From Rubripirellula amarantea (lineage in GTDB: Bacteria; Planctomycetota; Planctomycetia; Pirellulales; Pirellulaceae), in contig NZ_SJPI01000001.1 in assembly GCF_007859865.1 (NCBI RefSeq), positions 2,108,001 through 2,172,000 of the forward strand: a stretch of DNA of 64,000 nucleotides, read 5' to 3'. Below the pieces are notes generated by a model that saw only the letters and a list, made by a program, of their open reading frames with translations, ran no database searches and was not told where the DNA came from. Below, in pieces: positions 1-64,000 of the stretch; within the stretch, counting starts at the first letter, position 1, and each line of letters begins with the position of its first letter. The position numbers and the translations under genes were made by a program.

Positions 1-942
1 ACGAGCTTTGATGAATTTCATCCGTTGCCAAGCGCGGCCACTGGTTTCGTAAATTTGGGCGGCTTCACGGAAGCTACATATCTTCACGCCGACTTCGAAC
101 CGCGGGCCCTGGCGTAAATCGGTGACGATAATGTCACGTTGGTGCGGATCGCCACAAAGCAAACTAATCACATCATCAACCATCGTTTCGTAGAAATCAC
201 GGTGCCATGAGTTCCGATGGTCAATCGAGTCAAACAAGAAGATCAAATTAAGGGGCACACCGTACCCAATCTCTTCGCCACCGTAATTTCCAAGACCAAT
301 GACCGTCACCTCAGGGGATGTGCCATCAGGTCGAAGCGGCTTGCCGCGTCGGGCAATCAGACGCTCAAGAGTGAAGTGCAACGCTGCTTCCAACGCGACA
401 TCATAGGTCCGAGCCAGCATACGGCCGACTTCCTGCGGTGTCGTTCCGCGGTCGAATTCGTCGCGCGCGATCCGCGAGATTTCTCGGGCGACGAAACCTC
501 GAATGACTGAATAGGCTCGCTTCAGATTCTCGGTTTGCGATAGTTCGTCGACCAAATCACCAACGACCAACAATCCAGGCCGAAGAGGGCGGTCGCCGGA
601 AAAGTCGAACTGGAATGATTCGGGGTCCGAAATGAATCGGTTTGCCAATGTTTGGCTAATCGAAAACAATCGCAGCAGTGATCCCAGCGAACCGTGACTG
701 CGGTCGAATGTCTTCAAGACTGTATCGGGGTCTCGACATGCTTGCAGAAATCGCGTGAGGTTTTCCGCCGCGGAATCGGGATCATAAAGCGTCGAAAGGT
801 GGTTGACTAAATCCTGCCGCAAGCGACCCGCTTGTTGAGGATCCGAAGCCATCGCAACGACGGTCTCAAGCCGTTGGCAACTCCGTGGAGCTTTAGCAAA
901 CGGGATGGAAGCCGCCCATGAGGGAACACCAGCAGAGGCCAT
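1..942 (-). CDS. glnE: GlnE-like glutamine synthetase adenylyltransferase, N-terminal part (partial, cut by window start)
   Basis: The open frame runs off the window at base 1. Its product aligns with the N-terminal (adenylyl-removing) half of GlnE, the two-headed enzyme that adenylylates and de-adenylylates glutamine synthetase in nitrogen control. The nucleotidyltransferase signature reads GLGNYGGEEIGYGVPLNLIF, followed by FYETM, TDLRQ and SGRAWQRMKFIKAR, which matches the order of blocks in GlnE (family form ...GRTWERQALIKAR). The metal-binding S-D-x-D of the family is replaced by V-P-L-N, and the RLRPEG block is changed, so this half is probably catalytically dead. I chose ATG at 942; an in-frame ATG at 852 and a TTG at 1017 are alternatives, and a stop at 1122-1120 limits any extension. 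The C-terminal transferase half lies outside the window. The next gene upstream, rpoD, is divergent. Confidence 0.75.
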   Translation of the reverse strand, partial: MASAGVPSWAASIPFAKAPRSCQRLETVVAMASDPQQAGRLRQDLVNHLSTLYDPDSAAENLTRFLQACRDPDTVLKTFDRSHGSLGSLLRLFSISQTLANRFISDPESFQFDFSGDRPLRPGLLVVGDLVDELSQTENLKRAYSVIRGFVAREISRIARDEFDRGTTPQEVGRMLARTYDVALEAALHFTLERLIARRGKPLRPDGTSPEVTVIGLGNYGGEEIGYGVPLNLIFLFDSIDHRNSWHRDFYETMVDDVISLLCGDPHQRDIIVTDLRQGPRFEVGVKICSFREAAQIYETSGRAWQRMKFIKAR

Positions 943-1528
943 CGGGGATCGAGCGACGGGTAGGCCTGACGATTCGGGCTCGGTTGATTCGTCATCCCGG
1001 TCGGAAGCATCGCTCAATGAATCACCGTCGGTATTGCAAGGTAGAGATCGAAATCGGTCAGGAACGATTTGTCCCAGATTGTTGTTTCGTAAAACAAGGA
1101 TAAGCGGGGGAACCAAAGGTCACCGTCGAGATCCAAAAAATAGTTTAAATGCGAAACGGCGAGGCGTGTAGTCGCCCAAGGATGACCTAACCTTGCGTAC
1201 TAGCTTGGATTGAAGATCGCCTGTGTCGATTCGACGCAGAGCGGGACTCACGCCAAGGTGAAGTCGACGACCCTCATCCGTTGCTTTTTAGCAACCGTTG
1301 CATATTTGCATCACCAAAGGTCGGGATTTCGCAACGCATGGGTGGTGTTTCGCAACGCGGTTGCCAAACACCGGGGGCTCCGTTCTTAGTTACCTTTTCT
1401 CGCAAACTCTTATCTGACAACACTTTGCCATGATTTATGCGCTCGCTTCTTGGACCGATGGCACCACTCCTGCTTGGAATCTCTCAAACGTGACAGATCG
1501 AGAAGCCATTGGTTTTGAGGAGCCGTTT
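943..1528. promoter_or_regulatory. Divergent intergenic region glnE-like / rpoD with direct repeats and hairpin
   Basis: This gap of about 590 bp separates two divergently transcribed genes, so it must hold both promoters. An 11-bp direct repeat tttcgcaacgc occurs at 1327-1337 and 1348-1358, exactly 21 bp (two helical turns) apart. A perfect 6-bp hairpin (gttgct-tttt-agcaac) lies at 1280-1295, and the core word gcaac recurs around it. A regulator site for rpoD is a reasonable inference. I could not identify -35/-10 boxes with confidence. Confidence 0.35.
1517..1522 (+). promoter_or_regulatory. Shine-Dalgarno deciding a GTG start for rpoD
   Basis: GAGGAG lies 6 bp before an in-frame GTG at 1529. 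The longer frame starting at ATG 1430 has no such site, and its extra 33 residues show no sigma-factor features. This favours translation from 1529. Confidence 0.55.
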
Positions 1529-3106
1529 GTGGGAAAAAAATTCAGCCAACGTTCATTGCAGGATGACGCGTTCGATGCCGAAGAGTCCGTCAGCCGACGA
1601 AGTCGGGTAATGGGGCGGGAATTTTCCGACTCGATCGACGACGATGTGGTGTCAGACGATGACCAGCCCCGCCGTCGAGACGACTTGGCTTCCGATCCCA
1701 CCGAAGACCCGGTCCGCATGTACTTGATGCAAATGGGGCAGATTCCGCTACTGACGCGAGACCAAGAAGTCTCCGCAGCCAAGCAGATTGAAAAAACCCG
1801 TGACCGCTACCGCCAAACCATGATGGCGACGGACTTCATGCTGCAAGGAGCATTGAAGCTGCTGGAACAGGTTCGAGACAAACAATTGCGATTGGACCGC
1901 ACGATCGAAGTTAGCGTTACCAATGCGGCCGAGAAGAAGGCCATTATGTTGCGGATTGTCCCGAATGTGCGGACCCTGCAACATCTGTTGTCGCTTAGCC
2001 GATCCGACTACATGACGTCTATCAACAAGAAGGTGCCGATGCGGCAACGGCGAGCAGCCTGGAAAAACTTGGTCGTTCGTCGCAACAAAGCCGTACGTTT
2101 GGTTGAGGAAATGAACCTGCGGACCAACAAGCTGCAACCACTATTTGAGAAGCTTCGCCGTGCGAGTGAGCGAATGGATGCGATCAAAGCAACGCTTGCC
2201 GAAACTGGCGCACCGGTGATTCCGGGAATGCCAACCGAAGCCGAACTGAAAAGCGAACTCCGCTACCTGATGCGATTGACGTTCGAAACACCTGCGACGT
2301 TGTCGCGCCGAGTTAAACGTTGTGATGCTTACCGTGATGATTACGATGCGGCCAAGCGAGTTCTCTCGGCCGGAAACTTGCGGCTTGTGGTTTCGATCGC
2401 CAAGAAATACCGCAACCGTGGTTTGTCGTTCTTGGATCTTATTCAAGAAGGCAACACTGGATTGATGCGAGCGGTCGACAAGTTTGAACACGCTCGAGGC
2501 TACAAGTTCAGTACCTATGCAACATGGTGGATCCGCCAAGCGATCACTCGAGCCATTGCGGATCAAAGCCGAACCATTCGCGTGCCCGTTCACATGATCG
2601 ACACGATGAACAAGATTCGCCAAATCACGCGGGACCTTGTTCAGGAAAACGGTCGCGAACCGACCGCCGAAGAAGTATGTGCTCGCAGCGGACTGTCGAT
2701 CGAAGATACTCGCGTTATCCTGAAAATGTCACGTTCACCGTTGTCGCTCGATCAACCGATTGGCGATCACGAAGAGAGTGTGTTCGGCGAGTTTCTTGAA
2801 GATCACCGCACTGATGATCCTTTGCTAGAAACGAATCGAGAAGCTTTGAAGGCACAGATCGACACCGCGATGGAAACGCTTAACTATCGCGAACGAGAAA
2901 TTCTGCGTCTGCGTTATGGTCTTGCCGACGGATACACTTACACGCTCGAAGAAGTTGGCCGGATTTTCCAGGTCACTCGTGAACGTGTGCGTCAAATCGA
3001 AAGCAAGGCTGTGCGAAAGCTTCAACAACCTTACCGTGCCGCGTCGCTCGTCAGCTTCCTTGATGGTGCAGAGATTACCTACCTTGAGGGAAGCGAAGCC
3101 CTTTAA
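1529..3106 (+). CDS. rpoD: Primary RNA polymerase sigma factor (RpoD/SigA type)
   Basis: This is a sigma-70 family housekeeping factor of 525 residues that directs RNA polymerase to most promoters. Region 1.2 ([16 protein letters not shown]) starts near residue 58. A helical non-conserved region of about 180 residues follows. Region 2 ([16 protein letters not shown], then [18 protein letters not shown] and [15 protein letters not shown]) lies near 281-340, region 3 follows, and region 4 ends in a helix-turn-helix ([20 protein letters not shown]) near 472-492. The acidic N-terminus is poorly conserved. I prefer the GTG at 1529 because of its ribosome site; an ATG at 1430 would add 33 residues. 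The gene overlaps the convergent methyltransferase by 32 bp at the 3' end. Confidence 0.93.
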
Positions 3107-3914
3107 ACGTAGCTGAAAGACGAGTTAGCTCGTACAGAAATATCGCAGTGGCCACCGATACGTTGAGACTATCGGTGGCCAATTTCATTGGTATTCGGAC
3201 CCGGTCTGTTGCCGCCTTTTGAAGATCCTGGTCAAGTCCTGTCGATTCGTTGCCTAGCATCAAGATCATCGGGCGGTCGTCTATCTGGAAATCACTGATC
3301 GGCATCGAGTCGTCGTCCAAAGTGGTCGCAATGGTGCGAAATCCGTCGGTGGTGGCGAGATCTTTCAACTGAGATGGTGGATCGTTCAGGGTGAAGTGCT
3401 TCTGGGTAAAGACGTTGCCCATGCTCACTCGGATGACCCGGCGGGCGAGAGGATCTACGCAACGTCGGTCACATAGAAGGTGATCAATGCCCATCGCGGT
3501 GGCGGTGCGGATGATGTTGCCCAGGTTGTCTCGATCGCTAATTCCGCAAGCTGCGATCGCAATCGGTGGGTCCTGATCGGTAACTTCAATGCGATTGAGC
3601 GGTTGTGTCTTGGGCCGCACTCCGCAAGCCAGCACCCCACGATGGAAGTTAAAGCCGACAACCGATCGGATTTGTTCGACTGATAGAACGCAGACATCAA
3701 CGCTGCCAGGAAACCAACTCGCGATTTCGTCTTCGCGTCCGCGTTGCACAAGCACCGATTGAACGGGCCATTGGGACTGAGCTAATTTTTCCACACAGTA
3801 TCTTCCCTCGACGATAAAGTGCTCGGTGATGTCGTTGCTAAGTGATTGCGATTGCAGATTGCGGTATGGCAATAACCTGTTGTCGTCGAGGCGGTCTATG
3901 AATATGTGCGTCAT
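3075..3914 (-). CDS. RNA 2'-O-methyltransferase, TrmH/SpoU family
   Basis: The 279-residue protein has an N-terminal substrate-binding-like region (about 30-110) and a C-terminal SPOUT methyltransferase domain (about 125-270). SpoU motif 1 ([15 protein letters not shown]), motif 2 ([13 protein letters not shown]) and motif 3 ([20 protein letters not shown]) are all present in order. Enzymes of this family methylate the ribose 2'-OH of tRNA or rRNA using S-adenosylmethionine bound in a trefoil knot. The substrate cannot be told from sequence; the length and two-domain plan fit the RlmB/TrmH-like group. The gene is convergent with rpoD and overlaps its end by 32 bp. Confidence 0.88.
3150..3180 (+). 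terminator. Perfect 11-bp hairpin downstream of rpoD, inside the convergent gene
   Basis: ggccaccgata (3150-3160) pairs perfectly with tatcggtggcc (3170-3180) around a 9-nt loop, 44 bp after the rpoD stop. No strong T-run follows (aatttcatt). The same bases encode the conserved C-terminal SLNVSVATA block of the opposing RNA methyltransferase, so the element is either a dual-use terminator or a coincidence of that motif. Confidence 0.45.
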
Positions 3915-4250
3915 GAACTGAATGCTCAGTTAGGAAAAGGTCTTCGCGAGAGCGTCAGAAATAGGGCTCTACAATTGATACAAGTCCTACGGACTGCGTG
4001 TTTGTCCAACTTACCGGTTCCAATCTGAACCGGATGCTGCATTCTTACCACTTGGGCAACGGAAATCGGTAAGGGTTGGGTTGAATGAGGCCACCGCCAT
4101 CATTCGAGGTTTCCCCCACAGAAACCTCGGCAGTTTCTTTTCGCGAATCGCGACGAGACAGGGCAAGCTGTGCTGTTGGCTCACATTCAAACCCCATCCA
4201 CTGATTTCGCGGGCAACGAAATCACCACCCCACACCCCTCCCCATTGCTC
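3915..4250. promoter_or_regulatory. Divergent intergenic region with a 9-bp perfect hairpin
   Basis: This 336-bp gap lies between the divergent methyltransferase and LuxR genes. A perfect 9-bp stem with a 7-nt loop (cgaggtttc 4105-4113 / gaaacctcg 4121-4129) is followed by a T-rich stretch and a tcgcga...tcgcga palindrome near 4140-4152. It may be a leader hairpin of the luxR transcript or an operator. No convincing gene lies here. Confidence 0.3.
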
Positions 4251-4958
4251 ATGACTATTAGTATCCACCATGTGGATAGCCGCGCCTTAATGCGCGCCGG
4301 TATCCGAACCTTTTGTGATCAACACCCAGACCTTGAACTGGTTGAACAAGCCAGCAGTCTCAACCAAGGGCTTGAACAATTGAGCACGGTTTTGGCAGAC
4401 GTTCTTGTGTTGGACGTGTCGTTGGTCGGTGGCGATTGGCAATCATTGGCGACCCGCTTGCAGCAGGTATCCCAGGAATCTACTGGAAGAGCCGTCTCTA
4501 ACATTTTGGCAATCTCACCGAATCAAAGTGCTGAGGAAGCCGCGTTGGTGACAAGCCTTGGTGCTCGGGGCTACATCGCATGCGACGCAACTCTGGATGA
4601 ATTGGCGATGGCAATTCGATGCGTCGCTGCCGGCCGAATCTTCATCACACACAGCGGCTCCGCTCGGCCTGCACCCCATTTCGCCATCCAGGGATCTAAG
4701 AACCAAGCCGAGCGAGATGAAAGCAACGTAGCGATTGGTGATTCCATAGAAGTTGGTCTTTCCGAACGCGAACGCGAAGTGTTGACGCTATTGCTCGATG
4801 GGATGACGAACAAGCAGGCTGCGGCGAAGTTGTTCCTAAGCGTGAAGACGGTTGAAACTTACCGATCGCGAATCATGAAAAAGCACGGCCTAAAAAATCG
4901 AATGGAATTGATTCGTTTTGCGAAAGACGTGGTCGATATGAAACAGATGTCGGCGTGA
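4251..4958 (+). CDS. NarL/FixJ-type response regulator with LuxR HTH; atypical receiver
   Basis: The 235-residue protein has an N-terminal receiver domain (1-120) and a C-terminal LuxR-type DNA-binding domain (about 165-228; SEREREVLTLLLDGMTNKQA, SVKTVETYRSRIMKKHGL). The phospho-acceptor is probably D55 in VLVLDVSL. The usual paired acidic residues are reduced to V-D-S near residue 9, and the conserved lysine of the GYLxK loop is a cysteine (GYIACDA), so phosphorylation-dependent switching may be weak or different. I chose ATG 4251 because the receiver begins there; the frame stays open upstream to 4170 without domain content. No histidine kinase is nearby. The next genes downstream, on the same strand, are the secretin/beta-sandwich locus, which it may control. 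Confidence 0.85.
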   Translation: MTISIHHVDSRALMRAGIRTFCDQHPDLELVEQASSLNQGLEQLSTVLADVLVLDVSLVGGDWQSLATRLQQVSQESTGRAVSNILAISPNQSAEEAALVTSLGARGYIACDATLDELAMAIRCVAAGRIFITHSGSARPAPHFAIQGSKNQAERDESNVAIGDSIEVGLSEREREVLTLLLDGMTNKQAAAKLFLSVKTVETYRSRIMKKHGLKNRMELIRFAKDVVDMKQMSA

Positions 4959-5335
4959 AACTCATTTGAAGCAATCGCCCCGACAGCCACATCGGTCCTG
5001 TCAGGCAAACTACTGATCGTTTGACTGGGCGATCGGGCAGGCCCTGACAGGAAAGATGCCGCGTGTGAGGTTAATTATGACTTCTGCCAGCATTACTTGC
5101 TTGCCGTTCAAAGCGGCATAGTGTTCAGCGTTCCCAGTCGAACACCTTCACTGTGATAGGTGGAACTCACGTGAAACATCTGTTTCATGCTCTTCACGGA
5201 GAATCGTGTTCGGACCGTATTTCGCAAATGCGTTGTAGTTTGCGTTGACCTGGAAACACTAAAACCCCTAAGTTCCCGCAAAGCCCTCTTGGCGATCCGT
5301 CGCACAAAGGCGTTGCAATTTCAAGGACCACTTCT
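4959..5335. promoter_or_regulatory. Intergenic leader before the small secreted protein gene, with long inverted repeat
   Basis: The 377-bp gap contains a perfect 9-bp inverted repeat, cctgtcagg (4997-5005) and cctgacagg (5043-5051), and a tgaaac-atct-gtttca palindrome near 5172-5187. AAGGA lies about 10 bp before the ATG at 5336. The inverted repeat could end the luxR transcript or be an operator for the downstream locus. I see no supported gene here; a 65-codon minus-strand frame inside it has no recognisable features. Confidence 0.35.
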
Positions 5336-5851
5336 ATGAAGATTAAGTTTGCCCTCGCTGCTTTGCTCGTTGTTTCTACATCGGGCGTTTACGCTGCTAC
5401 GACCCAGAACCAAAAGTTCACTGTGAACGTTCCTGCAGCTATCTCTATCACTGCACCTACCAACGTCAGCATCACGCACGACGAAACCGAACTCGATCAA
5501 GCGTTCCCAGTCCAAGAATGGGTTGTCAAAGGCAACTCGCTTGATGGTGTTACCGCTTCGTTCTCAACCGCATCTGCATTCGTGCACACGACTGACGCGA
5601 GTGCAAAACGTGATGCTGCTCTCGGACTCGCTGTGACTTCGTCGGTTGGCGGAGCGAACTGGAACGTTACGACGGCTGCTGATTCGACGGACTATGTGAA
5701 CAACGATCCTGTTGCGACAGTTCAAGTTACCAGTGATGGATTCGGTTTTGCCAACATGGGCCTGACCGTTAGCTTCATCACCGACGGCTTTGGGTCGTTC
5801 CCAGCGGGTGCTTACGAAACGACGGTAACCGGCACCGTAACCGGAAACTAG
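5336..5851 (+). CDS. Small exported beta-sandwich (pilin/adhesin-subunit-like) protein A
   Basis: The 171-residue product starts with a clear signal peptide (MKIKFALAALLVV...GVYA, cleavage near 20/21). The mature part is cysteine-free, rich in T, V, S and A, and strongly beta-patterned. It ends with FPAGAYETTVTGTVTGN, a G-x-Y-x-x-T-V-x-x-T-V tail that resembles the last strand of spore-coat-U/DUF4402-like pilus subunits; that resemblance is inference. It is clearly homologous to the protein at 9931-10494 (shared QxFxVNV, APxNVxxxHD, FPxQxWxVxGN, SANW/GANW, YETTV). It stands first in the locus, directly before a hairpin (5909-5948), which fits a high-level structural subunit. Its function is unknown. 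Confidence 0.7.
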   Translation: MKIKFALAALLVVSTSGVYAATTQNQKFTVNVPAAISITAPTNVSITHDETELDQAFPVQEWVVKGNSLDGVTASFSTASAFVHTTDASAKRDAALGLAVTSSVGGANWNVTTAADSTDYVNNDPVATVQVTSDGFGFANMGLTVSFITDGFGSFPAGAYETTVTGTVTGN

Positions 5852-5908
5852 TTCGTTTTGCGTTAAAGGATTGACTGATCGAAAACGGAATTTCAAAACG
5901 AAAGAAAA

Positions 5909-5948
5909 CAGCCACCGCGGCGACTCGTAAGGGTCGCTGCGGTTGCTG
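5909..5948 (+). terminator. Strong hairpin after subunit A (terminator or attenuator)
   Basis: A 16-bp stem (5909-5924 with 5933-5948; one C-U mismatch, one G-U pair) with an 8-nt loop lies 57 bp after the subunit A stop. It is followed by tgtgttt rather than a long T-run. The next gene on the same strand starts 28 bp later, so partial readthrough would give much subunit A and little of the downstream secretin. Confidence 0.5.
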
Positions 5949-5976
5949 TGTTTATCAAAGACGACCAAAACAAACA

Positions 5977-6465
5977 ATGAAATCTCTGCCCACCGCCTAC
6001 TTGATCGCGCTGCTGTTGCTGCACTTTGGTGCTGGCGATGCATGTGTGTTTGGTCAAGGGATGCCGGTGGCGAGTCACGGCGTGCGAGTCAAGTTGAAAG
6101 CCGACCAGCCCGGCGGTCGTTCCCCGGGTTCAATTGCTTCCGCGACATGCGACATGCGATTGAATCAACGCAAAGTCGCTTTGCATTTCCAGGCTTCTAC
6201 ATTCGAGCACATCGAAGATTCGCGTATTGAATCGGATTCGATCATCGAAGCGATTGTGCTCAGCACGTCTGGGACGATTCAGGTTTATCCCACTCAAGCG
6301 ACCGACCGTACGAACCTGTCGGACGGTTTGACTTCAGCAAGTCTATCAATGGGGGCCGCTGGTAGTGGTACCGCCGCAATCAAACTAAACATCGGCATGG
6401 CAGATCTGTATCCCGTTGCAGGCAAACACTGTGCGACTGTCGTGATGACAGTGACCGCGAACTAA
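5977..6465 (+). CDS. Small exported protein with two cysteines, pilus-subunit-like C-terminus
   Basis: The 162-residue product has an N-terminal signal peptide (hydrophobic AYLIALLLLHF; cleavage near FG-QG, residue 26). The mature chain has two cysteines, C58 and C152, positioned to form a disulfide across a beta sandwich, and ends GKHCATVVMTVTAN. Ending on alternating V/T strands is seen in spore-coat-U-like and other secreted subunits, but I cannot assign a family with confidence. It sits between subunit A and the secretin, whose start lies 9 bp after this stop, so the two are probably co-transcribed. A structural or adaptor role in the same envelope complex is inference. Confidence 0.6.
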   Translation: MKSLPTAYLIALLLLHFGAGDACVFGQGMPVASHGVRVKLKADQPGGRSPGSIASATCDMRLNQRKVALHFQASTFEHIEDSRIESDSIIEAIVLSTSGTIQVYPTQATDRTNLSDGLTSASLSMGAAGSGTAAIKLNIGMADLYPVAGKHCATVVMTVTAN

Positions 6466-6474
6466 GGCTCTGAT

Positions 6475-8043
6475 TTGCTTCCAGGAAGGTACCAGCATCG
6501 AAGGAAAGCGGCCATCATCCCCATGGGATGGTTGGTCTTAGGCTGTGTATGGGTGGGGACGCTTGGCTGCGTTTCGCGTCCGTTGCCAGTTCGCCCCAGC
6601 GTCGAGCAATTGATCAACGAATCGTTGAGCCATTCGATGCCGGACTACGAAATCGAGAATGTTCCGTTGCTTGAGGACGAGTATATCGAAGGCGAGATCG
6701 AATTCTCGGATGAACTCTCCGATCTTCCTGTGGGCAGCAGTGTGATCTTGGACGGACAGGTAATCGTTCAAAACCATCAGACGGACGAGGTGATGGGGCA
6801 CCCCATGAACGTGGTCGCCAATAGTGACTACTTCGAACTAGAGAACGCTCCCTCTTACGATGGCCCGCTGTTTACGGAAGATTTCATCGAGACTGACATT
6901 CGAGAAGTGCTGACAATCATCGCGGAAGACGCCGGCATAGACTTGGTCGTCGATGAAAAGGTTGCTGGCGTCGTCAATGCAAAACTAGAAGACATGCCTT
7001 TGGATCGAGCCATCGAGAAAGTGTTGATGCCGCTTGGGTTTCACTATGCACGGCATGGCAATCAGCACTATGTCGGCCCCGCCGATCCTGAATCGCCGTT
7101 GTTTTCGTACATTTCAACGCGGATGGAATATCGCCCTATGCATCTGGATGCTGATGTGTTGCTCGAAACCGTCCCTAAGACGATGCAACCATTTGTGCAA
7201 GGAATCAAGGATACGAACCTGATCATCGTCGAAGCTCCCGATCGCATCGGGCGGCAACTCGTCGACCGATTCGTTGCGATGGACCAACCCGTTCCGCAGG
7301 TGATACTAGAAGCGATCATCTGCGTGGTCGAGCCAGATAGCTCGCTTCAGTTTGGGCTCGATTGGAATCACGCTGTTGAACTCAATGGATCGAACGCACT
7401 TCAACTAGGCGTGAATGGGCTTGCCTTGAGTTCCACCTATAGCGGTGCCGGAGCGAATGCACTGTTCGACGATTTTGCGAAGACTTCCACGTTCGTGAAA
7501 TTGCTGTCCGAGCACGGGTATCTAACGATCCGTGCGACGCCACACGTCATGGCCCAAGACAATCAGCAAGCGAATATTGTTATCAATCGCGAGACGTTTT
7601 TCAGCGTGCAGCCTAACAATGGCAATGCGAGTGGGGACAACAGTGCATTCTTCTTCCAGCAGGACATCCAAACCGTTCAATCGGGCATCACCCTTGATAT
7701 CACGCCTCGTATTCGCGGTGACATTGTCACCATTGATATCGAAAAGGCTGAGGTGAGTGAGGATGTTCGAAATGCCAATACCGAATTGGCAGTCAATCCG
7801 TTTCCGATCATCAATCGTCGTTCGGTTTCAACGACTGTGCATGTCAAAGACGGTAAAACCATCGTAATCGGTGGTTTAGTTCAACGAGAGACTATCGATC
7901 GAGTCAATCGAATCCCGGGACTGAGCAAGTTGCCAGGGGTGGGCTATCTTTTCGAGACGACACAACGCCAAACCCGCGATGCGGAAGTTGTGATCTTCAT
8001 CTCCCCCAAAATTGTGACCCCGCAACACAACTCCCAACGCTAA
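6475..8043 (+). CDS. Lipoprotein secretin (type II/III secretion or type IV pilus secretin family)
   Basis: The product forms an outer-membrane ring channel in its family. The N-terminus has basic residues (RRK), a hydrophobic stretch and a lipobox-like GTLGC (C32), pointing to a lipoprotein. A short N0/STN-like domain is at about 135-200 (FTEDFIETDIREVLTIIAED) and an N1-like domain at about 205-275. The secretin core (280-515) includes VPQVILEAII, GITLDITPRI, the signature VKDGKTIVIGGLVQ and the terminal VVIFISPKIV. At 522 residues it is compact. I keep the TTG at 6475 because it supplies the basic n-region and AAGG precedes it; an ATG at 6523 would lose those residues. No pilus or type II ATPase or inner-membrane platform gene is nearby, so the cargo is probably the neighbouring beta-sandwich proteins (inference). 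Confidence 0.88.
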   Translation: MLPGRYQHRRKAAIIPMGWLVLGCVWVGTLGCVSRPLPVRPSVEQLINESLSHSMPDYEIENVPLLEDEYIEGEIEFSDELSDLPVGSSVILDGQVIVQNHQTDEVMGHPMNVVANSDYFELENAPSYDGPLFTEDFIETDIREVLTIIAEDAGIDLVVDEKVAGVVNAKLEDMPLDRAIEKVLMPLGFHYARHGNQHYVGPADPESPLFSYISTRMEYRPMHLDADVLLETVPKTMQPFVQGIKDTNLIIVEAPDRIGRQLVDRFVAMDQPVPQVILEAIICVVEPDSSLQFGLDWNHAVELNGSNALQLGVNGLALSSTYSGAGANALFDDFAKTSTFVKLLSEHGYLTIRATPHVMAQDNQQANIVINRETFFSVQPNNGNASGDNSAFFFQQDIQTVQSGITLDITPRIRGDIVTIDIEKAEVSEDVRNANTELAVNPFPIINRRSVSTTVHVKDGKTIVIGGLVQRETIDRVNRIPGLSKLPGVGYLFETTQRQTRDAEVVIFISPKIVTPQHNSQR

Positions 8044-8122
8044 ACGAATTAGCTTGCGGTTGTCTTTCAGGTCACGCCCCACCCCCCACCTTCTAACGCG
8101 ATTCACTCGCGTTTCATGTGCC

Positions 8123-9808
8123 ATGCTCTCCCTTCGCTCAAAAAGCGCCCTTTGTTCAAAAAGCGCCCTTTGTTCAAAAAGCGATCGGCCGGTCGTCGGT
8201 CTGATTGTCTGTCTGTTAGTCGTTGCTCTTGTCAACGTGAATGCCCCCAACGTCTTGGCCGATTCCAAGTCAGAGGTCGAAGAACTCGGTGACAACACGC
8301 AACGAGTCACGTTGACCCAGTCAGTGGAACCATCGTTTCATATCGAGCCAATTGTGCATCGCTTTGAAGCGAGACGCGGCACGACGATTCCTTTCAAGTT
8401 TGAAATTCGATCGACCGGCAAAGCCATGAATGTCACGGTGTTGCCAGTGCAATTACGTCAGGAGCTTTCTGGCATCATTCTGCACGACGACAATGTAGGG
8501 GCTCCCGAAGAACTGAAAATCCTTTCTTCCACCGAGTTCAAGTTAGCACCGGGTGAAACCACTTTCATCGAAGGCGAAGTGACAGTTCCTCTAGCAAAGT
8601 CAAATTACTTGTCCTTTGGTGTGCTCGTCCGTGATAACGGGCAATCGTCTGCTGAAGCGAATCCCGATGACCCCCAAGCAATTTCAGCCGCTGTTCGATT
8701 TGTGACTCAGTACGTATTGCGAGTTGACATCGAGACGGGAGTTAAAGACCTAAGCGAAATGGACAAGCTCGATTTTGAACAGGGCAACATCCTTAACGAA
8801 GAAGGGATGCCAGTCGCCACCACAATCCTGTCCAACCCCACCAACTTTGCTTTCGAATGTAACGTACGTAGCACCGTTCATTCGGCCAACGCCACCAAGC
8901 CGCGACCTTTTCGTATGTCAATGTTGTCAAGGAAAACACTGGAAGACGAAGGACGTTATCTTGTTCGAATCATGCCTGGTAGCAAACTGCACCTGACTGC
9001 ACCGATGGGCGATACGTTGTTCCCCGGTGAGCAAACGTTGAAGTTGGAAGTGACCAACGGCCGTCGATCGCTCAGCGAAAAATCCTTTGACTTCGCGGTT
9101 GCCGGTGGTGATTTTCCAGCTTTGGAAGTCAGCCAAGCCTACCTCGATAACGAGCTTTCCGTGAGTCCGGCACAAATTGAAATTGGTAGCTCGGATCACG
9201 CTAGTCGTGCTTGTAATCTTCGATTTAGTAACAACTCTAGTAACCAGAAAAACGTACGCGTTGAATTGGTTGATCTTCAGGGCAATGCCATCGACGGCGT
9301 CAGGCTTTCCAGTGACGACTTTGCGGTTCGCTCGGGACGCACCAAGACGATTCGCGCGGCTGTCAATAACCGCAACGGTGGTGGTGAGACTGTGTTTGGT
9401 GTGGTTCGAATTCATGCTTCCGATGAATCGGGAAATGGATCGCAAGTTAGCGAACTACCAATTGCGATCTTGGCAAAGGAAGAGGCCAGTTCGAGCGTGA
9501 AGTTTGGTGAACTCGCCTCGGTACAGCAGGGAGGCATGACCTCGTTCCGTTTCCCCGTGACAAACACCGGTGAAGGATATCTGCCCGTGGATGGTCGATT
9601 GGAAATTGCCGATGGGTCTGGGCATGCTTTGAAGCTGGCTGATGGGTACGGCAAGTGGCTTCGTCCCGGTGAGACACGTGAGTTGGCGTTCAGTCCGAAT
9701 CGTGAGCTACCTGCCGGGAAGTATCAGTTGAAGCTGCATGTTGAGACGAAGGATGGAATAGAGCCTTTCGATCAAACTCTGATTGTCGACTTGGGGGATC
9801 AGAGCTAA
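8123..9808 (+). CDS. Exported multi-domain Ig-like protein, chaperone/DUF916-like N-terminal domain
   Basis: The 561-residue product has an N-terminal hydrophobic segment (VVGLIVCLLVVALVNVN) as signal or anchor, then about four beta-sandwich domains. The first, about 50-200, has the alternation and PG loops typical of COG1470/DUF916-like or periplasmic chaperone-like Ig folds (FEARRGTTIPFKFEIRSTGK, FKLAPGETTFIEGEVTVP, YVLRVDIET). The last reads as a CARDB/NEW3-like repeat (SFRFPVTNTGEGYLPVDGRL, PGETRELAF). I chose ATG 8123; a TTG at 8054 would add 23 residues without a signal. The start region holds an SKSALC hexapeptide repeat. It follows the secretin by 79 bp and ends before a strong terminator, closing the operon. 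A role in presenting or anchoring the small subunits is inference. Confidence 0.65.
   Translation: MLSLRSKSALCSKSALCSKSDRPVVGLIVCLLVVALVNVNAPNVLADSKSEVEELGDNTQRVTLTQSVEPSFHIEPIVHRFEARRGTTIPFKFEIRSTGKAMNVTVLPVQLRQELSGIILHDDNVGAPEELKILSSTEFKLAPGETTFIEGEVTVPLAKSNYLSFGVLVRDNGQSSAEANPDDPQAISAAVRFVTQYVLRVDIETGVKDLSEMDKLDFEQGNILNEEGMPVATTILSNPTNFAFECNVRSTVHSANATKPRPFRMSMLSRKTLEDEGRYLVRIMPGSKLHLTAPMGDTLFPGEQTLKLEVTNGRRSLSEKSFDFAVAGGDFPALEVSQAYLDNELSVSPAQIEIGSSDHASRACNLRFSNNSSNQKNVRVELVDLQGNAIDGVRLSSDDFAVRSGRTKTIRAAVNNRNGGGETVFGVVRIHASDESGNGSQVSELPIAILAKEEASSSVKFGELASVQQGGMTSFRFPVTNTGEGYLPVDGRLEIADGSGHALKLADGYGKWLRPGETRELAFSPNRELPAGKYQLKLHVETKDGIEPFDQTLIVDLGDQS
8138..8183 (+). repeat. 18-bp tandem repeat (about 2.6 copies) at the N-terminus of the Ig-like protein gene
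   Basis: The unit tcaaaaagcgccctttgt occurs at 8138-8155 and 8156-8173 and partly at 8174-8183. It encodes SKSALC-SKSALC-SKS, immediately before the hydrophobic signal segment. Copy-number slippage would stay in frame. Confidence 0.85.
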
Positions 9809-9856
9809 CGCCCCTGCTCTTTCGTTCTATAACGAATACGACCGTCACAGGCAGCC

Positions 9857-9897
9857 AAGCCCTTTCGGATCACGCGATCCGCGAGGGCTTTTTTTAT
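9857..9897 (+). terminator. Rho-independent terminator ending the secretin operon
   Basis: A 15-nt arm at 9857-9871 pairs with 9876-9890 (aagccct..cggatc / gatccg..agggctt, two internal mismatches) around a short loop, followed by a run of seven T. It lies about 50 bp after the stop at 9808. Confidence 0.9.
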
Positions 9898-9930
9898 TGG
9901 CAGGCGTTTGCTGCGACCCACATTTCATAG

Positions 9931-10494
9931 ATGGTATTTTATCGCACCCACCACCGATTCGCCGTACTCATGCCATTGATGGTATGTCTGGGTAACTGCG
10001 CGTACCTATGGTTGGCACGTTCGGAATTTGCCTCGGCAGCAGAAACGGCTTACCAAACGTTCTCGGTAAATGTGCGGTCGGAAACGTTTGTTGAAGCTCC
10101 TGAGAATGTGGTCATGATCCACGATCAGAGCGAGAGCAATCAAGTGTTCCCCACGCAGACTTGGACGGTGCGCGGCAATCTGACCACGGGGATGGTTGTC
10201 GATTTTGTGCTTGAGGCACCGTTTATTCACGCCTTAGATTCGAGCTCCAAAACCGATGCGCGGCTCAACGCTTCGGTGCGATCCACTCAAGGTTCGGCCA
10301 ATTGGACAGTGCCAATATCGCAAGACCAGACGGACATCAACCAAAACGTCAATTCAGCCAATGTGCGTGTCCAGTCGGACGCGGTAGGCATGGCTGAAAT
10401 TGATCTCAATGTCGAATTAGTTGAAACGAGTCAGTTTGTGGCACTGCCGGGTAACTACGAAACAACAGTGCTAGCTACGATATCCATCCCCTGA
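9931..10494 (+). CDS. Small exported beta-sandwich protein B, paralogue of subunit A
   Basis: The 187-residue product has a basic then hydrophobic N-terminus (MVFYRTHHRFAVLMPLMVC) and a probable cleavage after SEFASA. The mature region aligns with the protein at 5336-5851 across its whole length: QTFSVNV, APENVVMIHDQ, FPTQTWTVRGN, SANWTV, NYETTVLATI. It is again cysteine-free after the signal. It follows the operon terminator at 9857-9897, so it needs its own promoter. ATG 9970 is an alternative start but would remove the basic n-region. The function is unknown; a minor or alternative subunit of the same surface structure is inference. Confidence 0.65.
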   Translation: MVFYRTHHRFAVLMPLMVCLGNCAYLWLARSEFASAAETAYQTFSVNVRSETFVEAPENVVMIHDQSESNQVFPTQTWTVRGNLTTGMVVDFVLEAPFIHALDSSSKTDARLNASVRSTQGSANWTVPISQDQTDINQNVNSANVRVQSDAVGMAEIDLNVELVETSQFVALPGNYETTVLATISIP

Positions 10495-10586
10495 GTGCGG
10501 ACTTGTTGCACTGGTTTGGGCGAAAGTCAGATACCAACCTCGGGCAGATGCCCTGCGGTTAGAAACGCTAGATACAATGGGAGACC

Positions 10587-10592
10587 AAGGAG
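10587..10592 (+). promoter_or_regulatory. Shine-Dalgarno deciding the start of the DUF1592 cytochrome gene
   Basis: AAGGAG lies 8 bp before ATG 10601, directly preceding a signal-peptide sequence. It excludes the in-frame ATG at 10577, which is upstream of the ribosome site. Confidence 0.7.
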
Positions 10593-10600
10593 AGTCCCCC

Positions 10601-13018
10601 ATGAAGTTACCGTTCTGGTTTGTCTTACTAGTGTGTCTTAGCCCCGCGTTGTCATCAAAGGCGTCGAGCCCCGTCGTTGACTTTTTGTCCGACCATTGTT
10701 TGGATTGCCATAGCGATGGTGAATCTTCAGAAGCGGGCTTAGATTTAGAAAGCGTTTCGTGGGACTTAGGCGATCCTAAATCGTTTTCACTATGGGCGAG
10801 TGTTCTCGATCGCGTGGCCAGTGGTGAGATGCCACCGGTTTCAGAATCACAGCCCACCGCTGATCAACGATCTGAATTTGTGACTGTTCTGAAATCCCGC
10901 CTCATTCAGCACAATCTGGATCGTCAGATCAAGAATGGTCGCACAGTGCTACGACGTCTCAACCGCGACGAGTACGAGCGCACTGTTCAAGACTTGTTGG
11001 GCATTACGACACCGCTTGCCGAGCTTCTACCGCGAGAAACACCGTTGGGCGGTTTCGATACCGTGGCGGGAGGTTTGCGTTTTTCGGCCCTGCACATGAA
11101 TCACTACCTAGCGGCGGCCAACGTTGCCCTAGACCAAGCGATTGATTTGACGGTGGAACCGAAGTGGGTCAACGAGCGATTTGATTACACCAAGCAAGAA
11201 GGCATTCTCAAGAACATTGAAGCCGACAAATCGATCGTTCGGTTACTTGATGATGCCGCTGTCATGTTCTCGGATGCCTCGTATATCAATCGGATCCATG
11301 GACTCAATATTGACCGTTCGGGAATGTACCGCATTCGTGCTCGAGCCAGGGGATTTCAAACGGACCGTCCGGTGACGCTAAGCCTGCATGCAGGTAATTG
11401 GAACAAAGCATCCACACGAGTGCTAACGTTCGCGGATGTCCCGCCTGATGAATCATCGGAAGTCGAGGTTATCGCGAGGCTTGAGCACAACGAATACGTT
11501 TATCCGGCACCCAAAGGTCTCAATATCGACGAGCAAGGCCATGGAGTGTGGCATTACGGCGGAGAAGCTTACGAAGCGGAAGGGATTGCGGTCGAGTGGA
11601 TTGAGGTCGAAGGACCTTTGGTGGAATCATGGCCTCCGCCTAGTGTGAAGAACTTGGTGGGTGATGTTCCCATCGAAAAGTTAGAACATCATCGATGGGT
11701 GAATCCCAGGACGATTGCTTACGAACTTCGTCCTGATGACCCCAAATATTCGCTTGAACAAACGATTCGACGATTTGCTAATCGTGCATTTAGGCGACCG
11801 GTCAGCGACGATGACATCTCGATTTATCTTGAAATGGCAAACGCAGCGTTGGAAGAAGGCGACAGTTTTGAATCGTCGCTTCGGATGGGACTGCGCGGGA
11901 TTTTGACATCACCTCGCTTCCTGACCATGCAAGAGAATACTGGGAAGCTTGACGATCATGCGCTTGCTTGCCGATTGTCGTACTTTCTAACCAGCACGAT
12001 GCCTGATGACGAACTACGCGAACTTGCCGACGAAGGGAGATTGTCCGACCCAGAAGTTTTGCGTGCTCAAACTCAGCGTTTGATGGACGACCCACGAAGT
12101 GATGTCTTTGTCCAACGATTCACGGATCAATGGCTCGATTTGCAACGCATCGATGCGACATCACCCGACAAGATGTTGTATCCCGAGTTCACGGATCTGT
12201 TGCAGTTGTGCATGGTGGGTGAAACTCGGGCATTCTTTCGAGAACTCTTGCAACATGATTTGTCAGTCCTGAATTTCGTCGATAGCGATTTTGCAATGTT
12301 GAATAAGATCATCGCAGGTCACTACGAGATTGACGGTGTTGAGGGGCAAGACTTCGTCCGTACTCGGCTTCCCGATGGTTCACTTCGCGGTGGAGTGTTA
12401 ACTCAGGCGAGTGTATTAAAAGTGACCGCGAACGGGACTGTTACCTCACCCGTCGCGCGCGGTGCGTTTGTCTTGACTCGCTTGCTCAATTCGCCGCCGT
12501 CGCCGCCACCACCCGGGGTTGGATCGATCGAGCCTGACACCCGCGGTGCTACCACGGTGCGCGAACAACTCGCTAAGCATAGCGTCGATATGACTTGTGC
12601 TAGGTGTCATGCGGCCATTGATCCGCCAGGATTTGCACTCGAGAACTTTGATGTGATTGGCGGGTATCGTGAACGATATCGTTCAACCGGCGATGGCGAA
12701 CGAGTGACGGACAAGAAACTCAATGGTCGAATGATCTGGCAATACAAATACGGATTGCCAGTGGATTCAGGCGGGACCACGTCGGATGGAACTGAGTTTC
12801 GAGATGTGAAAGAGTTTAAAGAATGGTTGCTCAGCGATCCCGATCGCATCGCTTCGGCAATTGCCGCTCAGCTCCTGACCTACGCCACGGGAACCCCTAT
12901 TGAACTCGCCGATCGAGAACGAGTTGACGAGATTGTCGCACGTTCTCGTGATTCACAATTCGGCCTCCGCACGATCGTTCACGAGATCGTGCAAAGCAAA
13001 ATTTTTCAAACGAAATGA
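10601..13018 (+). CDS. Planctomycete cytochrome c protein, DUF1587-DUF1595-DUF1592-DUF1588-DUF1585 (copy 1)
   Basis: The 805-residue exported protein begins with a signal peptide (MKLPFWFVLLVCLSPALS) and a haem-c motif CLDCH near residue 30. Domain order follows the large planctomycete family: DUF1587 (LRRLNRDEYERTVQDLLGI), a beta-rich insert (about 200-360), DUF1595 (FANRAFRRPVSDDD), DUF1592 (LACRLSYFLTSTMPDDEL), DUF1588 (RGGVLTQASVLKVTANGT, then CARCHAAIDPPGFALE with a second CxxCH) and DUF1585 at the end. The family role is not settled; electron transfer to exported enzymes is a common proposal. It overlaps the following DUF1552 gene by 4 bp (ATGA), so the two are translationally coupled. 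A second pair sits at 35661-39392. Confidence 0.9.
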   Translation: MKLPFWFVLLVCLSPALSSKASSPVVDFLSDHCLDCHSDGESSEAGLDLESVSWDLGDPKSFSLWASVLDRVASGEMPPVSESQPTADQRSEFVTVLKSRLIQHNLDRQIKNGRTVLRRLNRDEYERTVQDLLGITTPLAELLPRETPLGGFDTVAGGLRFSALHMNHYLAAANVALDQAIDLTVEPKWVNERFDYTKQEGILKNIEADKSIVRLLDDAAVMFSDASYINRIHGLNIDRSGMYRIRARARGFQTDRPVTLSLHAGNWNKASTRVLTFADVPPDESSEVEVIARLEHNEYVYPAPKGLNIDEQGHGVWHYGGEAYEAEGIAVEWIEVEGPLVESWPPPSVKNLVGDVPIEKLEHHRWVNPRTIAYELRPDDPKYSLEQTIRRFANRAFRRPVSDDDISIYLEMANAALEEGDSFESSLRMGLRGILTSPRFLTMQENTGKLDDHALACRLSYFLTSTMPDDELRELADEGRLSDPEVLRAQTQRLMDDPRSDVFVQRFTDQWLDLQRIDATSPDKMLYPEFTDLLQLCMVGETRAFFRELLQHDLSVLNFVDSDFAMLNKIIAGHYEIDGVEGQDFVRTRLPDGSLRGGVLTQASVLKVTANGTVTSPVARGAFVLTRLLNSPPSPPPPGVGSIEPDTRGATTVREQLAKHSVDMTCARCHAAIDPPGFALENFDVIGGYRERYRSTGDGERVTDKKLNGRMIWQYKYGLPVDSGGTTSDGTEFRDVKEFKEWLLSDPDRIASAIAAQLLTYATGTPIELADRERVDEIVARSRDSQFGLRTIVHEIVQSKIFQTK

Positions 13019-14334
13019 ACTTGGACTCACCGATGAACCTTTCCCTACAGCACAATCGCTTTGGCGCGACTCCTCGTCACAGCGTTGACCGTCGACGTTT
13101 TTTGAAAGCGGCAGGCATTAGTTTGGGATTGCCCATGCTCGATCGTTGGTCAACTCGAGCAGGGGCGGATTCACCTGACGAATCTCCCCATCGACTGATG
13201 TTCATGTGCACGACACTTGGATTGCATGGACCTAATTTTTTTCCATCGCAAGTCGGATCGGACTTTGAGCTTCCCACCTATTTGCAACCGCTCACCGATC
13301 ATCGAAACGACTTCACGGTGTTTTCGGGTTTGTCGCACCCGGATCAAGCCGGTAACGATGGTCATGCTTCAGAGAAGACGTTTCTTACTTCGGCTCGTCA
13401 TCCGGGTTTGAGTGGCTTTCAGAATACATTGTCCGTTGACCAGTACGCAGCGGAACAACTTGGGTATGTGACGAGGTTCCCAGCGATCAATTTAAGTACT
13501 GACCATGGGACTCAGTCGTACACGCGTAGCGGTGTCATGCTTCCGGCGATCCCATCGCCGTCAAAAATGTACGCAGAGCTGTTCTTGGCGGGATCCGACC
13601 AAGAGATCAAACGACAGATCCAAAACTTAAAGGAAGGTCGCAGCATTCTTGACGCAGTCGCCCGCGATGCTCGCAAGTTGGCCGGTTCAAGCAGCAAAGC
13701 CGACAAGGCTCGGTTGGTTGAATACTTTCAAAGCGTGCGTGATCTAGAAAAGAAGTTGGAAGCAGCCCAGCAATGGGTCAATCGTCCTAAGCCCAGTGTT
13801 GACGCGGAGCAACCAACGGATATCGAGAACACCGCTGACTTGATAGGCCGTATGACCTTGATGCTTGATTTGGTGCCATTGATTCTGCAAACCGATTCCA
13901 CTCGCGTGCTGACAATGAGCGTTCAATGTCGTAACGATGTTCCGCTGGTGGACGGTGTCGACACGGACCACCACAGCCTTTCACATCATGGTCAGGATGA
14001 AGCCAAGATCGAACAGTTGAAGCGAGTTGAACTTGCGCAGATGAAAGCGTTTGGCGAACTGATCCAAAAGTTGTCCAAGAAGGACGAGTCGGGCCAACGG
14101 TTGCTCGATCACACTTCGATCATGCTTGGCAGTAATTTGGGCAACGCCAATAGCCACGATTGGCGCAACTTGCCAATCTTGCTTGCTGGGGGTGGCTACC
14201 GTCACGGACAGCACATCGCTTATGACAAGGACAACAACCGTCCTTTGTGCGACCTGTTCGTGACGATGCTACAGCGACAAGGCCACGAAACGGATTCGTT
14301 CGGGTCGGGAAGCTCAACCATTGATGTGGCGTAG
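13015..14334 (+). CDS. DUF1552 (HXXSHH-motif) exported protein (copy 1)
   Basis: The 439-residue protein carries a twin-arginine-like signal (RRRFLKAAGISLGLPML, near residues 26-42) and the family motif HSLSHH near residue 320, which gives the HXXSHH name. The long central part contains GRSILDAVARDARKLA and a helical linker (about 215-265). The family is typical of planctomycetes and nearly always follows a DUF1592 cytochrome gene, as here with a 4-bp overlap. The fold resembles sulfatase/phosphatase-like proteins, but no activity is established. Tat export would mean folding in the cytoplasm, possibly with a cofactor. Confidence 0.9.
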   Translation: MNLDSPMNLSLQHNRFGATPRHSVDRRRFLKAAGISLGLPMLDRWSTRAGADSPDESPHRLMFMCTTLGLHGPNFFPSQVGSDFELPTYLQPLTDHRNDFTVFSGLSHPDQAGNDGHASEKTFLTSARHPGLSGFQNTLSVDQYAAEQLGYVTRFPAINLSTDHGTQSYTRSGVMLPAIPSPSKMYAELFLAGSDQEIKRQIQNLKEGRSILDAVARDARKLAGSSSKADKARLVEYFQSVRDLEKKLEAAQQWVNRPKPSVDAEQPTDIENTADLIGRMTLMLDLVPLILQTDSTRVLTMSVQCRNDVPLVDGVDTDHHSLSHHGQDEAKIEQLKRVELAQMKAFGELIQKLSKKDESGQRLLDHTSIMLGSNLGNANSHDWRNLPILLAGGGYRHGQHIAYDKDNNRPLCDLFVTMLQRQGHETDSFGSGSSTIDVA

Positions 14335-14396
14335 GGGAGAGGCGCAGTCTTGCGATTTCCTTGCCTCACGATTTCGCACTTCGTTTCGGGCAATCG

Positions 14397-15389
14397 TCAG
14401 TCTGCGGTCGTCGTTTCCAAGCGTTTCCGACGGCGAAAGATTATCCAAGCCGCTGAGGTGATCGCGATTGCCAGAACTGAAGATGGTTCTGGTACTGCTT
14501 GCACGGCTACCAACGCTCGAATGTTAAGCGGGTTGGGAGATCCAGATTCGTCCAGATGGTTGGCGTCTGTGATTAGCCCGATGTGCGAGATTTCTCCCGT
14601 TTCGATGTTGATGGATTCTAACGCGGAACCTTCGTTGTAGTTGACGATGGTGTAGCCTCGTCCTGCATCGTCGATCGTCAGTGTACTGATGGAGTACGGC
14701 GAAGTATCGAGACGGCTTGCTGAAGTCGGTTCGACACTGCCGTCGAGTGGATTGAGGGTCCGCAACGAACCGATCCATTCGGATTGCGGCTTGCCGCCGC
14801 GTTCAACTTCACCCGACTTCAAATAAAGAGTGTCGTCATTTGCAAAGGCAAGTCCGGTTTGGTTGCTCGCGACCTGGTGCGAGCCAACGAACGCGATCTG
14901 AGCGGACGCGGTATCAATGGTGACCAAGACGTCGGTGTCATCGGTGAACGCAACTGAACTGCCGAATTCCAGCCAACCATAAAGTGTTCCGTTGGAATGG
15001 AAACCGATGTCCGAAATCAAAGTGTTCGTATTTCCAATCGGAGATGCAGTACCTGTTGCGCGATCGATCGTATGCAGTTTTCCCAATCCAGACGTGGGAA
15101 CATTCTCGATCGCGTAGAGCACGCCGGTAGTTGGATGAATCGCCAGTCCCGAAAGATGGGTCACGCCGGTGCCGCTGCCAACCAGATTGGCTGACCCCGT
15201 CGATTCATCGACGCTGTAGAGAAATGATTCAAGCAAGTTTCCGTTGGTGTCGTAGCCACCGGACACGGCTAGCAATTCAGCGTTTGCCGACCAAGGATTG
15301 CATAACGCGAACGTCAGCCCTGCGAGAATGGCAATTGTTCGTGATTGAGCAAAGTCGCTGAAGAAATGAGCAGAACGAGAAATGGGCAT
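14397..15389 (-). CDS. PEP-CTERM-anchored exported protein, DUF4394/propeller-like
   Basis: The 330-residue product has an N-terminal signal (about 1-37, cleavage near ANA-EL), a repetitive beta region with recurring G-L-A-x-(H/F) and D-x-x-T-G turns (for example SGLAIHPTTGVLYAIE, TGLAFANDDTLYL) as in DUF4394 or propeller-like secreted proteins, and a C-terminal sorting tag: VPEPSSV, a hydrophobic helix, then RRRKR. PEP-CTERM proteins are processed by an exosortase and displayed outside the cell. No exosortase gene is in the window. It is convergent with the DUF1552 gene. Confidence 0.82.
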   Translation of the reverse strand: MPISRSAHFFSDFAQSRTIAILAGLTFALCNPWSANAELLAVSGGYDTNGNLLESFLYSVDESTGSANLVGSGTGVTHLSGLAIHPTTGVLYAIENVPTSGLGKLHTIDRATGTASPIGNTNTLISDIGFHSNGTLYGWLEFGSSVAFTDDTDVLVTIDTASAQIAFVGSHQVASNQTGLAFANDDTLYLKSGEVERGGKPQSEWIGSLRTLNPLDGSVEPTSASRLDTSPYSISTLTIDDAGRGYTIVNYNEGSALESINIETGEISHIGLITDANHLDESGSPNPLNIRALVAVQAVPEPSSVLAIAITSAAWIIFRRRKRLETTTAD

Positions 15390-15523
15390 GCGTCAACTTC
15401 CATCCTTGATTACAGCCCCAACGATTGAACGCAAGTCTTGCAAACTTGTGCAAGGGTGGCAAGTGAGATAACGCTGGCGAACGAGGGGACCCACCCTGGT
15501 ATAGCCGATTGCGACTCAAGGCA

Positions 15524-15558
15524 CAAAAAAAGGCCAACGGGGTTACCCGATGGCCTTC
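15524..15558 (-). terminator. Rho-independent terminator of the A-type Fe-S carrier gene
   Basis: On the minus strand, aaggccatcggg pairs with cccgttggcctt (15557-15546 with 15541-15530, one mismatch) and is followed by a run of seven T (15531-15525). It lies about 30 bp after the stop of the iscA-like gene. Confidence 0.85.
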
Positions 15559-15588
15559 TTGTCAATCTGGAATCAAAACGCAAGCGAG

Positions 15589-15921
15589 TTACGCTTGGAA
15601 TGAGCTTCCGCAACCACAACTCTTTACCGCGTTGGGGTTCTCGAAAGTGAAACCTTGTTTTTCGAGGCTTTCGTACCAATCGACGGTGGTTCCATCGAGG
15701 TACAGGGCACTCTTTTTATCCACGACGACAGCGACGTCGTGGCATTCGTATTTGGTATCAGCTTTGTCATCGAAGCTATCATCGAAATTCAGCGTGTAGC
15801 TGAACCCGCTGCAGCCGCCCGCTGCGATACCAATGCGCAAGACCATTTCATCACCGAAATTGTGCTCGGTACGGAATCGCTTGACTTCTTCGGCGGCTCG
15901 TTCGGTCAGTTTGACTGCCAT
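15589..15921 (-). CDS. A-type iron-sulfur cluster carrier (IscA/ErpA/HesB family)
   Basis: The 110-residue protein matches the usual length of the family and carries the three conserved cysteines, C37 (GGCSGF) and the C-terminal C102-G-C104. These residues bind an Fe-S cluster or iron for transfer to apo-proteins. It begins [16 protein letters not shown], a normal start for the family. No isc or suf genes are adjacent and it has its own terminator, so it appears monocistronic. Which A-type carrier it is cannot be decided by eye. Confidence 0.92.
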
Positions 15922-16175
15922 GGTTTCGTTGAACCCTTCGTTTTAAACAGGTGGAAATTGGGCAACCTGCGAGTGAGATCGCCCTCAGGTTGGGTTGATT
16001 GGGAGGTAGAAACGTCCAGATGGACTTTGCGTGTCTCCCTATGATATTCAGCAAGTCCAGTTTCGGGCAAGCGAGACCTCGTTTTGTGCGATGTCAAAAT
16101 GTGCGTGGTCGTGCCAAATTAGGCTCAAAGACGTACAACGAGGCAAAATACTAGTTAATTTTCTTGAGGATTTTC

Positions 16176-17192
16176 ATGCGGCGGATCGGCACACTTGACA
16201 ATTCCCTGCTCGCCCGGCGGTTCGTTGGCTACCTTCACAGCCTGTCGATCGACGCGTTCACCGACCTAGAGGACGACAATCGGCCAGATGGGGCCTGGAA
16301 TTTGTGGGTGCGAGACGAGTCCGAAACCGAGCGGTCTCGATTGATTCTCGCTGAGTTTCGCGATGCGCCTGAAGCCACCAAGTTCCAGGTAGAGCCAGCA
16401 CCGATTCAGGAATCGAAACCACCGGCCAGCCGGTCCACCGACGGCGAAATGGTTTCCGCTCGCCAGGATTCCGGCCGTCGATCAAGGCAAGCCAATGAGC
16501 CGGTCGATTTAGGCGAGTCGATTTCGCACGTGGCCAAGCAGAGTCAGATTCCAATCACGATCGGTATCATCGCACTTTCGGTGGTCCTCAGTTTGGCGAC
16601 TAACTTCAATAAGCCACGAGCTGTTCGCGGCGGTGGTGGGCCATCGCTTGAGGAACAAATTAACGAGAAGTTCGAGTTCATCACCGAGCAAGACTTTCGA
16701 GCCAGCGATGGTGACTTTTATGCCTCGGTACGCAGCGGCCAAGTTTGGCGTTTCATTACGCCGATGTTCTTGCACGGTGATGAGTATCACTTAGCCTTCA
16801 ATATGCTTTGGTTGTTCTTCTTGGGTTCGGCGATCGAACGGCTTCACGGTTCCATCTTCTTTGCGATTCTAGTGCTTGTCACTCAGCTAGGCGGCATGGC
16901 GTTGCAAGTTGGCATGCCAGATTATTCTTGGGTTCCTGATGCACTAGTGGCGAACCCAAGAGTGATTGGCGCGTCTGGAGCTGTGTATGGTTTGTTCGCG
17001 TTTCTGTGGATTCGGCCATTAGTGCAGCCGAGTTATCCCATTCGCCTTGTACCGATGAATGTCATCATCATGTTGGTTTGGTTGGTTGTTTGCATGACTC
17101 CTTTGATTCCCAATGTTGCCAACGGTGCTCACCTGGGTGGATTGTTAGCAGGCATGATCGTCGGCGCGATGAAGTTTGTCGGACGTCTATGA
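16176..17192 (+). CDS. Rhomboid-family intramembrane serine protease with N-terminal cytosolic domain
   Basis: The 338-residue protein has a soluble N-terminal domain (1-70) resembling the small NRho domain of GlpG, a low-complexity linker (about 70-115), then six or so membrane helices. The catalytic serine is in GASGAVYG (near 268) and the histidine in GAHLGG (near 318), the rhomboid dyad. NMLWLFFLG and GGMALQ match the conserved loop and helix. Rhomboids cut membrane proteins inside the bilayer. I chose ATG 16176, preceded by GAGGA; a TTG at 16164 is less likely. The stop overlaps the start of the MATE gene (ATGA), so the two are translationally coupled. Confidence 0.9.
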   Translation: MRRIGTLDNSLLARRFVGYLHSLSIDAFTDLEDDNRPDGAWNLWVRDESETERSRLILAEFRDAPEATKFQVEPAPIQESKPPASRSTDGEMVSARQDSGRRSRQANEPVDLGESISHVAKQSQIPITIGIIALSVVLSLATNFNKPRAVRGGGGPSLEEQINEKFEFITEQDFRASDGDFYASVRSGQVWRFITPMFLHGDEYHLAFNMLWLFFLGSAIERLHGSIFFAILVLVTQLGGMALQVGMPDYSWVPDALVANPRVIGASGAVYGLFAFLWIRPLVQPSYPIRLVPMNVIIMLVWLVVCMTPLIPNVANGAHLGGLLAGMIVGAMKFVGRL

Positions 17193-18580
17193 ACGGCGAT
17201 CTTGGCAAGGAAGATGCTTCCGCGGTAACGGTCCGCGCTGCCATGGGTGAGGTTTGGCGAATCGCCTTGCCGCTGATGGTTAGCACGGGAACATTTTCGC
17301 TCGTGTTGTTTGCCGACCGCACGTTTTTATTGAAGTACGACGGAGCGTCGATGAGCGCTTCGATGGCAGCCGGCAACCTGTTCTGGGTACTGATTTGTTT
17401 GCCCATGGGGATCGCGTCGATGACCGGCGCGATCATCAGTCAGTATGTTGGAGCAGGTCAGAAAGAAAAAATCGGGCGATTCTTATGGCAATCGATTTGG
17501 ATGTCGCTTGTTTTTGCTCCATGGTTCGCGTTGATCGCTTGGCAAGCGCCGTGGTTGTTCACCATCACTGGCCAACCGGATGCACTTGTTCCGCTGGGAG
17601 TCCTCTACCTTCGGATCTTGATGATTGGTGCAGTGGGTGGCGTCATGGAAACTGCACTGAGTGGTTTCTATAGCGGTACAGAACGGACACAGGTCATCAT
17701 GTGGGTGTCACTGGCTTCGGGGTTGCTAAATGTGGTGCTAGACATCGCGTTGATCTTCGGTGCAGGACCGTTTCCCGAAATGGGCATCGCCGGGGCCGCC
17801 ATAGCGAGCGTGATCTCGTTTTGGTTCAAAGCCGTTGTCTACGCTTGGTTGTTGATGAGACCGCACTTCGAGCAACAGTACCATTTTCGAAGGGGCTTCA
17901 GTTTTGACTTTCCGATGTGGTCCAACTTGCTGTTCTTCGGTTTCCCAACGGGGTTGATGTATGTGACTGAGTCGGGCGGGTTCACCGTCATGTTGCTGCG
18001 GATCGGGTCTTACGGAGACATTCCATTGCGGGCCACCACGATGGCGATCAACTTCAATATGATCGCTTTCATACCGTTGATTGGTGTGTCAATCGCAGCC
18101 AGTGTTCTGGTGGGAAAACACCTAACCGAAACGGGGCCGGTTCCAGCCGTTAAGAGCGTCTATGCCGCATTGGTAATTGGGCTGGCGTACAGCTTCGCGT
18201 GGATGATTGCGTATCTGACAGCGGGTGACTGGATGATGAGTCTCTATAAGTTCGACAACGTTGGTGAAGACTCGCTGGCCGCAATTGTCTTGGCGAAAGG
18301 TTTGCTCAGTTTTGTGGCATTTTATGTGGTGCTCGATGCGACTCAATTGATCTTGGCTGGTGCACTGCGGGGCGCCGGTGACACTTGGTATGTCTTGCTT
18401 GGTGGACTCGTCGCGTCCGGCACCGCGCTTGCGATTGGGTTTGCATTGGAACCCGAAACCGATGGTCTGCGATGGTGGTGGACGATCCTGGCAGGCTGGG
18501 TAACGCTCTTGGCCGTCGTGATGGGAATTCGCTTCGCCAGCGGCAAGTGGAAGTCAATGCGAATGGTCGAAGAAGCTTAG
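17189..18580 (+). CDS. MATE-family multidrug/Na+ antiporter
   Basis: The 463-residue membrane protein has about twelve helices arranged as two pseudo-repeats, normal for MATE exporters, which use Na+ or H+ gradients to expel cationic compounds. Characteristic blocks include RIALPLMVSTGTFSLVLFAD, ISQYVGAGQKEKIGRFLWQS and ALSGFYSGTERTQVIMWVS; the second half shows VLVGKHLTETGP and LAGALRGAGDTWYVLLGG. The frame is open upstream to 17006, but that part overlaps the rhomboid gene. ATG 17189 overlaps the rhomboid stop by 4 bp and gives a full-length protein. Confidence 0.9.
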   Translation: MNGDLGKEDASAVTVRAAMGEVWRIALPLMVSTGTFSLVLFADRTFLLKYDGASMSASMAAGNLFWVLICLPMGIASMTGAIISQYVGAGQKEKIGRFLWQSIWMSLVFAPWFALIAWQAPWLFTITGQPDALVPLGVLYLRILMIGAVGGVMETALSGFYSGTERTQVIMWVSLASGLLNVVLDIALIFGAGPFPEMGIAGAAIASVISFWFKAVVYAWLLMRPHFEQQYHFRRGFSFDFPMWSNLLFFGFPTGLMYVTESGGFTVMLLRIGSYGDIPLRATTMAINFNMIAFIPLIGVSIAASVLVGKHLTETGPVPAVKSVYAALVIGLAYSFAWMIAYLTAGDWMMSLYKFDNVGEDSLAAIVLAKGLLSFVAFYVVLDATQLILAGALRGAGDTWYVLLGGLVASGTALAIGFALEPETDGLRWWWTILAGWVTLLAVVMGIRFASGKWKSMRMVEEA

Positions 18581-18615
18581 GTGTTGCCGGTACACCGATT
18601 GCGATCATCCGCCGT

Positions 18616-18680
18616 CATCGACGGATTGGTCATCGACGGATTGGTCATCGATGGATTGGTCATCGATGGATTGGTCATCG
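18616..18680. repeat. 15-bp tandem repeat (4.3 copies) between convergent genes
   Basis: The unit catcgaYggattggt is repeated head to tail at 18616, 18631, 18646 and 18661, with a partial copy at 18676. The first two copies have C and the last two T at the variable position. The array fills most of the space between the MATE stop (18580) and the HtrA stop (18713). There is no spacer structure, so it is not a CRISPR. Confidence 0.9.
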
Positions 18681-18712
18681 CGTAACCGTTAGCCAACTTG
18701 TTTACCGAACCG

Positions 18713-20035
18713 CTACTTGAGGTCCGTCAACTTGACCTCGGTGCGATATCGTTTCCCGTCGCGATAGATAATCATCGACGTTGGCAAGTTAATCGGCGTT
18801 AAGCCAACGCGTGCAACGAGATGATCATCGCTGTCGACGGGCTTTCCATCGAACTCGACAATGATGTCACCACGCTGCAAATGTGCAGCTTCCGCGGGCG
18901 ATCCTGGGCGAACATTTTTGACCAATGCACCCGTACGTATGCCGGCTTCAACAAGCCGATAATCGGTCGCCGCTAGTTCAGCCGGCGTGAAGTCAGGATC
19001 GAGTGTCACGCCAAGATAACCGCGACGCAAATGGCCCTGCATTGTCAATTGGTCGGCCACCCGCATGGCCATATTAATTGGGATAGCGAAACCAATTCCT
19101 TCGCTACCGCCGCTGCTGCTGGCGATCGCGGTGTTGAGTCCGACGACTTCACCACGTAGGTTCAGCAGTGGTCCTCCGCTGTTTCCCGGATTGATGGCAG
19201 CATCGGTTTGGAAGAAATCCTGAAGGTCGATCTTTTGCTCGCCGAGCGATAGATCGCGCCGACCTTTCGCACTGAGGATCCCGAACGTGACCGAATGGCT
19301 CAGTCCAAATGGGCTTCCAATTGCGATCACGAAGTCGCCGATGCGAACCGATTCGCTATCGGCTAGCCTCGCCGCCGGCAGCAACGAATCATCAATCTTC
19401 ATTACCGCGACATCGGTGCTGGCGTCAGCCACTACCTTGCTCGGATAGAACTCGCTGCCTTCGCTGGTGCGCAACAGAATTTCTCGGGGACTTGCGCCCG
19501 CGATCACGTGGCGATTGGTGAGCACCCACTTGCTACCATCGGTTGCTTCAATAACGACGCCACTGCCGGCTTCGTCATAGGATTGTCGTGAGGCGCCTTT
19601 TTGCTCGGTCTTGTGCGCTTCGATGTGAATGACACTTGGTTTGACCAGTTGTGAAACACGGCGAACAAGTGAGCCAAGGCGGTCGAACGTTTCGAACTCT
19701 TCGGCGAGCTCGTTGAACAATCGCTCACGTTCAACGTTTATTTCACTTGTTTTAAATTGCCGAGGTTCAAGCGAAGGACGGCGAACGCTCACCGATTGAT
19801 TGTCGTTCCCATTGATCGCAGTGCCGCCTAGGTTGCTTGGCGAATGGTAGCGGTAGGGGATAGGGTCTTGAGCTGACACCAATCCTAGAGATGTCACCAG
19901 CCCAAGCGTTGCGGCAAAGAATGAGCGTTTCAAAGCGGCCAACTTGGATCGGCGACTAGCTGGCGAGCGATTAGATGCAGCGGCGATCTTATAGACGGGC
20001 GCGCAAGCCGATCGATGAGGGAAAGACGATTCCAT
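18713..20035 (-). CDS. HtrA/DegP-type periplasmic serine protease with one PDZ domain
   Basis: The 440-residue protein has a basic, hydrophobic export segment (about 31-55, SKLAALKRSFFAATLGLV), a trypsin-like domain with the triad H176 (LTNRHVIAG), D208 (ASTDVAV) and S286 (NPGNSGGPL), and a single C-terminal PDZ domain (about 330-430; RGYLGVTL, PGSPAEAAHLQRGDIIVEFDG). Such proteases degrade or refold damaged envelope proteins. Having one PDZ domain is DegS/HhoA-like rather than DegP-like. The frame is open to 20308, but the extra residues look non-coding, so I start at ATG 20035. Confidence 0.9.
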   Translation of the reverse strand: MESSFPHRSACAPVYKIAAASNRSPASRRSKLAALKRSFFAATLGLVTSLGLVSAQDPIPYRYHSPSNLGGTAINGNDNQSVSVRRPSLEPRQFKTSEINVERERLFNELAEEFETFDRLGSLVRRVSQLVKPSVIHIEAHKTEQKGASRQSYDEAGSGVVIEATDGSKWVLTNRHVIAGASPREILLRTSEGSEFYPSKVVADASTDVAVMKIDDSLLPAARLADSESVRIGDFVIAIGSPFGLSHSVTFGILSAKGRRDLSLGEQKIDLQDFFQTDAAINPGNSGGPLLNLRGEVVGLNTAIASSSGGSEGIGFAIPINMAMRVADQLTMQGHLRRGYLGVTLDPDFTPAELAATDYRLVEAGIRTGALVKNVRPGSPAEAAHLQRGDIIVEFDGKPVDSDDHLVARVGLTPINLPTSMIIYRDGKRYRTEVKLTDLK

Positions 20036-20304
20036 GGGCGGGCAACAGAATGAGAGAGAGACCAATGGGGGAGGTGGTGCAATGATACGCATCGACCATC
20101 TCAATAGGCCACCTTCTGTTTTGCTAGCTTTGCCATGCCTGACCCAGCCAGCTCGTAAAGGCCTGCCATTACACAAAACCAGTACGGACCCAAAAACTAG
20201 CAATGCCTGCACAGTGTTGATCACCCTCTCGATGGGACCTTGGCGAGTGCAAGTTGCAGTGAAGGATGTAAAGTTGCGGCCGAACAAGCAACGCCGAACA
20301 AGCA

Positions 20305-20352
20305 ACAAAAAAAGACCAGTGTTAAATCACATGGGGTGATTCAACACTGGTC
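20305..20352 (-). terminator. Rho-independent terminator of the DksA-like gene
   Basis: A 17-bp stem with one mismatch (20314-20330 with 20336-20352) and a 5-nt loop is followed, on the minus strand, by a run of eight T (20313-20306). It lies about 65 bp after the stop of the gene at 20417. Confidence 0.88.
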
Positions 20353-20416
20353 ATGAAGGCAAGGTGGTAGCAAGGACCGCATTTGCGGTGATCGATCCAC
20401 GCAGAGCAGAATGTGA

Positions 20417-20830
20417 CTAAACGGGATCGGCTTCCACGTTATCGAACACCCGGTTCCACATGACTGCACCACCTTTGGTGGTCATTCGCTCGGCTTTACG
20501 ACGGCAGTCAATACAATCCGTGGCGTAAGGGATGGCTCGGAGCCGAGTCAGCGGAATCGGCTTTTCGCATCCCTCACAGTTTCCGTAGCAGCCATTATCG
20601 AACCTTGCGATCGCGTCGTTGATGGCGGTGAGTTCGCGGCTTTCGGCCTCGATCAATTGACTATTGAGTTCGTCTTGTACCGTATCGGCGGCAGCATCGA
20701 GGATATCGCCGGTCCGTTCCTGATGTAATTCACGAAGCAGGCTGAGATCGCCCTCGAGCGCCCGATGAAGGGCGTCACGACGACGAATGAGTTGATCGCG
20801 AAGTTTCTTAATTGATTCTTTTCGGGACAT
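20417..20830 (-). CDS. DksA/TraR-family zinc-finger protein
   Basis: The 137-residue protein has a coiled-coil N-terminal half (1-75) and a C4 zinc finger C85-x2-C88-x17-C106-x2-C109, exactly the DksA spacing. Family members bind the secondary channel of RNA polymerase and modulate initiation, often with ppGpp, or act as general regulators. The coiled-coil tip where DksA has DxxDxA reads GDILDAAADT here, which keeps the acidic character. I chose ATG 20830, preceded by AAGGTGA; an open extension to 20899 lacks family sequence. It ends in a good terminator and appears monocistronic. Confidence 0.87.
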   Translation of the reverse strand: MSRKESIKKLRDQLIRRRDALHRALEGDLSLLRELHQERTGDILDAAADTVQDELNSQLIEAESRELTAINDAIARFDNGCYGNCEGCEKPIPLTRLRAIPYATDCIDCRRKAERMTTKGGAVMWNRVFDNVEADPV

Positions 20831-21485
20831 CGCATCACCTTGGTGTTTGAGAAGAAGGCCGCCGCGATAAAGGCTGGGGGGAATTTTGGTTGAAAACAAG
20901 TCTGCCTTCAGGCACTAACGGTGAATCCGTTGGAAACGCGTTAATGTCCTTCAGGTTGCCGATGGAGGGCCCTAGTGGATCCAAAATCGGAATTGAGGTC
21001 AGTCAAGGAGTGGTTTCGACCAAAATTGGTCACGTCGACTAATGATAGAGAGAATGGCTGGTTTGACAGGTTCAGTCTTAAGAATTTCGTCAACTTTTGG
21101 TCTTCCCCCCGTTTAGGAGTCCGATTGTGAAGGCATTTCCTCGTACGTCGCCCCATTTTTTTGCTGGCAGGGTCCCGCACGACATTTGGCCAAATCCTGG
21201 TCTGGAGCTGTTTGGGCAGGTGTACGTTTGATCTCATCCGGGCGTTGTTGCTTACCTAATCGGAGAACTTTGACTCACCGGCTAATTTGACTCACCGGAC
21301 GAAGCTGAATGACCGAATGAACAGAGACATGGGTACGTACGCCACTCACGGATGAGGTGTTTGCGTAGCCACCGAAGTCGCCACGGCGATATTTGGGTTG
21401 CTCTGGGGCAGTGGCGATCGTTAGCTACGGTGCAGAGCGAATCCCCCGTCCGAAGATGATTGTTTGACACAAAGGGACCAACGCG
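20831..21485. other. Long intergenic region without a supported gene
   Basis: About 655 bp lie between divergent genes (DksA-like on minus, FHA protein on plus). A 98-codon minus-strand frame (20941-21237) has no signal peptide, domain or ribosome site and uses codons unlike the neighbours. Both promoters must lie here. I see no tRNA, structured RNA or strong repeat. Confidence 0.4.
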
Positions 21486-24400
21486 GTGAGTACAGATCAA
21501 ACCAACGGATCTCTCCCGACCACAACGTCACCAGCCCTAGGCTTCGGCTCTCCGGCTGCGCCGCCCGCATCGGCTCTCCCGACTTCCGACAGGACGACAT
21601 CGGGTTTGTCATCGGAATCGAGACATTCAGCGGTGTCCGGCCCTCGCGTTGATGCGATTGAGTTTCGAGTATCGCGAGCCGGTTCTTCAATCCGGCGCCT
21701 GCGTTTGACTGGAAATCGATACACATTTGGTAGTGCCGAAGGCTGTTCGATTCGTCTGAACGATTCCGATCTGCGTCCGATGCACGCGGTTCTGATTCGC
21801 GAAGAAGCGAGAGTCGTCGTGCGCGCCTATTCCGTGCCCATTGAAGTCAACGGTGAAAGCACCACTGAATCATCATTGGTCGTTGGTGACCGATTACGTT
21901 TGGGCGAGTACGAATTCGAACTTATTAGCGTGCCGGTTCGGGACATGACTGCGGGGGAAGCATCCCGCCAAACATCGCGGCCAACTGACGAGTCACGTTT
22001 GGAAAACCGCCATTTCGACCAGCGATTCGCAAACACAAAGCCGCGTTTTTCTTCAGCAAAGTCCTTTGATTATCCCACCGATCCCTCATCGACTTCCGAG
22101 TTCGATGAAACAGCTTGGCGACAGCGACTTCGCCGGGAAATTGATCAGTGGCGAGCTAAGCACGTTGAGTGCGACGAACGCGAGCAACGGATCGACGAGC
22201 GTGAAGCTCATCTGCGAGGACGTGAGTCCGAGTTATGGTCTCGGGCGGAAAACTTATACCGACGCGAAGCTCAGTTGCAATCGCAGGAATCTGCGGTCTA
22301 TCAATTGCACGACGAATACGCGCAGCGCCAACAAGAACTGATGCGACTGCGCGACGAGGCTCGTTCGCAGCAAGAGAAATTCCGCAAACGCGAGAGCGAG
22401 TTCGCGAAGCAGGAATTTGAGTACCAACGACAACTCGAAAGTGCTGCGACTCAGCTCGCGCAATCGCATACCCAAGCGGAAGCCGCGACTGAGGCCGTTC
22501 GAAAGATTCGTCAGCAGTTTGATGCCCTGAACGAGCAGATCGAAGCTTTATCAATTCAGCAGAGTGAACTCAAGGATCACGAGAATCACCAACGAGAACA
22601 ACATCAACAACTTCGTCTTGAACTAGAGTCGCAACGCGACAACGCGATTGATGCCCAAGCCGAAAGCGAAGCCCGCCGTCGTGAGGCAGACGCGCGGGTA
22701 GAAGAAATGTCGGCCGAGCTAGAGATGCTTAAGCTGACGCAAGGCGAGCTCTCGGACGCTGAACGCGAAGAAATTGCCGTTCGCGAACGCACGATCGAAG
22801 AGCTGCGAGAGCAGATTCAAACGTTGCAATGCACGGTCGACAGTGCGGAATCAGAATCGTCTCGATTGCGAGCCAACTACCAAGAGGCATTGGAATCGGT
22901 TTCGCAATTGGAGTCCCTTGTCGCGCAAAGCAACGAACGTGGTGACCGTGACCGAGATGCCTGGGCGCTCGAAGCAGACAGCCTGCGAAGCGAAATCGAG
23001 CGGTTGTCGGATGACTTAAGTCGCACTAGCGAAGAGATTCGCGAATTGCGTGAAGCAAACCAGACGCTGACATCGCGTTTGGAAAAAGTGCAGCAGCAAC
23101 GAGACGACGCGGTCGAAGATCTGAAAACTCGTCCGTCGAAAGAACAACTAGACCTGTTGCAAGAAGAACTTGATGCCGCCCACGCGGCCGTCGAAGCGCT
23201 GCAACAAGAGTGGAAGGCACCCGACGCCGACCCAACCGACCAAGCAAGGTCATCGAGCGAGTGGACCGTAAGCCGATTCGCCGACGTCGATAACGACGAC
23301 CGGGACGATAGTTCAGAATCTGGTTCCCTCGCGATGTCGTCGTTTGCAGAAAGTCGTCTCGACAAGTATGCAGCCACCAACACCACGGAAATGGGAAACG
23401 AGGAAGCATCGGTTGCAGATGAGGCGGCCATGCCGAATTCAAGTTCCATGCTTGAATCGGATAACGAGGTCCTAGACGTTGCGGATTCTGAAAGTGAATC
23501 CAACAGTTTGGCAATCGTGGAGCCAGAGCAACCTTCCGAATCAACGTTACCGGATGCCGTTGATGAAGCGGCTGACGAAGACATGAACCCCTGGACGGAT
23601 ACTTCTAGCGAAGTCAATTCAGTATCGGAATCAGTCGAAGACGATGACGCGGTTTGGCCAACTTATGAAATCAGCCAGGTCGATGACGAGGTGGAAACAC
23701 CGGATTCGAGTGCTTCGCTCGAAAGCCCACCGTCCATTTGGAATCCTGAGCCATTGGAGACCGCTGGTGAACTCGCCAGCGATGAGGTCGTCAGTAACGA
23801 GCTAGCCAGCGACGAAGTAATTGGCAACGAGATAACCAGCGATGACGCAAATGGTTTCGAAGCATCAGGTTCTGCATTGGAAGATGCCTCGGAAGATGAA
23901 GTTCTGTCTTCTGAAGCAGTTGTATTCGATGGTCAGCCAATTGCCGAATTCCATCCAAGCGATGCCGATGTTAGCGACGCGGACGTTCCTGTTGGCGAGT
24001 CAAGCAGTCCTTGGGGCGACGCGGATCCATGGGCCGAGGAACCATCATCAGAAGAAATGTCCGTGCAGGTCGACGATGTCGCCGGCGACAGGGTGCAGTC
24101 GAGCGACAGCATGGTCTCAGGCGAGCAATCTTGGACAGGCGAGGCGGTTGGTCCAGAGCTGTCAGATGCTAATAACGCGGAAGCCGATTCCAGCATGCAT
24201 GATGAATCCGACGATTCATCCGAGCTGGCGGCCGGTTCACTCGCGAGCATGTTGATTGCGGATATCGAATCGGATCCGACTTCGGAAACAAATCACGAAA
24301 CAAACGAAGGCGAATCGTATTCAGGCATGCTTGGATCCGCGGATAGCGTCTCGGAAAACACACTAAGTGATGACGACGTTTCGAGCGAACAGGACATTGA

Positions 24401-25523
24401 GTCGTCATACATGGGCACTCAGGTTTGGCAAGAAGCGTCGCAAGAATTTGAAACACCGCTAGCCGATTCGAGTTCTAGCGAGGCATCCGATTCCGATAGT
24501 TCATCTTCTTTCAGTGCGGCGTCGATTGTGGAATCCGATGAAGATCGAGATTCATCGCAAACGTACGCTTGGGATCGTGAGCTCGAAGAGGAAAGCTCTA
24601 GCGAGGTCGTCGATCCGGGCAATCCGTGGGGGATGGCCTTTGATGAAGACGACGCAGAACAGCCATCGGTAGCGGTCGCTCCATCCACTGATGACGAACC
24701 CATCAGTTCAGTGGCGGACGCGATGGATGAAGTGGAAGCCACTTCGTTCATGTCGCAGGAGACAATGCACGATGTCGAAGAACAGTTTGCGCACGAATCC
24801 AACAGCGTAGATAGCAGCGTTAGCGAAGGCGAATTGCCAGAGCCAATGCAATCATCAGAGATGAATAACGTCGTCGACGCCAAGCCAAGCGAAGCAAGTT
24901 CGTCGTCAGCGGAAACAGTTGCCGCCGGCGATGTCGCTGATGATGACGATGATTCGATCGAAGCCTACATGAACCGTTTGCTTCGGCGGGTGCAGGGGAC
25001 ATCCAGCGACGACAAGTCGAAACCAGCCGAATCGCTATCACTATCGACAAACCCCGTCAGTCTGTCGGCTGAGTCGTCCGTGCCATCGGAGTCGCTTTCG
25101 GAATCGATTGCGATTCCCGAGCCGGTCGATCCAAATGCACCACTCGTTCCACGTTCTCATGCTCCAGAACGCAACAGTAATTTGTCGGCGATGCGTGACT
25201 TGGCCAACCAGTCCGCGCGAAGTGCTATCAGTCGCAGTGCTCGGATTCAGACTCGCAATATTCAGATTGCGGGAATCGTCAATTTCGCGGTCGCTGGAAT
25301 CGCAATGATCTTTGGGATCGGTGCGTTGGCAATGCTTTCGGGCAAATTGCCGTTGTTCATTCTGGTCATCGCAATTGTTGTGGCGGCAATTTCGATTCGT
25401 GACGGCTTGCGTAATTTATCGGAAGCTCGTCAGCGACTTTCGACCAGTAAGGCAGCGGTCGCAGACGAGGTCGCAGAAGGAGTCCAGGAGCATGAGGAAG
25501 CCGAGACGAAGCTGCCAGAGTGA
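21486..25523 (+). CDS. Giant FHA-domain, coiled-coil, acidic Ser-rich membrane protein
   Basis: The 1345-residue protein starts at a GTG. An FHA phosphothreonine-binding domain lies at about 55-150 (YTFGSAEGCSIRLNDSDLRP, MHAVLI, VNGEST). A long coiled coil with E/Q/R heptads runs from about 205 to 575. A very acidic Ser/Asp/Glu region with little predicted structure (about 590-1165) contains short local repeats such as ELASDEV. Two hydrophobic helices near the C-terminus (about 1259-1310; GIVNFAVAGIAMIFGIGALA, LFILVIAIVVAAISI) would anchor it in a membrane. An FHA head points to a Ser/Thr kinase partner, and the ECF-kinase operon lies 520 bp downstream. The size and layout suggest a cytoskeletal or scaffold role, but this is inference. 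It appears monocistronic. Confidence 0.75.
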   Translation: MSTDQTNGSLPTTTSPALGFGSPAAPPASALPTSDRTTSGLSSESRHSAVSGPRVDAIEFRVSRAGSSIRRLRLTGNRYTFGSAEGCSIRLNDSDLRPMHAVLIREEARVVVRAYSVPIEVNGESTTESSLVVGDRLRLGEYEFELISVPVRDMTAGEASRQTSRPTDESRLENRHFDQRFANTKPRFSSAKSFDYPTDPSSTSEFDETAWRQRLRREIDQWRAKHVECDEREQRIDEREAHLRGRESELWSRAENLYRREAQLQSQESAVYQLHDEYAQRQQELMRLRDEARSQQEKFRKRESEFAKQEFEYQRQLESAATQLAQSHTQAEAATEAVRKIRQQFDALNEQIEALSIQQSELKDHENHQREQHQQLRLELESQRDNAIDAQAESEARRREADARVEEMSAELEMLKLTQGELSDAEREEIAVRERTIEELREQIQTLQCTVDSAESESSRLRANYQEALESVSQLESLVAQSNERGDRDRDAWALEADSLRSEIERLSDDLSRTSEEIRELREANQTLTSRLEKVQQQRDDAVEDLKTRPSKEQLDLLQEELDAAHAAVEALQQEWKAPDADPTDQARSSSEWTVSRFADVDNDDRDDSSESGSLAMSSFAESRLDKYAATNTTEMGNEEASVADEAAMPNSSSMLESDNEVLDVADSESESNSLAIVEPEQPSESTLPDAVDEAADEDMNPWTDTSSEVNSVSESVEDDDAVWPTYEISQVDDEVETPDSSASLESPPSIWNPEPLETAGELASDEVVSNELASDEVIGNEITSDDANGFEASGSALEDASEDEVLSSEAVVFDGQPIAEFHPSDADVSDADVPVGESSSPWGDADPWAEEPSSEEMSVQVDDVAGDRVQSSDSMVSGEQSWTGEAVGPELSDANNAEADSSMHDESDDSSELAAGSLASMLIADIESDPTSETNHETNEGESYSGMLGSADSVSENTLSDDDVSSEQDIESSYMGTQVWQEASQEFETPLADSSSSEASDSDSSSSFSAASIVESDEDRDSSQTYAWDRELEEESSSEVVDPGNPWGMAFDEDDAEQPSVAVAPSTDDEPISSVADAMDEVEATSFMSQETMHDVEEQFAHESNSVDSSVSEGELPEPMQSSEMNNVVDAKPSEASSSSAETVAAGDVADDDDDSIEAYMNRLLRRVQGTSSDDKSKPAESLSLSTNPVSLSAESSVPSESLSESIAIPEPVDPNAPLVPRSHAPERNSNLSAMRDLANQSARSAISRSARIQTRNIQIAGIVNFAVAGIAMIFGIGALAMLSGKLPLFILVIAIVVAAISIRDGLRNLSEARQRLSTSKAAVADEVAEGVQEHEEAETKLPE

Positions 25524-26044
25524 TCTTGGGCTTGGCATGATGTAGTCGACAGCAAACTTGGGCTTGTCGTCGGTGCCCCGATGGCCTCGATGGCCGCCCC
25601 GATGGCTAAGGGCCATCGCTGGGGGCTTCGGGGGAATCGGACTAACCGAAACGAGACAGTCGTCTCCGATCGTGGCGGCGTCCGGGGCGTCTGGGGCAGC
25701 ACAATCAAGTCAGCATGATCTAAGCGACAGCCCCGCGGTTGTAAGGTTTAAGACCGCGTTTGTATCGCTCAAAATTTCATGCCGCCGTTTTGCTGGTTTA
25801 TTCGTCTGTTCGCTGCATCTTTCGCAGCGGGCGTGCATAATCATAGTTGTATGATTATGCCAAGAATAAGCTTTCTTTATAGATGCTTGTTCGACTGGTG
25901 ATGCAATCGTCGCCAATCGTTTCAGCAGGCCGTTTGATACGGTCGAGACGTCAGATCGGTGTATCGCTTTGGCGATAGCCCTTTCACTGAGTCCGCGACT
26001 TGGCGAGGCAATTGCGTCATTGACCCGTTTGCGGAAGTTAAATA
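25524..26044. promoter_or_regulatory. Intergenic region before the ECF sigma operon, with nested inverted repeats
   Basis: Three copies of cgatggc (25579-25585, 25588-25594, 25600-25606) precede one gccatcg (25612-25618), so any of the three can form a 7-bp stem with the last. A separate perfect 10-bp hairpin (gcataatcat 25835-25844 / atgattatgc 25851-25860, 6-nt loop) lies about 185 bp before the sigma start. No supported gene is present; the 120-codon minus-strand frame at 25710-26072 overlaps the sigma start and has no recognisable features. Confidence 0.35.
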
Positions 26045-26638
26045 GTGACTGCCCCCTCATCCTCTGATTCATCGGACCGCTCCGGAACTTCCCAAGGTCC
26101 CTTCCCGCTGGACGCAGTATGGCATCAGTTCGGGGATCAATTCCGTCGGCGTGCGCGAACGCGTTTGCGGCAGTACGGGTTAACGGGACAGGCCGAGTCC
26201 ATGGATATATGCAACGATGTGATGGCTGATTTGGCTCGCCAACGTCGCGAAACCTCCGTAACCCCTGACGAAGTTCTCGCCTACATCATGCGTGCGATTG
26301 ACAATCAAGTTCTCGATACGTTTCGAACACTCGCTCGCCATTGTCGCGACTTTCGCCGCACCGAAGGCACCCCTGTTGAAGAAATGACGATGGCAACTGC
26401 GGCGACTACGCCTAGCCAAATCGTGCTCCGACGAGAGGTGATTGCGAAGATTCGTTCTCTGCTGAATGAAGATGATGCCAAAGCGGTGGACATGATGCTC
26501 GAGAATCGAGACTGGAAAGAGATAGGCGAAATGTTGGGCGTGCGACCCGACACTGCTCGAATGCGGGTGCGTCGCGCGATTGACAAGGTACGCGGCGAAA
26601 TCGGTGCCTCTCATCACGGCGGAGGTGAAGATGCGTGA
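26045..26638 (+). CDS. ECF-type sigma factor of the planctomycete kinase-linked group
   Basis: The 197-residue protein has a sigma-2-like domain (about 25-110; QFRRRARTRLRQYGL, DICNDVMADLARQRRE, YIMRAIDNQVLDTFRTLARH) and a sigma-4 helix-turn-helix (about 140-190; DWKEIGEMLGVRPDTARMRV, RRAIDKVRGEI). Planctomycetes have many ECF sigma factors encoded beside Ser/Thr kinases, which probably replace anti-sigma factors as signal input. It is followed, with an 8-bp overlap, by a kinase-like gene and then a full kinase, so the three form one operon. It starts at GTG 26045. No anti-sigma factor is present. Confidence 0.82.
   Translation: MTAPSSSDSSDRSGTSQGPFPLDAVWHQFGDQFRRRARTRLRQYGLTGQAESMDICNDVMADLARQRRETSVTPDEVLAYIMRAIDNQVLDTFRTLARHCRDFRRTEGTPVEEMTMATAATTPSQIVLRREVIAKIRSLLNEDDAKAVDMMLENRDWKEIGEMLGVRPDTARMRVRRAIDKVRGEIGASHHGGGEDA
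26621..26628 (+). promoter_or_regulatory. Strong Shine-Dalgarno for the pseudokinase gene
   Basis: GGAGGTGA lies 2 bp before ATG 26631, inside the end of the sigma gene. It is the best ribosome site in the operon. It excludes the longer open frame reaching back to 26580. Confidence 0.75.
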
Positions 26639-28007
26639 TTCAGCCGTCGCGGTGACGATCGAGAGTCTCGTTCACGATCCTCTATGGTCCGAAGCTGCCC
26701 AAAGGCAGCCAAGCAAACTAGTGGACCTGGCGTGCATCGATTTGATTCAACGCAGACGCGGTGGGCAACGTGTTTCCGCGGTCGACTATGTCAACGTCTT
26801 TGCGGTGCTTGCCGAAGCGAATCACTTGTTGGACCTAATTGATTCTGATCTGTGTGTTTGCGAGGAACTCGGGTTGCCATCGCCCGCAGATGACTACGGT
26901 TGTCGCTTCCCAGAACTCGGGCCGGCAATCATGGATCTGGTACGGTTGCAAGATTCAAACCAAAGCGACTTGCCATTCCCATTGTTGAAAGATGATCGAA
27001 CGGTCTCGCATGAATCATCCGATTTTTCGTTTGACGAAAATTTGCCGCTACCTCCATCCGTGAACCTAGTTGAGCCGCCACCGACGAACGAGATCGCGGC
27101 AGAATTAAACGGGCATCAAGGAGCTTCTTGTTCGACATCAGATCAAATTTCCGTAGATTTTCGATTGGTCGATGCTCCCTCTTGGTTCGTTGGCCGACAA
27201 TGCGTAGCGGTGGGGCCGGGGCATTGGTTGATTCGAGGAAAAGACGAAACGCGAGGTGTCCCGCTAGCGTTCAAGGTCGTGCGAATGCCACGTAATCTTC
27301 GCGCCAACGCTTCCCATGAGCTGTTGGACATTTGCGAAGCAGCATCGAAGGTTCAACATCCCGGTTGGGTCACACCGATCATTGCAACCGTGCAAAATCA
27401 ACATCTGGGCGTCATCCGTCCTTGGTGGTTCGCTCGCGGAATGCCACGCGAACTGAATTTCAGCGATCAACCAAACCTAGACAAAGCCAAAGTCGCGTTG
27501 CGAAATCTATCCAGTGTTGCGTTCGCCGTTGCGGCTGCGCATCAGACCGGGGCCACCCACGGTGCAATCCATTCTGGCAACATATTGGTCGACCACGATG
27601 GCAAATGGAAATTGGTGGATGCAGTCGCCAATCGAAATGGTGTGTCGCGGTACTTTTCCGGCAGGCAAGGTTTCTCAGTAGACGGCGCACCAAGCATCGC
27701 CTCGTTGGAAGTTCGCAAGCGAATCGATATCGACGATTTGGTCATGATGATCACCGGACTGTTGTTCTCCTCTTCCGACTCTCAGGTGGAAGAGATGGTG
27801 ATCGCGCTCCGACGGATAGCGGCGAAGTCAAATGATCCGGCTGCCGACATCGGTGACTTGCTATTAGCATTTGCAGACGCAGATTGCTTAGTTCCCACGG
27901 ATCAAGTGCGGTTGCGATCGCCAATGCGCAAGCGGTTTTCCGATTGGATGTCGAGTAAGAAACGGAGCTCTCCTGAAAGCCGCAATGACGAGCGGGGCAA
28001 GCAATGA
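26631..28007 (+). CDS. Pseudokinase linked to the ECF sigma factor
   Basis: The 458-residue protein has a helical N-terminal region of about 180 residues that is not recognisable, then a protein-kinase fold (about 185-430). The lysine of the N-lobe is kept (LAFKVVRM, near 212). The catalytic loop reads HGAIHSGNIL (near 309) instead of HRDxKPxN, so the catalytic aspartate and lysine are lost while the asparagine stays. The DFG motif reads VDAVAN (near 328). It is therefore probably inactive and may act as an adaptor or sensor between the sigma factor and the active kinase downstream. It overlaps the sigma gene by 8 bp and the kinase gene by 4 bp (ATGA). Confidence 0.72.
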   Translation: MRDSAVAVTIESLVHDPLWSEAAQRQPSKLVDLACIDLIQRRRGGQRVSAVDYVNVFAVLAEANHLLDLIDSDLCVCEELGLPSPADDYGCRFPELGPAIMDLVRLQDSNQSDLPFPLLKDDRTVSHESSDFSFDENLPLPPSVNLVEPPPTNEIAAELNGHQGASCSTSDQISVDFRLVDAPSWFVGRQCVAVGPGHWLIRGKDETRGVPLAFKVVRMPRNLRANASHELLDICEAASKVQHPGWVTPIIATVQNQHLGVIRPWWFARGMPRELNFSDQPNLDKAKVALRNLSSVAFAVAAAHQTGATHGAIHSGNILVDHDGKWKLVDAVANRNGVSRYFSGRQGFSVDGAPSIASLEVRKRIDIDDLVMMITGLLFSSSDSQVEEMVIALRRIAAKSNDPAADIGDLLLAFADADCLVPTDQVRLRSPMRKRFSDWMSSKKRSSPESRNDERGKQ

Positions 28008-30883
28008 AACTGAAGTGCCCGGAATGCAACACCGTCTTGAATATAAAATCACCTAAGGCGGGGAACTATCGTCCGAAGTGTAAGCATTGCGGAAAGTATT
28101 TCCGCTTGCAGGTAACCGACGATAATCCACCGAAGTTTGGCGTTGGGAAAATTGTCGCCGACAAGACGGTCGAACAGTCTGCGTTGCCTCCTGCAAAGAA
28201 GGTTTCTGCTTCCGACATGACCTCCGATGGGACGGTGGATCCAGTAGCGTCACCGTCTTCACGCTCGAAAACCGTATCGGAGATCGAAGCTACGATCGAT
28301 GGGACCGCGAGGCGCACCAAGTCAGGAACCAACGTGACGATGGGTTTGGCGACGAACGCTGCTGATCGGACGATTGCCGAATCTCGCATCGCGAGCAAAT
28401 CGAGTCCTACAGTTTCAGCAGGGTTAGACGCAAGGCAATCCGTATCGTTGCCGCGTGAGGCTGACCGTCGCCACCCGATAATCCAAGACGTTGTTGCCGG
28501 AAATATGAATTCGAGCAACGACCAAATCGCCGCTCGCACCGAGAACGATCTACCCGAAAGAGTTGGCGGTTATCGAATCCTTCGATTGTTAGGTCGTGGT
28601 GCGATGGGGGCCGTTTACGAAGCAAAACAAATATCACTCGATCGCCTTGTGGCATTAAAGACGGTTCGAGGTCGACTGGCAGATAATCCAGCTGCCCTCG
28701 CTCGGTTTACTCGCGAGGCCTACGCGGCCGCCCAACTGAATCATCACAACGTGGTGCAAATCTACGATTTTGGCGAAGATGATGGGCGTCGCTACTTCAG
28801 TATGGAATGGGTTCGCGGAGTGCCTCTTGATCAACTGGTCAAGCAAAAAGGATCGCTCGATCCTCGCTTGGCCGCCGGCTACATACTGCAAGCGGCTAGG
28901 GGGCTCGCAATCGCGCACAAGAATGGAATGGTGCATCGGGACATCAAGCCCGCCAACTTGCTGTTAAGTGACGAGGGGGTTGTTAAGGTCGCCGACCTGG
29001 GCTTGGTGAAGATTCCTGACTTGCCCGATCCGGATACATCGCTCGGTGCGATGGCTTCAGGCTATTCGTCCGCAGACTCGCTTGATCCGAGTTACGCACG
29101 TACTGGCCACGGCCAAAGCGGTACCCAGGTCACCATGCACGGAACTGCTGTGGGGACGCCAGCTTACATGGCTCCGGAACAAAGTCTCGATGCCGCGTCG
29201 GTCGATCATCGGGCTGATATTTACTCGCTCGGTTGCACGTTGTTCTATCTACTAGCCGGTCAGGTTCCGTTTGGTGGCAGCGTGGTTTCCGAAGTCATGC
29301 AGCAGCACGTTTCTAGCAAGCTTCCAAATCTCATGGATCTTAACGCCAGAATCCCACCGGCGTTGAATGCGATCGTGCAACACGCAATGGCAAAGCGGCC
29401 TGATCAACGCTATTCGTCTTTAGAGGAAATGTGTGATGAACTTGAAGATTACCTAGGCGTTAGCGACGACGGGAAGTTCTCTCCGACGTCATCACAAGCG
29501 GACGAACTCGAATCCATCGCGAAACAGTATATATCCGCTACGAAGCTGCAAGGACTCGATGGTGTTTTCATGATTGGCCTGATCGGTCTGTCGTGCCTCT
29601 TGATGTTATTTGCCTTCGCGATCAGTTGGCGTTGGGGCTTGATGGGGCCAGCACTTTTTGCGTCCAGCATTGTCACAGTGCTCGTCTTGGCGGGACGTCA
29701 TAGTCAAGTCAACCAACACGTCCGTCGCTGGGTCGGAACGCTTCGCGTACTTGACTACGTCACCGCTACACTAGGGATGATCGCGATGCTGGTTGTCGTC
29801 ATCGCGGTGGGATGTGGTGGCGGTGCGTTAGCGGGCGTGGTTCTGGGGGTAATCCTGGGTGCCGGCTATCACTTCACTATTGCCTTGCCAACTTCTAAAG
29901 CGGGTGACGCGTCTGCGGAAGATGCTAGGAAGTTCATTCGGGACCTGCGGATTTCGGGAGCGGATGAAACTGGGATTCGAACGTTCGTCGCTCGGTATTC
30001 GGGCAAATCGTGGCAGCGGTTTTTCGAACGATTGTTCGGATATTCATCGCTTGTTGCGATGCGAAAACAGTTGGCCATGGACCCCTCATTCACAGGCGAT
30101 ACTTCGGCGTCGTCGTTGAGAGATCGTGTCTGTAGTTCTTTGGCCAAACGAGTGCAGGAGTTTCAACGAACAAACGATCATGCTCGCTTAGCAAGGGTTG
30201 AACAGTTGAATCTTGCGAGCGAAGGATTAAACCAATCCGATGCCAAAGAACGAGCATGGCAAATGGCAGCCGCAGTGATGGAAGCGTCAAAGATATCGGC
30301 GGCGGCGTCCGGAAAGGATGCGAAAACGCTTGCCAACGCCAAGCGAGAAAAAATGAAAGCGATGTTGGCCGACGCCCGTAGCGGAAACTACAAAGTTGAA
30401 CGCGACAAGCTGGCTACGGTTCGTGCATTGCTGAGCGGGCAGACTCGCTTGCTCGTTGGTTCTCTCTTGCTAAGCGTGTTTGCGTTTTGGGGAAATACAC
30501 ACGGTTTGTTCGATTCACTAACAGACATTGAAACACTGAAGCAAATTGGCAGCGGGAACGTTGACATCACTGCGGTTCGCGATGCGGCATGGTCGGCGAC
30601 TGCGGAATCGGCGGCGACTTCGGGGGCTGAAGGTGCTGGTATCGCGGGAACCAATGCATGGTCGGTCGGGATTGCTGGACTATTGCTGGTGCTGTCTGCG
30701 TTTGTTTCGGGATGGCGAATGACTCCCTTCGCGGTCGTTGCCACGTTAATAATCTTGTTCGGTCCTGTGATTGGGATTCCTGGTGTTGGAAGTCACGTGT
30801 ATCCCTGGATGCTTTCGGCGCTGATCGGTTTAGTCGTCTATCTACCGGGAGTATTATTCGGTGAGTCGAAAGCCTATTGCTAA
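28004..30883 (+). CDS. Membrane Ser/Thr protein kinase with N-terminal zinc ribbon
   Basis: The 959-residue protein starts with a C4 zinc ribbon (C5-x2-C8, C26-x2-C29; an MJ0042-like finger). A Thr/Asp-rich linker follows, then a PknB-type kinase domain (about 186-480): glycine loop LGRGAMGAVYEAK, VALK lysine, HRDIKPANLL (near 309), DLG in place of DFG, and GTPAYMAPEQ. About 40 residues rich in Ser, Gly and Asp are inserted in the activation segment. The C-terminal half has several membrane helices (about 523-566, 588-622, 822-840, 882-950) and a soluble helical part between. It is the active member of the operon and would phosphorylate the sigma factor, the pseudokinase or other targets; a link to the FHA protein upstream is inference. 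Confidence 0.9.
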   Translation: MKLKCPECNTVLNIKSPKAGNYRPKCKHCGKYFRLQVTDDNPPKFGVGKIVADKTVEQSALPPAKKVSASDMTSDGTVDPVASPSSRSKTVSEIEATIDGTARRTKSGTNVTMGLATNAADRTIAESRIASKSSPTVSAGLDARQSVSLPREADRRHPIIQDVVAGNMNSSNDQIAARTENDLPERVGGYRILRLLGRGAMGAVYEAKQISLDRLVALKTVRGRLADNPAALARFTREAYAAAQLNHHNVVQIYDFGEDDGRRYFSMEWVRGVPLDQLVKQKGSLDPRLAAGYILQAARGLAIAHKNGMVHRDIKPANLLLSDEGVVKVADLGLVKIPDLPDPDTSLGAMASGYSSADSLDPSYARTGHGQSGTQVTMHGTAVGTPAYMAPEQSLDAASVDHRADIYSLGCTLFYLLAGQVPFGGSVVSEVMQQHVSSKLPNLMDLNARIPPALNAIVQHAMAKRPDQRYSSLEEMCDELEDYLGVSDDGKFSPTSSQADELESIAKQYISATKLQGLDGVFMIGLIGLSCLLMLFAFAISWRWGLMGPALFASSIVTVLVLAGRHSQVNQHVRRWVGTLRVLDYVTATLGMIAMLVVVIAVGCGGGALAGVVLGVILGAGYHFTIALPTSKAGDASAEDARKFIRDLRISGADETGIRTFVARYSGKSWQRFFERLFGYSSLVAMRKQLAMDPSFTGDTSASSLRDRVCSSLAKRVQEFQRTNDHARLARVEQLNLASEGLNQSDAKERAWQMAAAVMEASKISAAASGKDAKTLANAKREKMKAMLADARSGNYKVERDKLATVRALLSGQTRLLVGSLLLSVFAFWGNTHGLFDSLTDIETLKQIGSGNVDITAVRDAAWSATAESAATSGAEGAGIAGTNAWSVGIAGLLLVLSAFVSGWRMTPFAVVATLIILFGPVIGIPGVGSHVYPWMLSALIGLVVYLPGVLFGESKAYC

Positions 30884-30983
30884 GGCAACACAAGCTTGAG
30901 TTTTCATGTTGTTTGATTTTCACGTTGCTTAAACTTCAAGCCGCCTGATTTTGAAGCCGCCTGATCCTGACGCCTCAGCGCAA

Positions 30984-31022
30984 CAAAAAAGCTGGCGTTC
31001 CCGAGATGGAAGACGCCAGCTT
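30984..31022 (-). terminator. Rho-independent terminator of the YTV protein gene
   Basis: On the minus strand, aagctggcg pairs with cgccagc around a partly paired loop (30991-31022), followed by a run of six T (30990-30985). It lies about 55 bp after the stop. Confidence 0.8.
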
Positions 31023-31076
31023 CTTAGAGTGATAAGGTCGCGAGTTCAGCTTGCGTTGATCGCGGGTAGGTTGGAG

Positions 31077-32882
31077 TTAGTTGCAGCCGCAACCCCAACC
31101 AGCGTCGCTACCGCAGCCACTGCTGATTCCACTACCAATGCCAGTTCCAACACCGCTAGCGGCCGGGACCTGCACTTCTTGAGGAACCATGATGGTCTTG
31201 CATACTTGGACTTCCTTTTGAACTTCAACCGGAACGCAAACGGTGTAGTTTTCGGTCTTGGTTTCAGGAACTTGGTCGACGACGGTGACGGTGTAAGGCA
31301 CGTCCTCGCTTACTTGGTCATACTCGGTCACGGTGTACTCACGAGTCTTTTCAACAGGCACCATGACTGTCACGTTGCGCTGACGTGTTTCGGTCTTCAT
31401 CGAAGTCACAGGAACGCTGCGTGTACGAGTTTCGGCAACCATCGTTTGCTTTTGCACCTCGCGAGTGCGAGTCTCGGTCGTGAAGCTCGTTCGGTTCTCC
31501 ATACGAGTGCGTTGCTCGTTACGAGTCTTCGTCACTTGATACTCTTGAGTGCGAGTTTCTTGACGACACTTCTTAACCGCAATCTGACGAGTGCGAGTTT
31601 CTTGGCGAGTACGAGTCACAGGAACGCTGCGAGTGCGAGTTTCGGTCCGGCACTTTGCAACATTGATCATGCGAGTGCGTGTTTCAGTGCGACACTTCTT
31701 GACGGCAATTTGACGAGTGCGAGTTTCGCTACGCATCTTGGTGACGTTGTAGGTGTAAGGAACTTCGACTTGCTCGGTTGTGTAAGAAACAACTGGGACT
31801 TGTTCGGTTACCACGTTGGGAACCCAAACCTTCTTAGTGACCGTGGTCATGCATCCGCAACCGCTGCTGGCAACGGCGGCGCCGCATCCGCAGCCATCGC
31901 CACATCCACCGCAGTTTCCGCATCCGCCGCAACCACAAGCGTCGCTGCTAGCACCACATCCGCCACTGCATGATGAAGCAGCAACTTCTTCGGTAACGCA
32001 CTGGTAGCTACCAAGGTCCTTGGAAACCGTCTTGTAAGTGGTTACAGGAACTCGCTTACATTCGGTTTTGGTTGCCGAAACGGTTTCGGTGTAAGGAATG
32101 CTTACGTTGTACGAGACTTCTTTGGTTTCCGTGTAGGGAACGTTTACGGTGTAGTTTTGAGCGACTTGTTCTGTGTAGGGGACCTTCACGGTGTAGCTTT
32201 GCTCGACCATTTCGGTGTAAGGCACGCAAACGTTGTAGGTCTTTTCAACCATCTCGGTGTAAGGAACGTTGACGGTGTATTGGCGAGTCGCCGTTTCGGT
32301 GTAAGGCACGCAAACGGTGTAAGCCACTTCGACTTGGGTCGTTACGGGAACTTGAACGGTGTAAGGAACTTGAACTGTTTCCATTTTGGGAACGTTCACG
32401 GTGTAGGTTTCTTCAACCTGAGTCGTGACAGGAACATCAACGGTGTAATCTTCCGTACGTTGTTCCGCGACCATTTCGGTGTAAGTCTCGGTCTTGGTGA
32501 CTTGCCGAGGAACCGACTTGACGACGGTGCGGGTGCGAGTTTCTTCACGTGGTACGCTCTTCATCACCGTAACTTCACGCTGACGAGTTTGCTGTTGCAT
32601 CACAGTTTCCGTTACCAACTTGGTTTCGGTCACTTGTTGAGGCACCATGACGGTTTGAGTAGTCATTGCTGGGCCACATTCGCCCGCAATCACGCCGGCG
32701 CCACTATCTTCGATCGCTCCGCTTTCGAGGACGCTGCCTTCGAGGACGCTGCCTTCAGCGATCCCAACGGAGTCAGTGCAGTCGCCACAGGCGGGCGATT
32801 CTTGGCAACATTGAGCATTGACTTGAGCGCCAAAGCATACGGCGGCTAAAGCGAGTGCGGAAAATTGGAAAGTCTTCTTCAC
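31077..32882 (-). CDS. YTV-repeat exported wall protein with cysteine-rich island
   Basis: The 601-residue protein has a signal peptide (KKTFQFSALALAAVCFG, cleavage after VNA) and two repeat blocks. The first (about 140-285) has eight or so modules of 16-17 residues built on YTVxVPYTE. The second (about 375-510) has short modules built on ETRTRxxxVxKCR. Between them is a Gly/Cys island of about 40 residues rich in CGGCG, and the chain ends in GCGCN. YTV-domain proteins are known as wall-associated proteins of Rhodopirellula; the cysteines suggest disulfide cross-linking. The frame is open to 33041; I favour GTG 32882, preceded by GAGGT, and ATG 32903 is the alternative. A terminator follows. 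Confidence 0.87.
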   Translation of the reverse strand: MKKTFQFSALALAAVCFGAQVNAQCCQESPACGDCTDSVGIAEGSVLEGSVLESGAIEDSGAGVIAGECGPAMTTQTVMVPQQVTETKLVTETVMQQQTRQREVTVMKSVPREETRTRTVVKSVPRQVTKTETYTEMVAEQRTEDYTVDVPVTTQVEETYTVNVPKMETVQVPYTVQVPVTTQVEVAYTVCVPYTETATRQYTVNVPYTEMVEKTYNVCVPYTEMVEQSYTVKVPYTEQVAQNYTVNVPYTETKEVSYNVSIPYTETVSATKTECKRVPVTTYKTVSKDLGSYQCVTEEVAASSCSGGCGASSDACGCGGCGNCGGCGDGCGCGAAVASSGCGCMTTVTKKVWVPNVVTEQVPVVSYTTEQVEVPYTYNVTKMRSETRTRQIAVKKCRTETRTRMINVAKCRTETRTRSVPVTRTRQETRTRQIAVKKCRQETRTQEYQVTKTRNEQRTRMENRTSFTTETRTREVQKQTMVAETRTRSVPVTSMKTETRQRNVTVMVPVEKTREYTVTEYDQVSEDVPYTVTVVDQVPETKTENYTVCVPVEVQKEVQVCKTIMVPQEVQVPAASGVGTGIGSGISSGCGSDAGWGCGCN

Positions 32883-33228
32883 AGGAGTACCTCGAGGGGA
32901 CATTAGAGAAAAGTGTTCAGCGGTGGAACTATGTATGGGTTGGGACCGCTTGGAGCCCGAGGCTAGTTGGCGGAAGCCGTTCATCAATTGGCACTTCTCG
33001 CATGATTTCGGATTGTCATTTTTATTGGCCGAAGAACGCAATTTGACGGGTTGTATCGGTCGTCGGCATCATGCCTCGCCACCACCAAAGGCTCTTCATG
33101 CAAGAACCGGCCGCCATCTCAATCCAGCGCCCGGGTGTTTCGTTTGCTACAATCGCCCGCTGTGCGAGTCGGCTTTGTGATTAGCCTGACTCGCCTTTCT
33201 CACTTTGATGAACTCTTGAGTAATACCT

Positions 33229-34365
33229 ATGGTGACGAAGCGTTGCATGTTGGCCTATTTGTTCTCACTTACGCTATCGATGTGCGTGGGGACGTCCGTG
33301 TCAAATGCGTTGGACCCTTCCCAGGCAATCGAAGTGATCGTGAACGTTGGGGCACGTGGCGAAGGCTTTGACGAGGCTCGGATCGCAGCGAACGAGTTGA
33401 GGTCTCTGCCGTCGAGTGAAGTGATTGCAGTGCTCGAAGCCATGAGTGAAGCTTCGCCGGTTGGCAGGAATTGGTTGCGAGGAATTGCAAACGATATCGT
33501 CAGAAAGTCGGGGCCCGTATCTGTTGAAGTTCTAGCTACCTACGTTCGCGATACATCAAACGATCCCGATGGTAGAGACTTCGCAATTACGTTGATCGAA
33601 GACCAGTCTCCCCAACTAGCTTTGCAGTTAATTCGCCAAGGACTCAATGATCCGAGCTTGTTGATTCGAGAGCGCGCCGTAGCTGAAGCAATGAAGCAAA
33701 CCAAGGGATTGGTCGACCAGGAACCCGAGCAGGCGATTGAACGGTATCGCCAAACGCTGGCAGCCGCTCGCAACCCCAAGCAAGTAAGCGAGCTGTTGAA
33801 GGCATTGACGGACCTTGGCCAGGATGTCACGACTGCCGAAGCGTTCTCGATGATTTCATCGTGGCAGGTCATCGGACCATTCGACAACCGTGACGGCGTT
33901 GGGTTTGACCGAGCTTATGAGCCGGAAGCTGACTTTACCGACGACGCAAAGATAGATTTCGAGCAAGTTCTCGACGGGAAGAATGGGGATGTGAAGTGGG
34001 AAACCCTTTCGGCAACGAACGACGAAGGCGAACTGAATCTGGCCGAACATTACGAAAAGGAAAAAGGTGCCGTTGCCTACGCGTACACCGAGTTCACATC
34101 CACTTCAAATCAACCTGCCCAAATTCGTCTGGGATGTGTCAACGCCAACAAGGTCTGGCTTAATGGCGAACAGGTGATGGCGAATAAGGTTTACCACTCG
34201 GGATCAATGATTGATCAATACATCGCCAATGTCGAATTGAAGTCGGGAAGCAATCGCATCCTGGTCAAGGTTTGCCAGAACGAGCAAACCCAACCTTGGG
34301 CCCAGGATTGGAAGTTCCAGTGCCGAATCACGGACCTCACCGGAAAAGGTTTGACGAGTCATTGA
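33229..34365 (+). CDS. Exported helical-repeat protein with C-terminal jelly-roll-like domain
   Basis: The 378-residue product has a signal peptide (about 1-27, MLAYLFSLTLSMCVG). The middle (30-205) is alpha-helical with HEAT-like pairs (ARIAANELRSLPSSEVIAVL, SLLIRERAVAEAMKQT). The last third (about 215-370) is beta-rich: WQVIGPFDNRDGVGFDRAYE, then VKWETL, then VNANKVWLNGEQV, a pattern common in exported planctomycete proteins and resembling PA14 or carbohydrate-binding jelly rolls. No catalytic residues stand out. It precedes the propeller protein by about 50 bp on the same strand, so they may be co-transcribed. Confidence 0.7.
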   Translation: MVTKRCMLAYLFSLTLSMCVGTSVSNALDPSQAIEVIVNVGARGEGFDEARIAANELRSLPSSEVIAVLEAMSEASPVGRNWLRGIANDIVRKSGPVSVEVLATYVRDTSNDPDGRDFAITLIEDQSPQLALQLIRQGLNDPSLLIRERAVAEAMKQTKGLVDQEPEQAIERYRQTLAAARNPKQVSELLKALTDLGQDVTTAEAFSMISSWQVIGPFDNRDGVGFDRAYEPEADFTDDAKIDFEQVLDGKNGDVKWETLSATNDEGELNLAEHYEKEKGAVAYAYTEFTSTSNQPAQIRLGCVNANKVWLNGEQVMANKVYHSGSMIDQYIANVELKSGSNRILVKVCQNEQTQPWAQDWKFQCRITDLTGKGLTSH

Positions 34366-34417
34366 CGCGTTTTTCATTGTGTATCGATACATCACTCTTT
34401 CTTTAATTGCTGGTTTT

Positions 34418-35641
34418 ATGCGTCACCTTAATACGATTGTTGCCACCGCAATTGCCTCGGCGATCTTGATTCCCTCGGTTCCATCGCAAGCCGAATCGAA
34501 TGCATGGCTATCGTTTCGAGGAGACGGATCCAGCAGTGCAAGCAGTGGTCCGGAAGTCTTGGACACGACTGATCAAGGAAACTTGGTTTGGAGCACCACT
34601 ATGCCAGGTCGTAGCGTCGCGGCTCCTATCGTGATCGGCGGCTTGGTGGTCTCGACCAGCGCCGAGGGGCCGGATGAACCCAACCTTTTCGTTACCGGGC
34701 TCGATGTGGAAACCGGTAAGGTTCGATGGCAGCAGTCTTTCCGCGCGACCGGTCGCCCCTTTCATCACCCGACCAGTTCCGGAGCCGCTCCGACACCGGC
34801 GAGCGATGGAAACCGAATTGTCGCGTTCTACAGTAGCAACGATTTGGTGTGCCTGGACCTTGATGGAAACCTAGTTTGGTATCGCGGACTCGGATCTGAT
34901 TATCCGAAGGCTGGAAACGACGTGGGAATGGCATCGTCGCCCGTGATTGTCGATGGCGCGGTGATTGTCCAAGTCGAATGTCAGGGCGATTCCTTTGCCG
35001 CGGCGATTGAGCTCGAAACGGGGAAGAACCGCTGGCGAATCTCGCGACCAGCGGCGTCAAACTGGGCGTCTCCCGCAGTGATCACTCGTCCCAACGGCAG
35101 TCAGGAAGTGATCCTGCAATCGGGCAGTGACCTAGTCGCTGTAGATCCTGCCAACGGCACTGAGTTATGGCGGATGGATGAACCGCGAGCGTCAATACCT
35201 TCAGCCACAAAGGGCAGTGGAATGTTGCTGGTGCCGGGATCTGACCTTATGGCACTTCGCATCGGCGAGGGAACAGGCAAGCCTGAGGTTGTTTGGCAAG
35301 AGTCGAAGCTGTCACCCAAGAATGCTTGTGTCGCAATCGCAGGCGACCGGGCCTACGTCTTGAAGGGGTCGGTACTGATCGCGGCATCGGTCGAATCTGG
35401 CGAAACGATTTGGCAACAACGTTTGTCAGGTCTCGGCGGAACCTGGGCATCACCCGTCGTCGCTGGCGACCGGATCTACATCTTTGATCAATCGGGTGTC
35501 GGTCTTGTTGTTCAAGACAAAGGTGACGAAGCAGAGGTAGTCAGCACGGTAGAACTCGGTGACGGTGTCCTTGGTTCGCCCGCGATCGCAGACGGAAAAC
35601 TTTTCATTCGAAGCCAAACGAAAATGTTCTGCTTTGAATAG
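34418..35641 (+). CDS. PQQ-like beta-propeller repeat protein, exported
   Basis: The 407-residue protein has a signal peptide (RHLNTIVATAIASAILIPSV, cleavage near QAES) followed by PQQ-like blades: WSTTMPGRSVAAPIVIGG, TGLDVETGKVRWQQ, LDLDGNLVWYRG, IELETGKNRWRI, DPANGTELWRM, ASVESGETIWQQ and FIRSQTKMFCFE. The W/A-docking pattern (D-x-x-T-G-x-x-x-W) is typical of BamB-like and other propellers. No PQQ-dehydrogenase catalytic residues are visible, so it is more likely a scaffold or substrate-binding protein. ATG 34418 begins the signal peptide; GTG 34379 is possible. Confidence 0.85.
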   Translation: MRHLNTIVATAIASAILIPSVPSQAESNAWLSFRGDGSSSASSGPEVLDTTDQGNLVWSTTMPGRSVAAPIVIGGLVVSTSAEGPDEPNLFVTGLDVETGKVRWQQSFRATGRPFHHPTSSGAAPTPASDGNRIVAFYSSNDLVCLDLDGNLVWYRGLGSDYPKAGNDVGMASSPVIVDGAVIVQVECQGDSFAAAIELETGKNRWRISRPAASNWASPAVITRPNGSQEVILQSGSDLVAVDPANGTELWRMDEPRASIPSATKGSGMLLVPGSDLMALRIGEGTGKPEVVWQESKLSPKNACVAIAGDRAYVLKGSVLIAASVESGETIWQQRLSGLGGTWASPVVAGDRIYIFDQSGVGLVVQDKGDEAEVVSTVELGDGVLGSPAIADGKLFIRSQTKMFCFE

Positions 35642-35652
35642 ACGACGAACTC

Positions 35653-35680
35653 TGAACGGCCTAGATCTCTAGTCCGTTCA
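35653..35680. terminator. Hairpin between convergent genes
   Basis: tgaacgg (35653-35659) pairs with ccgttca (35674-35680), and a second ctag palindrome lies in the loop. It covers the stop of the minus-strand DUF1552 gene and lies 12 bp after the plus-strand stop. There is no T-run. Confidence 0.4.
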
Positions 35681-36956
35681 AAGTGCCCGTGCTGGTCGCA
35701 AAGCTGTCGAATTCAAGGTTCATGTTTTGCAGCAGCGAAACATACAAGTTGGGTAGTGGTTCGTTCTTCTTTCGATCAAACGCAAGATGACCGGCGTGAC
35801 GGAAACCACCACCGGCTAGCAGTACCGGCATGTTGCGATTGTCGTGACTCGAAGCATTTCCCAGGTTGCTGGTAACGAGGGTATTGGTCCGATCCAACAA
35901 GGTCGAATCGCCCTCTTCAATCGCATCGAGGTCTCGAATGAACGTTCCCCATTGTTGCACCAGAGCAGCCTCAATGAGCGCCAGTTGTGCGAGTTTGGTT
36001 TCGTCAAGACCGTGGTGACTGAGGCTATGGTAGCCCTCTTCCACGCCTTCGATTGGCAAGACGCCACCAGCGCCGGGTATGTGCAACGTAACGACTCGTG
36101 TGGAATCGGTTTGTAGAGCAAGCTTTGTCAGGTCGCACATCGTTTTGAGCCGCCCAATGGTGTCATTAGGGTTGCTTGCCTTGCCAGGACGCTCGGCGTC
36201 GACTTCAGGTTTCGGCAGTTTCGCCCACCTTTCCGCATCCGCCATTCGCTCTTCGAGTGCACGGACGCTGGCGAAGTACTCGCCAAGCCGGTGTCGGTCT
36301 TCGCGACCGAGCGTGCGAGCGAGAGACTTCGCATCATCGCCGACTAAATCCATGATGCTACGGCCTTGCCGGACACGCGCCGCTTGCTTTTCTTGTTCGT
36401 ATTTAGACAAGTCCACAAACAGTTCGTCAAACAATTTCTGGGCTGAGTTGAGTGGCGGAATCATCGCTCCGCTTTCGGTATAGCAGGGACTCGTCGTGCC
36501 AGTCGTGCTAAGCACCAACGATGGAATTCGAGTGGCGGCCCCCACGTACTTGGCCATCAATTGGTCAAGCGAAATCGAATTCGTCGAACGACCTGCTGAG
36601 CCTACTGCGGATGCGGTCAGGATACTGGCTTCGGCGCGGTGTCCACCCTTCACGCCTGGATGCGATGCACCGGAAACGACCGTCAATTTCTCTCGCATGT
36701 CCTCGAGTGGCGATAGGTAAAGCGATGACTTGTAGTTCTTCCCCGCCTCTTTAGGGAACAAGTTATCGGCAACCAAGCCTAAGCCCAGCGTGATCGCAAC
36801 GAATCGCTTCACGGGCGGTTGAGTGTCCGGGCTCGCGAACGCCGGTGTCATTGCGGTAAGCATGGGCAGTCCCATGGCGACACCACTGCCGCGTAGCAAA
36901 GTTCGGCGTTGTAAACGACGCTGGAAGTTCACTTGGATCTTGTTATTGATGCTCAT
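35661..36956 (-). CDS. DUF1552 (HXXSHH-motif) exported protein (copy 2)
   Basis: The 431-residue protein has an RR-type export signal ([19 protein letters not shown]) and the HSLSHH motif near residue 310. It shares many blocks with copy 1 at 13015-14334 ([51 protein letters not shown]). Family role: probable exported metal-dependent enzyme, not experimentally defined. It lies 15 bp after the DUF1592 cytochrome gene and is certainly in the same transcript. Confidence 0.9.
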
Positions 36957-36971
36957 ACGTCTCGTGAATGT

Positions 36972-39392
36972 TTATTTGCTCAAGAAGGTAGGGCTGGTCA
37001 CAACCGCTTTGATAAGCGATTTCATCCCGTGGCGATCTGACTTGGTTTGCTTAACGATGGTTTCCACGTTCTCGCGGTCAGCGAATTTGATGGTTGCACC
37101 CGTGCCGTACGTCAGTAGCTTTTCAACTACATTTCGAGCTAGCGCATCGGTGTCAGCCGAAACTAGATCACGGAACTGATTGAAGTCTTCGAATTTTTCA
37201 CCCGAAGGCATTTGGAAGCTGGGGTCAATCTTCGGACGGCGATTGCTACCCTTGGCATTACGATTGAAGTATCGTTCGCGCCATTGACCGGCTGGGTCAA
37301 AATTTTCCAACGCATAGCCGGGAGGGTCAATTTTGACGTGACAGGCAGCGCACTGTGAATCATCAACATGCTTGAGAAGTTGTTCACGAATGGTCGTGGC
37401 TCCGCGAATATCAGGCTCGACCGCAGGGACATTCTCGGGCGGTGGAGGAATTTCTGTGCCTAAGATTCGCTCCGAAACCCAAACACCGCGAAGCACCGGC
37501 GAGGTCGTCGTGCCGTTGGCGGTGACCTTCATGATCGCACCATGAGCCAGCAATCCACCTCGCACAGACGACTTGTCGAGGGTGTGCCGTTTCGTTTCAT
37601 TGCCGTCGAAGTCTTCGATGCCATAATGACGAGCCAAGCGACTGTTGAGATAAGTGAAGTCGCTGCGGACCAAATTTTGAATCGGCAAATCTTTGTCGAT
37701 CATCTCGTCAAGGAACAAGTGAGTCTCATCAAGCATCGCATTTTGGACGACGGGGTCATAGTTCCGGTACAGCCCTGGATCAGGCTCGGTGAAATCAATG
37801 TCCATTAAGTCGAGCCATTCGGCAGCAAAGTCTTTGACAAACTTGGGGCGTCCTGCGTCGTCCAGCAGCCGGTCAACTTGTTGGTGCAAAACATTCGGAT
37901 CGGACAATTGACCATCGGCTGCTAATTGCAACAGGACTTCGTCCGGCATAGTTCCAGTGAGGAAGTAGGCAAGTCGGTTCGCAATCGCATATTGATCGAG
38001 CAAACTGCTTCCGCTCGATGAATCCTCAAACGGTTCGACGCGATAGATGAATCGTGGAGAGCAAAGCACGGCTCGATAGGTGGACTTCAGCGCCATGATT
38101 GGTTCTTCGCCCGATTCGATCGCTTGACCAAGCATTTTTGAATACGCGTTGACGACGTTCTGGGGCACAGGACGGCGAAACGCGGAATGCATGAACGATC
38201 GAAGTTGGCGTGCCAAAGCCGCGTCCGGGGTTTTCGATTTAAGCTCGATCTTGTGCTTCTTGCGATCTATGCTGACGTTAAGATCACCGAGTAACCGCCT
38301 GCGCGTTTCGACAGGGTCGCCCTTGGGATAGATTCGCTCCATTTTCAGCGAGTGCAGGGCAACGCCCGGAACGTTTTGAGGTTCGCCTTCACCTACCCCA
38401 ACCTGTCCGCCCTGGAACTTTGCTTGTTTGAGCATGGCATCGCCGGGCCGTATCTCGATCATGTGCCCGGCGGGAATCCAAGCATCGTAAACGTGAACGG
38501 CAGGATCCTTCGTCGCCGCGAACGAACCAATCCAGTTCATTAGTGGATCGCCTGATACACAAGCACCGCTTCGAATGGTGCACCACACGTCGCGGCCCTC
38601 GGGCGGTTTAAGTCCAGACGCCTTAAACGTGATCCGATACCAGCCATCTTCGGGTGAAGTCGTCGACGTCATCCGCCCATAGAAAATCATCTTGCTCGCC
38701 CATGTAACGGCAAGCCCTTTTCGCATTTCAGGATCGCGACATCGCCGCTTAGGATTCTTTCGAGCGATCTTTTCAGGCGGGAGTTCACGAACCATCGGAG
38801 AGGTTGGTCCAACGATTCGATCAAATGCGGTGTCGAGCGCCGCATCGACCGCTTTGATGTGCGATTCCATCTGGTAGTGCGACATCGACTGACTATCGGC
38901 AATTCCAATGAAGCCATCGTTGCGTGGTTCGGCGGTCATTAGACGTGACAGCGGTATGTCGATAGCGAGCAGGTCCTGGAGCGTTCGCTCTAGCTCGGAA
39001 TTGGTGAGCCTACGACCCTGAACTCGACCGAATTGTTCGAACTGACTTTCTTGAAAATCACTAATCCACTTTGCCGTCTGGCGCGTGAAGTTTCGCCGTA
39101 GCGGATCAGCCAGTTCATCATCATCCGGCGGCGGCATCTCGCCGTCCTTGACGCGGTCATGGATTCGAACCCATGCCATGGCAACATTGGGGTCGGACAA
39201 ATCGGTGCTTAACGCGGTTAGATCAAGACCACCTTCGCCGTCGGGGCCCTCATGACATCCTATGCACGATCGTTCCACTAAACGCATGGTGATCGCGGGT
39301 GGTTGCGTGGCGGATGAGTCCTTTGCGAACCCCCGCAGCGGCGAGAGTACGCAGACAGAAACGGCGATCAACAGCGATCGAACAAGCAGCAT
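36972..39392 (-). CDS. Planctomycete cytochrome c protein, DUF1587-DUF1595-DUF1592-DUF1588-DUF1585 (copy 2)
   Basis: The 806-residue protein begins with a signal peptide (LLVRSLLIAVSVCVL) and a haem motif CIGCH near residue 48. DUF1587 (GRRLTNSELERTLQDLLAI), a beta-rich insert, DUF1595 (FMHSAFRRPVPQNVV), DUF1592 (IANRLAYFLTGTMPDEVL), DUF1588 (RGGLLAHGAIMKVTANGT, CAACHVKIDPPGYALE) and DUF1585 (LLTYGTGATIKFADRENVE) follow in the same order as in copy 1. The two copies are clearly diverged, so the duplication is not recent. The open frame reaches 39458, but ATG 39392 starts the signal peptide. The FtsK-like gene lies 108 bp upstream on the same strand; a shared transcript is possible but not evident. 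Confidence 0.9.
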   Translation of the reverse strand: MLLVRSLLIAVSVCVLSPLRGFAKDSSATQPPAITMRLVERSCIGCHEGPDGEGGLDLTALSTDLSDPNVAMAWVRIHDRVKDGEMPPPDDDELADPLRRNFTRQTAKWISDFQESQFEQFGRVQGRRLTNSELERTLQDLLAIDIPLSRLMTAEPRNDGFIGIADSQSMSHYQMESHIKAVDAALDTAFDRIVGPTSPMVRELPPEKIARKNPKRRCRDPEMRKGLAVTWASKMIFYGRMTSTTSPEDGWYRITFKASGLKPPEGRDVWCTIRSGACVSGDPLMNWIGSFAATKDPAVHVYDAWIPAGHMIEIRPGDAMLKQAKFQGGQVGVGEGEPQNVPGVALHSLKMERIYPKGDPVETRRRLLGDLNVSIDRKKHKIELKSKTPDAALARQLRSFMHSAFRRPVPQNVVNAYSKMLGQAIESGEEPIMALKSTYRAVLCSPRFIYRVEPFEDSSSGSSLLDQYAIANRLAYFLTGTMPDEVLLQLAADGQLSDPNVLHQQVDRLLDDAGRPKFVKDFAAEWLDLMDIDFTEPDPGLYRNYDPVVQNAMLDETHLFLDEMIDKDLPIQNLVRSDFTYLNSRLARHYGIEDFDGNETKRHTLDKSSVRGGLLAHGAIMKVTANGTTTSPVLRGVWVSERILGTEIPPPPENVPAVEPDIRGATTIREQLLKHVDDSQCAACHVKIDPPGYALENFDPAGQWRERYFNRNAKGSNRRPKIDPSFQMPSGEKFEDFNQFRDLVSADTDALARNVVEKLLTYGTGATIKFADRENVETIVKQTKSDRHGMKSLIKAVVTSPTFLSK

Positions 39393-39499
39393 AGATATCT
39401 GTGGCGGGAAAAAGGGCGGGACTGACAGTGACCTTGGCAGTTGCCCCAGTATAACCACCGCAATGGCGTCTGACGAACGCCGATTTCGCAGGTATCAGG

Positions 39500-42400
39500 C
39501 TACGTATTTAGCCATTTCTTGACTTTAGCCGCGTCTGGTAGTTCCGATTGCCGGAATTTTGTAATCGACCCGTCGGCATGGTCATAAACCAGCATCGTCG
39601 CGGTCGACAAATCAGACGCGACCGGGGAATCGACCAGGAACGACGAATCGTTCTGGTTCATCTGGCCCAGAATCCGCAGTTCAAAGTCGTGTTGGCTTCC
39701 GCGAGGTAACCAACGTGAAAGCGTTTCCGCGCCGCTGCAAACCGCCAGAACAAACACGCCTTGAGACGGTCCTTCGCGAAGCACGGTTTGGAATGCTTTC
39801 CCGCCGCTCATCTCGCTCGCGGCATCAAGTGAGAAGCTAAAGGATTCGTCTTGTCGTAGGTCACGAAATCTTTCTAGCGGATCAATGACGACTAAGACGG
39901 GAGGATCCGAGGACGTTTCGCCGGCTGCATTCTCTTCTCGTTGCTTAACGATATCCGCGACGCGAGCAATCTCGGCTTCGCTATCACGAGGTTTAACCGA
40001 CTTAAGGTTGATGCCACACTGATCCAACCAATCGTTCATCAAGGGGCCATCGTCGGGACGTGCCCCGTCAAAGTACACCACCTCGAGTTCAGGTACCGAC
40101 TTGGCAAAACCAGAGATCGCCGTGGCAAGAATTGCCGCTCTTGATTCACCTCCCGCGACCAGCAGTGCGTTGCGGCCGGGGTCACGAGAAAGGCTGATGC
40201 CAAGCGGAGGACCAATCTCAACGGACTCCCCTAGCAATCCGGTCATGGCATTTGCTGAATCGTTCTGCAACGCGGCATCGGCGAGTTCACTCGTCCAGTA
40301 GCAAGGTCGATTGCCCTCGAAAATTACTGCTGGTCCCAGCTTTGCACGATGGCTTTGATCGCGCGCGGCAATCGAGACAAGCATTTCGCGGTGCCGATCC
40401 GCCGAAAGCCACGCGACTTGAAAAGGTTGGTTCCCTTCCGCAAGCCCACCCGCGTTGTTGTAGATCGCTTCGCCTGGTCGGCTAATTAATCGGGCCGCGG
40501 TATTGTCGTCCGAAAGAATCAATGCCGCGTCGGCTTCACTGCACTGCATCGCAATTCGAACAGCCATTTGGCCCAGAGTTGCTCGGGGCAACGAGTAGGC
40601 GCCGGCCAGCGATTGACTGCTCAAGATCACGTGCATTCCGAACGAGCGTCCTTGTCGCACCAGGCGATCCAGAAGCATCGCACAATCCGCAGCGATCCGG
40701 TCGTCACGCATGAAGAGTTCTTGAAACTCGTCGACCACCAACATGATCCGTGGCATCGCGTCCTCGGACTTCTCGCGATACGCGCCGAGTTCTTGGGCAC
40801 CGACTGCGCGGAACTTTTCACCTCGCGATTGCAACTCGGCATCAAGACGTTGCAGCACACTGCGACCGAACTCTCGTTCGCTCTCGATTCCGATCACACG
40901 AGCATGCGGCAGTCCCGAATCTGCATAGACCTTGAACTCAACGCCCTTCTTGAAATCCAATAAGTAGAACTGCAGTTGATCTGGACGGTACTGATAGGCA
41001 CCCGCCGTGATGATTGAATGCAGCAGCGTACTTTTTCCGGAACCGGTTTTGCCCGCAATCAACACGTGCTGCCGAACACCTTCGCCTAGGTCTAGCGAAA
41101 GGGTTCGGTTTGCGCCTTGGCTTCCGATTGGAATGTTGATGCCGGAATTGGTCTCGCCACTGCCTTCGATCACACTGGTCAGCACTTGATCAAGGGGGAT
41201 TTCAACTCGCGATGCATTGACGGTCGCTACGCCAATCTTTTCGACCAACGAGTCTCGCAAATTCGGTGGCGGCGATGAAAGGGGTTCGAGAGCAAGATGC
41301 TCTAGACCGGGGACTTCCAAGTGAACACCTTGATCCTCTTTTATTCTCACTTGCATGACGTTGCTGCCCGACGGGATCGGCATGTCGGAGGGCCAAGGTT
41401 GATCGTCACGGCAAACCAAAATGGTAAAGATTCCGCACCTTAGTCCACTGTTGATAATCGCGTTGAGGTGTTTATAGCCGTCTCTTGATAGTCCCGATGG
41501 CAAGCCAATGCCTGCGATGGCGCGATAAGGCACTGCCATCGAACCGGCAACAAGATTGTAGTCTTCGATTCGCTCGAACCGATCTCGCAGCGAGGACTGT
41601 AAGACATCCTCGACGTAATGCGCGATCTCGCTAAGCCTTGTTTCAATTTTGTTATCGGTGGTCCAAACGCGGTGCCCAATGATCGATGGATCATGATCCG
41701 CAAGTGCCATCAAGCTCGTAAAGTTCTGTCCTCGTCCAATCGGGTCAATCAATGTAAGCTTTGCTCGACCGGCGGGAGCACTGGAAAGCAATCTCCATAG
41801 CAATTGTTGGCACATGTCGATCGCATCACTCATGGTTGATTCATCACAGTGTATGACTAGGCAACTGTGAAGGCGCCGATGCAGGACGATGGGCAAACGA
41901 TCAGGAATGTTGATCTCGGAAACTAGTGATACTGGAGAAGCATTCGCTGGGTTTTCAGTGGCGATAGCGATGGGAATCGTCGCGGATTCGACATGTCCGT
42001 TTTGATGTTGTGGAGGTTCAACGTTAAGAGCACCCGCGAGTTCGTCGCCAATCAGTAGCGACCCCAACGGCAAGCAATCCAAATGGTCACGGTGGCATAG
42101 ATCACTGGCCAATACCTCTTTCCAACTAGGGAATTGTTGTCGAACGGCTTGATTCGTTTTCTCGATTCGAGCAACTGCGAACTTGACGCCTGTAGCTAGG
42201 CGCTGGGTCAGGTACTGCAACTCCAAGAAGCGTTTGGCCGAATTCGCTTCACGCTTTTGTTCGATCGCATGATCGGCTTTAGCGAGCGTATTAGTGATGG
42301 CGTGAGCGACTTGGTCTGCGTTTTCACGCATCTGTTCGGTCACTTGGGACACCGATTTTTCATATTGGTGGCCGCTTGCTTCCAACAATTCAAGCAACTT

Positions 42401-43459
42401 GGCCCGCTTCGCCGTGAATTCATCGTTGATGCGTTTTTCCAGTTCGGCGAGCTGTTCCGTTTTCCATCGCTTTGCCGCAGCAATGTGAGCGTCGCGACGT
42501 TCGATCAGTTCCTTCGACGAATCTGACGCGATGCGGCGACTGATTTTGCGTGCGTGTTCGGCGCATTCGTCTGCGGCGCGTCCAAGTCGGACGACTCGCG
42601 GATAGAGCTTTCGCGTCATGCGTTTAAGCGGCATCAGAAGGATCAGGTAAATCGTGAATCCTAAAATTCCAGCAGGGATCACTCCTGCGGCAGCCCAAAG
42701 GTAAGGTTGCTTTTCAACCGTCGCGATGGCGATGATTCCCCAGATTAAAACGAAAACGCCTACGCCCGCTGGCAAGTAAAACGAGTCAACAATTTTCGAT
42801 GCAGCACCGGTCTGCATTTCATGGATAACTTTGTTGCATTTCCGAGTGATCACATCAATCGTGTCGATAGCTTCCCGTACATCTTTGGGAAGCGGCTGGC
42901 TCATGTCCTCTTCGGGGTCCTCAGGCGGGCCAACTTCAAGCAAACCATCCAACCTGCGAACCGTTAAAGCGTTGGCCCATTCGAGGTGATCTTGCAAAGG
43001 CAGCAGCGCTTCATCGATCTGCTTGATCTCTTTGCGTTGTTGTTGGCCGGGTTGGTTCTTGCGGTTCTCGAACTGTTGCAAGACCGCTTGGTGTCGAGCC
43101 TCTACTTTGCGTTCGATCGTCTGTTCTTCTTCTTGTTTCTTCCGGCGATAGATAACAGCAAGGCGATTAAGTTCGGATCGCAAGGAAAGAGTTTGCTGCT
43201 CGTACTTGAACGTCAGGATTTCCTCGGCGTTGTCCCATTTGTTTAGCATGTTGCGACGTGAATCGCGGCAATGGCTGGTAACGCTTCGCTTCTCTTCGTT
43301 GAGTTCAATTTCTTCTTTGGCTCGCGCTTGAGCATGCTGAGCCTTCAATCGCTCTCGCTCCAAAACACAGTGCCCCACCCGGTCCGCCAATGCCGAGAGC
43401 ACTTGCTTAGAACGAGTGACGTTCATCAAACCGGTTGGACTAACTGTCGAATCTTTCAT
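39500..43459 (-). CDS. FtsK/EccC-like membrane ATPase with three tandem ATPase modules and a coiled-coil head
   Basis: The 1319-residue protein has an N-terminal coiled coil (about 15-165), a pair of membrane helices (about 228-282; GVGVFVLIWGIIAIATV, IPAGILGFTIYLILLMP), a second coiled region (285-440), then three RecA/FtsK-like modules. Module 1 (about 520-740) lacks a P-loop. Module 2 (about 780-1000) has Walker A GKTGSGKST (near 806) and Walker B IMLVVDEFQE (near 907). Module 3 (about 1090-1315) has VAGGESRAA where the P-loop should be. This plan (membrane anchor plus three tandem FtsK modules) is that of EccC/EssC, the motor of type VII secretion, though the coiled coil and the active middle module differ. 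It follows a WXG100-like gene by 77 bp. A DNA translocase role is the alternative. Confidence 0.78.
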   Translation of the reverse strand: MKDSTVSPTGLMNVTRSKQVLSALADRVGHCVLERERLKAQHAQARAKEEIELNEEKRSVTSHCRDSRRNMLNKWDNAEEILTFKYEQQTLSLRSELNRLAVIYRRKKQEEEQTIERKVEARHQAVLQQFENRKNQPGQQQRKEIKQIDEALLPLQDHLEWANALTVRRLDGLLEVGPPEDPEEDMSQPLPKDVREAIDTIDVITRKCNKVIHEMQTGAASKIVDSFYLPAGVGVFVLIWGIIAIATVEKQPYLWAAAGVIPAGILGFTIYLILLMPLKRMTRKLYPRVVRLGRAADECAEHARKISRRIASDSSKELIERRDAHIAAAKRWKTEQLAELEKRINDEFTAKRAKLLELLEASGHQYEKSVSQVTEQMRENADQVAHAITNTLAKADHAIEQKREANSAKRFLELQYLTQRLATGVKFAVARIEKTNQAVRQQFPSWKEVLASDLCHRDHLDCLPLGSLLIGDELAGALNVEPPQHQNGHVESATIPIAIATENPANASPVSLVSEINIPDRLPIVLHRRLHSCLVIHCDESTMSDAIDMCQQLLWRLLSSAPAGRAKLTLIDPIGRGQNFTSLMALADHDPSIIGHRVWTTDNKIETRLSEIAHYVEDVLQSSLRDRFERIEDYNLVAGSMAVPYRAIAGIGLPSGLSRDGYKHLNAIINSGLRCGIFTILVCRDDQPWPSDMPIPSGSNVMQVRIKEDQGVHLEVPGLEHLALEPLSSPPPNLRDSLVEKIGVATVNASRVEIPLDQVLTSVIEGSGETNSGINIPIGSQGANRTLSLDLGEGVRQHVLIAGKTGSGKSTLLHSIITAGAYQYRPDQLQFYLLDFKKGVEFKVYADSGLPHARVIGIESEREFGRSVLQRLDAELQSRGEKFRAVGAQELGAYREKSEDAMPRIMLVVDEFQELFMRDDRIAADCAMLLDRLVRQGRSFGMHVILSSQSLAGAYSLPRATLGQMAVRIAMQCSEADAALILSDDNTAARLISRPGEAIYNNAGGLAEGNQPFQVAWLSADRHREMLVSIAARDQSHRAKLGPAVIFEGNRPCYWTSELADAALQNDSANAMTGLLGESVEIGPPLGISLSRDPGRNALLVAGGESRAAILATAISGFAKSVPELEVVYFDGARPDDGPLMNDWLDQCGINLKSVKPRDSEAEIARVADIVKQREENAAGETSSDPPVLVVIDPLERFRDLRQDESFSFSLDAASEMSGGKAFQTVLREGPSQGVFVLAVCSGAETLSRWLPRGSQHDFELRILGQMNQNDSSFLVDSPVASDLSTATMLVYDHADGSITKFRQSELPDAAKVKKWLNT

Positions 43460-43536
43460 GCCACCGTCGCCACTGAATGGGAATGAGGGTGATCAGCCGA
43501 GCTGGTCGAGTCCCATGGAACTAACCTCTATCTTAC

Positions 43537-43785
43537 TCAATCCGAGCGCGCATAATGGTCATCCAGGTCACGGTTGGCATCGTGAATTGTGTCAAGAAAA
43601 TCGTGGAGTGATGCTGAAAAACGGCTCAAACTCGGGCCGATCGAGGTCAAGTGCTCGCGTTCAAAGCGTTCGCGACGTGAATCAACCCAATCCTCTTTGA
43701 CCGCCGACCATAGCTGGGCGAATTCAACGAAGTCGCGTTGAATTCTATTTTCGCAGTCTCGAATACGTCCCACGTTGAACGTCAT
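43537..43785 (-). CDS. WXG100-like small helical protein
   Basis: The 82-residue protein is predicted to form two long helices (about 5-31 and 38-78) separated by a turn at D-W-V-D-S (W33). WXG100 substrates and effectors of type VII systems are about 100 residues long, have the same helix-turn-helix hairpin with W-x-G at the turn, and are encoded beside an EccC ATPase. Here the motif reads W-V-D, so assignment rests on size, helical layout, the tryptophan and context. It overlaps the helical-repeat gene by 4 bp (ATGA) and precedes the FtsK-like ATPase by 77 bp. No signal peptide, cysteine or membrane helix is present. Confidence 0.6.
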   Translation of the reverse strand: MTFNVGRIRDCENRIQRDFVEFAQLWSAVKEDWVDSRRERFEREHLTSIGPSLSRFSASLHDFLDTIHDANRDLDDHYARSD

Positions 43786-45359
43786 GACGGTGAATCCAGT
43801 TCGTTCGTTTCATCGCTTTCGCTGTCGCTATCGATTTCGTTGTTAAACGTTCGAAGCATTTTGCGACCCTTGTAGAGATTGAATAGATCAATGGCCGAAA
43901 GTGGACGCAATCTTCCCGAGGTCGGTTGTTCGATCGTCTCGAGTCCGTCACTGACCACAAGGCATGGCTTGCCATCGCGAGTCGCTTCGAACACGCCAGC
44001 TTTTTCATCCAGGAAAATTCCCAGCAATGCCGGTTTTAGTGATTCGAACTCGGATCGTTCCAAATGCTCGCTCAACGAACGCATGACGCGAACTTGAGCC
44101 TCGTTGAGTTGTTCAGAAGGCACCACGAAGATTTCGGGATGGTCGGCGTGCCAACCTGCATAAATTGCATAGATGTCGTTCATCGGCAAGTCGGCGACAT
44201 CCGCACCGAGCGCAAACGTCACCGGCCCCGTGACACCCACGTTGCTATAAATCCGCTCGCCAAAGTTGTACTCGAACCGAACTAAAAGGATATCAACCGG
44301 GTCATTAAAACTTGGCCACAGCATCCGTTTGCGATGGACGACTTCCACACTGGTTGGCGGAACACCCATTTGCGCCGGTTGGCTCAACCATAGTGTCATT
44401 TCGGCTTCGGCAGTTGCTTCGTCGCTGCGATACTTTTCGTCGATCAGTTCACCGAAGTGAAGCTCGTCGGCGTAGTGAATTGCTCGGAGTCGTGCCGAAG
44501 GTTCTGCCGCAAGCTCTATCAGCCGCTTCTTGCCCAAGTCATCACCAAGTCTGGCCAACGCCCCGGCGGCTTCGCACTGAACTCGTCGATGTTTCAGTTC
44601 GATCGTTTGATTCAGCTTGCTAATGGCAGACTCATCGCCCAACAGGCCAACGCTATCGCAAAGTGACACCGCAAGCGCGACCGCTTCCCCTAGACGAGTC
44701 TGGACGGTGTTGACATCGTCACCGAAGACGCGAGGGTTCTCTTCGAATTGGGCAAGACGACCCGTGACTTCACCCAATAACGCGTTCAGCATCGTTTCGC
44801 GTCCCGATGCTGGATGTTGATCAATGCGTCCGCTGCGATAGAGGTAATTGGCCAAGTCCAAGAGCGTGGATGCGAGCGACGGGTGTTGGAGAGCACCGAA
44901 CACGCGAGGGAACACGGCGGCAATGGGCCAGTCGTTGTACTTCATTAGCGGGCTGAGCGATTGAGCCGCATTGATCCAATCCGTCGGTGGCGATTCGATC
45001 AAGCAATCGACCAACCAATTCAATGACTCTTGTGTGCGGATGCTGGCCGCCAACTGCAACAACAGGTGACGATTAGGCGTTGATTCGGGGACCTTGGATG
45101 TCAATTCACGAAGTTGGTCGAAGTCCAATACTTCCGCGACATCACCACCTGGTTGAAGCGTGGTCGTGTGTAGGACGCGAATTAAGCCCCCTAAGATTGC
45201 CGGATCGGCCGTCGGCGCTTGGCTACTAAGCTGAGCGAGTTGTTCCAGTAACAGTGGGGCTTTCTCGATAGACGCGTCGGCGAGTTCTCGCAATTGCCAA
45301 CCCGCGGCTACGGGGTCTGCGTCGCGGCTGAGAAGAGAAGTGAGTTGATGCTCAAACAC
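43782..45359 (-). CDS. Helical-repeat (HEAT-like) protein of the FtsK/WXG-like operon
   Basis: The 525-residue protein has no signal peptide or membrane helix. Residues about 1-310 are alpha-helical with HEAT/ARM-like repeats (QCEAAGALARLGDDLGKKRL, LLLQLAASIRTQESL). The C-terminal part (about 340-500) is mixed alpha/beta (VDILLVRFEYNFGERIYSNV, IYAIYAGWHADHPEIFVVP) and unrecognised. The chain ends in an acidic tail (SDSESDETNELD). It is the first gene of the operon and is coupled by a 4-bp overlap to the WXG-like gene, so it probably works with it and the ATPase, for example as a cytosolic adaptor or chaperone. That role is inference. Confidence 0.68.
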   Translation of the reverse strand: MFEHQLTSLLSRDADPVAAGWQLRELADASIEKAPLLLEQLAQLSSQAPTADPAILGGLIRVLHTTTLQPGGDVAEVLDFDQLRELTSKVPESTPNRHLLLQLAASIRTQESLNWLVDCLIESPPTDWINAAQSLSPLMKYNDWPIAAVFPRVFGALQHPSLASTLLDLANYLYRSGRIDQHPASGRETMLNALLGEVTGRLAQFEENPRVFGDDVNTVQTRLGEAVALAVSLCDSVGLLGDESAISKLNQTIELKHRRVQCEAAGALARLGDDLGKKRLIELAAEPSARLRAIHYADELHFGELIDEKYRSDEATAEAEMTLWLSQPAQMGVPPTSVEVVHRKRMLWPSFNDPVDILLVRFEYNFGERIYSNVGVTGPVTFALGADVADLPMNDIYAIYAGWHADHPEIFVVPSEQLNEAQVRVMRSLSEHLERSEFESLKPALLGIFLDEKAGVFEATRDGKPCLVVSDGLETIEQPTSGRLRPLSAIDLFNLYKGRKMLRTFNNEIDSDSESDETNELDSPS

Positions 45360-45506
45360 GGGATTTGCCCAAAGCGAGATTCGATTAGTGACGGAGCGAG
45401 CGGAAAAACTTACGACAGTCTCTCGCTCATGATCCGTGGCCCATTGCCTATCGCAGTGGAGGACATGGGACTAGGTATTTTTGAACAGTGTCCCAACTAG
45501 CCCTGA

Positions 45507-46055
45507 TTACATCGAGGGGGTGCGTTGGACGGCAACACCACATCGTTTTTCGACAATGTTTAAGTGGTGAGCAAGGTGACCGGCAGTCACCCATGCCATT
45601 GCCCGAACGGAAATGGGAGCTCCATCGACGGGAACTGTTTGGCTCCAGCATCTCGGAGCAATGCGTTGCAGCAACAACAAGTTCGATTGGCGAAGCAAGC
45701 CAAGCTCGGTAATCAAGTTGGTAAATGTCCCTAGGCCGAAGCGCGCATCGGCATAATGATTTTCGTCCCAACTACTCAGTCCGGTTGAGTCACCCGCTGC
45801 GGCTCGCAGAATTCGGTAACCAAATATTCGTTCCGCGTCGGCGCAATGTTCAAAAACTTGTCGAACCGTCCAACCAAACGGTGGGTGGATTTTGTCAACC
45901 TGTTCGGTGCACAAAAAACTTCCCAGTTCGCAGATCCAATACTGCTGGTTGCGGAGTACTGATAGTGCATCTTCGCCATCAACCTGATTAACAAGCTTTT
46001 GGTGATAGGCATGAGAGCACTCGGAAGAATCAGGACGACAACTTGCCAGGGCCAT
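45507..46055 (-). CDS. DinB-superfamily protein
   Basis: The 182-residue protein has the four-helix DinB/YfiT-like plan with metal-ligand histidines in the expected places: H70 in VFEHCADAER and H160/H163/H164 in GHLAHHLNIVEKR. The block WTVRQVFEHCADAERIFGYR is typical of the group. Members include thiol-S-transferases and damage-inducible proteins that use a metal to activate a low-molecular-weight thiol; which reaction this one performs cannot be told. It is on the same strand as the HEAT/WXG/FtsK operon and 147 bp before it, but is probably separate. Confidence 0.8.
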   Translation of the reverse strand: MALASCRPDSSECSHAYHQKLVNQVDGEDALSVLRNQQYWICELGSFLCTEQVDKIHPPFGWTVRQVFEHCADAERIFGYRILRAAAGDSTGLSSWDENHYADARFGLGTFTNLITELGLLRQSNLLLLQRIAPRCWSQTVPVDGAPISVRAMAWVTAGHLAHHLNIVEKRCGVAVQRTPSM

Positions 46056-46315
46056 AAAATTGACTGTTGCGAAACGAGAAAAGATGCGGAGGGGGTTGTG
46101 TTACCACCACGCGGATCACAATATATTCGGCATCGCGGATAGCACTTCATGTAGTCTAATCATCTTTGTGATGTTGGTCTTGTGGCATGCATGCAGTGAC
46201 TGTGGTTCGCTTGGTCTTTTGTTGTTTTGATAATGCATTTCCATCGTAAGGATTTTACGGACGACATCCGCATTCTCACTCTGTGTTTGATTCAAGAATT
46301 GAGGCGTGAGAACGA

Positions 46316-46930
46316 ATGATCGGCATCTATGTGCTAGCCGGAGTCGTAGTTTCTTTGGTCGCCATTGGCGTCAAGCTGCGAGACGCGGAGCGTAATCGAG
46401 CTACGCTGGAAAAGAATTGCCGTCAGTCCTGGGCATCGCTTCATGATCAACTTCGCAACCGGCACTTGATTGTCAGCCATCTGATCGACAGCGTGGCGGG
46501 ACGATCAAATCTTTTGGTAGACGTCAACGAGTTATCGGCCAGCTTGAAAGAAGTTGAATCGCGATTGGATTCACTTCAGGGCAATTTGCCGGGCACCGGG
46601 GAAGCAAACGCGATCGGAGAATGCGAAAGTAAGTGCTTGCGTCAGCTTCGGCGGCTTCGAAAGAAGCTCAAGAAAGCGCCCGATATCTTATCGCTTCGTC
46701 AGGTGACAGCTTGCTGGGAAGGCCTTGATGGTTGCGACGAGCAGATTGACAACAGCAAAGCGGTCTACAACGCAGCGGTTATTACCTACAACACTCACCT
46801 TGGTTCGCGAGAGGCGCGTTGTTTGACGTTTCTCAATCGACCTGTGTCGCCCTGTGGGCCTATCAGCTTTGATTGGTATGCCAGCGACAGCGGTTTGAGT
46901 AAGCCATCGCCCTGTCCTAAGTCCGACTAA
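46316..46930 (+). CDS. LemA-like membrane-anchored helical protein
   Basis: The 204-residue protein has one N-terminal membrane helix (about 2-21; IYVLAGVVVSLVAIGVKL) and a mainly helical body. The block WASLHDQLRNRHLIVSHLID (near 40-60) and the later NAAVITYNTHLGSRE (near 150) match the LemA pattern of a membrane anchor followed by a four-helix bundle with a Y-N motif before a short proline-rich tail (PVSPCGPISFDWY). LemA proteins are widespread and of unknown function. It is divergent from the DinB gene and convergent with the esterase gene. Confidence 0.6.
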   Translation: MIGIYVLAGVVVSLVAIGVKLRDAERNRATLEKNCRQSWASLHDQLRNRHLIVSHLIDSVAGRSNLLVDVNELSASLKEVESRLDSLQGNLPGTGEANAIGECESKCLRQLRRLRKKLKKAPDILSLRQVTACWEGLDGCDEQIDNSKAVYNAAVITYNTHLGSREARCLTFLNRPVSPCGPISFDWYASDSGLSKPSPCPKSD

Positions 46931-46951
46931 TTTGCGTCGTTAGCATGGACG

Positions 46952-47704
46952 CTAGTTCGCGGCTAAGGAAGCCAAGATCGTTGCGACTTTCTCGATCGAA
47001 ATTCCGTCGATCGTATGAGGTCCAACAAACGAGTGAAATTGCACGTCGGCGCCTTCGGACTTCATGAGATCTCGAAGTGCTTCAGCGCTTGAAAAAGGCA
47101 GGATAGGGTCTACGGTGCCGTGAGCCTGGAATACTTTCGACTTTGCCAGTCGTGTCGGAATCGTCGCTTTCCACGCGGGTTGGCAAACAAGCGTCCCGGA
47201 AAACAGAAGTAGCCATTGCGGTGTTGGGATGTCACCGCGCAAAGCGGTGTCCATGGTCAGCATCGCACCCTGCGAAAAACCGCCCAGCACGAGTTTGGGT
47301 GAAGGGCAATCTAATTCACGGACCGCAGCAGCAATCGTTTCCTGCAAAGCCTGGCGAGCTTCATCAATGCCCGGTGGTGTCTGGTCATGAAGCTCATCGA
47401 ACTGAGATGCCTGGATAAGCTCGGTCAAGCGAGCCATGTTAATCGGCCACCATGCCTTGGCATCAGGCATGCCCAACTCGGCCAATGAATGAGGAGCATC
47501 CGGGAAGACGAATCGAAATTTGCTGCCGTTATCCCCCAGCATCGACAACCATTCGCCTGCCAACGGGGCAAGATCGCGAAGCGATGCACCGTAGCCATGG
47601 CAAAGCACGACCAGGATCTCGGCGTGGGATTTGTCATCCGAGTCCGCGCCGTCCACCACGATGCAGTTCAGGGGACCGATTTGGCGAGTGTCAACTTGTG
47701 GCAT
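46952..47704 (-). CDS. Alpha/beta-hydrolase carboxylesterase (phospholipase/carboxylesterase family)
   Basis: The 250-residue protein has the oxyanion strand LVVLCHGYGAS (36-42), the nucleophile elbow GGFSQGAM with S144, an acid residue D199 in HGTVDPILP and the histidine H230 in FVGPHTID, in the order expected of the family (YpfH/EstB-like; cytosolic esterases of modest size). The substrate is unknown. It is encoded 18 bp after recJ on the same strand, so the two are co-transcribed with rpmG further upstream. It is convergent with the LemA-like gene. Confidence 0.87.
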   Translation of the reverse strand: MPQVDTRQIGPLNCIVVDGADSDDKSHAEILVVLCHGYGASLRDLAPLAGEWLSMLGDNGSKFRFVFPDAPHSLAELGMPDAKAWWPINMARLTELIQASQFDELHDQTPPGIDEARQALQETIAAAVRELDCPSPKLVLGGFSQGAMLTMDTALRGDIPTPQWLLLFSGTLVCQPAWKATIPTRLAKSKVFQAHGTVDPILPFSSAEALRDLMKSEGADVQFHSFVGPHTIDGISIEKVATILASLAAN

Positions 47705-47722
47705 GAGCGAAACGAAACGATC

Positions 47723-49483
47723 CTAAACCGCGACGGGCTTGTTGGGAGGTCGCCAGTCGACCAAATGAATTTCAACTTTTCGAAAGCCGCGAAACTCATT
47801 GATGACAGGCCGGTAAGCAATTTCAAAAGGGCCTTCCACGGCATTCAGATCGTCGCACCAATCGCTGGCGTTGAACGCAACGGCCCGAATCACTTTCGAC
47901 CCTTGTCGAAGCTTCACGCTAAGGTGACGTTGAGTTTTTCCCATGAGGCTCGCTGGTTCGTCGACTTCCACGCCGCTGCAATAAAGCACCGGGCGAGGAT
48001 TGCCAGCACCAAATGGGGCAAGCATTTCCATTTGCGCCAGGGTTTCAAGACTCAACTGGCCCAAACTCGCTTCAGCGTCGATCACGATCTCGGGAACGAC
48101 TTCGTTGTCTGCCCATTGCTTCGCAATCGCCTCGCAGAAGTCACCTCGGAAGTTGTTGATTTCTCGCTCGTCGATGGTCAACCCAGCCGCCGCCTTGTGG
48201 CCACCAAAGCGTACGAGGCGTTCACTGCATTCGGCCAGCGCTTGGTAGAGATCAACGTTCGTTCCGCCGATCCGACCCGATCCGACCGCTTCGGTTTTGC
48301 CAGCGGAGTCAAGTGATAGCACGATCACAGGTTTGGCGTATTTCTCTGCGAGCCGGCCAGCCACTACTCCGATGACGCCCTGGTGCCAGCCTACGCCCGC
48401 GCACACGAGTGCGGAATCGCCATCGGCGTCAAACTCGTTCTTGATTTGTTTCTGGGCCGCCAAGTACACGCTTCGTTGCAAGGTGTCACGACTGCTGTTG
48501 AGTTCGTGGATGTATTCGGCCAGCGCTTTGGCCCGGTCACCGGCGGGGCACGTTAATAGTTCAACCGCGAGTTGAGCTTGCCCGAGGCGGCCGGCCGCGT
48601 TGAGTCGTGGGGCAAGCGTGAACGAAATGCTTTCTGAATCAAGCGTGCCAGCATTGTCGAGACCCGCAACGGTCATTAGTTCTTTCAATCCGGGCAGCGG
48701 TTCCGCCCGTAGCATCTTTAGTCCGTGTTCGACCAGGATCCGATTCTCGTCGAGAAGTGGCACCACATCAGCAATGGTTCCGATGCCTGCCAGGGTTAGC
48801 GATTGCATCAGGTAACGACGCATTGGCTCGGTGACCTTCTTCGAGCCAGCCACTTCTTGGCAAATTGCCCAGGCAAGTTTGAAAGCCACCCCCGCGCCGC
48901 ACAGTTCACCAAACGGGTACGTCGTACCGGGTAGACGCGGGTGAACGATGGCTGCTGCGTCTGGTAATCGTTCTCCAATGGTGTGGTGGTCGGTGATGAC
49001 CAAGGTGACGCCAAGCTCTTTGCATAGCTCTGCGTGATCGACGCTGGTGATGCCGCAGTCGACGGAAACGATAATCTTCTTGCCACGAGCCGCTAGTTTG
49101 CGAATCGCTTCGGCGTTGAGGCCGTATCCGTCTTCGAGCCGATTGGGAACGTGATAGCTTACGTTGCCACCGAGCAGTCGTATGCCGTTAACCAAGATCG
49201 CGGCGCCGGTCATTCCGTCGCAGTCGTAATCGCCATAGATGACGATTGGGGTTTGATCAGCGATCGCAGGCACAAGAATCGCGGTGGCTTCAGGAACCCC
49301 TGGCAGCGATTCAGGCGGGCGCAGTCCCATCAGTTTCGTATCAAGAAACGCGCTTGCTGCATCAGCGGTGTAGACACCGCGGCTAACGAGCAACTGAGCG
49401 ACAACGGCCGGCACGCGAGCTTCGCGGATCAGTAAATCGACTCGCGAGGAGTCGTGGGGAATGACCCGCCATTTACGCCGCAT
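47723..49483 (-). CDS. recJ: Single-stranded-DNA-specific exonuclease RecJ
   Basis: The 586-residue protein carries the DHH motifs of RecJ: YGDYDCDG (83-90), SVDCGI (140-145) and TDHHT (164-168), followed by the DHHA1 domain with GRIGGTN and RFGGHKAAAGLTI (near 432), and a C-terminal OB fold (about 480-580). RecJ degrades single-stranded DNA 5' to 3' in recombination and mismatch repair with bound manganese or magnesium. The length is usual for the family. It lies 59 bp after rpmG on the same strand and 18 bp before the esterase. Confidence 0.95.
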   Translation of the reverse strand: MRRKWRVIPHDSSRVDLLIREARVPAVVAQLLVSRGVYTADAASAFLDTKLMGLRPPESLPGVPEATAILVPAIADQTPIVIYGDYDCDGMTGAAILVNGIRLLGGNVSYHVPNRLEDGYGLNAEAIRKLAARGKKIIVSVDCGITSVDHAELCKELGVTLVITDHHTIGERLPDAAAIVHPRLPGTTYPFGELCGAGVAFKLAWAICQEVAGSKKVTEPMRRYLMQSLTLAGIGTIADVVPLLDENRILVEHGLKMLRAEPLPGLKELMTVAGLDNAGTLDSESISFTLAPRLNAAGRLGQAQLAVELLTCPAGDRAKALAEYIHELNSSRDTLQRSVYLAAQKQIKNEFDADGDSALVCAGVGWHQGVIGVVAGRLAEKYAKPVIVLSLDSAGKTEAVGSGRIGGTNVDLYQALAECSERLVRFGGHKAAAGLTIDEREINNFRGDFCEAIAKQWADNEVVPEIVIDAEASLGQLSLETLAQMEMLAPFGAGNPRPVLYCSGVEVDEPASLMGKTQRHLSVKLRQGSKVIRAVAFNASDWCDDLNAVEGPFEIAYRPVINEFRGFRKVEIHLVDWRPPNKPVAV

Positions 49484-49542
49484 CCGTGCCTCCGAGGTTT
49501 ACCGACGATGAATCAAACTGGCGCTTTCGCCAATTCGAATGT

Positions 49543-49707
49543 CTACTTCTTCTTCTCGTTGTGCCAGGTGCGCTTGCGCAGCCGTGGTGAGTACTTCATC
49601 AAACGAAGCTTTTCGCCACCGGGTTTACGTCGGTAGGAGTAGTTGTAGTCGCCGGTTTCTTCACAAACGAGGAAGATCGTTTCGGCTTTCTTTTTGCTCT
49701 TGGCCAT
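49543..49707 (-). CDS. rpmG: 50S ribosomal protein L33
   Basis: This 54-residue frame begins MAKSKKKAETIFLVCEETGD and contains YNYSYRRKP and LRLMKYSPRLRKRTWH before a lysine tail. It matches the size, charge and sequence pattern of L33, a small protein of the large ribosomal subunit. Only one of the zinc-ribbon cysteines seen in C+ paralogues remains (C15), so it is the C- type. It lies directly upstream of recJ. It is short enough to be missed by gene callers. Confidence 0.92.
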   Translation of the reverse strand: MAKSKKKAETIFLVCEETGDYNYSYRRKPGGEKLRLMKYSPRLRKRTWHNEKKK

Positions 49708-49889
49708 CGAATCAGATCAAAAATGCTAGAGGTGTTTTCTGGACGGCCCCAGAGTGTACGGCAGCGGGCCACTTTTGGACAAGCGGCTTTTCCTTGGTTT
49801 TCGAGACTAGGCCCCTGATTTCGAAATTGCGGTTTTCAAGCGGTTAGTCTTCAAAACGGGGGTGTCATCGGGAAACGTGAGCGTTCCGA

Positions 49890-52352
49890 TCACTGCTGGT
49901 GCACCAATAACAGCAGATTTGCGACGATTTTGGCCGAATCTTCGGTGTCGTAGCCGGGGCACTGGATCGAATTGGGGCTCTCCAGAGCGCAACTAAGGTC
50001 CAGCGGCGAGAAAAAGACGGCGTCCACCCGGTTCACTTGAGCCACTTCCAAACGTGGGATTCCCGACCGTTTCGCCACGGAATCGCCTCGTGCCGAGGGT
50101 GTTCGGATGGTCACTCGGCCCAAGTCAAATCCGCCAGGGACGCGAATGATGGGATGGTCGGATGACACGATTTCCAGGGGACTTTCTGGAAGCAGGGTTT
50201 TCAACTCGCGTCGAAACGCCGTCGCAAACTCGTCCGCACCGCAAACTGAAGCAGCCAAGATCACGCCTCCGTTCTCGATGTATTCCTTCAAGACCGCACG
50301 TTGATTCGCGTCGAGCGTGAAGTCGGTTCGGCCGTGAAGCCACAGCACGCCAACGTTTTGCAATTGTTCAGAATCAAAGTCCACAGGTTTGGGCGGCGAC
50401 GAGATCGAAATCGGCACCCGGGCGTCAATCAGTGAAACCGCATTGGGCAATGCTCGCCGAGCCTCTTGCCCACCCGCATCGATCGCAAGCGAAGCCAACT
50501 GCGTTGCACCACGGTTGGGCTTGGGGACTTCGCCGCCGCGGATGACAAATCGTTGGTCGAGCTTGTCCTTCAATTCACGTCCGGTCGCGTAAGCGATGAC
50601 GTTCTCGCCAATCCCCAATGCCGTTTCCACCTGCTGTTGCACCGATGGCGAAGTTTCTTTGCGACGAGTGATCACGTCACCAAGTTCCCATCGGCACGAT
50701 AAACTTCGCGGGCTAAAGAAGATGCTCGTACGACAACACGCTTGTACGCCGTACATCCAAAAGTCGTCGCTGATCGCCGTGGGATCAACCTTCGTTTGCG
50801 CAAACCAAACCGGATGCGCGGGCGGAAGGCGTTCAAGTGAACCTCCTTCAACGAGCCGACCACACAGCTCTTGAACGCTTCTGGCGAAGGGACCAGACGG
50901 TCCGCAACCGTCCCCGGCATCGGCTTCAAACAGAATCGTTCCGCCCTGTTCGATATAGCCCGAAAGTTGTTCAACGAGGTAGGCCGAGAACGCCAGCGGA
51001 CGATTGCCGCTGATAACTAGCACCGGGGTTTGCAGCAAATCCGCGAGCGTCGCGTTCTCGCTCTCGATAGTTTGCCAAGTCAGATCACGGCCCCAATCGC
51101 TTTCGACACGATGTACCAGTTGGCGAAGACCATCGGGGTGTCGTTGCCACGTTTTGTCCAGATCGGTCGGTTGGGCATTGGCGTAACGCAGGCGTCCCGC
51201 AACAACTTGGCGTTTGCCTTTGCTTAAGAACAGCAACGCAAACGATGTGGCCACGTCGGTCGGTTCCAGTGGCCCGGTGGACAGCCAGTTGCCCTGGAAA
51301 TTGTCTTGTAAGCTGACAATGAGCTCTGCGCCTTCGCGATACCAATCGTGCCCGCCGATAAAGCGACGTCCCGAAAGTCGGCCAACCCGTTCAAGCGCGT
51401 AAAGGTAGTAGTAATGTGTCTGCTTGTTGCTGCCTGGGTTCGTTTGCACCGTGAAGTTCTTAGCTAGCCATCCAAGCCCCATTTCCACGGGATCGGCCTC
51501 GCTTAGGATGTTTCCGCAGCAGCGAATGGTGTTGCCGTTGATCTGAGAGCTTGATCCGCCGAGCCGACCGCGAGCAATGATGAGGGACGAAATGCCCGCG
51601 CAGGTCATGCTGCCAGAGATTGATTGGTTTCGCCGATAGAACCAACCGCCGCTGGGCGTTTGTCGCTCGGACCAGTATTTCAACGCCGTTTCAAAGGTCT
51701 TCGGGTCAACCTGGATTCCTCGGTCTGCTGCCGCACCGAGTGCCAGGATTGCAAACTGCGAGTTCGAAGGGTCGCCGCTGCCCCGGTTCCGGTCGTAGGT
51801 CCAAGATCCGGGATCGATGCCCGGTCGCCCCCCTTCTTCAAGTTGGGTTTCAACGAGCCATTGGACGTTTCTTCGGATGCGTGGCAAGTCACCGGCCGCT
51901 CCCATTTGGCAGTAAACCAATGTTTGGAGAGCTACCGAATAGGTTTGTTCGGGTTCGAACGTCCGTAGGTAACGCATCGCGCGGGCCAGATCAGGATCCT
52001 GACGATCGACGCCACAATTGATCAACGCGAGCGTGCAGAGTGCCGATCGACCACAAGATTGTCCCGTAGCCTCTTCCCAGCCCCCCGATTCGTTTTGAAT
52101 CTTGCGAAGATAGGCAACCCCGCGATCGATTGATCGTTGCACGGTGGCGGCATCGATGTCAGCGATGGCAGTTTGGGGAAGACACGCGGCGTAGACTGCG
52201 AAGATGACCGCAAACAAAGCGCCTAGGCGTTGCACGGCTTGTTGTCGTCCGCAATCGCTCGGATAATCAATTCCACTGAAATATGCGCAATGCGTCATTC
52301 TTGATCGCACAACTTGCCGCTTCCTCGCAAAGGACTGTAACAAATTCATCAT
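49890..52352 (-). CDS. Exported prenyltransferase/squalene-cyclase-like and DUF4159 protein
   Basis: The 820-residue protein has a hydrophobic export segment (about 43-62; [18 protein letters not shown]). An alpha/alpha barrel with terpene-cyclase-like repeats follows (about 70-370): [37 protein letters not shown]. The C-terminal part holds two DUF4159-like domains (about 430-560 and 655-815; [12 protein letters not shown]-type strands and [24 protein letters not shown]). Such proteins commonly sit beside MoxR-DUF58-BatA genes in planctomycetes, as here, divergently. The catalytic aspartates of terpene cyclases are not evident, so I do not assign enzyme activity. The start is ATG 52352, or a nearby internal ATG; it overlaps the MoxR start by 2 bp on the other strand. 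Confidence 0.78.
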
Positions 52353-53442
52353 GAGCGGTACTCCTCCTCCGCCTCCGGTGCCAAACGCTTCGACACCTGG
52401 CGCTGCGAATGCTAGCGGTCAAGCTCGCAATCTAGGTGATGTGCTTCGTGAGTTCGCTGACCATCAACGGACCATGCGATCGGAACTCGCAAAAGTCATT
52501 GTTGGGCAGAGTGACACGATCGAACAGTTGTTGGCCGCAATTTTCACTCGTGGTCATGTGCTTCTTGAAGGCGTGCCCGGCCTGGCTAAGACGCTAATGG
52601 TAAGCACCTTGGCCGATATTTTGGATGTTCAGTTCCGTCGTGTGCAATTTACTCCAGATTTGATGCCATCGGATATCACGGGCACTCAGGTTCTTGAAGA
52701 AGACGAAGCGGGCAAACGCAGTTTCCGGTTCGTCGAAGGCCCCATCTTCACCAACATTTTGTTGGCTGACGAAATCAACCGCACGCCGCCGAAGACGCAA
52801 GCGGCGTTACTTGAGGCGATGCAGGAACGGCAAGTCACCGTGGGGCGGGAAACGATGGAATTGCCGTCACCATTCTTCACTATTGCGACGCAAAACCCGA
52901 TCGAACAAGAAGGCACCTATCCATTGCCGGAAGCGCAGCTCGACCGGTTTATGTTCAACGTCAAGGTTGATTACCCATCGGCCGAGGAAGAAGAGCAAAT
53001 CTTGACCGCGACAACGCGGGGCGAGAAACCGACGGTCAACAAAGTGCTTTCGGCTCGGGCAATTTTGAACGTGCAAAAGTTGGTTGGCAGCGTCGCGGTG
53101 AACCCGTTTGTGATTCGATATGTTTCCAAGCTCGTGCGTGCGACAAGGCCTTCCGATGAATCATCGCCGGCTTATATCCGTGAACTTGTCGACTTCGGTG
53201 CCGGGCCGCGTGCGGGTCAAAACTTGATTGCGGGAGCGAAAGCGATCGCGGCGATGGATGGTCGGTTCAGTATTGATCCTGATGATGTACGTCGCGTTGC
53301 CAAGCCCGTCCTTCGCCACCGCATCGGCACAAACTTCCAAGCTCAAGCCGAAGGCATGAGCACGGACGACATCATCGACAAGTTGCTTGCCGAGATTAAA
53401 CCGCCGGAACCCGACAAGATGAAGCCAAAGGCGGGGGCGTAG
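52351..53442 (+). CDS. MoxR-family AAA+ ATPase
   Basis: The 363-residue protein has Walker A GVPGLAKT (74-81), Walker B LLADEINR (near 137-144), the sensor-1 region [20 protein letters not shown] and the C-terminal lid ([13 protein letters not shown]). MoxR ATPases are chaperones for assembly or maturation of von Willebrand factor A proteins. It is the first gene of a MoxR-DUF58-BatA-like operon; the next gene starts 10 bp downstream. The N-terminal 20 residues are Pro-rich. Confidence 0.95.
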
Positions 53443-53451
53443 CCATCGCCC

Positions 53452-54357
53452 ATGACCGCCCTGCTCTCTCCCGAATCGCTACAGCAAATCAAACGGCTCG
53501 ATCTGCGCGCTCGAATGGTCGTACGTGGGTTCTTGCAGGGCTTGCACTCGAGCCCTTTTCAGGGCTTCTCGGTACAGTTCAGTGAACATCGTCGCTACAA
53601 CCGCGGTGATGATCCTCGCCTAATTGATTGGCTCGTTTACGCGAAGACGGACAAGTACTTCGTCAAACGGTTTGAGGCCGAGACCAATTTGACTGGGTAC
53701 CTCGTCATGGATCTGTCCAAGTCGATGGGGTTCACGCAAAGCGGTGCGATGACGAAGTTCGAATATTGCACGTGCTTGGCCGCTGCTTTGACGTACTTAA
53801 TGAACATGCAGCAAGACCCCGTCGGGTTGATTACGTTTGACGAGAAGATGAAGGCACTGTTGCCTGCTCGCAGTCGACGTGGGCACCTGGGGGACGTGCT
53901 CGCTCAGTTGGCGCGGCTTCAGCCGACCGGGCGAACAAACTTGCCAGCTTCGTTGATTCAATTGGCTGCGATGTTGAAGCAACACTCATTGGTGATGTTG
54001 TTTTCCGATTTATTGCCCAGCGATACGGGCGAAAACGACGTCGACGAAGTGATTTCATCGCTGGCACGCTTACGTCATGGTGGCAATGATGTGATCGTCT
54101 TTCACGTGATGGACGAAGCGGAAGTGACGTTTCCCTATGATGGCCCGGTACAATTTGAGGATGCCGAGAGTGGTGAAACGATCTCGGTCGACGCAACCGG
54201 TTTTCGCGATGACTATTTGAAGCAAGTCGAAGAGTTTCGCGAGCGGTACCGTCAAGGTTGCTATAGCCTGCAAGTGGACTACGTGCCGCTCGATACGAGC
54301 ATGCCGTTCGACAAAGCACTGACGGAATATCTGCTGCAACGACAAAGGAGTGGCTGA
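53452..54357 (+). CDS. DUF58 / VWA-like protein
   Basis: The 301-residue protein has the DUF58 signature FSVQFSEHRRYNRGDDPRLI (near 40-60) followed by a VWA-like domain with VMDLSKSMGF as its metal-site strand (near 85). Members lack a signal peptide and act with MoxR ATPases. It follows moxR by 10 bp and overlaps the BatA-like gene by 8 bp, so the three are one operon. The partners and purpose of MoxR-DUF58 systems in planctomycetes are not known. Confidence 0.92.
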   Translation: MTALLSPESLQQIKRLDLRARMVVRGFLQGLHSSPFQGFSVQFSEHRRYNRGDDPRLIDWLVYAKTDKYFVKRFEAETNLTGYLVMDLSKSMGFTQSGAMTKFEYCTCLAAALTYLMNMQQDPVGLITFDEKMKALLPARSRRGHLGDVLAQLARLQPTGRTNLPASLIQLAAMLKQHSLVMLFSDLLPSDTGENDVDEVISSLARLRHGGNDVIVFHVMDEAEVTFPYDGPVQFEDAESGETISVDATGFRDDYLKQVEEFRERYRQGCYSLQVDYVPLDTSMPFDKALTEYLLQRQRSG

Positions 54358-56797
54358 TTCGCGGTTTGGCGAATTTCTGCTGGGTATGTCTTTCTTAAAC
54401 GCCACTTTAGTCTTGGGAACGCTTGCCGCCGTCATTCCGGTGGTGCTGCATCTGATCGCACGCCGCGAGCCAAAGAAAGTATTGTTTCCGTCGATTGCGT
54501 TTCTAACTAAGAAGTTTGAAACGAATCGCAGTCGGATGAAGGTTCGACGGTGGTGGTTGTTGGCAATGAGGATCGCGGCCGTCGCCGCGCTAGCGATTGC
54601 CTTGGCGCGACCCGCGATCCATCGTTCATTGTCGATCACTTGGTTGACGATCGCGATGATGGTCGTCGTTGCGATCGCATTGCTGGTCATGGCAACGGTG
54701 TCGATGTTAAAAGACAAGTCTCGAAAGGTTGGCTACTCGCTCGCTGCACTCGCGGCGCTATTGGTCGTGATCGCGGTCGGTTGGGGAGGCTCAACGATTG
54801 CTTCGGGTCCTTCGGTAGCCATCGATTCGTCGGGCCCCATCGCAATCGCGATCGTGGTCGACAACTCATTAACGTCAGGTTGGAAAACTTCCAACGATGA
54901 TCGAATCCAGCGCTTGCGAGACACCGCCACATGGGTCATTTCCAGGTTGCCTCGCACCAGCCGAGTTGCCGTTATCGATCGTTCGAGCACACCAGCGGCT
55001 TTTTCTTTAGACGTCGCCGGTGCGATGTCCAAGCTCGAGCAGCTATCGCCCACTTCGTTGTCGCAGCCAATTACCGCACGCATCGATGCCGCGGCAAGGC
55101 TAGTGCGAACGAGCGATCTTGAGAGTCGCCAAGTGATGGTGATTTCGGACCTTGCATCGAGCACGTGGAACGACGCAGCCATGCAGGCCGACGTGGGCAG
55201 CACGATTGAAGGTGATGTTTCGGTGACGGTATTTGATCTCGGATCGCCCGAAGGGACCAACGTTTCGTTAGGAATCCCCAAGATTGCTGATGCCACCCCG
55301 CCCCAAGATGCTCCGGTCTCTTTGACGGTATTGGCTCACTTGGATACCTTTTCCGGCCCCGGTGAAGTGGCAAGTGACGGTACATCGGTCACGGCTGAAT
55401 TGCAGGTGTTCGAGACCTCCGCCAGCTTGCCTGTTGTACGTGATGGCGAAGTGGTTTATCCCCAGGCATCCAACGTCGATCGCACCACCGTAAAGCTGTC
55501 GCCCGGCCAGTCAGCGGAGATGTTGCTGACGTTACCCGGGCTTCCATTGGGCACGCATCATGGCCGAGTTCGGCTCTTGGGCGAGGACGGTTTAGCGGTC
55601 GACAACGAACGCTACTTTTCTATCGAGGTGTTGCCGCCCACCAGCGTATTGGTCGTTAGCGATTATGTTGAAGAATCGGATGTTTTGATCGGGGCGATCT
55701 CTGCGTCGTCGTTGTTGACTGCGAAGGAAGAGTCCGAGTTCGCGGTCGAGCGGATTGGGATGAATGACTTGTCGGTTGCACGGCTCTCTGATTTTAAGAC
55801 GATCGTTTTGATGGATCCGTCAACGGAAGTGGCGACGAATTCAGGAGTCGCAAACTACTTAGCCGAAGGCGGGAATGTTCTGGTTTGCTTAGGTCCGAAC
55901 TTGACCGGCTATGAATCATCGCAACGCAACGAAGGCTGGCTTCCGCGGATGGTCTTGCCCTGGCGAGTACCCGAACCCGGTACCTTCTTTGAAGTGGTTC
56001 GCGCGAATCATCCGGCACTCAAGTCGTTGGCCGAGGACACACCTTGGAACGACTTTGAAATTTCGCAGTACTGGCAGATCCAAACATCGCCATCGGACCA
56101 AGTCCTCATTCGCTATGCCGGTACCGATCACCCCGCAATGATCGAGCGACGTGTTGGCGACGAAGCGAACGATATGTCGGGCAAGTTGATGGTGCTAACG
56201 ACACCGCTAGTCGCGTTAACAAAAACGAAACGAGCGTGGAACCGATTGTTTGGTCTCGATCCGTGGCCAGCGTGGTTGTTGACTCGACAAACCATTGAGT
56301 ACCTCGCTGGCCGAAGTGGCGAAGACGCAATGACATTGGTCGGGCAACCCAAAACCATTCGACTGCGAAACGCCGACGAAGCGCAAGTGGAAGATAGTTC
56401 AGGCGGGCGATCTCGTTTGCAGTTGTTCCCGCCATTGGGGGCAGCGCCCGTGCCGATCGATATCAATGAAACCACCGCCGAAGTCACGATTGCAGATGTG
56501 GCTTCGCCAGGTGTGTACTACCTACGTGGATTGAAAGACGTCACTTCTCCCGGGGCCGGGTTCACGGCAAACTTCGATTCGCAGTCGGTCAACTTAAGGC
56601 CTATCGATCCGTCAGGCCTCGATCGCGTTCTTGGTGCGGGGAACTATGCGTACGTTCGCGAGCGGGACGAAATTGAATTGATCGATCAACAAGCGGCCAA
56701 GCGGATTTCGCTCGCCTCACCTGCAATGCTGCTCGCGTTAGTGGTGTTCTTGCTTGAACAGGTGCTAGGTAATCGCTTCTACAGATCAGCGTCCTGA
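54350..56797 (+). CDS. BatA-like membrane protein with VWA and class-I-amidotransferase-like regions
   Basis: The 815-residue protein has N-terminal membrane helices in a BatA/DUF (aerotolerance) arrangement (LGTLAAVIPVVLHLIARREP, then RRWWLLAMRIAAVAALAIAL) plus two more (about 100-120 and 124-150). A VWA domain starts with IAIVVDNSLTSGW (near 165). A beta-sandwich region follows, then a glutamine-amidotransferase-like fold (about 420-560; SVLVVSDYVEESDVL, GGNVLVCLGP), and a final membrane helix (MLLALVVFLLEQVLG). The start is uncertain: GTG 54350 lies 1 bp after AAGGAG, and ATG 54386 is the alternative. It ends the operon; a hairpin covers its stop. Confidence 0.82.
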   Translation: MADSRFGEFLLGMSFLNATLVLGTLAAVIPVVLHLIARREPKKVLFPSIAFLTKKFETNRSRMKVRRWWLLAMRIAAVAALAIALARPAIHRSLSITWLTIAMMVVVAIALLVMATVSMLKDKSRKVGYSLAALAALLVVIAVGWGGSTIASGPSVAIDSSGPIAIAIVVDNSLTSGWKTSNDDRIQRLRDTATWVISRLPRTSRVAVIDRSSTPAAFSLDVAGAMSKLEQLSPTSLSQPITARIDAAARLVRTSDLESRQVMVISDLASSTWNDAAMQADVGSTIEGDVSVTVFDLGSPEGTNVSLGIPKIADATPPQDAPVSLTVLAHLDTFSGPGEVASDGTSVTAELQVFETSASLPVVRDGEVVYPQASNVDRTTVKLSPGQSAEMLLTLPGLPLGTHHGRVRLLGEDGLAVDNERYFSIEVLPPTSVLVVSDYVEESDVLIGAISASSLLTAKEESEFAVERIGMNDLSVARLSDFKTIVLMDPSTEVATNSGVANYLAEGGNVLVCLGPNLTGYESSQRNEGWLPRMVLPWRVPEPGTFFEVVRANHPALKSLAEDTPWNDFEISQYWQIQTSPSDQVLIRYAGTDHPAMIERRVGDEANDMSGKLMVLTTPLVALTKTKRAWNRLFGLDPWPAWLLTRQTIEYLAGRSGEDAMTLVGQPKTIRLRNADEAQVEDSSGGRSRLQLFPPLGAAPVPIDINETTAEVTIADVASPGVYYLRGLKDVTSPGAGFTANFDSQSVNLRPIDPSGLDRVLGAGNYAYVRERDEIELIDQQAAKRISLASPAMLLALVVFLLEQVLGNRFYRSAS

Positions 56798-56812
56798 GAT
56801 CATCTCTCAGGA
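56792..56812 (+). terminator. Hairpin at the end of the MoxR-BatA operon
   Basis: tcctgaga (56792-56799) pairs perfectly with tctcagga (56805-56812) around a 5-nt loop. It includes the TGA stop (56795-56797). There is no T-run, so factor-dependent termination or RNA protection is more likely than intrinsic termination. Confidence 0.4.
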
Positions 56813-57022
56813 TCTACTCAGTGAGATCAATGTGAGTGCAGAACGGCCTCCGGATTGACCGCGTGTCATCAGAGTGATTTGGTCAGCGGATTCGCAAACA
56901 GCGTGAAACACGGGGAAAACGGTAAAGCACGCGATTGGCACGAGGTAAGCGTATGGGAAACACGTATCCCAAACGGAACCCAAGCGGTTCCCATCAAAAA
57001 ATGCCAACTCGAGGTCAATCCG

Positions 57023-57682
57023 ATGAACCGAATTCTTGCTCCTATCGCCTTCCTAACCGTAGCGGCCATTTGCGTTCCAGCGTCAGCCCAGCGTTTTAGC
57101 ATTAGTATTGGTCGTCATTCGTCGCACCACGATTCGCATTTCGATTCGCACCACACATCACGGCATTTGTCGCATCATTCCGGTGGTATTGGACATATTC
57201 GACATACGCCCAACATCGAACGGCTCGACAACTATGCCGATCAGCTTGCCGAGGTTGCCAGGCACTTACACGATGATGCTCACATGCTTTCGCAAGATTA
57301 CGAGCACTCCACAGCGATCGAAGCCTACGTATCCCAACTCGAACGCGTCCAAGAGCATTTGCACGAGATATTGCATCACAGCGCAAATCGAGGCCGCGTC
57401 AGTCTCGGCTTAATCGGTCATGTGCAAAGCGATTTTCGCCAAGTTGAACGCCTTGTATCTAAGTTGGATCGCCAATTGAGTCACCAGACCATCGACGGAG
57501 CCCGAACCCGCGATTTCCATACGATCAGGCATATGCGTGGGGTCATTGCGAGCGAAATGCGACCGCTGCTATCGCGAGTAAATCAGGAGCTTTACGGGTT
57601 CCGTGGCAATGTTGATGGTGACATCCACCACGGGCATTCGCATCGAAGCACCCCAATCATCTCGCGTCGCATTGGTTTCTAG
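57023..57682 (+). CDS. Exported histidine-rich helical protein
   Basis: The 219-residue product has a signal peptide (RILAPIAFLTVAAICVPASA, cleavage before QRF), then a stretch of about 40 residues (25-65) that alternates His with Ser and Asp (HSSHHDSHFDSHH type). A helical domain follows (about 75-190) with heptad-like patterns (ATHEIA-type, VSQLERVQEHLHEILHHS), and a short basic, His-containing tail. The His-rich head could bind zinc, nickel or copper; this is inference. I chose ATG 57023, preceded by GAGGT; the open frame upstream to 56855 has no signal peptide. It is followed by tandem repeats and a terminator. Confidence 0.68.
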   Translation: MNRILAPIAFLTVAAICVPASAQRFSISIGRHSSHHDSHFDSHHTSRHLSHHSGGIGHIRHTPNIERLDNYADQLAEVARHLHDDAHMLSQDYEHSTAIEAYVSQLERVQEHLHEILHHSANRGRVSLGLIGHVQSDFRQVERLVSKLDRQLSHQTIDGARTRDFHTIRHMRGVIASEMRPLLSRVNQELYGFRGNVDGDIHHGHSHRSTPIISRRIGF

Positions 57683-57728
57683 CTGAATCGGTTTCTAGCT
57701 GAATCGGTTTCTGGCCGAATCGGTTTGG
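57681..57728. repeat. 16-bp tandem repeat (3 copies) at the end of the His-rich protein gene
   Basis: The unit agctgaatcggtttct occurs at 57681-57696 and 57697-57712, with a diverged copy at 57713-57728. The first copy begins at the stop codon. It precedes the terminator at 57805-57836. Confidence 0.85.
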
Positions 57729-57804
57729 TTCGATCAGTCGTCTTCACTCGATGTCACTCGACAATCAAGGCAGCGATGCAAACAAAACAAATCCCCTCCG
57801 TCCG

Positions 57805-57836
57805 ACGGGGTGCTTCCTGGGAAGTGCCCCGTTTTC
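57805..57836 (+). terminator. Rho-independent-type terminator after the His-rich protein gene
   Basis: acggggtgcttcc (57805-57817) pairs with ggaagtgccccgt (57820-57832) with two G-U pairs, followed by tttt. It lies about 120 bp after the stop. Confidence 0.65.
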
Positions 57837-58150
57837 GCGTATAAAGGGCAGTATTGGAATTCACCGGGCCTATGGACTTGCTGACTACAATGATGGCCGT
57901 GAGAATTGAGCGAACATGAAGTTGCGTGGCTTCTTCCTTAATCTTGCGCCCTCGTCAAACTCAACCTCAGCGATACGACCCGCGAATCGTCGCAACTAAT
58001 CAACCCCCGACGATCCTCAACACCCATCTTTGAAGTGGACCAAGGGCGTTCGGATCGGTACTTTAACCGGGCCTGAAGCGGAACCGACTAACGAGTTCCT
58101 TTTGTTCTTCATTTCAACTTCGTCGTTCCACGATTCGTCGTCTTTCCTGT
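57837..58150. other. Intergenic region before the MMPL transporter gene
   Basis: About 310 bp with no recognisable RNA or repeat. It contains a 27-codon frame starting at ATG 57916 that I do not support as a gene. The promoter of the transporter gene must lie here. Confidence 0.35.
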
Positions 58151-61100
58151 ATGTCTAAATCCCCACTGCTTGAGCGACGCAGTCCCCTGAAGATCACTTA
58201 CGGGTTGTTGATTCTGACAGCCTTCTTTTTCCTATTGCCTTCGGCGTTTCGCGCCGCGCGGTTGAGCTTGGGCACTCGTGAAAACGATGTCAAAGATTGG
58301 TTGCCGCCTGACTTTGCTGAAACCGCAGAACTCGAATGGTTTGCTCAGCACTTCGCGGGCGAGGCATTCGTTCTTGCGACCTGGGAAGGTTGCAATGGTG
58401 ACGACCAGAGATTGAAACTGCTGACGCAAAAACTGCTTCACGAATCGGCAAGCTATGACCCTGCCGAAAATCATCCGCCGAAGCTTGCCGCGATGATGCG
58501 CAGGGCTAAGCAGGTCGGCAACGAATTGCAGCTCATTCAAGGCGGTGACAAGCTTACCAATTGGGGCGGCGAGAACGAAAAGTGGCTGAAGTCAGCATCG
58601 GGCGATTGGTATTACGTCAAACCCGATGGTGGTTTGTATCGTTGGGATCAACCGCTCAACGCACCGATGGCGGCCGTCCGAAAGTTTCAGCGGTCTCGTG
58701 GTACCTATCAACTTGATGGCCAGTTCATAACAGGGTTCGGAAAGCTACCGGGCAACGAACGCGGTTCGATGATCGCTAACCCGATTTACAACGACCCTTC
58801 TCTATTGTGCGCGTCATTGTTTGAAACCGTTCAAACGGGATACTCCATTGTCGAAGAACTCGCCAGTGAAGGTGGTCCTTTGTGGCCGATCGATTTAACT
58901 GATCCTTCTAAACGCGCCACGGTTGCCGAACGAGATGCGATGGAGCGGTTGACCGGCATGCTCTTTGCGCCAGCGGTGCCGAAGGGATTTGACTGGACCG
59001 CCGAGGCGTTTCGTGGCGAGCTCGATGATGACGAAGTCGCATCGTTGCCTGAGGACTTTGACACCGTCGTGGCGACGAAGGTCAAGCGAATCGTGGAAGA
59101 AAGCTTTGATGGTTCGTTGGAGTCGCTCGCGTCTGCACCCGAGGAAGAGAAAGCGGATGCCTGGTACGCGGTTTGGGATTCGGTCAGCGTACCTGCGCCG
59201 CCGCGTTTGACTTGCGTGCTGGTGACGCTGACGGACCTCGCCAAAGACAATCTTGGTTACGCAATCGGGCGAGGAGTCCTTGGACAGCCTCGCGGACGAT
59301 TGTTGCAATTGGCCGATGAGTCGGGCGTGTATGCTGCAAGGCCACCATCGATGGCGCCGCCTCCATTCAACAAAGACCCGCAAACGCACACGGCGGCTAT
59401 GCCAGCACTGAGGTTGGGGGGACCGACCGTCGACAACATGGCGATCGACGAAGAAGGCACCGTGACGTTAGCCCGGCTTGTCGGTTACAGCATTTTGATC
59501 GGTGTCGTGCTTTCGTATTTATGCTTCCGTAGCGTCAAAATCACGATCATGATTTTTGTGGTCGGTGGATCCTCTGCGATGCTGTCGATGGCGATGGTTT
59601 GGTGGACTGGCGGGCATGTCGATGCGATTTTAATGAGCATGCCTTCGTTGGTGTATGTGCTGGGACTTTCCGGTGCCATCCACATGATCAACTACTACCG
59701 CGATGAAGTCCGTGTGCGAGGGAAATTTGGTGCCGCCGGGCGTGCGCTTCAGCATGCCGTTTTGCCATGCACGCTTGCCTCCTTCACAACCGCCATCGGT
59801 CTGATTTCGCTATTCACTAGCAACCTGGCACCGATCAGCAACTTCGGTCTCTACAGTGCGGTGGGAGTAATGTCGACGCTCGGCATTTTGTTCTCGTACT
59901 TACCCGCGGCGTTACAGGTTTTTAGTCCCAAGGTTGGCGATCCCAACGAAGATGCGCCGCCCGACGCTCCGCGAGTTGAAAGTCAGCTAAGCCAGTGGTG
60001 GGCAAGCGTTGGCCGAACGATTGCTAACCATCACGTGCTGGTGACCACGGCGTGTTTGCTGTTCATGGTCGCATGTGGAATTGGCATGCGGCAAATAAAG
60101 ACGTCGGTGCAACTGCTGGAATTGTTTGATTCCCGCGCTCGTATCATTCGCGATTACGCATGGCTCGAAGAGAACTTCGGCAAATTGGTTCCGATGGAAG
60201 TCGTCGTTCGCATGCCCAAGTCGATCCAAGCGGATGCGGTGTCCGACGACGAGACGCCTGTATCACCGGTTCAGTTAGGCTTGTTAGAGCGTGTCGAGGC
60301 GGTGTCACGCATTCGCAAAGTGGTTCATCGCACGCTCGGTGAGCCTGGTATGGGAGTGGTGGGCCAAGCGACGGGTGCCGACACGTTCTTGCCAACCTTG
60401 CCGGAGCCTTCGAATAGTTACAGCCCCGTTCGGGCGAAGTTCAATCGCGAACTGCTTGCCGCGCAAGATCAATTGCGCAACAACGACTACTTGAAAATCG
60501 AGAAGTCGGGTGAGTTGGAAGGTAGCGAACTTTGGCGTATCTCGCTTCGCGTTGCCGCACTTTCGGATGTCGACTACGGACAATTCATTACGACCGTTCG
60601 GGAGTCAGTGGCACCTGTATTGCGGGCGTACGAAACCCGTGAAGAAATCGTCGAAGTCCTGACGGACCAAAACACGGGCAAACTGAAGCGTGGTTCTAAG
60701 GTGTTGATTGTGGGAGCGCCAAAGCCAGCTTCGCTCGATCAAACGGAACTGGTATCCGACGATCACACACAAATCTTGGCTCGCAATACTTACCTAGCAA
60801 CGCTGGGTGAATTGTTGGCCGGGGAGCGGATCGAGTCACCCCGTTGGTTGTCCTTAACGCCTGAGAAAACACGCGAGTTGCTCGCGAGTGACCGATGGAC
60901 GAAAGTACTCTCTGAGTTTGACGTCGTTGTGTGGGCAGGAGGTGATGGCTTCGCTCAATCTAATTTTGCGAGTGCTAAAAACCTGCTCGATGTGCGAGGT
61001 ATCGAAACGAAGCCGTTGGAACCGAAGTTATTGGCTGACCGAGTTCCCGGCGTTGAAGGTGGCGGTTCAGTTCAAGCGATTTACACGGGCGTGATCCCGG

Positions 61101-61882
61101 TGGTCTACAAGGCTCAGCGGACACTGCTGACAAGCCTTGCCGATTCGATTGCGTTGGCGTTTGCTCTGATTGCCGTCGTCATGATCGTGCTCTTGAATCC
61201 AGGGTCGGATTGGCTTCAGAAAACTCATCCTCGGAACTTGATGGATGGGTTGGCTGCCGGATGCGTAGCGATGATCCCCAACATCTTCCCAGTTGTGGTG
61301 ATCTTTGGCTTGATGTGCCACATGGGCTTGGAAATTGACATCGGCACGATGATGACCGCGTCGGTTGCCATGGGCGTTGCCGTCGACGATACGATTCACT
61401 TCTTGTCATGGTTTCGTGAAAATCTAGACCGAGGCAAGTCTCGCGCCGAGGCTGTGATTGAAACTTATCGTCGTGTGGGGCCAGCGATGACTCAGACCAC
61501 CGTCGTCGGCGGGTTGGGGTTGTTCGTGTTTGCTCTTTCGACGTTCACGCCAACTCAACGTTTCGGGACGTTGATGTTGATGATGTTGTTCGCCGCGCTC
61601 GTGGGAGACCTAATCCTGTTGCCCGCATTGCTGGCCGGTCCTTTGGGTCGATTCTTTAAGCCGAGATTGGACAAGAACGGTGTGCCTATTCATGCGGAAT
61701 CAACACACCTGAATTTCAACCCATCCCAAGACGCGGCGGGTCACCAAGCAGCGACCGTCGGTGTTGCGGGCGATCAGGAAGAAAATTCGGGCAAGACCAG
61801 CGATGTCGAAGGCATTCCGCAGTTGAAGGTTCATTTCCCCGCGGAACGAGCTGACCGGCCGCACCCCATTAATCGCAAGTAG
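58151..61882 (+). CDS. MMPL/RND-superfamily transporter (SSD-like)
   Basis: The 1243-residue membrane protein has the RND plan: membrane helix 1 (TYGLLILTAFFFLLPSAF), a periplasmic domain (about 35-430), a cluster of five helices (about 440-610; LVGYSILIGVVLSYLCF, ILMSMPSLVYVLGLSGAIHM), then a second half with helix 7 (near 630), a large domain and a final cluster (about 985-1160; SVAMGVAVDDTIHFLSWFRE). The D-D-T-I-H motif in the penultimate cluster is typical of MMPL and hopanoid/sterol-type transporters, which move lipids and use the proton gradient. The C-terminal tail is soluble. The cargo is unknown; lipid or wall precursor export fits. It appears monocistronic. Confidence 0.88.
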   Translation: MSKSPLLERRSPLKITYGLLILTAFFFLLPSAFRAARLSLGTRENDVKDWLPPDFAETAELEWFAQHFAGEAFVLATWEGCNGDDQRLKLLTQKLLHESASYDPAENHPPKLAAMMRRAKQVGNELQLIQGGDKLTNWGGENEKWLKSASGDWYYVKPDGGLYRWDQPLNAPMAAVRKFQRSRGTYQLDGQFITGFGKLPGNERGSMIANPIYNDPSLLCASLFETVQTGYSIVEELASEGGPLWPIDLTDPSKRATVAERDAMERLTGMLFAPAVPKGFDWTAEAFRGELDDDEVASLPEDFDTVVATKVKRIVEESFDGSLESLASAPEEEKADAWYAVWDSVSVPAPPRLTCVLVTLTDLAKDNLGYAIGRGVLGQPRGRLLQLADESGVYAARPPSMAPPPFNKDPQTHTAAMPALRLGGPTVDNMAIDEEGTVTLARLVGYSILIGVVLSYLCFRSVKITIMIFVVGGSSAMLSMAMVWWTGGHVDAILMSMPSLVYVLGLSGAIHMINYYRDEVRVRGKFGAAGRALQHAVLPCTLASFTTAIGLISLFTSNLAPISNFGLYSAVGVMSTLGILFSYLPAALQVFSPKVGDPNEDAPPDAPRVESQLSQWWASVGRTIANHHVLVTTACLLFMVACGIGMRQIKTSVQLLELFDSRARIIRDYAWLEENFGKLVPMEVVVRMPKSIQADAVSDDETPVSPVQLGLLERVEAVSRIRKVVHRTLGEPGMGVVGQATGADTFLPTLPEPSNSYSPVRAKFNRELLAAQDQLRNNDYLKIEKSGELEGSELWRISLRVAALSDVDYGQFITTVRESVAPVLRAYETREEIVEVLTDQNTGKLKRGSKVLIVGAPKPASLDQTELVSDDHTQILARNTYLATLGELLAGERIESPRWLSLTPEKTRELLASDRWTKVLSEFDVVVWAGGDGFAQSNFASAKNLLDVRGIETKPLEPKLLADRVPGVEGGGSVQAIYTGVIPVVYKAQRTLLTSLADSIALAFALIAVVMIVLLNPGSDWLQKTHPRNLMDGLAAGCVAMIPNIFPVVVIFGLMCHMGLEIDIGTMMTASVAMGVAVDDTIHFLSWFRENLDRGKSRAEAVIETYRRVGPAMTQTTVVGGLGLFVFALSTFTPTQRFGTLMLMMLFAALVGDLILLPALLAGPLGRFFKPRLDKNGVPIHAESTHLNFNPSQDAAGHQAATVGVAGDQEENSGKTSDVEGIPQLKVHFPAERADRPHPINRK

Positions 61883-62052
61883 GCACGATTTGGGCTGGGT
61901 AATTCCGTTCAGCGGAATCAGGTTCAATTCCGCTCAGAAACCACTGGCGTGAATGATTGCAGTGCCGGAGCGTTACGTACGCTCGTTCGCAGGCTGCAGC
62001 ACCGCCATGTTGCCACCCTCGTTTGTGCTCGGTAGCAATCAAGTTGTTCTGA

Positions 62053-62088
62053 AGCAGTGACGTGATCGGCAGCAGTGACGTGTTCGGC
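62053..62088. repeat. 18-bp direct repeat between the transporter and fliG
   Basis: agcagtgacgtgatcggc (62053-62070) is followed directly by agcagtgacgtgttcggc (62071-62088), with a further partial agcaatg. It lies in the 261-bp space between convergent genes. I see no hairpin terminator there. Confidence 0.7.
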
Positions 62089-62143
62089 AGCAATGTAATC
62101 GCCGAATGTACCGAAGGTCGTTGTGGGCCATGATGCCTTGGTA

Positions 62144-63148
62144 TCAAGTAACGTACTCTTCTTCCTCTTCGCCGGTGGGACGCGAGATCTCGCCGCAATC
62201 CTCGAGGTGGCGAACGATATCGACGACCTTTTGCTGAACGGCTTCGACTTCGGTGACACGAACACTGCCGAGGTAGCCAATTTCCTCTTTCAAGTTTTCC
62301 GCAGCACGAGAGCTCATGTTTCGCATGATCTTCTCCTGCAGTTTGGAACTCGCTCCCTTGAGTGCCATCGCCCACTGAGCCGTTTCGACGTTCTTAAGCA
62401 ACGCTTGAATATCGCGGTCGCCCAGTTTGGAAATGTCTTCAAAGACAAACATCAAGCGACGGATTTCGTCGGAAAGTTCAGGGTCGTCACGACCTAAGGC
62501 ATCCATGATGTTGCGTTCGATCGATCGCTCGCAAACGTTCAGGATTTCGGCGACGCTTTCGATGCCGCCGGAATTGCTTTGCTGCTGATTGACCATACTC
62601 GACAAACGCATTTCCAGCCCGTATTCCAGTTCAGCAACCGCCTCGGGGCTGGTGCGGCCAATAGTGGCGATACGACGGATGACCTCAAGCTGTTTTTCGG
62701 GATCCAAACCGCCCATCACATCCGAGGCGTAGTGGCTGGGAACGTGGCTGAGCAGAAGTGCGATCGTCTGCGGGTGCTCCTCGCCGATGAACTGCAGCAG
62801 AGTTTGGGCGTCGACTTTCTTGACGAAGCCGAATGGCATCGCCTCGATCGTCTGCTGAAGGTTGCCGATCAGTTCACTGGCGTCGCGTCCTAGTGCTTCC
62901 TTGATCAGTTCCTTGGCACGCTCGAGTCCGCCCGGACTGGCGTAGATTGAGCTCGCCTTACTGGTAAGAAACTCCGCGATCACAATCTCTTGTTCATCGC
63001 CGCCGACCGATTCGGTTTGAGCGATCATGATGCTGATCGCTTCGATATATCGCGGCGGTAGCTGGCCGAGAATCTTCGCAGCAGTCTTTGTGGGCAGGCT
63101 CATCAATAAGATGGCTGCCTTCCTTAGTCCGGCCTCTTCGAGATTCAT
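62144..63148 (-). CDS. fliG: Flagellar motor switch protein FliG
   Basis: The 334-residue protein has the three FliG domains. The N-domain (about 1-100; LRKAAILLMSLPTKTAAKIL) binds the MS ring. The middle domain has the EHPQ motif (EEHPQTIALLLSHV, near 128). The C-domain includes FVFEDISKLGDRDIQALLKNV, WAMALKGASSKLQEKIMRNM and SSRAAENLKEEIG, which carries the charged residues used for torque in other bacteria, and ends VRHLEDCGEI. Length and order are normal. The remaining flagellar genes are not in the window, as expected for planctomycetes, where motility genes are scattered. The pseudopilin-like gene lies 261 bp upstream on the same strand. Confidence 0.95.
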   Translation of the reverse strand: MNLEEAGLRKAAILLMSLPTKTAAKILGQLPPRYIEAISIMIAQTESVGGDEQEIVIAEFLTSKASSIYASPGGLERAKELIKEALGRDASELIGNLQQTIEAMPFGFVKKVDAQTLLQFIGEEHPQTIALLLSHVPSHYASDVMGGLDPEKQLEVIRRIATIGRTSPEAVAELEYGLEMRLSSMVNQQQSNSGGIESVAEILNVCERSIERNIMDALGRDDPELSDEIRRLMFVFEDISKLGDRDIQALLKNVETAQWAMALKGASSKLQEKIMRNMSSRAAENLKEEIGYLGSVRVTEVEAVQQKVVDIVRHLEDCGEISRPTGEEEEEYVT

Positions 63149-63409
63149 AACGGGAAGTCGTCGCGTTGCGAGTTGAGATCATGAGAATGAATGGTCACGC
63201 TTTTCTATCTATCGTCTTTTCTGCCGACACCGGGGATGGTGATCAACGATGATTCCAGTTGTGAGGATTAGCGAAGGTGTTCGCTTCGACTTCCCGATTG
63301 GTTGGAGTCGCAAGAGCCGCCCTGCCGTGAGCGACCCGTGGGATATTCTGGAAAGTCAAACGACTTCCCCAGGGACGTAAATTTCTCAAGGACATTGGCG
63401 TAGAGCAGC

Positions 63410-63898
63410 TTACCAATCCCACCCCAGGCTGCCGTTGCTCACATTCAACCGCAGTTGGCCGTTGGCAGGTTTGTAGGCCCAGATTCCGGGCAGGTTGGGG
63501 TTGGGCGTGACGGGAGATCGTTCCGAATCGCTAACGTCGTAGTGAACAATGGTGTCAAATTCAGATTCGGTTCGTAGGCGGGGAGTTGGAAACGGTTGGT
63601 TCAGCATGGGACCGACGACGGCAACCAGTTGCCCCGCAGGCGGATACTGGCCATCGCGATCCTTTGCCATATCGATGGCTTCACGCAACACGCTCAGTTG
63701 ATGTTTGATTCTGGCCTGCTCAGGATGATCCCCGAGATCTAAGTAATGTGGCAGTGCGATCACAGCGACGATCCCCACGATCAACGCGGCGATGATCGAA
63801 TCGATCAGCGAGAACGCGCGAGAGGGTGGCCCATGCGATTGAAGCAATGCACGGCAGTTTGTCCAATTAGCACCATTGTGTCGGATGGCTAGTGGCAT
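63410..63898 (-). CDS. Type IV prepilin / pseudopilin-like protein with atypical cleavage site
   Basis: The 162-residue protein has a type IV pilin N-terminus: a leader, the site SRA-FSLID (A28/F29) and a hydrophobic helix (about 33-50; SIIAALIVGIVAVIALP) that starts a globular domain with YPPAGQLVAV and a C-terminal beta part. Typical prepilins have G before F and E at position 5 of the mature chain. Here these are A and D, so processing by a prepilin peptidase, and assembly through E5, are uncertain. The leader is 28 residues from ATG 63898; TTG 63922 is an alternative and would add 8. It could be a minor pilin or pseudopilin; no other pilus genes are nearby. Confidence 0.72.
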   Translation of the reverse strand: MPLAIRHNGANWTNCRALLQSHGPPSRAFSLIDSIIAALIVGIVAVIALPHYLDLGDHPEQARIKHQLSVLREAIDMAKDRDGQYPPAGQLVAVVGPMLNQPFPTPRLRTESEFDTIVHYDVSDSERSPVTPNPNLPGIWAYKPANGQLRLNVSNGSLGWDW

Positions 63899-64000
63899 TG
63901 GTGTGGAGTCACTCAGTTGCAAGGAAATCAGAAATCTGACGATGGCAACTGAGGAATGTTGTGATCCGAAAACGTTCAGGACGTTGTCAAAACAGAACGT

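What the first reader, a model, noticed from the sequence alone, without database searches (positions are those of the whole stretch)
39500..45359. Candidate type VII-like secretion module: helical-repeat protein, WXG-like protein and triple-FtsK ATPase
Three minus-strand genes are packed as one operon (4-bp overlap, then a 77-bp gap). The ATPase has the membrane-anchored, three-module FtsK plan of EccC/EssC, and the 82-residue protein between has the size, two-helix layout and turn tryptophan of WXG100 substrates. Type VII secretion is best known from Gram-positive bacteria and mycobacteria; a diderm, planctomycete version with a HEAT-like partner instead of EccB/D/E would be new. The gene set and overlaps are seen in the sequence; the type VII reading is inference.
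Basis: partly seen in the sequence, partly recalled or inferred. Interest (0 to 1): 0.8.

Follow-up and report, generated by a model that had tools for sequence, protein, structure and literature searches.

The report
Minimal type VII-like export system, planctomycete

Summary
The three ORFs, the 4-bp overlap and the 77-bp gap are real. The ATPase has a membrane hairpin and three FtsK-like modules, only the middle one with Walker motifs (one P-loop in 75 of 75 homologues). The 82-aa protein (S) is modelled as a helical hairpin with an invariant W-x-D turn; its profile matches EsxA. The HEAT-like gene is not a component: relatives have it without the ATPase and the reverse. The true partners are a WXG100 protein (W; closest solved structure H. 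pylori HP0062) and a coiled-coil protein (C), 1.95 Mb away in this genome but in the order W-C-S-ATPase in 43 of 80 named loci. In 294 Planctomycetota genomes W, S and ATPase occur together in 37 and two of three in 4. Prior work already notes solo-WXG, middle-active ATPase systems in planctomycetes (PMC3482391) and a similar gene set in CoCoNuT operons (PMC11090510). New here: the membrane-anchored, chromosomal, four-gene version. Export is inferred, not shown.

The parts
39500..43459 (-). EccC/EssC-like ATPase, 1319 aa: membrane hairpin then three FtsK-like modules
42626..42781 (-). membrane hairpin of the ATPase (residues 227-278, two hydrophobic segments)
   Evidence: hydropathy in homologues
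41240..41908 (-). ATPase module 1 (about residues 518-740), FtsK-like without Walker A
40304..41152 (-). ATPase module 2 (about residues 770-1052), the only module with Walker A and B
41027..41053 (-). Walker A GKTGSGKST (residues 803-811)
40724..40744 (-). Walker B region ending in DEF (residues 906-912)
39503..40258 (-). ATPase module 3 (about residues 1068-1319), FtsK-like without Walker A
43537..43785 (-). S: 82-aa WXG100-like helical hairpin with W-x-D turn
43681..43689 (-). W33-V-D35 turn of S
   Evidence: W33 and D35 invariant in 56 of 56 rows; W-x-D in 67 of 67 distinct named-locus sequences
43782..45359 (-). HEAT-like neighbour gene, judged NOT part of the system

Best explanation
The ATPase and S are half of a four-component, membrane-anchored WXG100/EssC-like export system (W, C, S, ATPase). 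Proposed working: the ATPase sits in the inner membrane by its hairpin and, like EccC/EssC, forms a ring (inferred); only the middle module hydrolyses ATP (motif conservation shown, activity inferred), the flanking modules being structural or substrate-binding (inferred); W and S are signal-less helical hairpins with a W-x-D turn that bring substrate to the ATPase (inferred); C, encoded next to W, is the best candidate for the substrate or its carrier (inferred). Transfer is across the inner membrane (inferred); how anything would cross the outer membrane is unknown.
For: Sequence: EccCa 2.4e-32 vs FtsK 7.3e-9; PDB EccC 4nh0 1.2e-36 vs FtsK about 1e-11; Foldseek's best match is EccC 4nh0, E 3e-30 over 914 columns. 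One P-loop in 75 of 75 ATPases. Hydrophobic segment(s) before the modules in 72 of 74 homologues, hairpin-sized in 69. W matches Pfam WXG100 in 19 of 19 rows at E<=1, best 2.7e-11, over the cut-off in 46 of 60 genomes, and PDB HP0062 7e-11 and EsxB 1.6e-7. S profile matches EsxA 5e-5 over its length. Co-occurrence: W, S and ATPase together in 37 of 294 genomes, two of the three in 4, none alone at the thresholds used; all four in 36. W and S are in the same 46 of 60 relatives, the ATPase in 45 of them plus a fragment in the 46th. The set is kept even where dispersed: in G164 (one contig) all four lie apart. A related Helicobacter sp. plasmid locus has a WHH/colicin-DNase protein and a SMI1/KNR4 protein between its W-like gene and the ATPase, the layout of an exported toxin with immunity. 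One active motor can suffice: only the D1 Walker motifs of EssC are needed for export in S. intermedius T7SSb (PMC13355648, passages).
Against: No secretion has been shown. No toxin-domain scan of the planctomycete neighbourhoods was made; clustering of neighbours showed no family shared by more than 13 of 80 loci, and the window's genome has a single Pfam WXG100 match, so the cargo is unknown. Three modules, not the four (D0-D3) of EssC. YukD not found in G000. The middle module scores higher with FtsK than with EccCb1-D2, and the whole-length EccC superposition is poor (TM 0.39, rmsd 14.6). Relatives sit in TerY-P/Ter stress or defence loci, which allows a non-secretory role; PMC13355648 itself notes that in S. 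aureus the C-terminal domains matter for export.
Confidence: 0.6

Rival explanations
1. The set is an intracellular stress or conflict machine: the ATPase remodels or moves nucleic acid or protein inside the cell, with W and S as adaptors, as proposed around TerY-P/CoCoNuT operons.
For: The Caballeronia plasmid homologue lies in a vWA/PP2C/kinase/AAA locus and the Rhodococcus one beside TerD genes; CoCoNuT-linked homologues lack membrane helices (PMC11090510, passages). A Ser/Thr-kinase-like family (by eye) lies within 10 kb in 5 of 80 planctomycete loci.
Against: Planctomycete ATPases carry hydrophobic segments before the modules in 72 of 74, hairpin-sized in 69, while the four plasmid relatives have none or one of about 20 residues. 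That kinase-like family lies at varying places and distances; no family scan for vWA, PP2C or McrBC was made.
Confidence: 0.25
2. The ATPase is a DNA translocase of the FtsK/SpoIIIE kind.
Against: Sequence ranks EccC/EssC far above FtsK; no gamma domain among Pfam matches; the genome has another FtsK-like ORF (open frame 948 aa) at C1:2511177-2511962, E 5e-13 (not examined further); co-occurrence with WXG100 proteins.
Confidence: 0.08
3. One reading: HEAT-like protein, S and ATPase are one three-part secretion module.
For: The HEAT-like gene overlaps S in the window and precedes S in 10 of 80 named loci and in the window's genus.
Against: It matches in 9 of 14 relatives without the ATPase and in none of 6 that have it; in other genera it mostly lies on other contigs or far away.
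Confidence: 0.04

Closest known systems
Solo-WXG / three-module ATPase systems (PMC3482391, table note 6; passages)
   Same: Planctomycetes named; WXG domain protein plus a YueA/EssC-like ATPase with three FtsK modules, only the middle active.
   Different: That note calls them apparently mobile; here the quick ATPase tree is ordered mostly by class. S, C, the membrane hairpin and the dispersal are not in the passages I saw.
H. pylori HP0062 / HP0066 (PMC3397514, PMC4978471; passages)
   Same: W resembles HP0062 (7e-11), same WRD turn, FtsK/SpoIIIE gene in the cluster.
   Different: Planctomycetes add a second short WXG100-like protein and C; the H. pylori cluster lists an HNH/ENDO VII nuclease, none was identified in the four planctomycete genes.
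[quoted passage not shown] passages)
   Same: Middle-active three-module ATPase with long N-terminal coiled coil, two WXG100 proteins (one atypical), a coiled-coil gene.
   Different: There the ATPases lack membrane helices, the coiled-coil protein carries a nuclease, and the set is part of a restriction/TerY-P operon.
T7SSa/T7SSb (EccC/EssC with EsxA; PMC11217815, PMC13355648; passages)
   Same: Membrane hairpin, tandem FtsK modules, WXG100 partners.
   Different: Three modules instead of D0-D3; no YukD in G000; EccB uninformative; EssA, EssB, EsaA, EccE, MycP not tested.

Membership tests
T7SSa/T7SSb | membrane-anchored EccC/EssC-family ATPase | tested here: met
   note that fold of the middle module alone scores higher with FtsK
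T7SSa/T7SSb | four FtsK-type domains D0-D3 in the ATPase | tested here: not met
   three modules in the model of residues 441-1319 and in profiles; four in EssC per PMC13355648; residues 1-440 were not modelled
T7SSa/T7SSb | WXG100 partner protein | tested here: met
   W: Pfam WXG100 in 19 of 19 rows, over the cut-off in 46 of 60 genomes
T7SSa/T7SSb | YukD/EsaB-like or EccD ubiquitin-like component | tested here: not met
   PF08817 absent from G000, in 8 of 60 relatives, three of them without the ATPase; control rang in B. subtilis
T7SSa/T7SSb | EccB | tested here: inconclusive
   0 of 60, but no control genome rang
T7SSa/T7SSb | EssA, EssB, EsaA, EccE, MycP | not tested
   no genome search was left
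T7SSa/T7SSb | ATPase-dependent secretion of WXG100 proteins | not testable with these tools
   needs experiment
Solo-WXG/middle-active ATPase systems | three FtsK modules, only the middle with Walker motifs | tested here: met
   one P-loop in 75 of 75
Solo-WXG/middle-active ATPase systems | WXG100 protein without effector domain, with the ATPase | tested here: met
   linked in 43 of 80 loci; same genome but unlinked in G000
Solo-WXG/middle-active ATPase systems | mobile | tested here: inconclusive
   quick ATPase tree of 48 rows: class labels need 4 changes (least possible 2; shuffled mean 9.1, 0 of 200 as low; 12 rows unlabelled); transfers not excluded
CoCoNuT EssC-like extension | two WXG100-type proteins plus coiled-coil protein | tested here: met
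   W, S, C; that C is coiled-coil is read from its sequence, no coil predictor was run
CoCoNuT EssC-like extension | coiled-coil protein fused to a nuclease | tested here: inconclusive
   Pfam on 14 C proteins: weak Exonuc_VII_L matches in 8 (best 0.0012; 14.4 bits vs cut-off 35.9 for the first member), probably coil similarity; 25 of 47 families shown
CoCoNuT EssC-like extension | no membrane helices in the ATPase | tested here: not met
   hydrophobic segment(s) in 72 of 74, hairpin-sized in 69
WXG100 superfamily (for S) | helical hairpin with W in the turn | tested here: met
WXG100 superfamily (for S) | sequence match to the family | tested here: inconclusive
   Pfam WXG100 in 7 of 27 members, best 8e-4, window member none; profile vs EsxA 5e-5
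FtsK/SpoIIIE DNA translocase | gamma domain | tested here: not met
   not among the 16 Pfam matches of the whole protein at E<=1

The most novel reading that the evidence does not exclude
Planctomycetota carry a third major branch of type VII-like secretion: a four-component, single-motor, membrane-anchored WXG100 exporter in a diderm phylum, inherited with the chromosome, used for a housekeeping (not weapon) export, and kept as a set even after its genes scattered over the genome.
Probability: 0.4. Interest if true: 0.75.

Novelty: new variant of a known kind. Interest (0 to 1): 0.55.

Why it matters
Type VII secretion is studied mainly in Gram-positive and mycobacterial species, where several further subunits are needed. 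A four-gene version in diderm planctomycetes would show a minimal core, raise the question how a WXG100 system deals with an outer membrane, and connect the defence-linked and stand-alone WXG100/EssC-like ATPases. The co-retention of scattered genes predicts a complex that can be tested directly.

Tried and rejected
HEAT partner: rejected by distribution. YukD: in 8 of 60 relatives, not G000, and in G024, G033 and G035 without the ATPase. EccB: uninformative, no control rang. PADLOC matches (SspH 5e-26, mad8 1e-21 and weaker HerA and ZorA rows) are read as shared FtsK-type module or coil; no defence-system partners were searched. Extra conserved neighbours: clustering of ORFs of 90 aa or more in 80 loci (first 25 clusters viewed) gave groups of at most 13 loci, at mixed positions or among close relatives. 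Foldseek with S: no match at E<=0.001. The first PDB row for the S profile (7y9n) is a repeated coil with per-stretch E about 17 and was set aside. S against W by profile was weak (probability 56%, E 1e-4). C-like and S-like calls on plasmids are weak (C: Rhodococcus 17.9 and Deinococcus 18.9 bits; S: 11.2 and 20.4 bits; E-values there refer to about two dozen sequences), and the small genes before the ATPase at the Caballeronia and Helicobacter loci scored 0.4 and 4.3 bits with S. The Deinococcus ATPase has no GxxxxGK[ST]. In one search, 37 of 80 loci lack at least one of the four; many are on short contigs, but L113, L138 and L171 have over 8.5 kb upstream of the ATPase and show none. Naming modules 1, 2, 3 as D0, D1, D2 of EssC is inference; no single-module model was made. 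Phage records: 221 matched, none over 80% of the query, not followed. The literature search was badly worded and gave nothing useful.

Full report
What is there. Three minus-strand genes are present as described: 43782-45359 (525 aa), 43537-43785 (82 aa, here S) and 39500-43459 (1319 aa, the ATPase), with a 4-bp overlap and a 77-bp gap. In a tree of ATPases the window's nearest named rows are Rubripirellula and Rhodopirellula.

The missing half. In other families of the order the ATPase is preceded by W (about 90 aa), C (about 160-290 aa, starts uncertain) and S. W is a real WXG100 protein: Pfam in 19 of 19 at E<=1; PDB HP0062 7e-11, EsxB 1.6e-7 (that this EsxB is from B. anthracis is recalled); turn WRD in 38 and WKD in 3 of 41. 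C has no credible Pfam family (8 of 14 reach Exonuc_VII_L weakly, best 0.0012) and no hydrophobic segment in 48 of 49. In G000, W and C sit together at C1:197136-197946, 1.95 Mb from the window's operon. The 80 named loci are the best-scoring of at least 558 and overlap with the 60 relatives. Of them 43 hold W-C-S-ATPase in this order, 6 C-S-ATPase, 10 HEAT-S-ATPase, 8 S-ATPase and 13 only the ATPase.

Co-occurrence. In 60 relatives W and S are each found in the same 46 genomes; the ATPase is found in 45 of these and as a contig-edge fragment in G013. In 294 Planctomycetota genomes W has 40, S 40, ATPase 39 and C 38 (only the top candidates of each genome were scored). W, S and ATPase are together in 37; all four in 36. 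Incomplete: G166 (W, ATPase), G277 (ATPase, S), G329 and G337 (W, C, S), G320 (W, S, ATPase, no C). No genome has one alone at the thresholds used. Fisher tests give p of 3e-44 or less, without correction for shared descent. In G164 (one contig) the four genes lie at 0.23, 0.71, 1.94 and 2.66 Mb, yet all are kept.

The HEAT-like gene. It matches in 49 of 60 relatives: in 9 of the 14 that lack the ATPase (G045 only partly), and not in 6 that have it. It is a neighbour in the Rhodopirellula/Rubripirellula group, not a component.

Relatives elsewhere. The ATPase search hit 520 plasmid records, 3 of them over at least 80% of the query; I looked at four loci. Caballeronia: vWA, W-like, three other genes, ATPase, CARF, vWA, PP2C, kinase, AAA. 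Rhodococcus: ATPase, then 314-, 73- and 87-aa proteins with weak C-like, weak S-like and clearer W-like scores, near TerD genes. Helicobacter sp.: W-like, a 340-aa protein with WHH/colicin-DNase match, a SMI1/KNR4 protein, a 77-aa protein, ATPase. Deinococcus: ATPase without canonical P-loop, W-like and weak C- and S-like proteins. These four ATPases have no hydrophobic segment (two) or a single one of about 20 residues (two).

Literature; I saw passages, not whole papers. PMC3482391: planctomycetes and other lineages have solo WXG domains with a three-module ATPase, only the middle active, apparently mobile. PMC3397514: HP0062 has a WRD turn, is a dimer and clusters with a FtsK/SpoIIIE-domain gene. 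PMC4978471: WxG plus FtsK as a minimal type VII set, naming HP0062 and HP0066. PMC11090510: a middle-active EssC-like ATPase with two WXG100 proteins and a coiled-coil nuclease, without membrane helices, citing an earlier report of stand-alone versions. PMC13355648: EssC has D0-D3 and only D1 Walker motifs are needed for export. PMC11217815: T7SSc-j in Gram-positives. PMC3935865: WXG100 proteins found almost only in Actinobacteria and Firmicutes, a few in Chloroflexi. PMC3843698 lists HP0062 among structural neighbours of Esx proteins. Five searches for planctomycete type VII or WXG100 reports listed seven different papers; I saw passages of PMC3482391 and PMC3796261 only, and the first is the one that describes such a system. 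Most subscription journals are not covered.

Reading. Best: a membrane-anchored, single-motor WXG100/EssC-like exporter. Shown: gene content, motifs, predicted folds, co-occurrence. Inferred: ring assembly, docking by W and S, C as substrate or carrier, export itself. The quick ATPase tree (window, 43 named loci, 4 plasmids) groups mainly by class (4 changes where 2 is the least; 0 of 200 shuffles as low; 12 rows unlabelled), which speaks for mostly vertical descent and against a chiefly mobile element, but 13 of 45 inner branches are open and the plasmid rows are very long.

Noticed in passing
window 46316-46930 (+): LemA-family protein (27.2 bits, just over the cut-off 26.2) divergent from the operon.
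   Followed up: no
window 45507-46055 (-): DinB_2 superfamily protein; a similar gene precedes the HEAT gene in eight named relatives.
   Followed up: no
window 36972-39458 (-): Planctomycete cytochrome c / DUF1592-1588-1585-1595-1587 protein directly downstream of the ATPase.
   Followed up: no
ATPase tree, clade of Rhodopirellula, Rubripirellula, Roseimaritima, Laterigemmans and the window: A long branch (1.28 changes per column) leads to this clade of 12 rows; within it the window's genus has W-C separated from S-ATPase.
   Followed up: no
L091 6211-7116; relatives L092-L096 and L100: A 267-397 aa protein, TPR-like by eye, precedes W-C in the window's genome and six relatives.
   Followed up: partly
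L191 7761-12163: Helicobacter sp. plasmid locus with a WHH/colicin-type nuclease and a SMI1/KNR4 protein between a WXG100-like gene and the ATPase.
   Followed up: partly
L166, L182: Contigs of MAGs labelled Anaerolineae carry the ATPase; transfer or mis-binning not resolved.
   Followed up: no
L192 7680-10523: Deinococcus plasmid homologue without a canonical P-loop.
   Followed up: no
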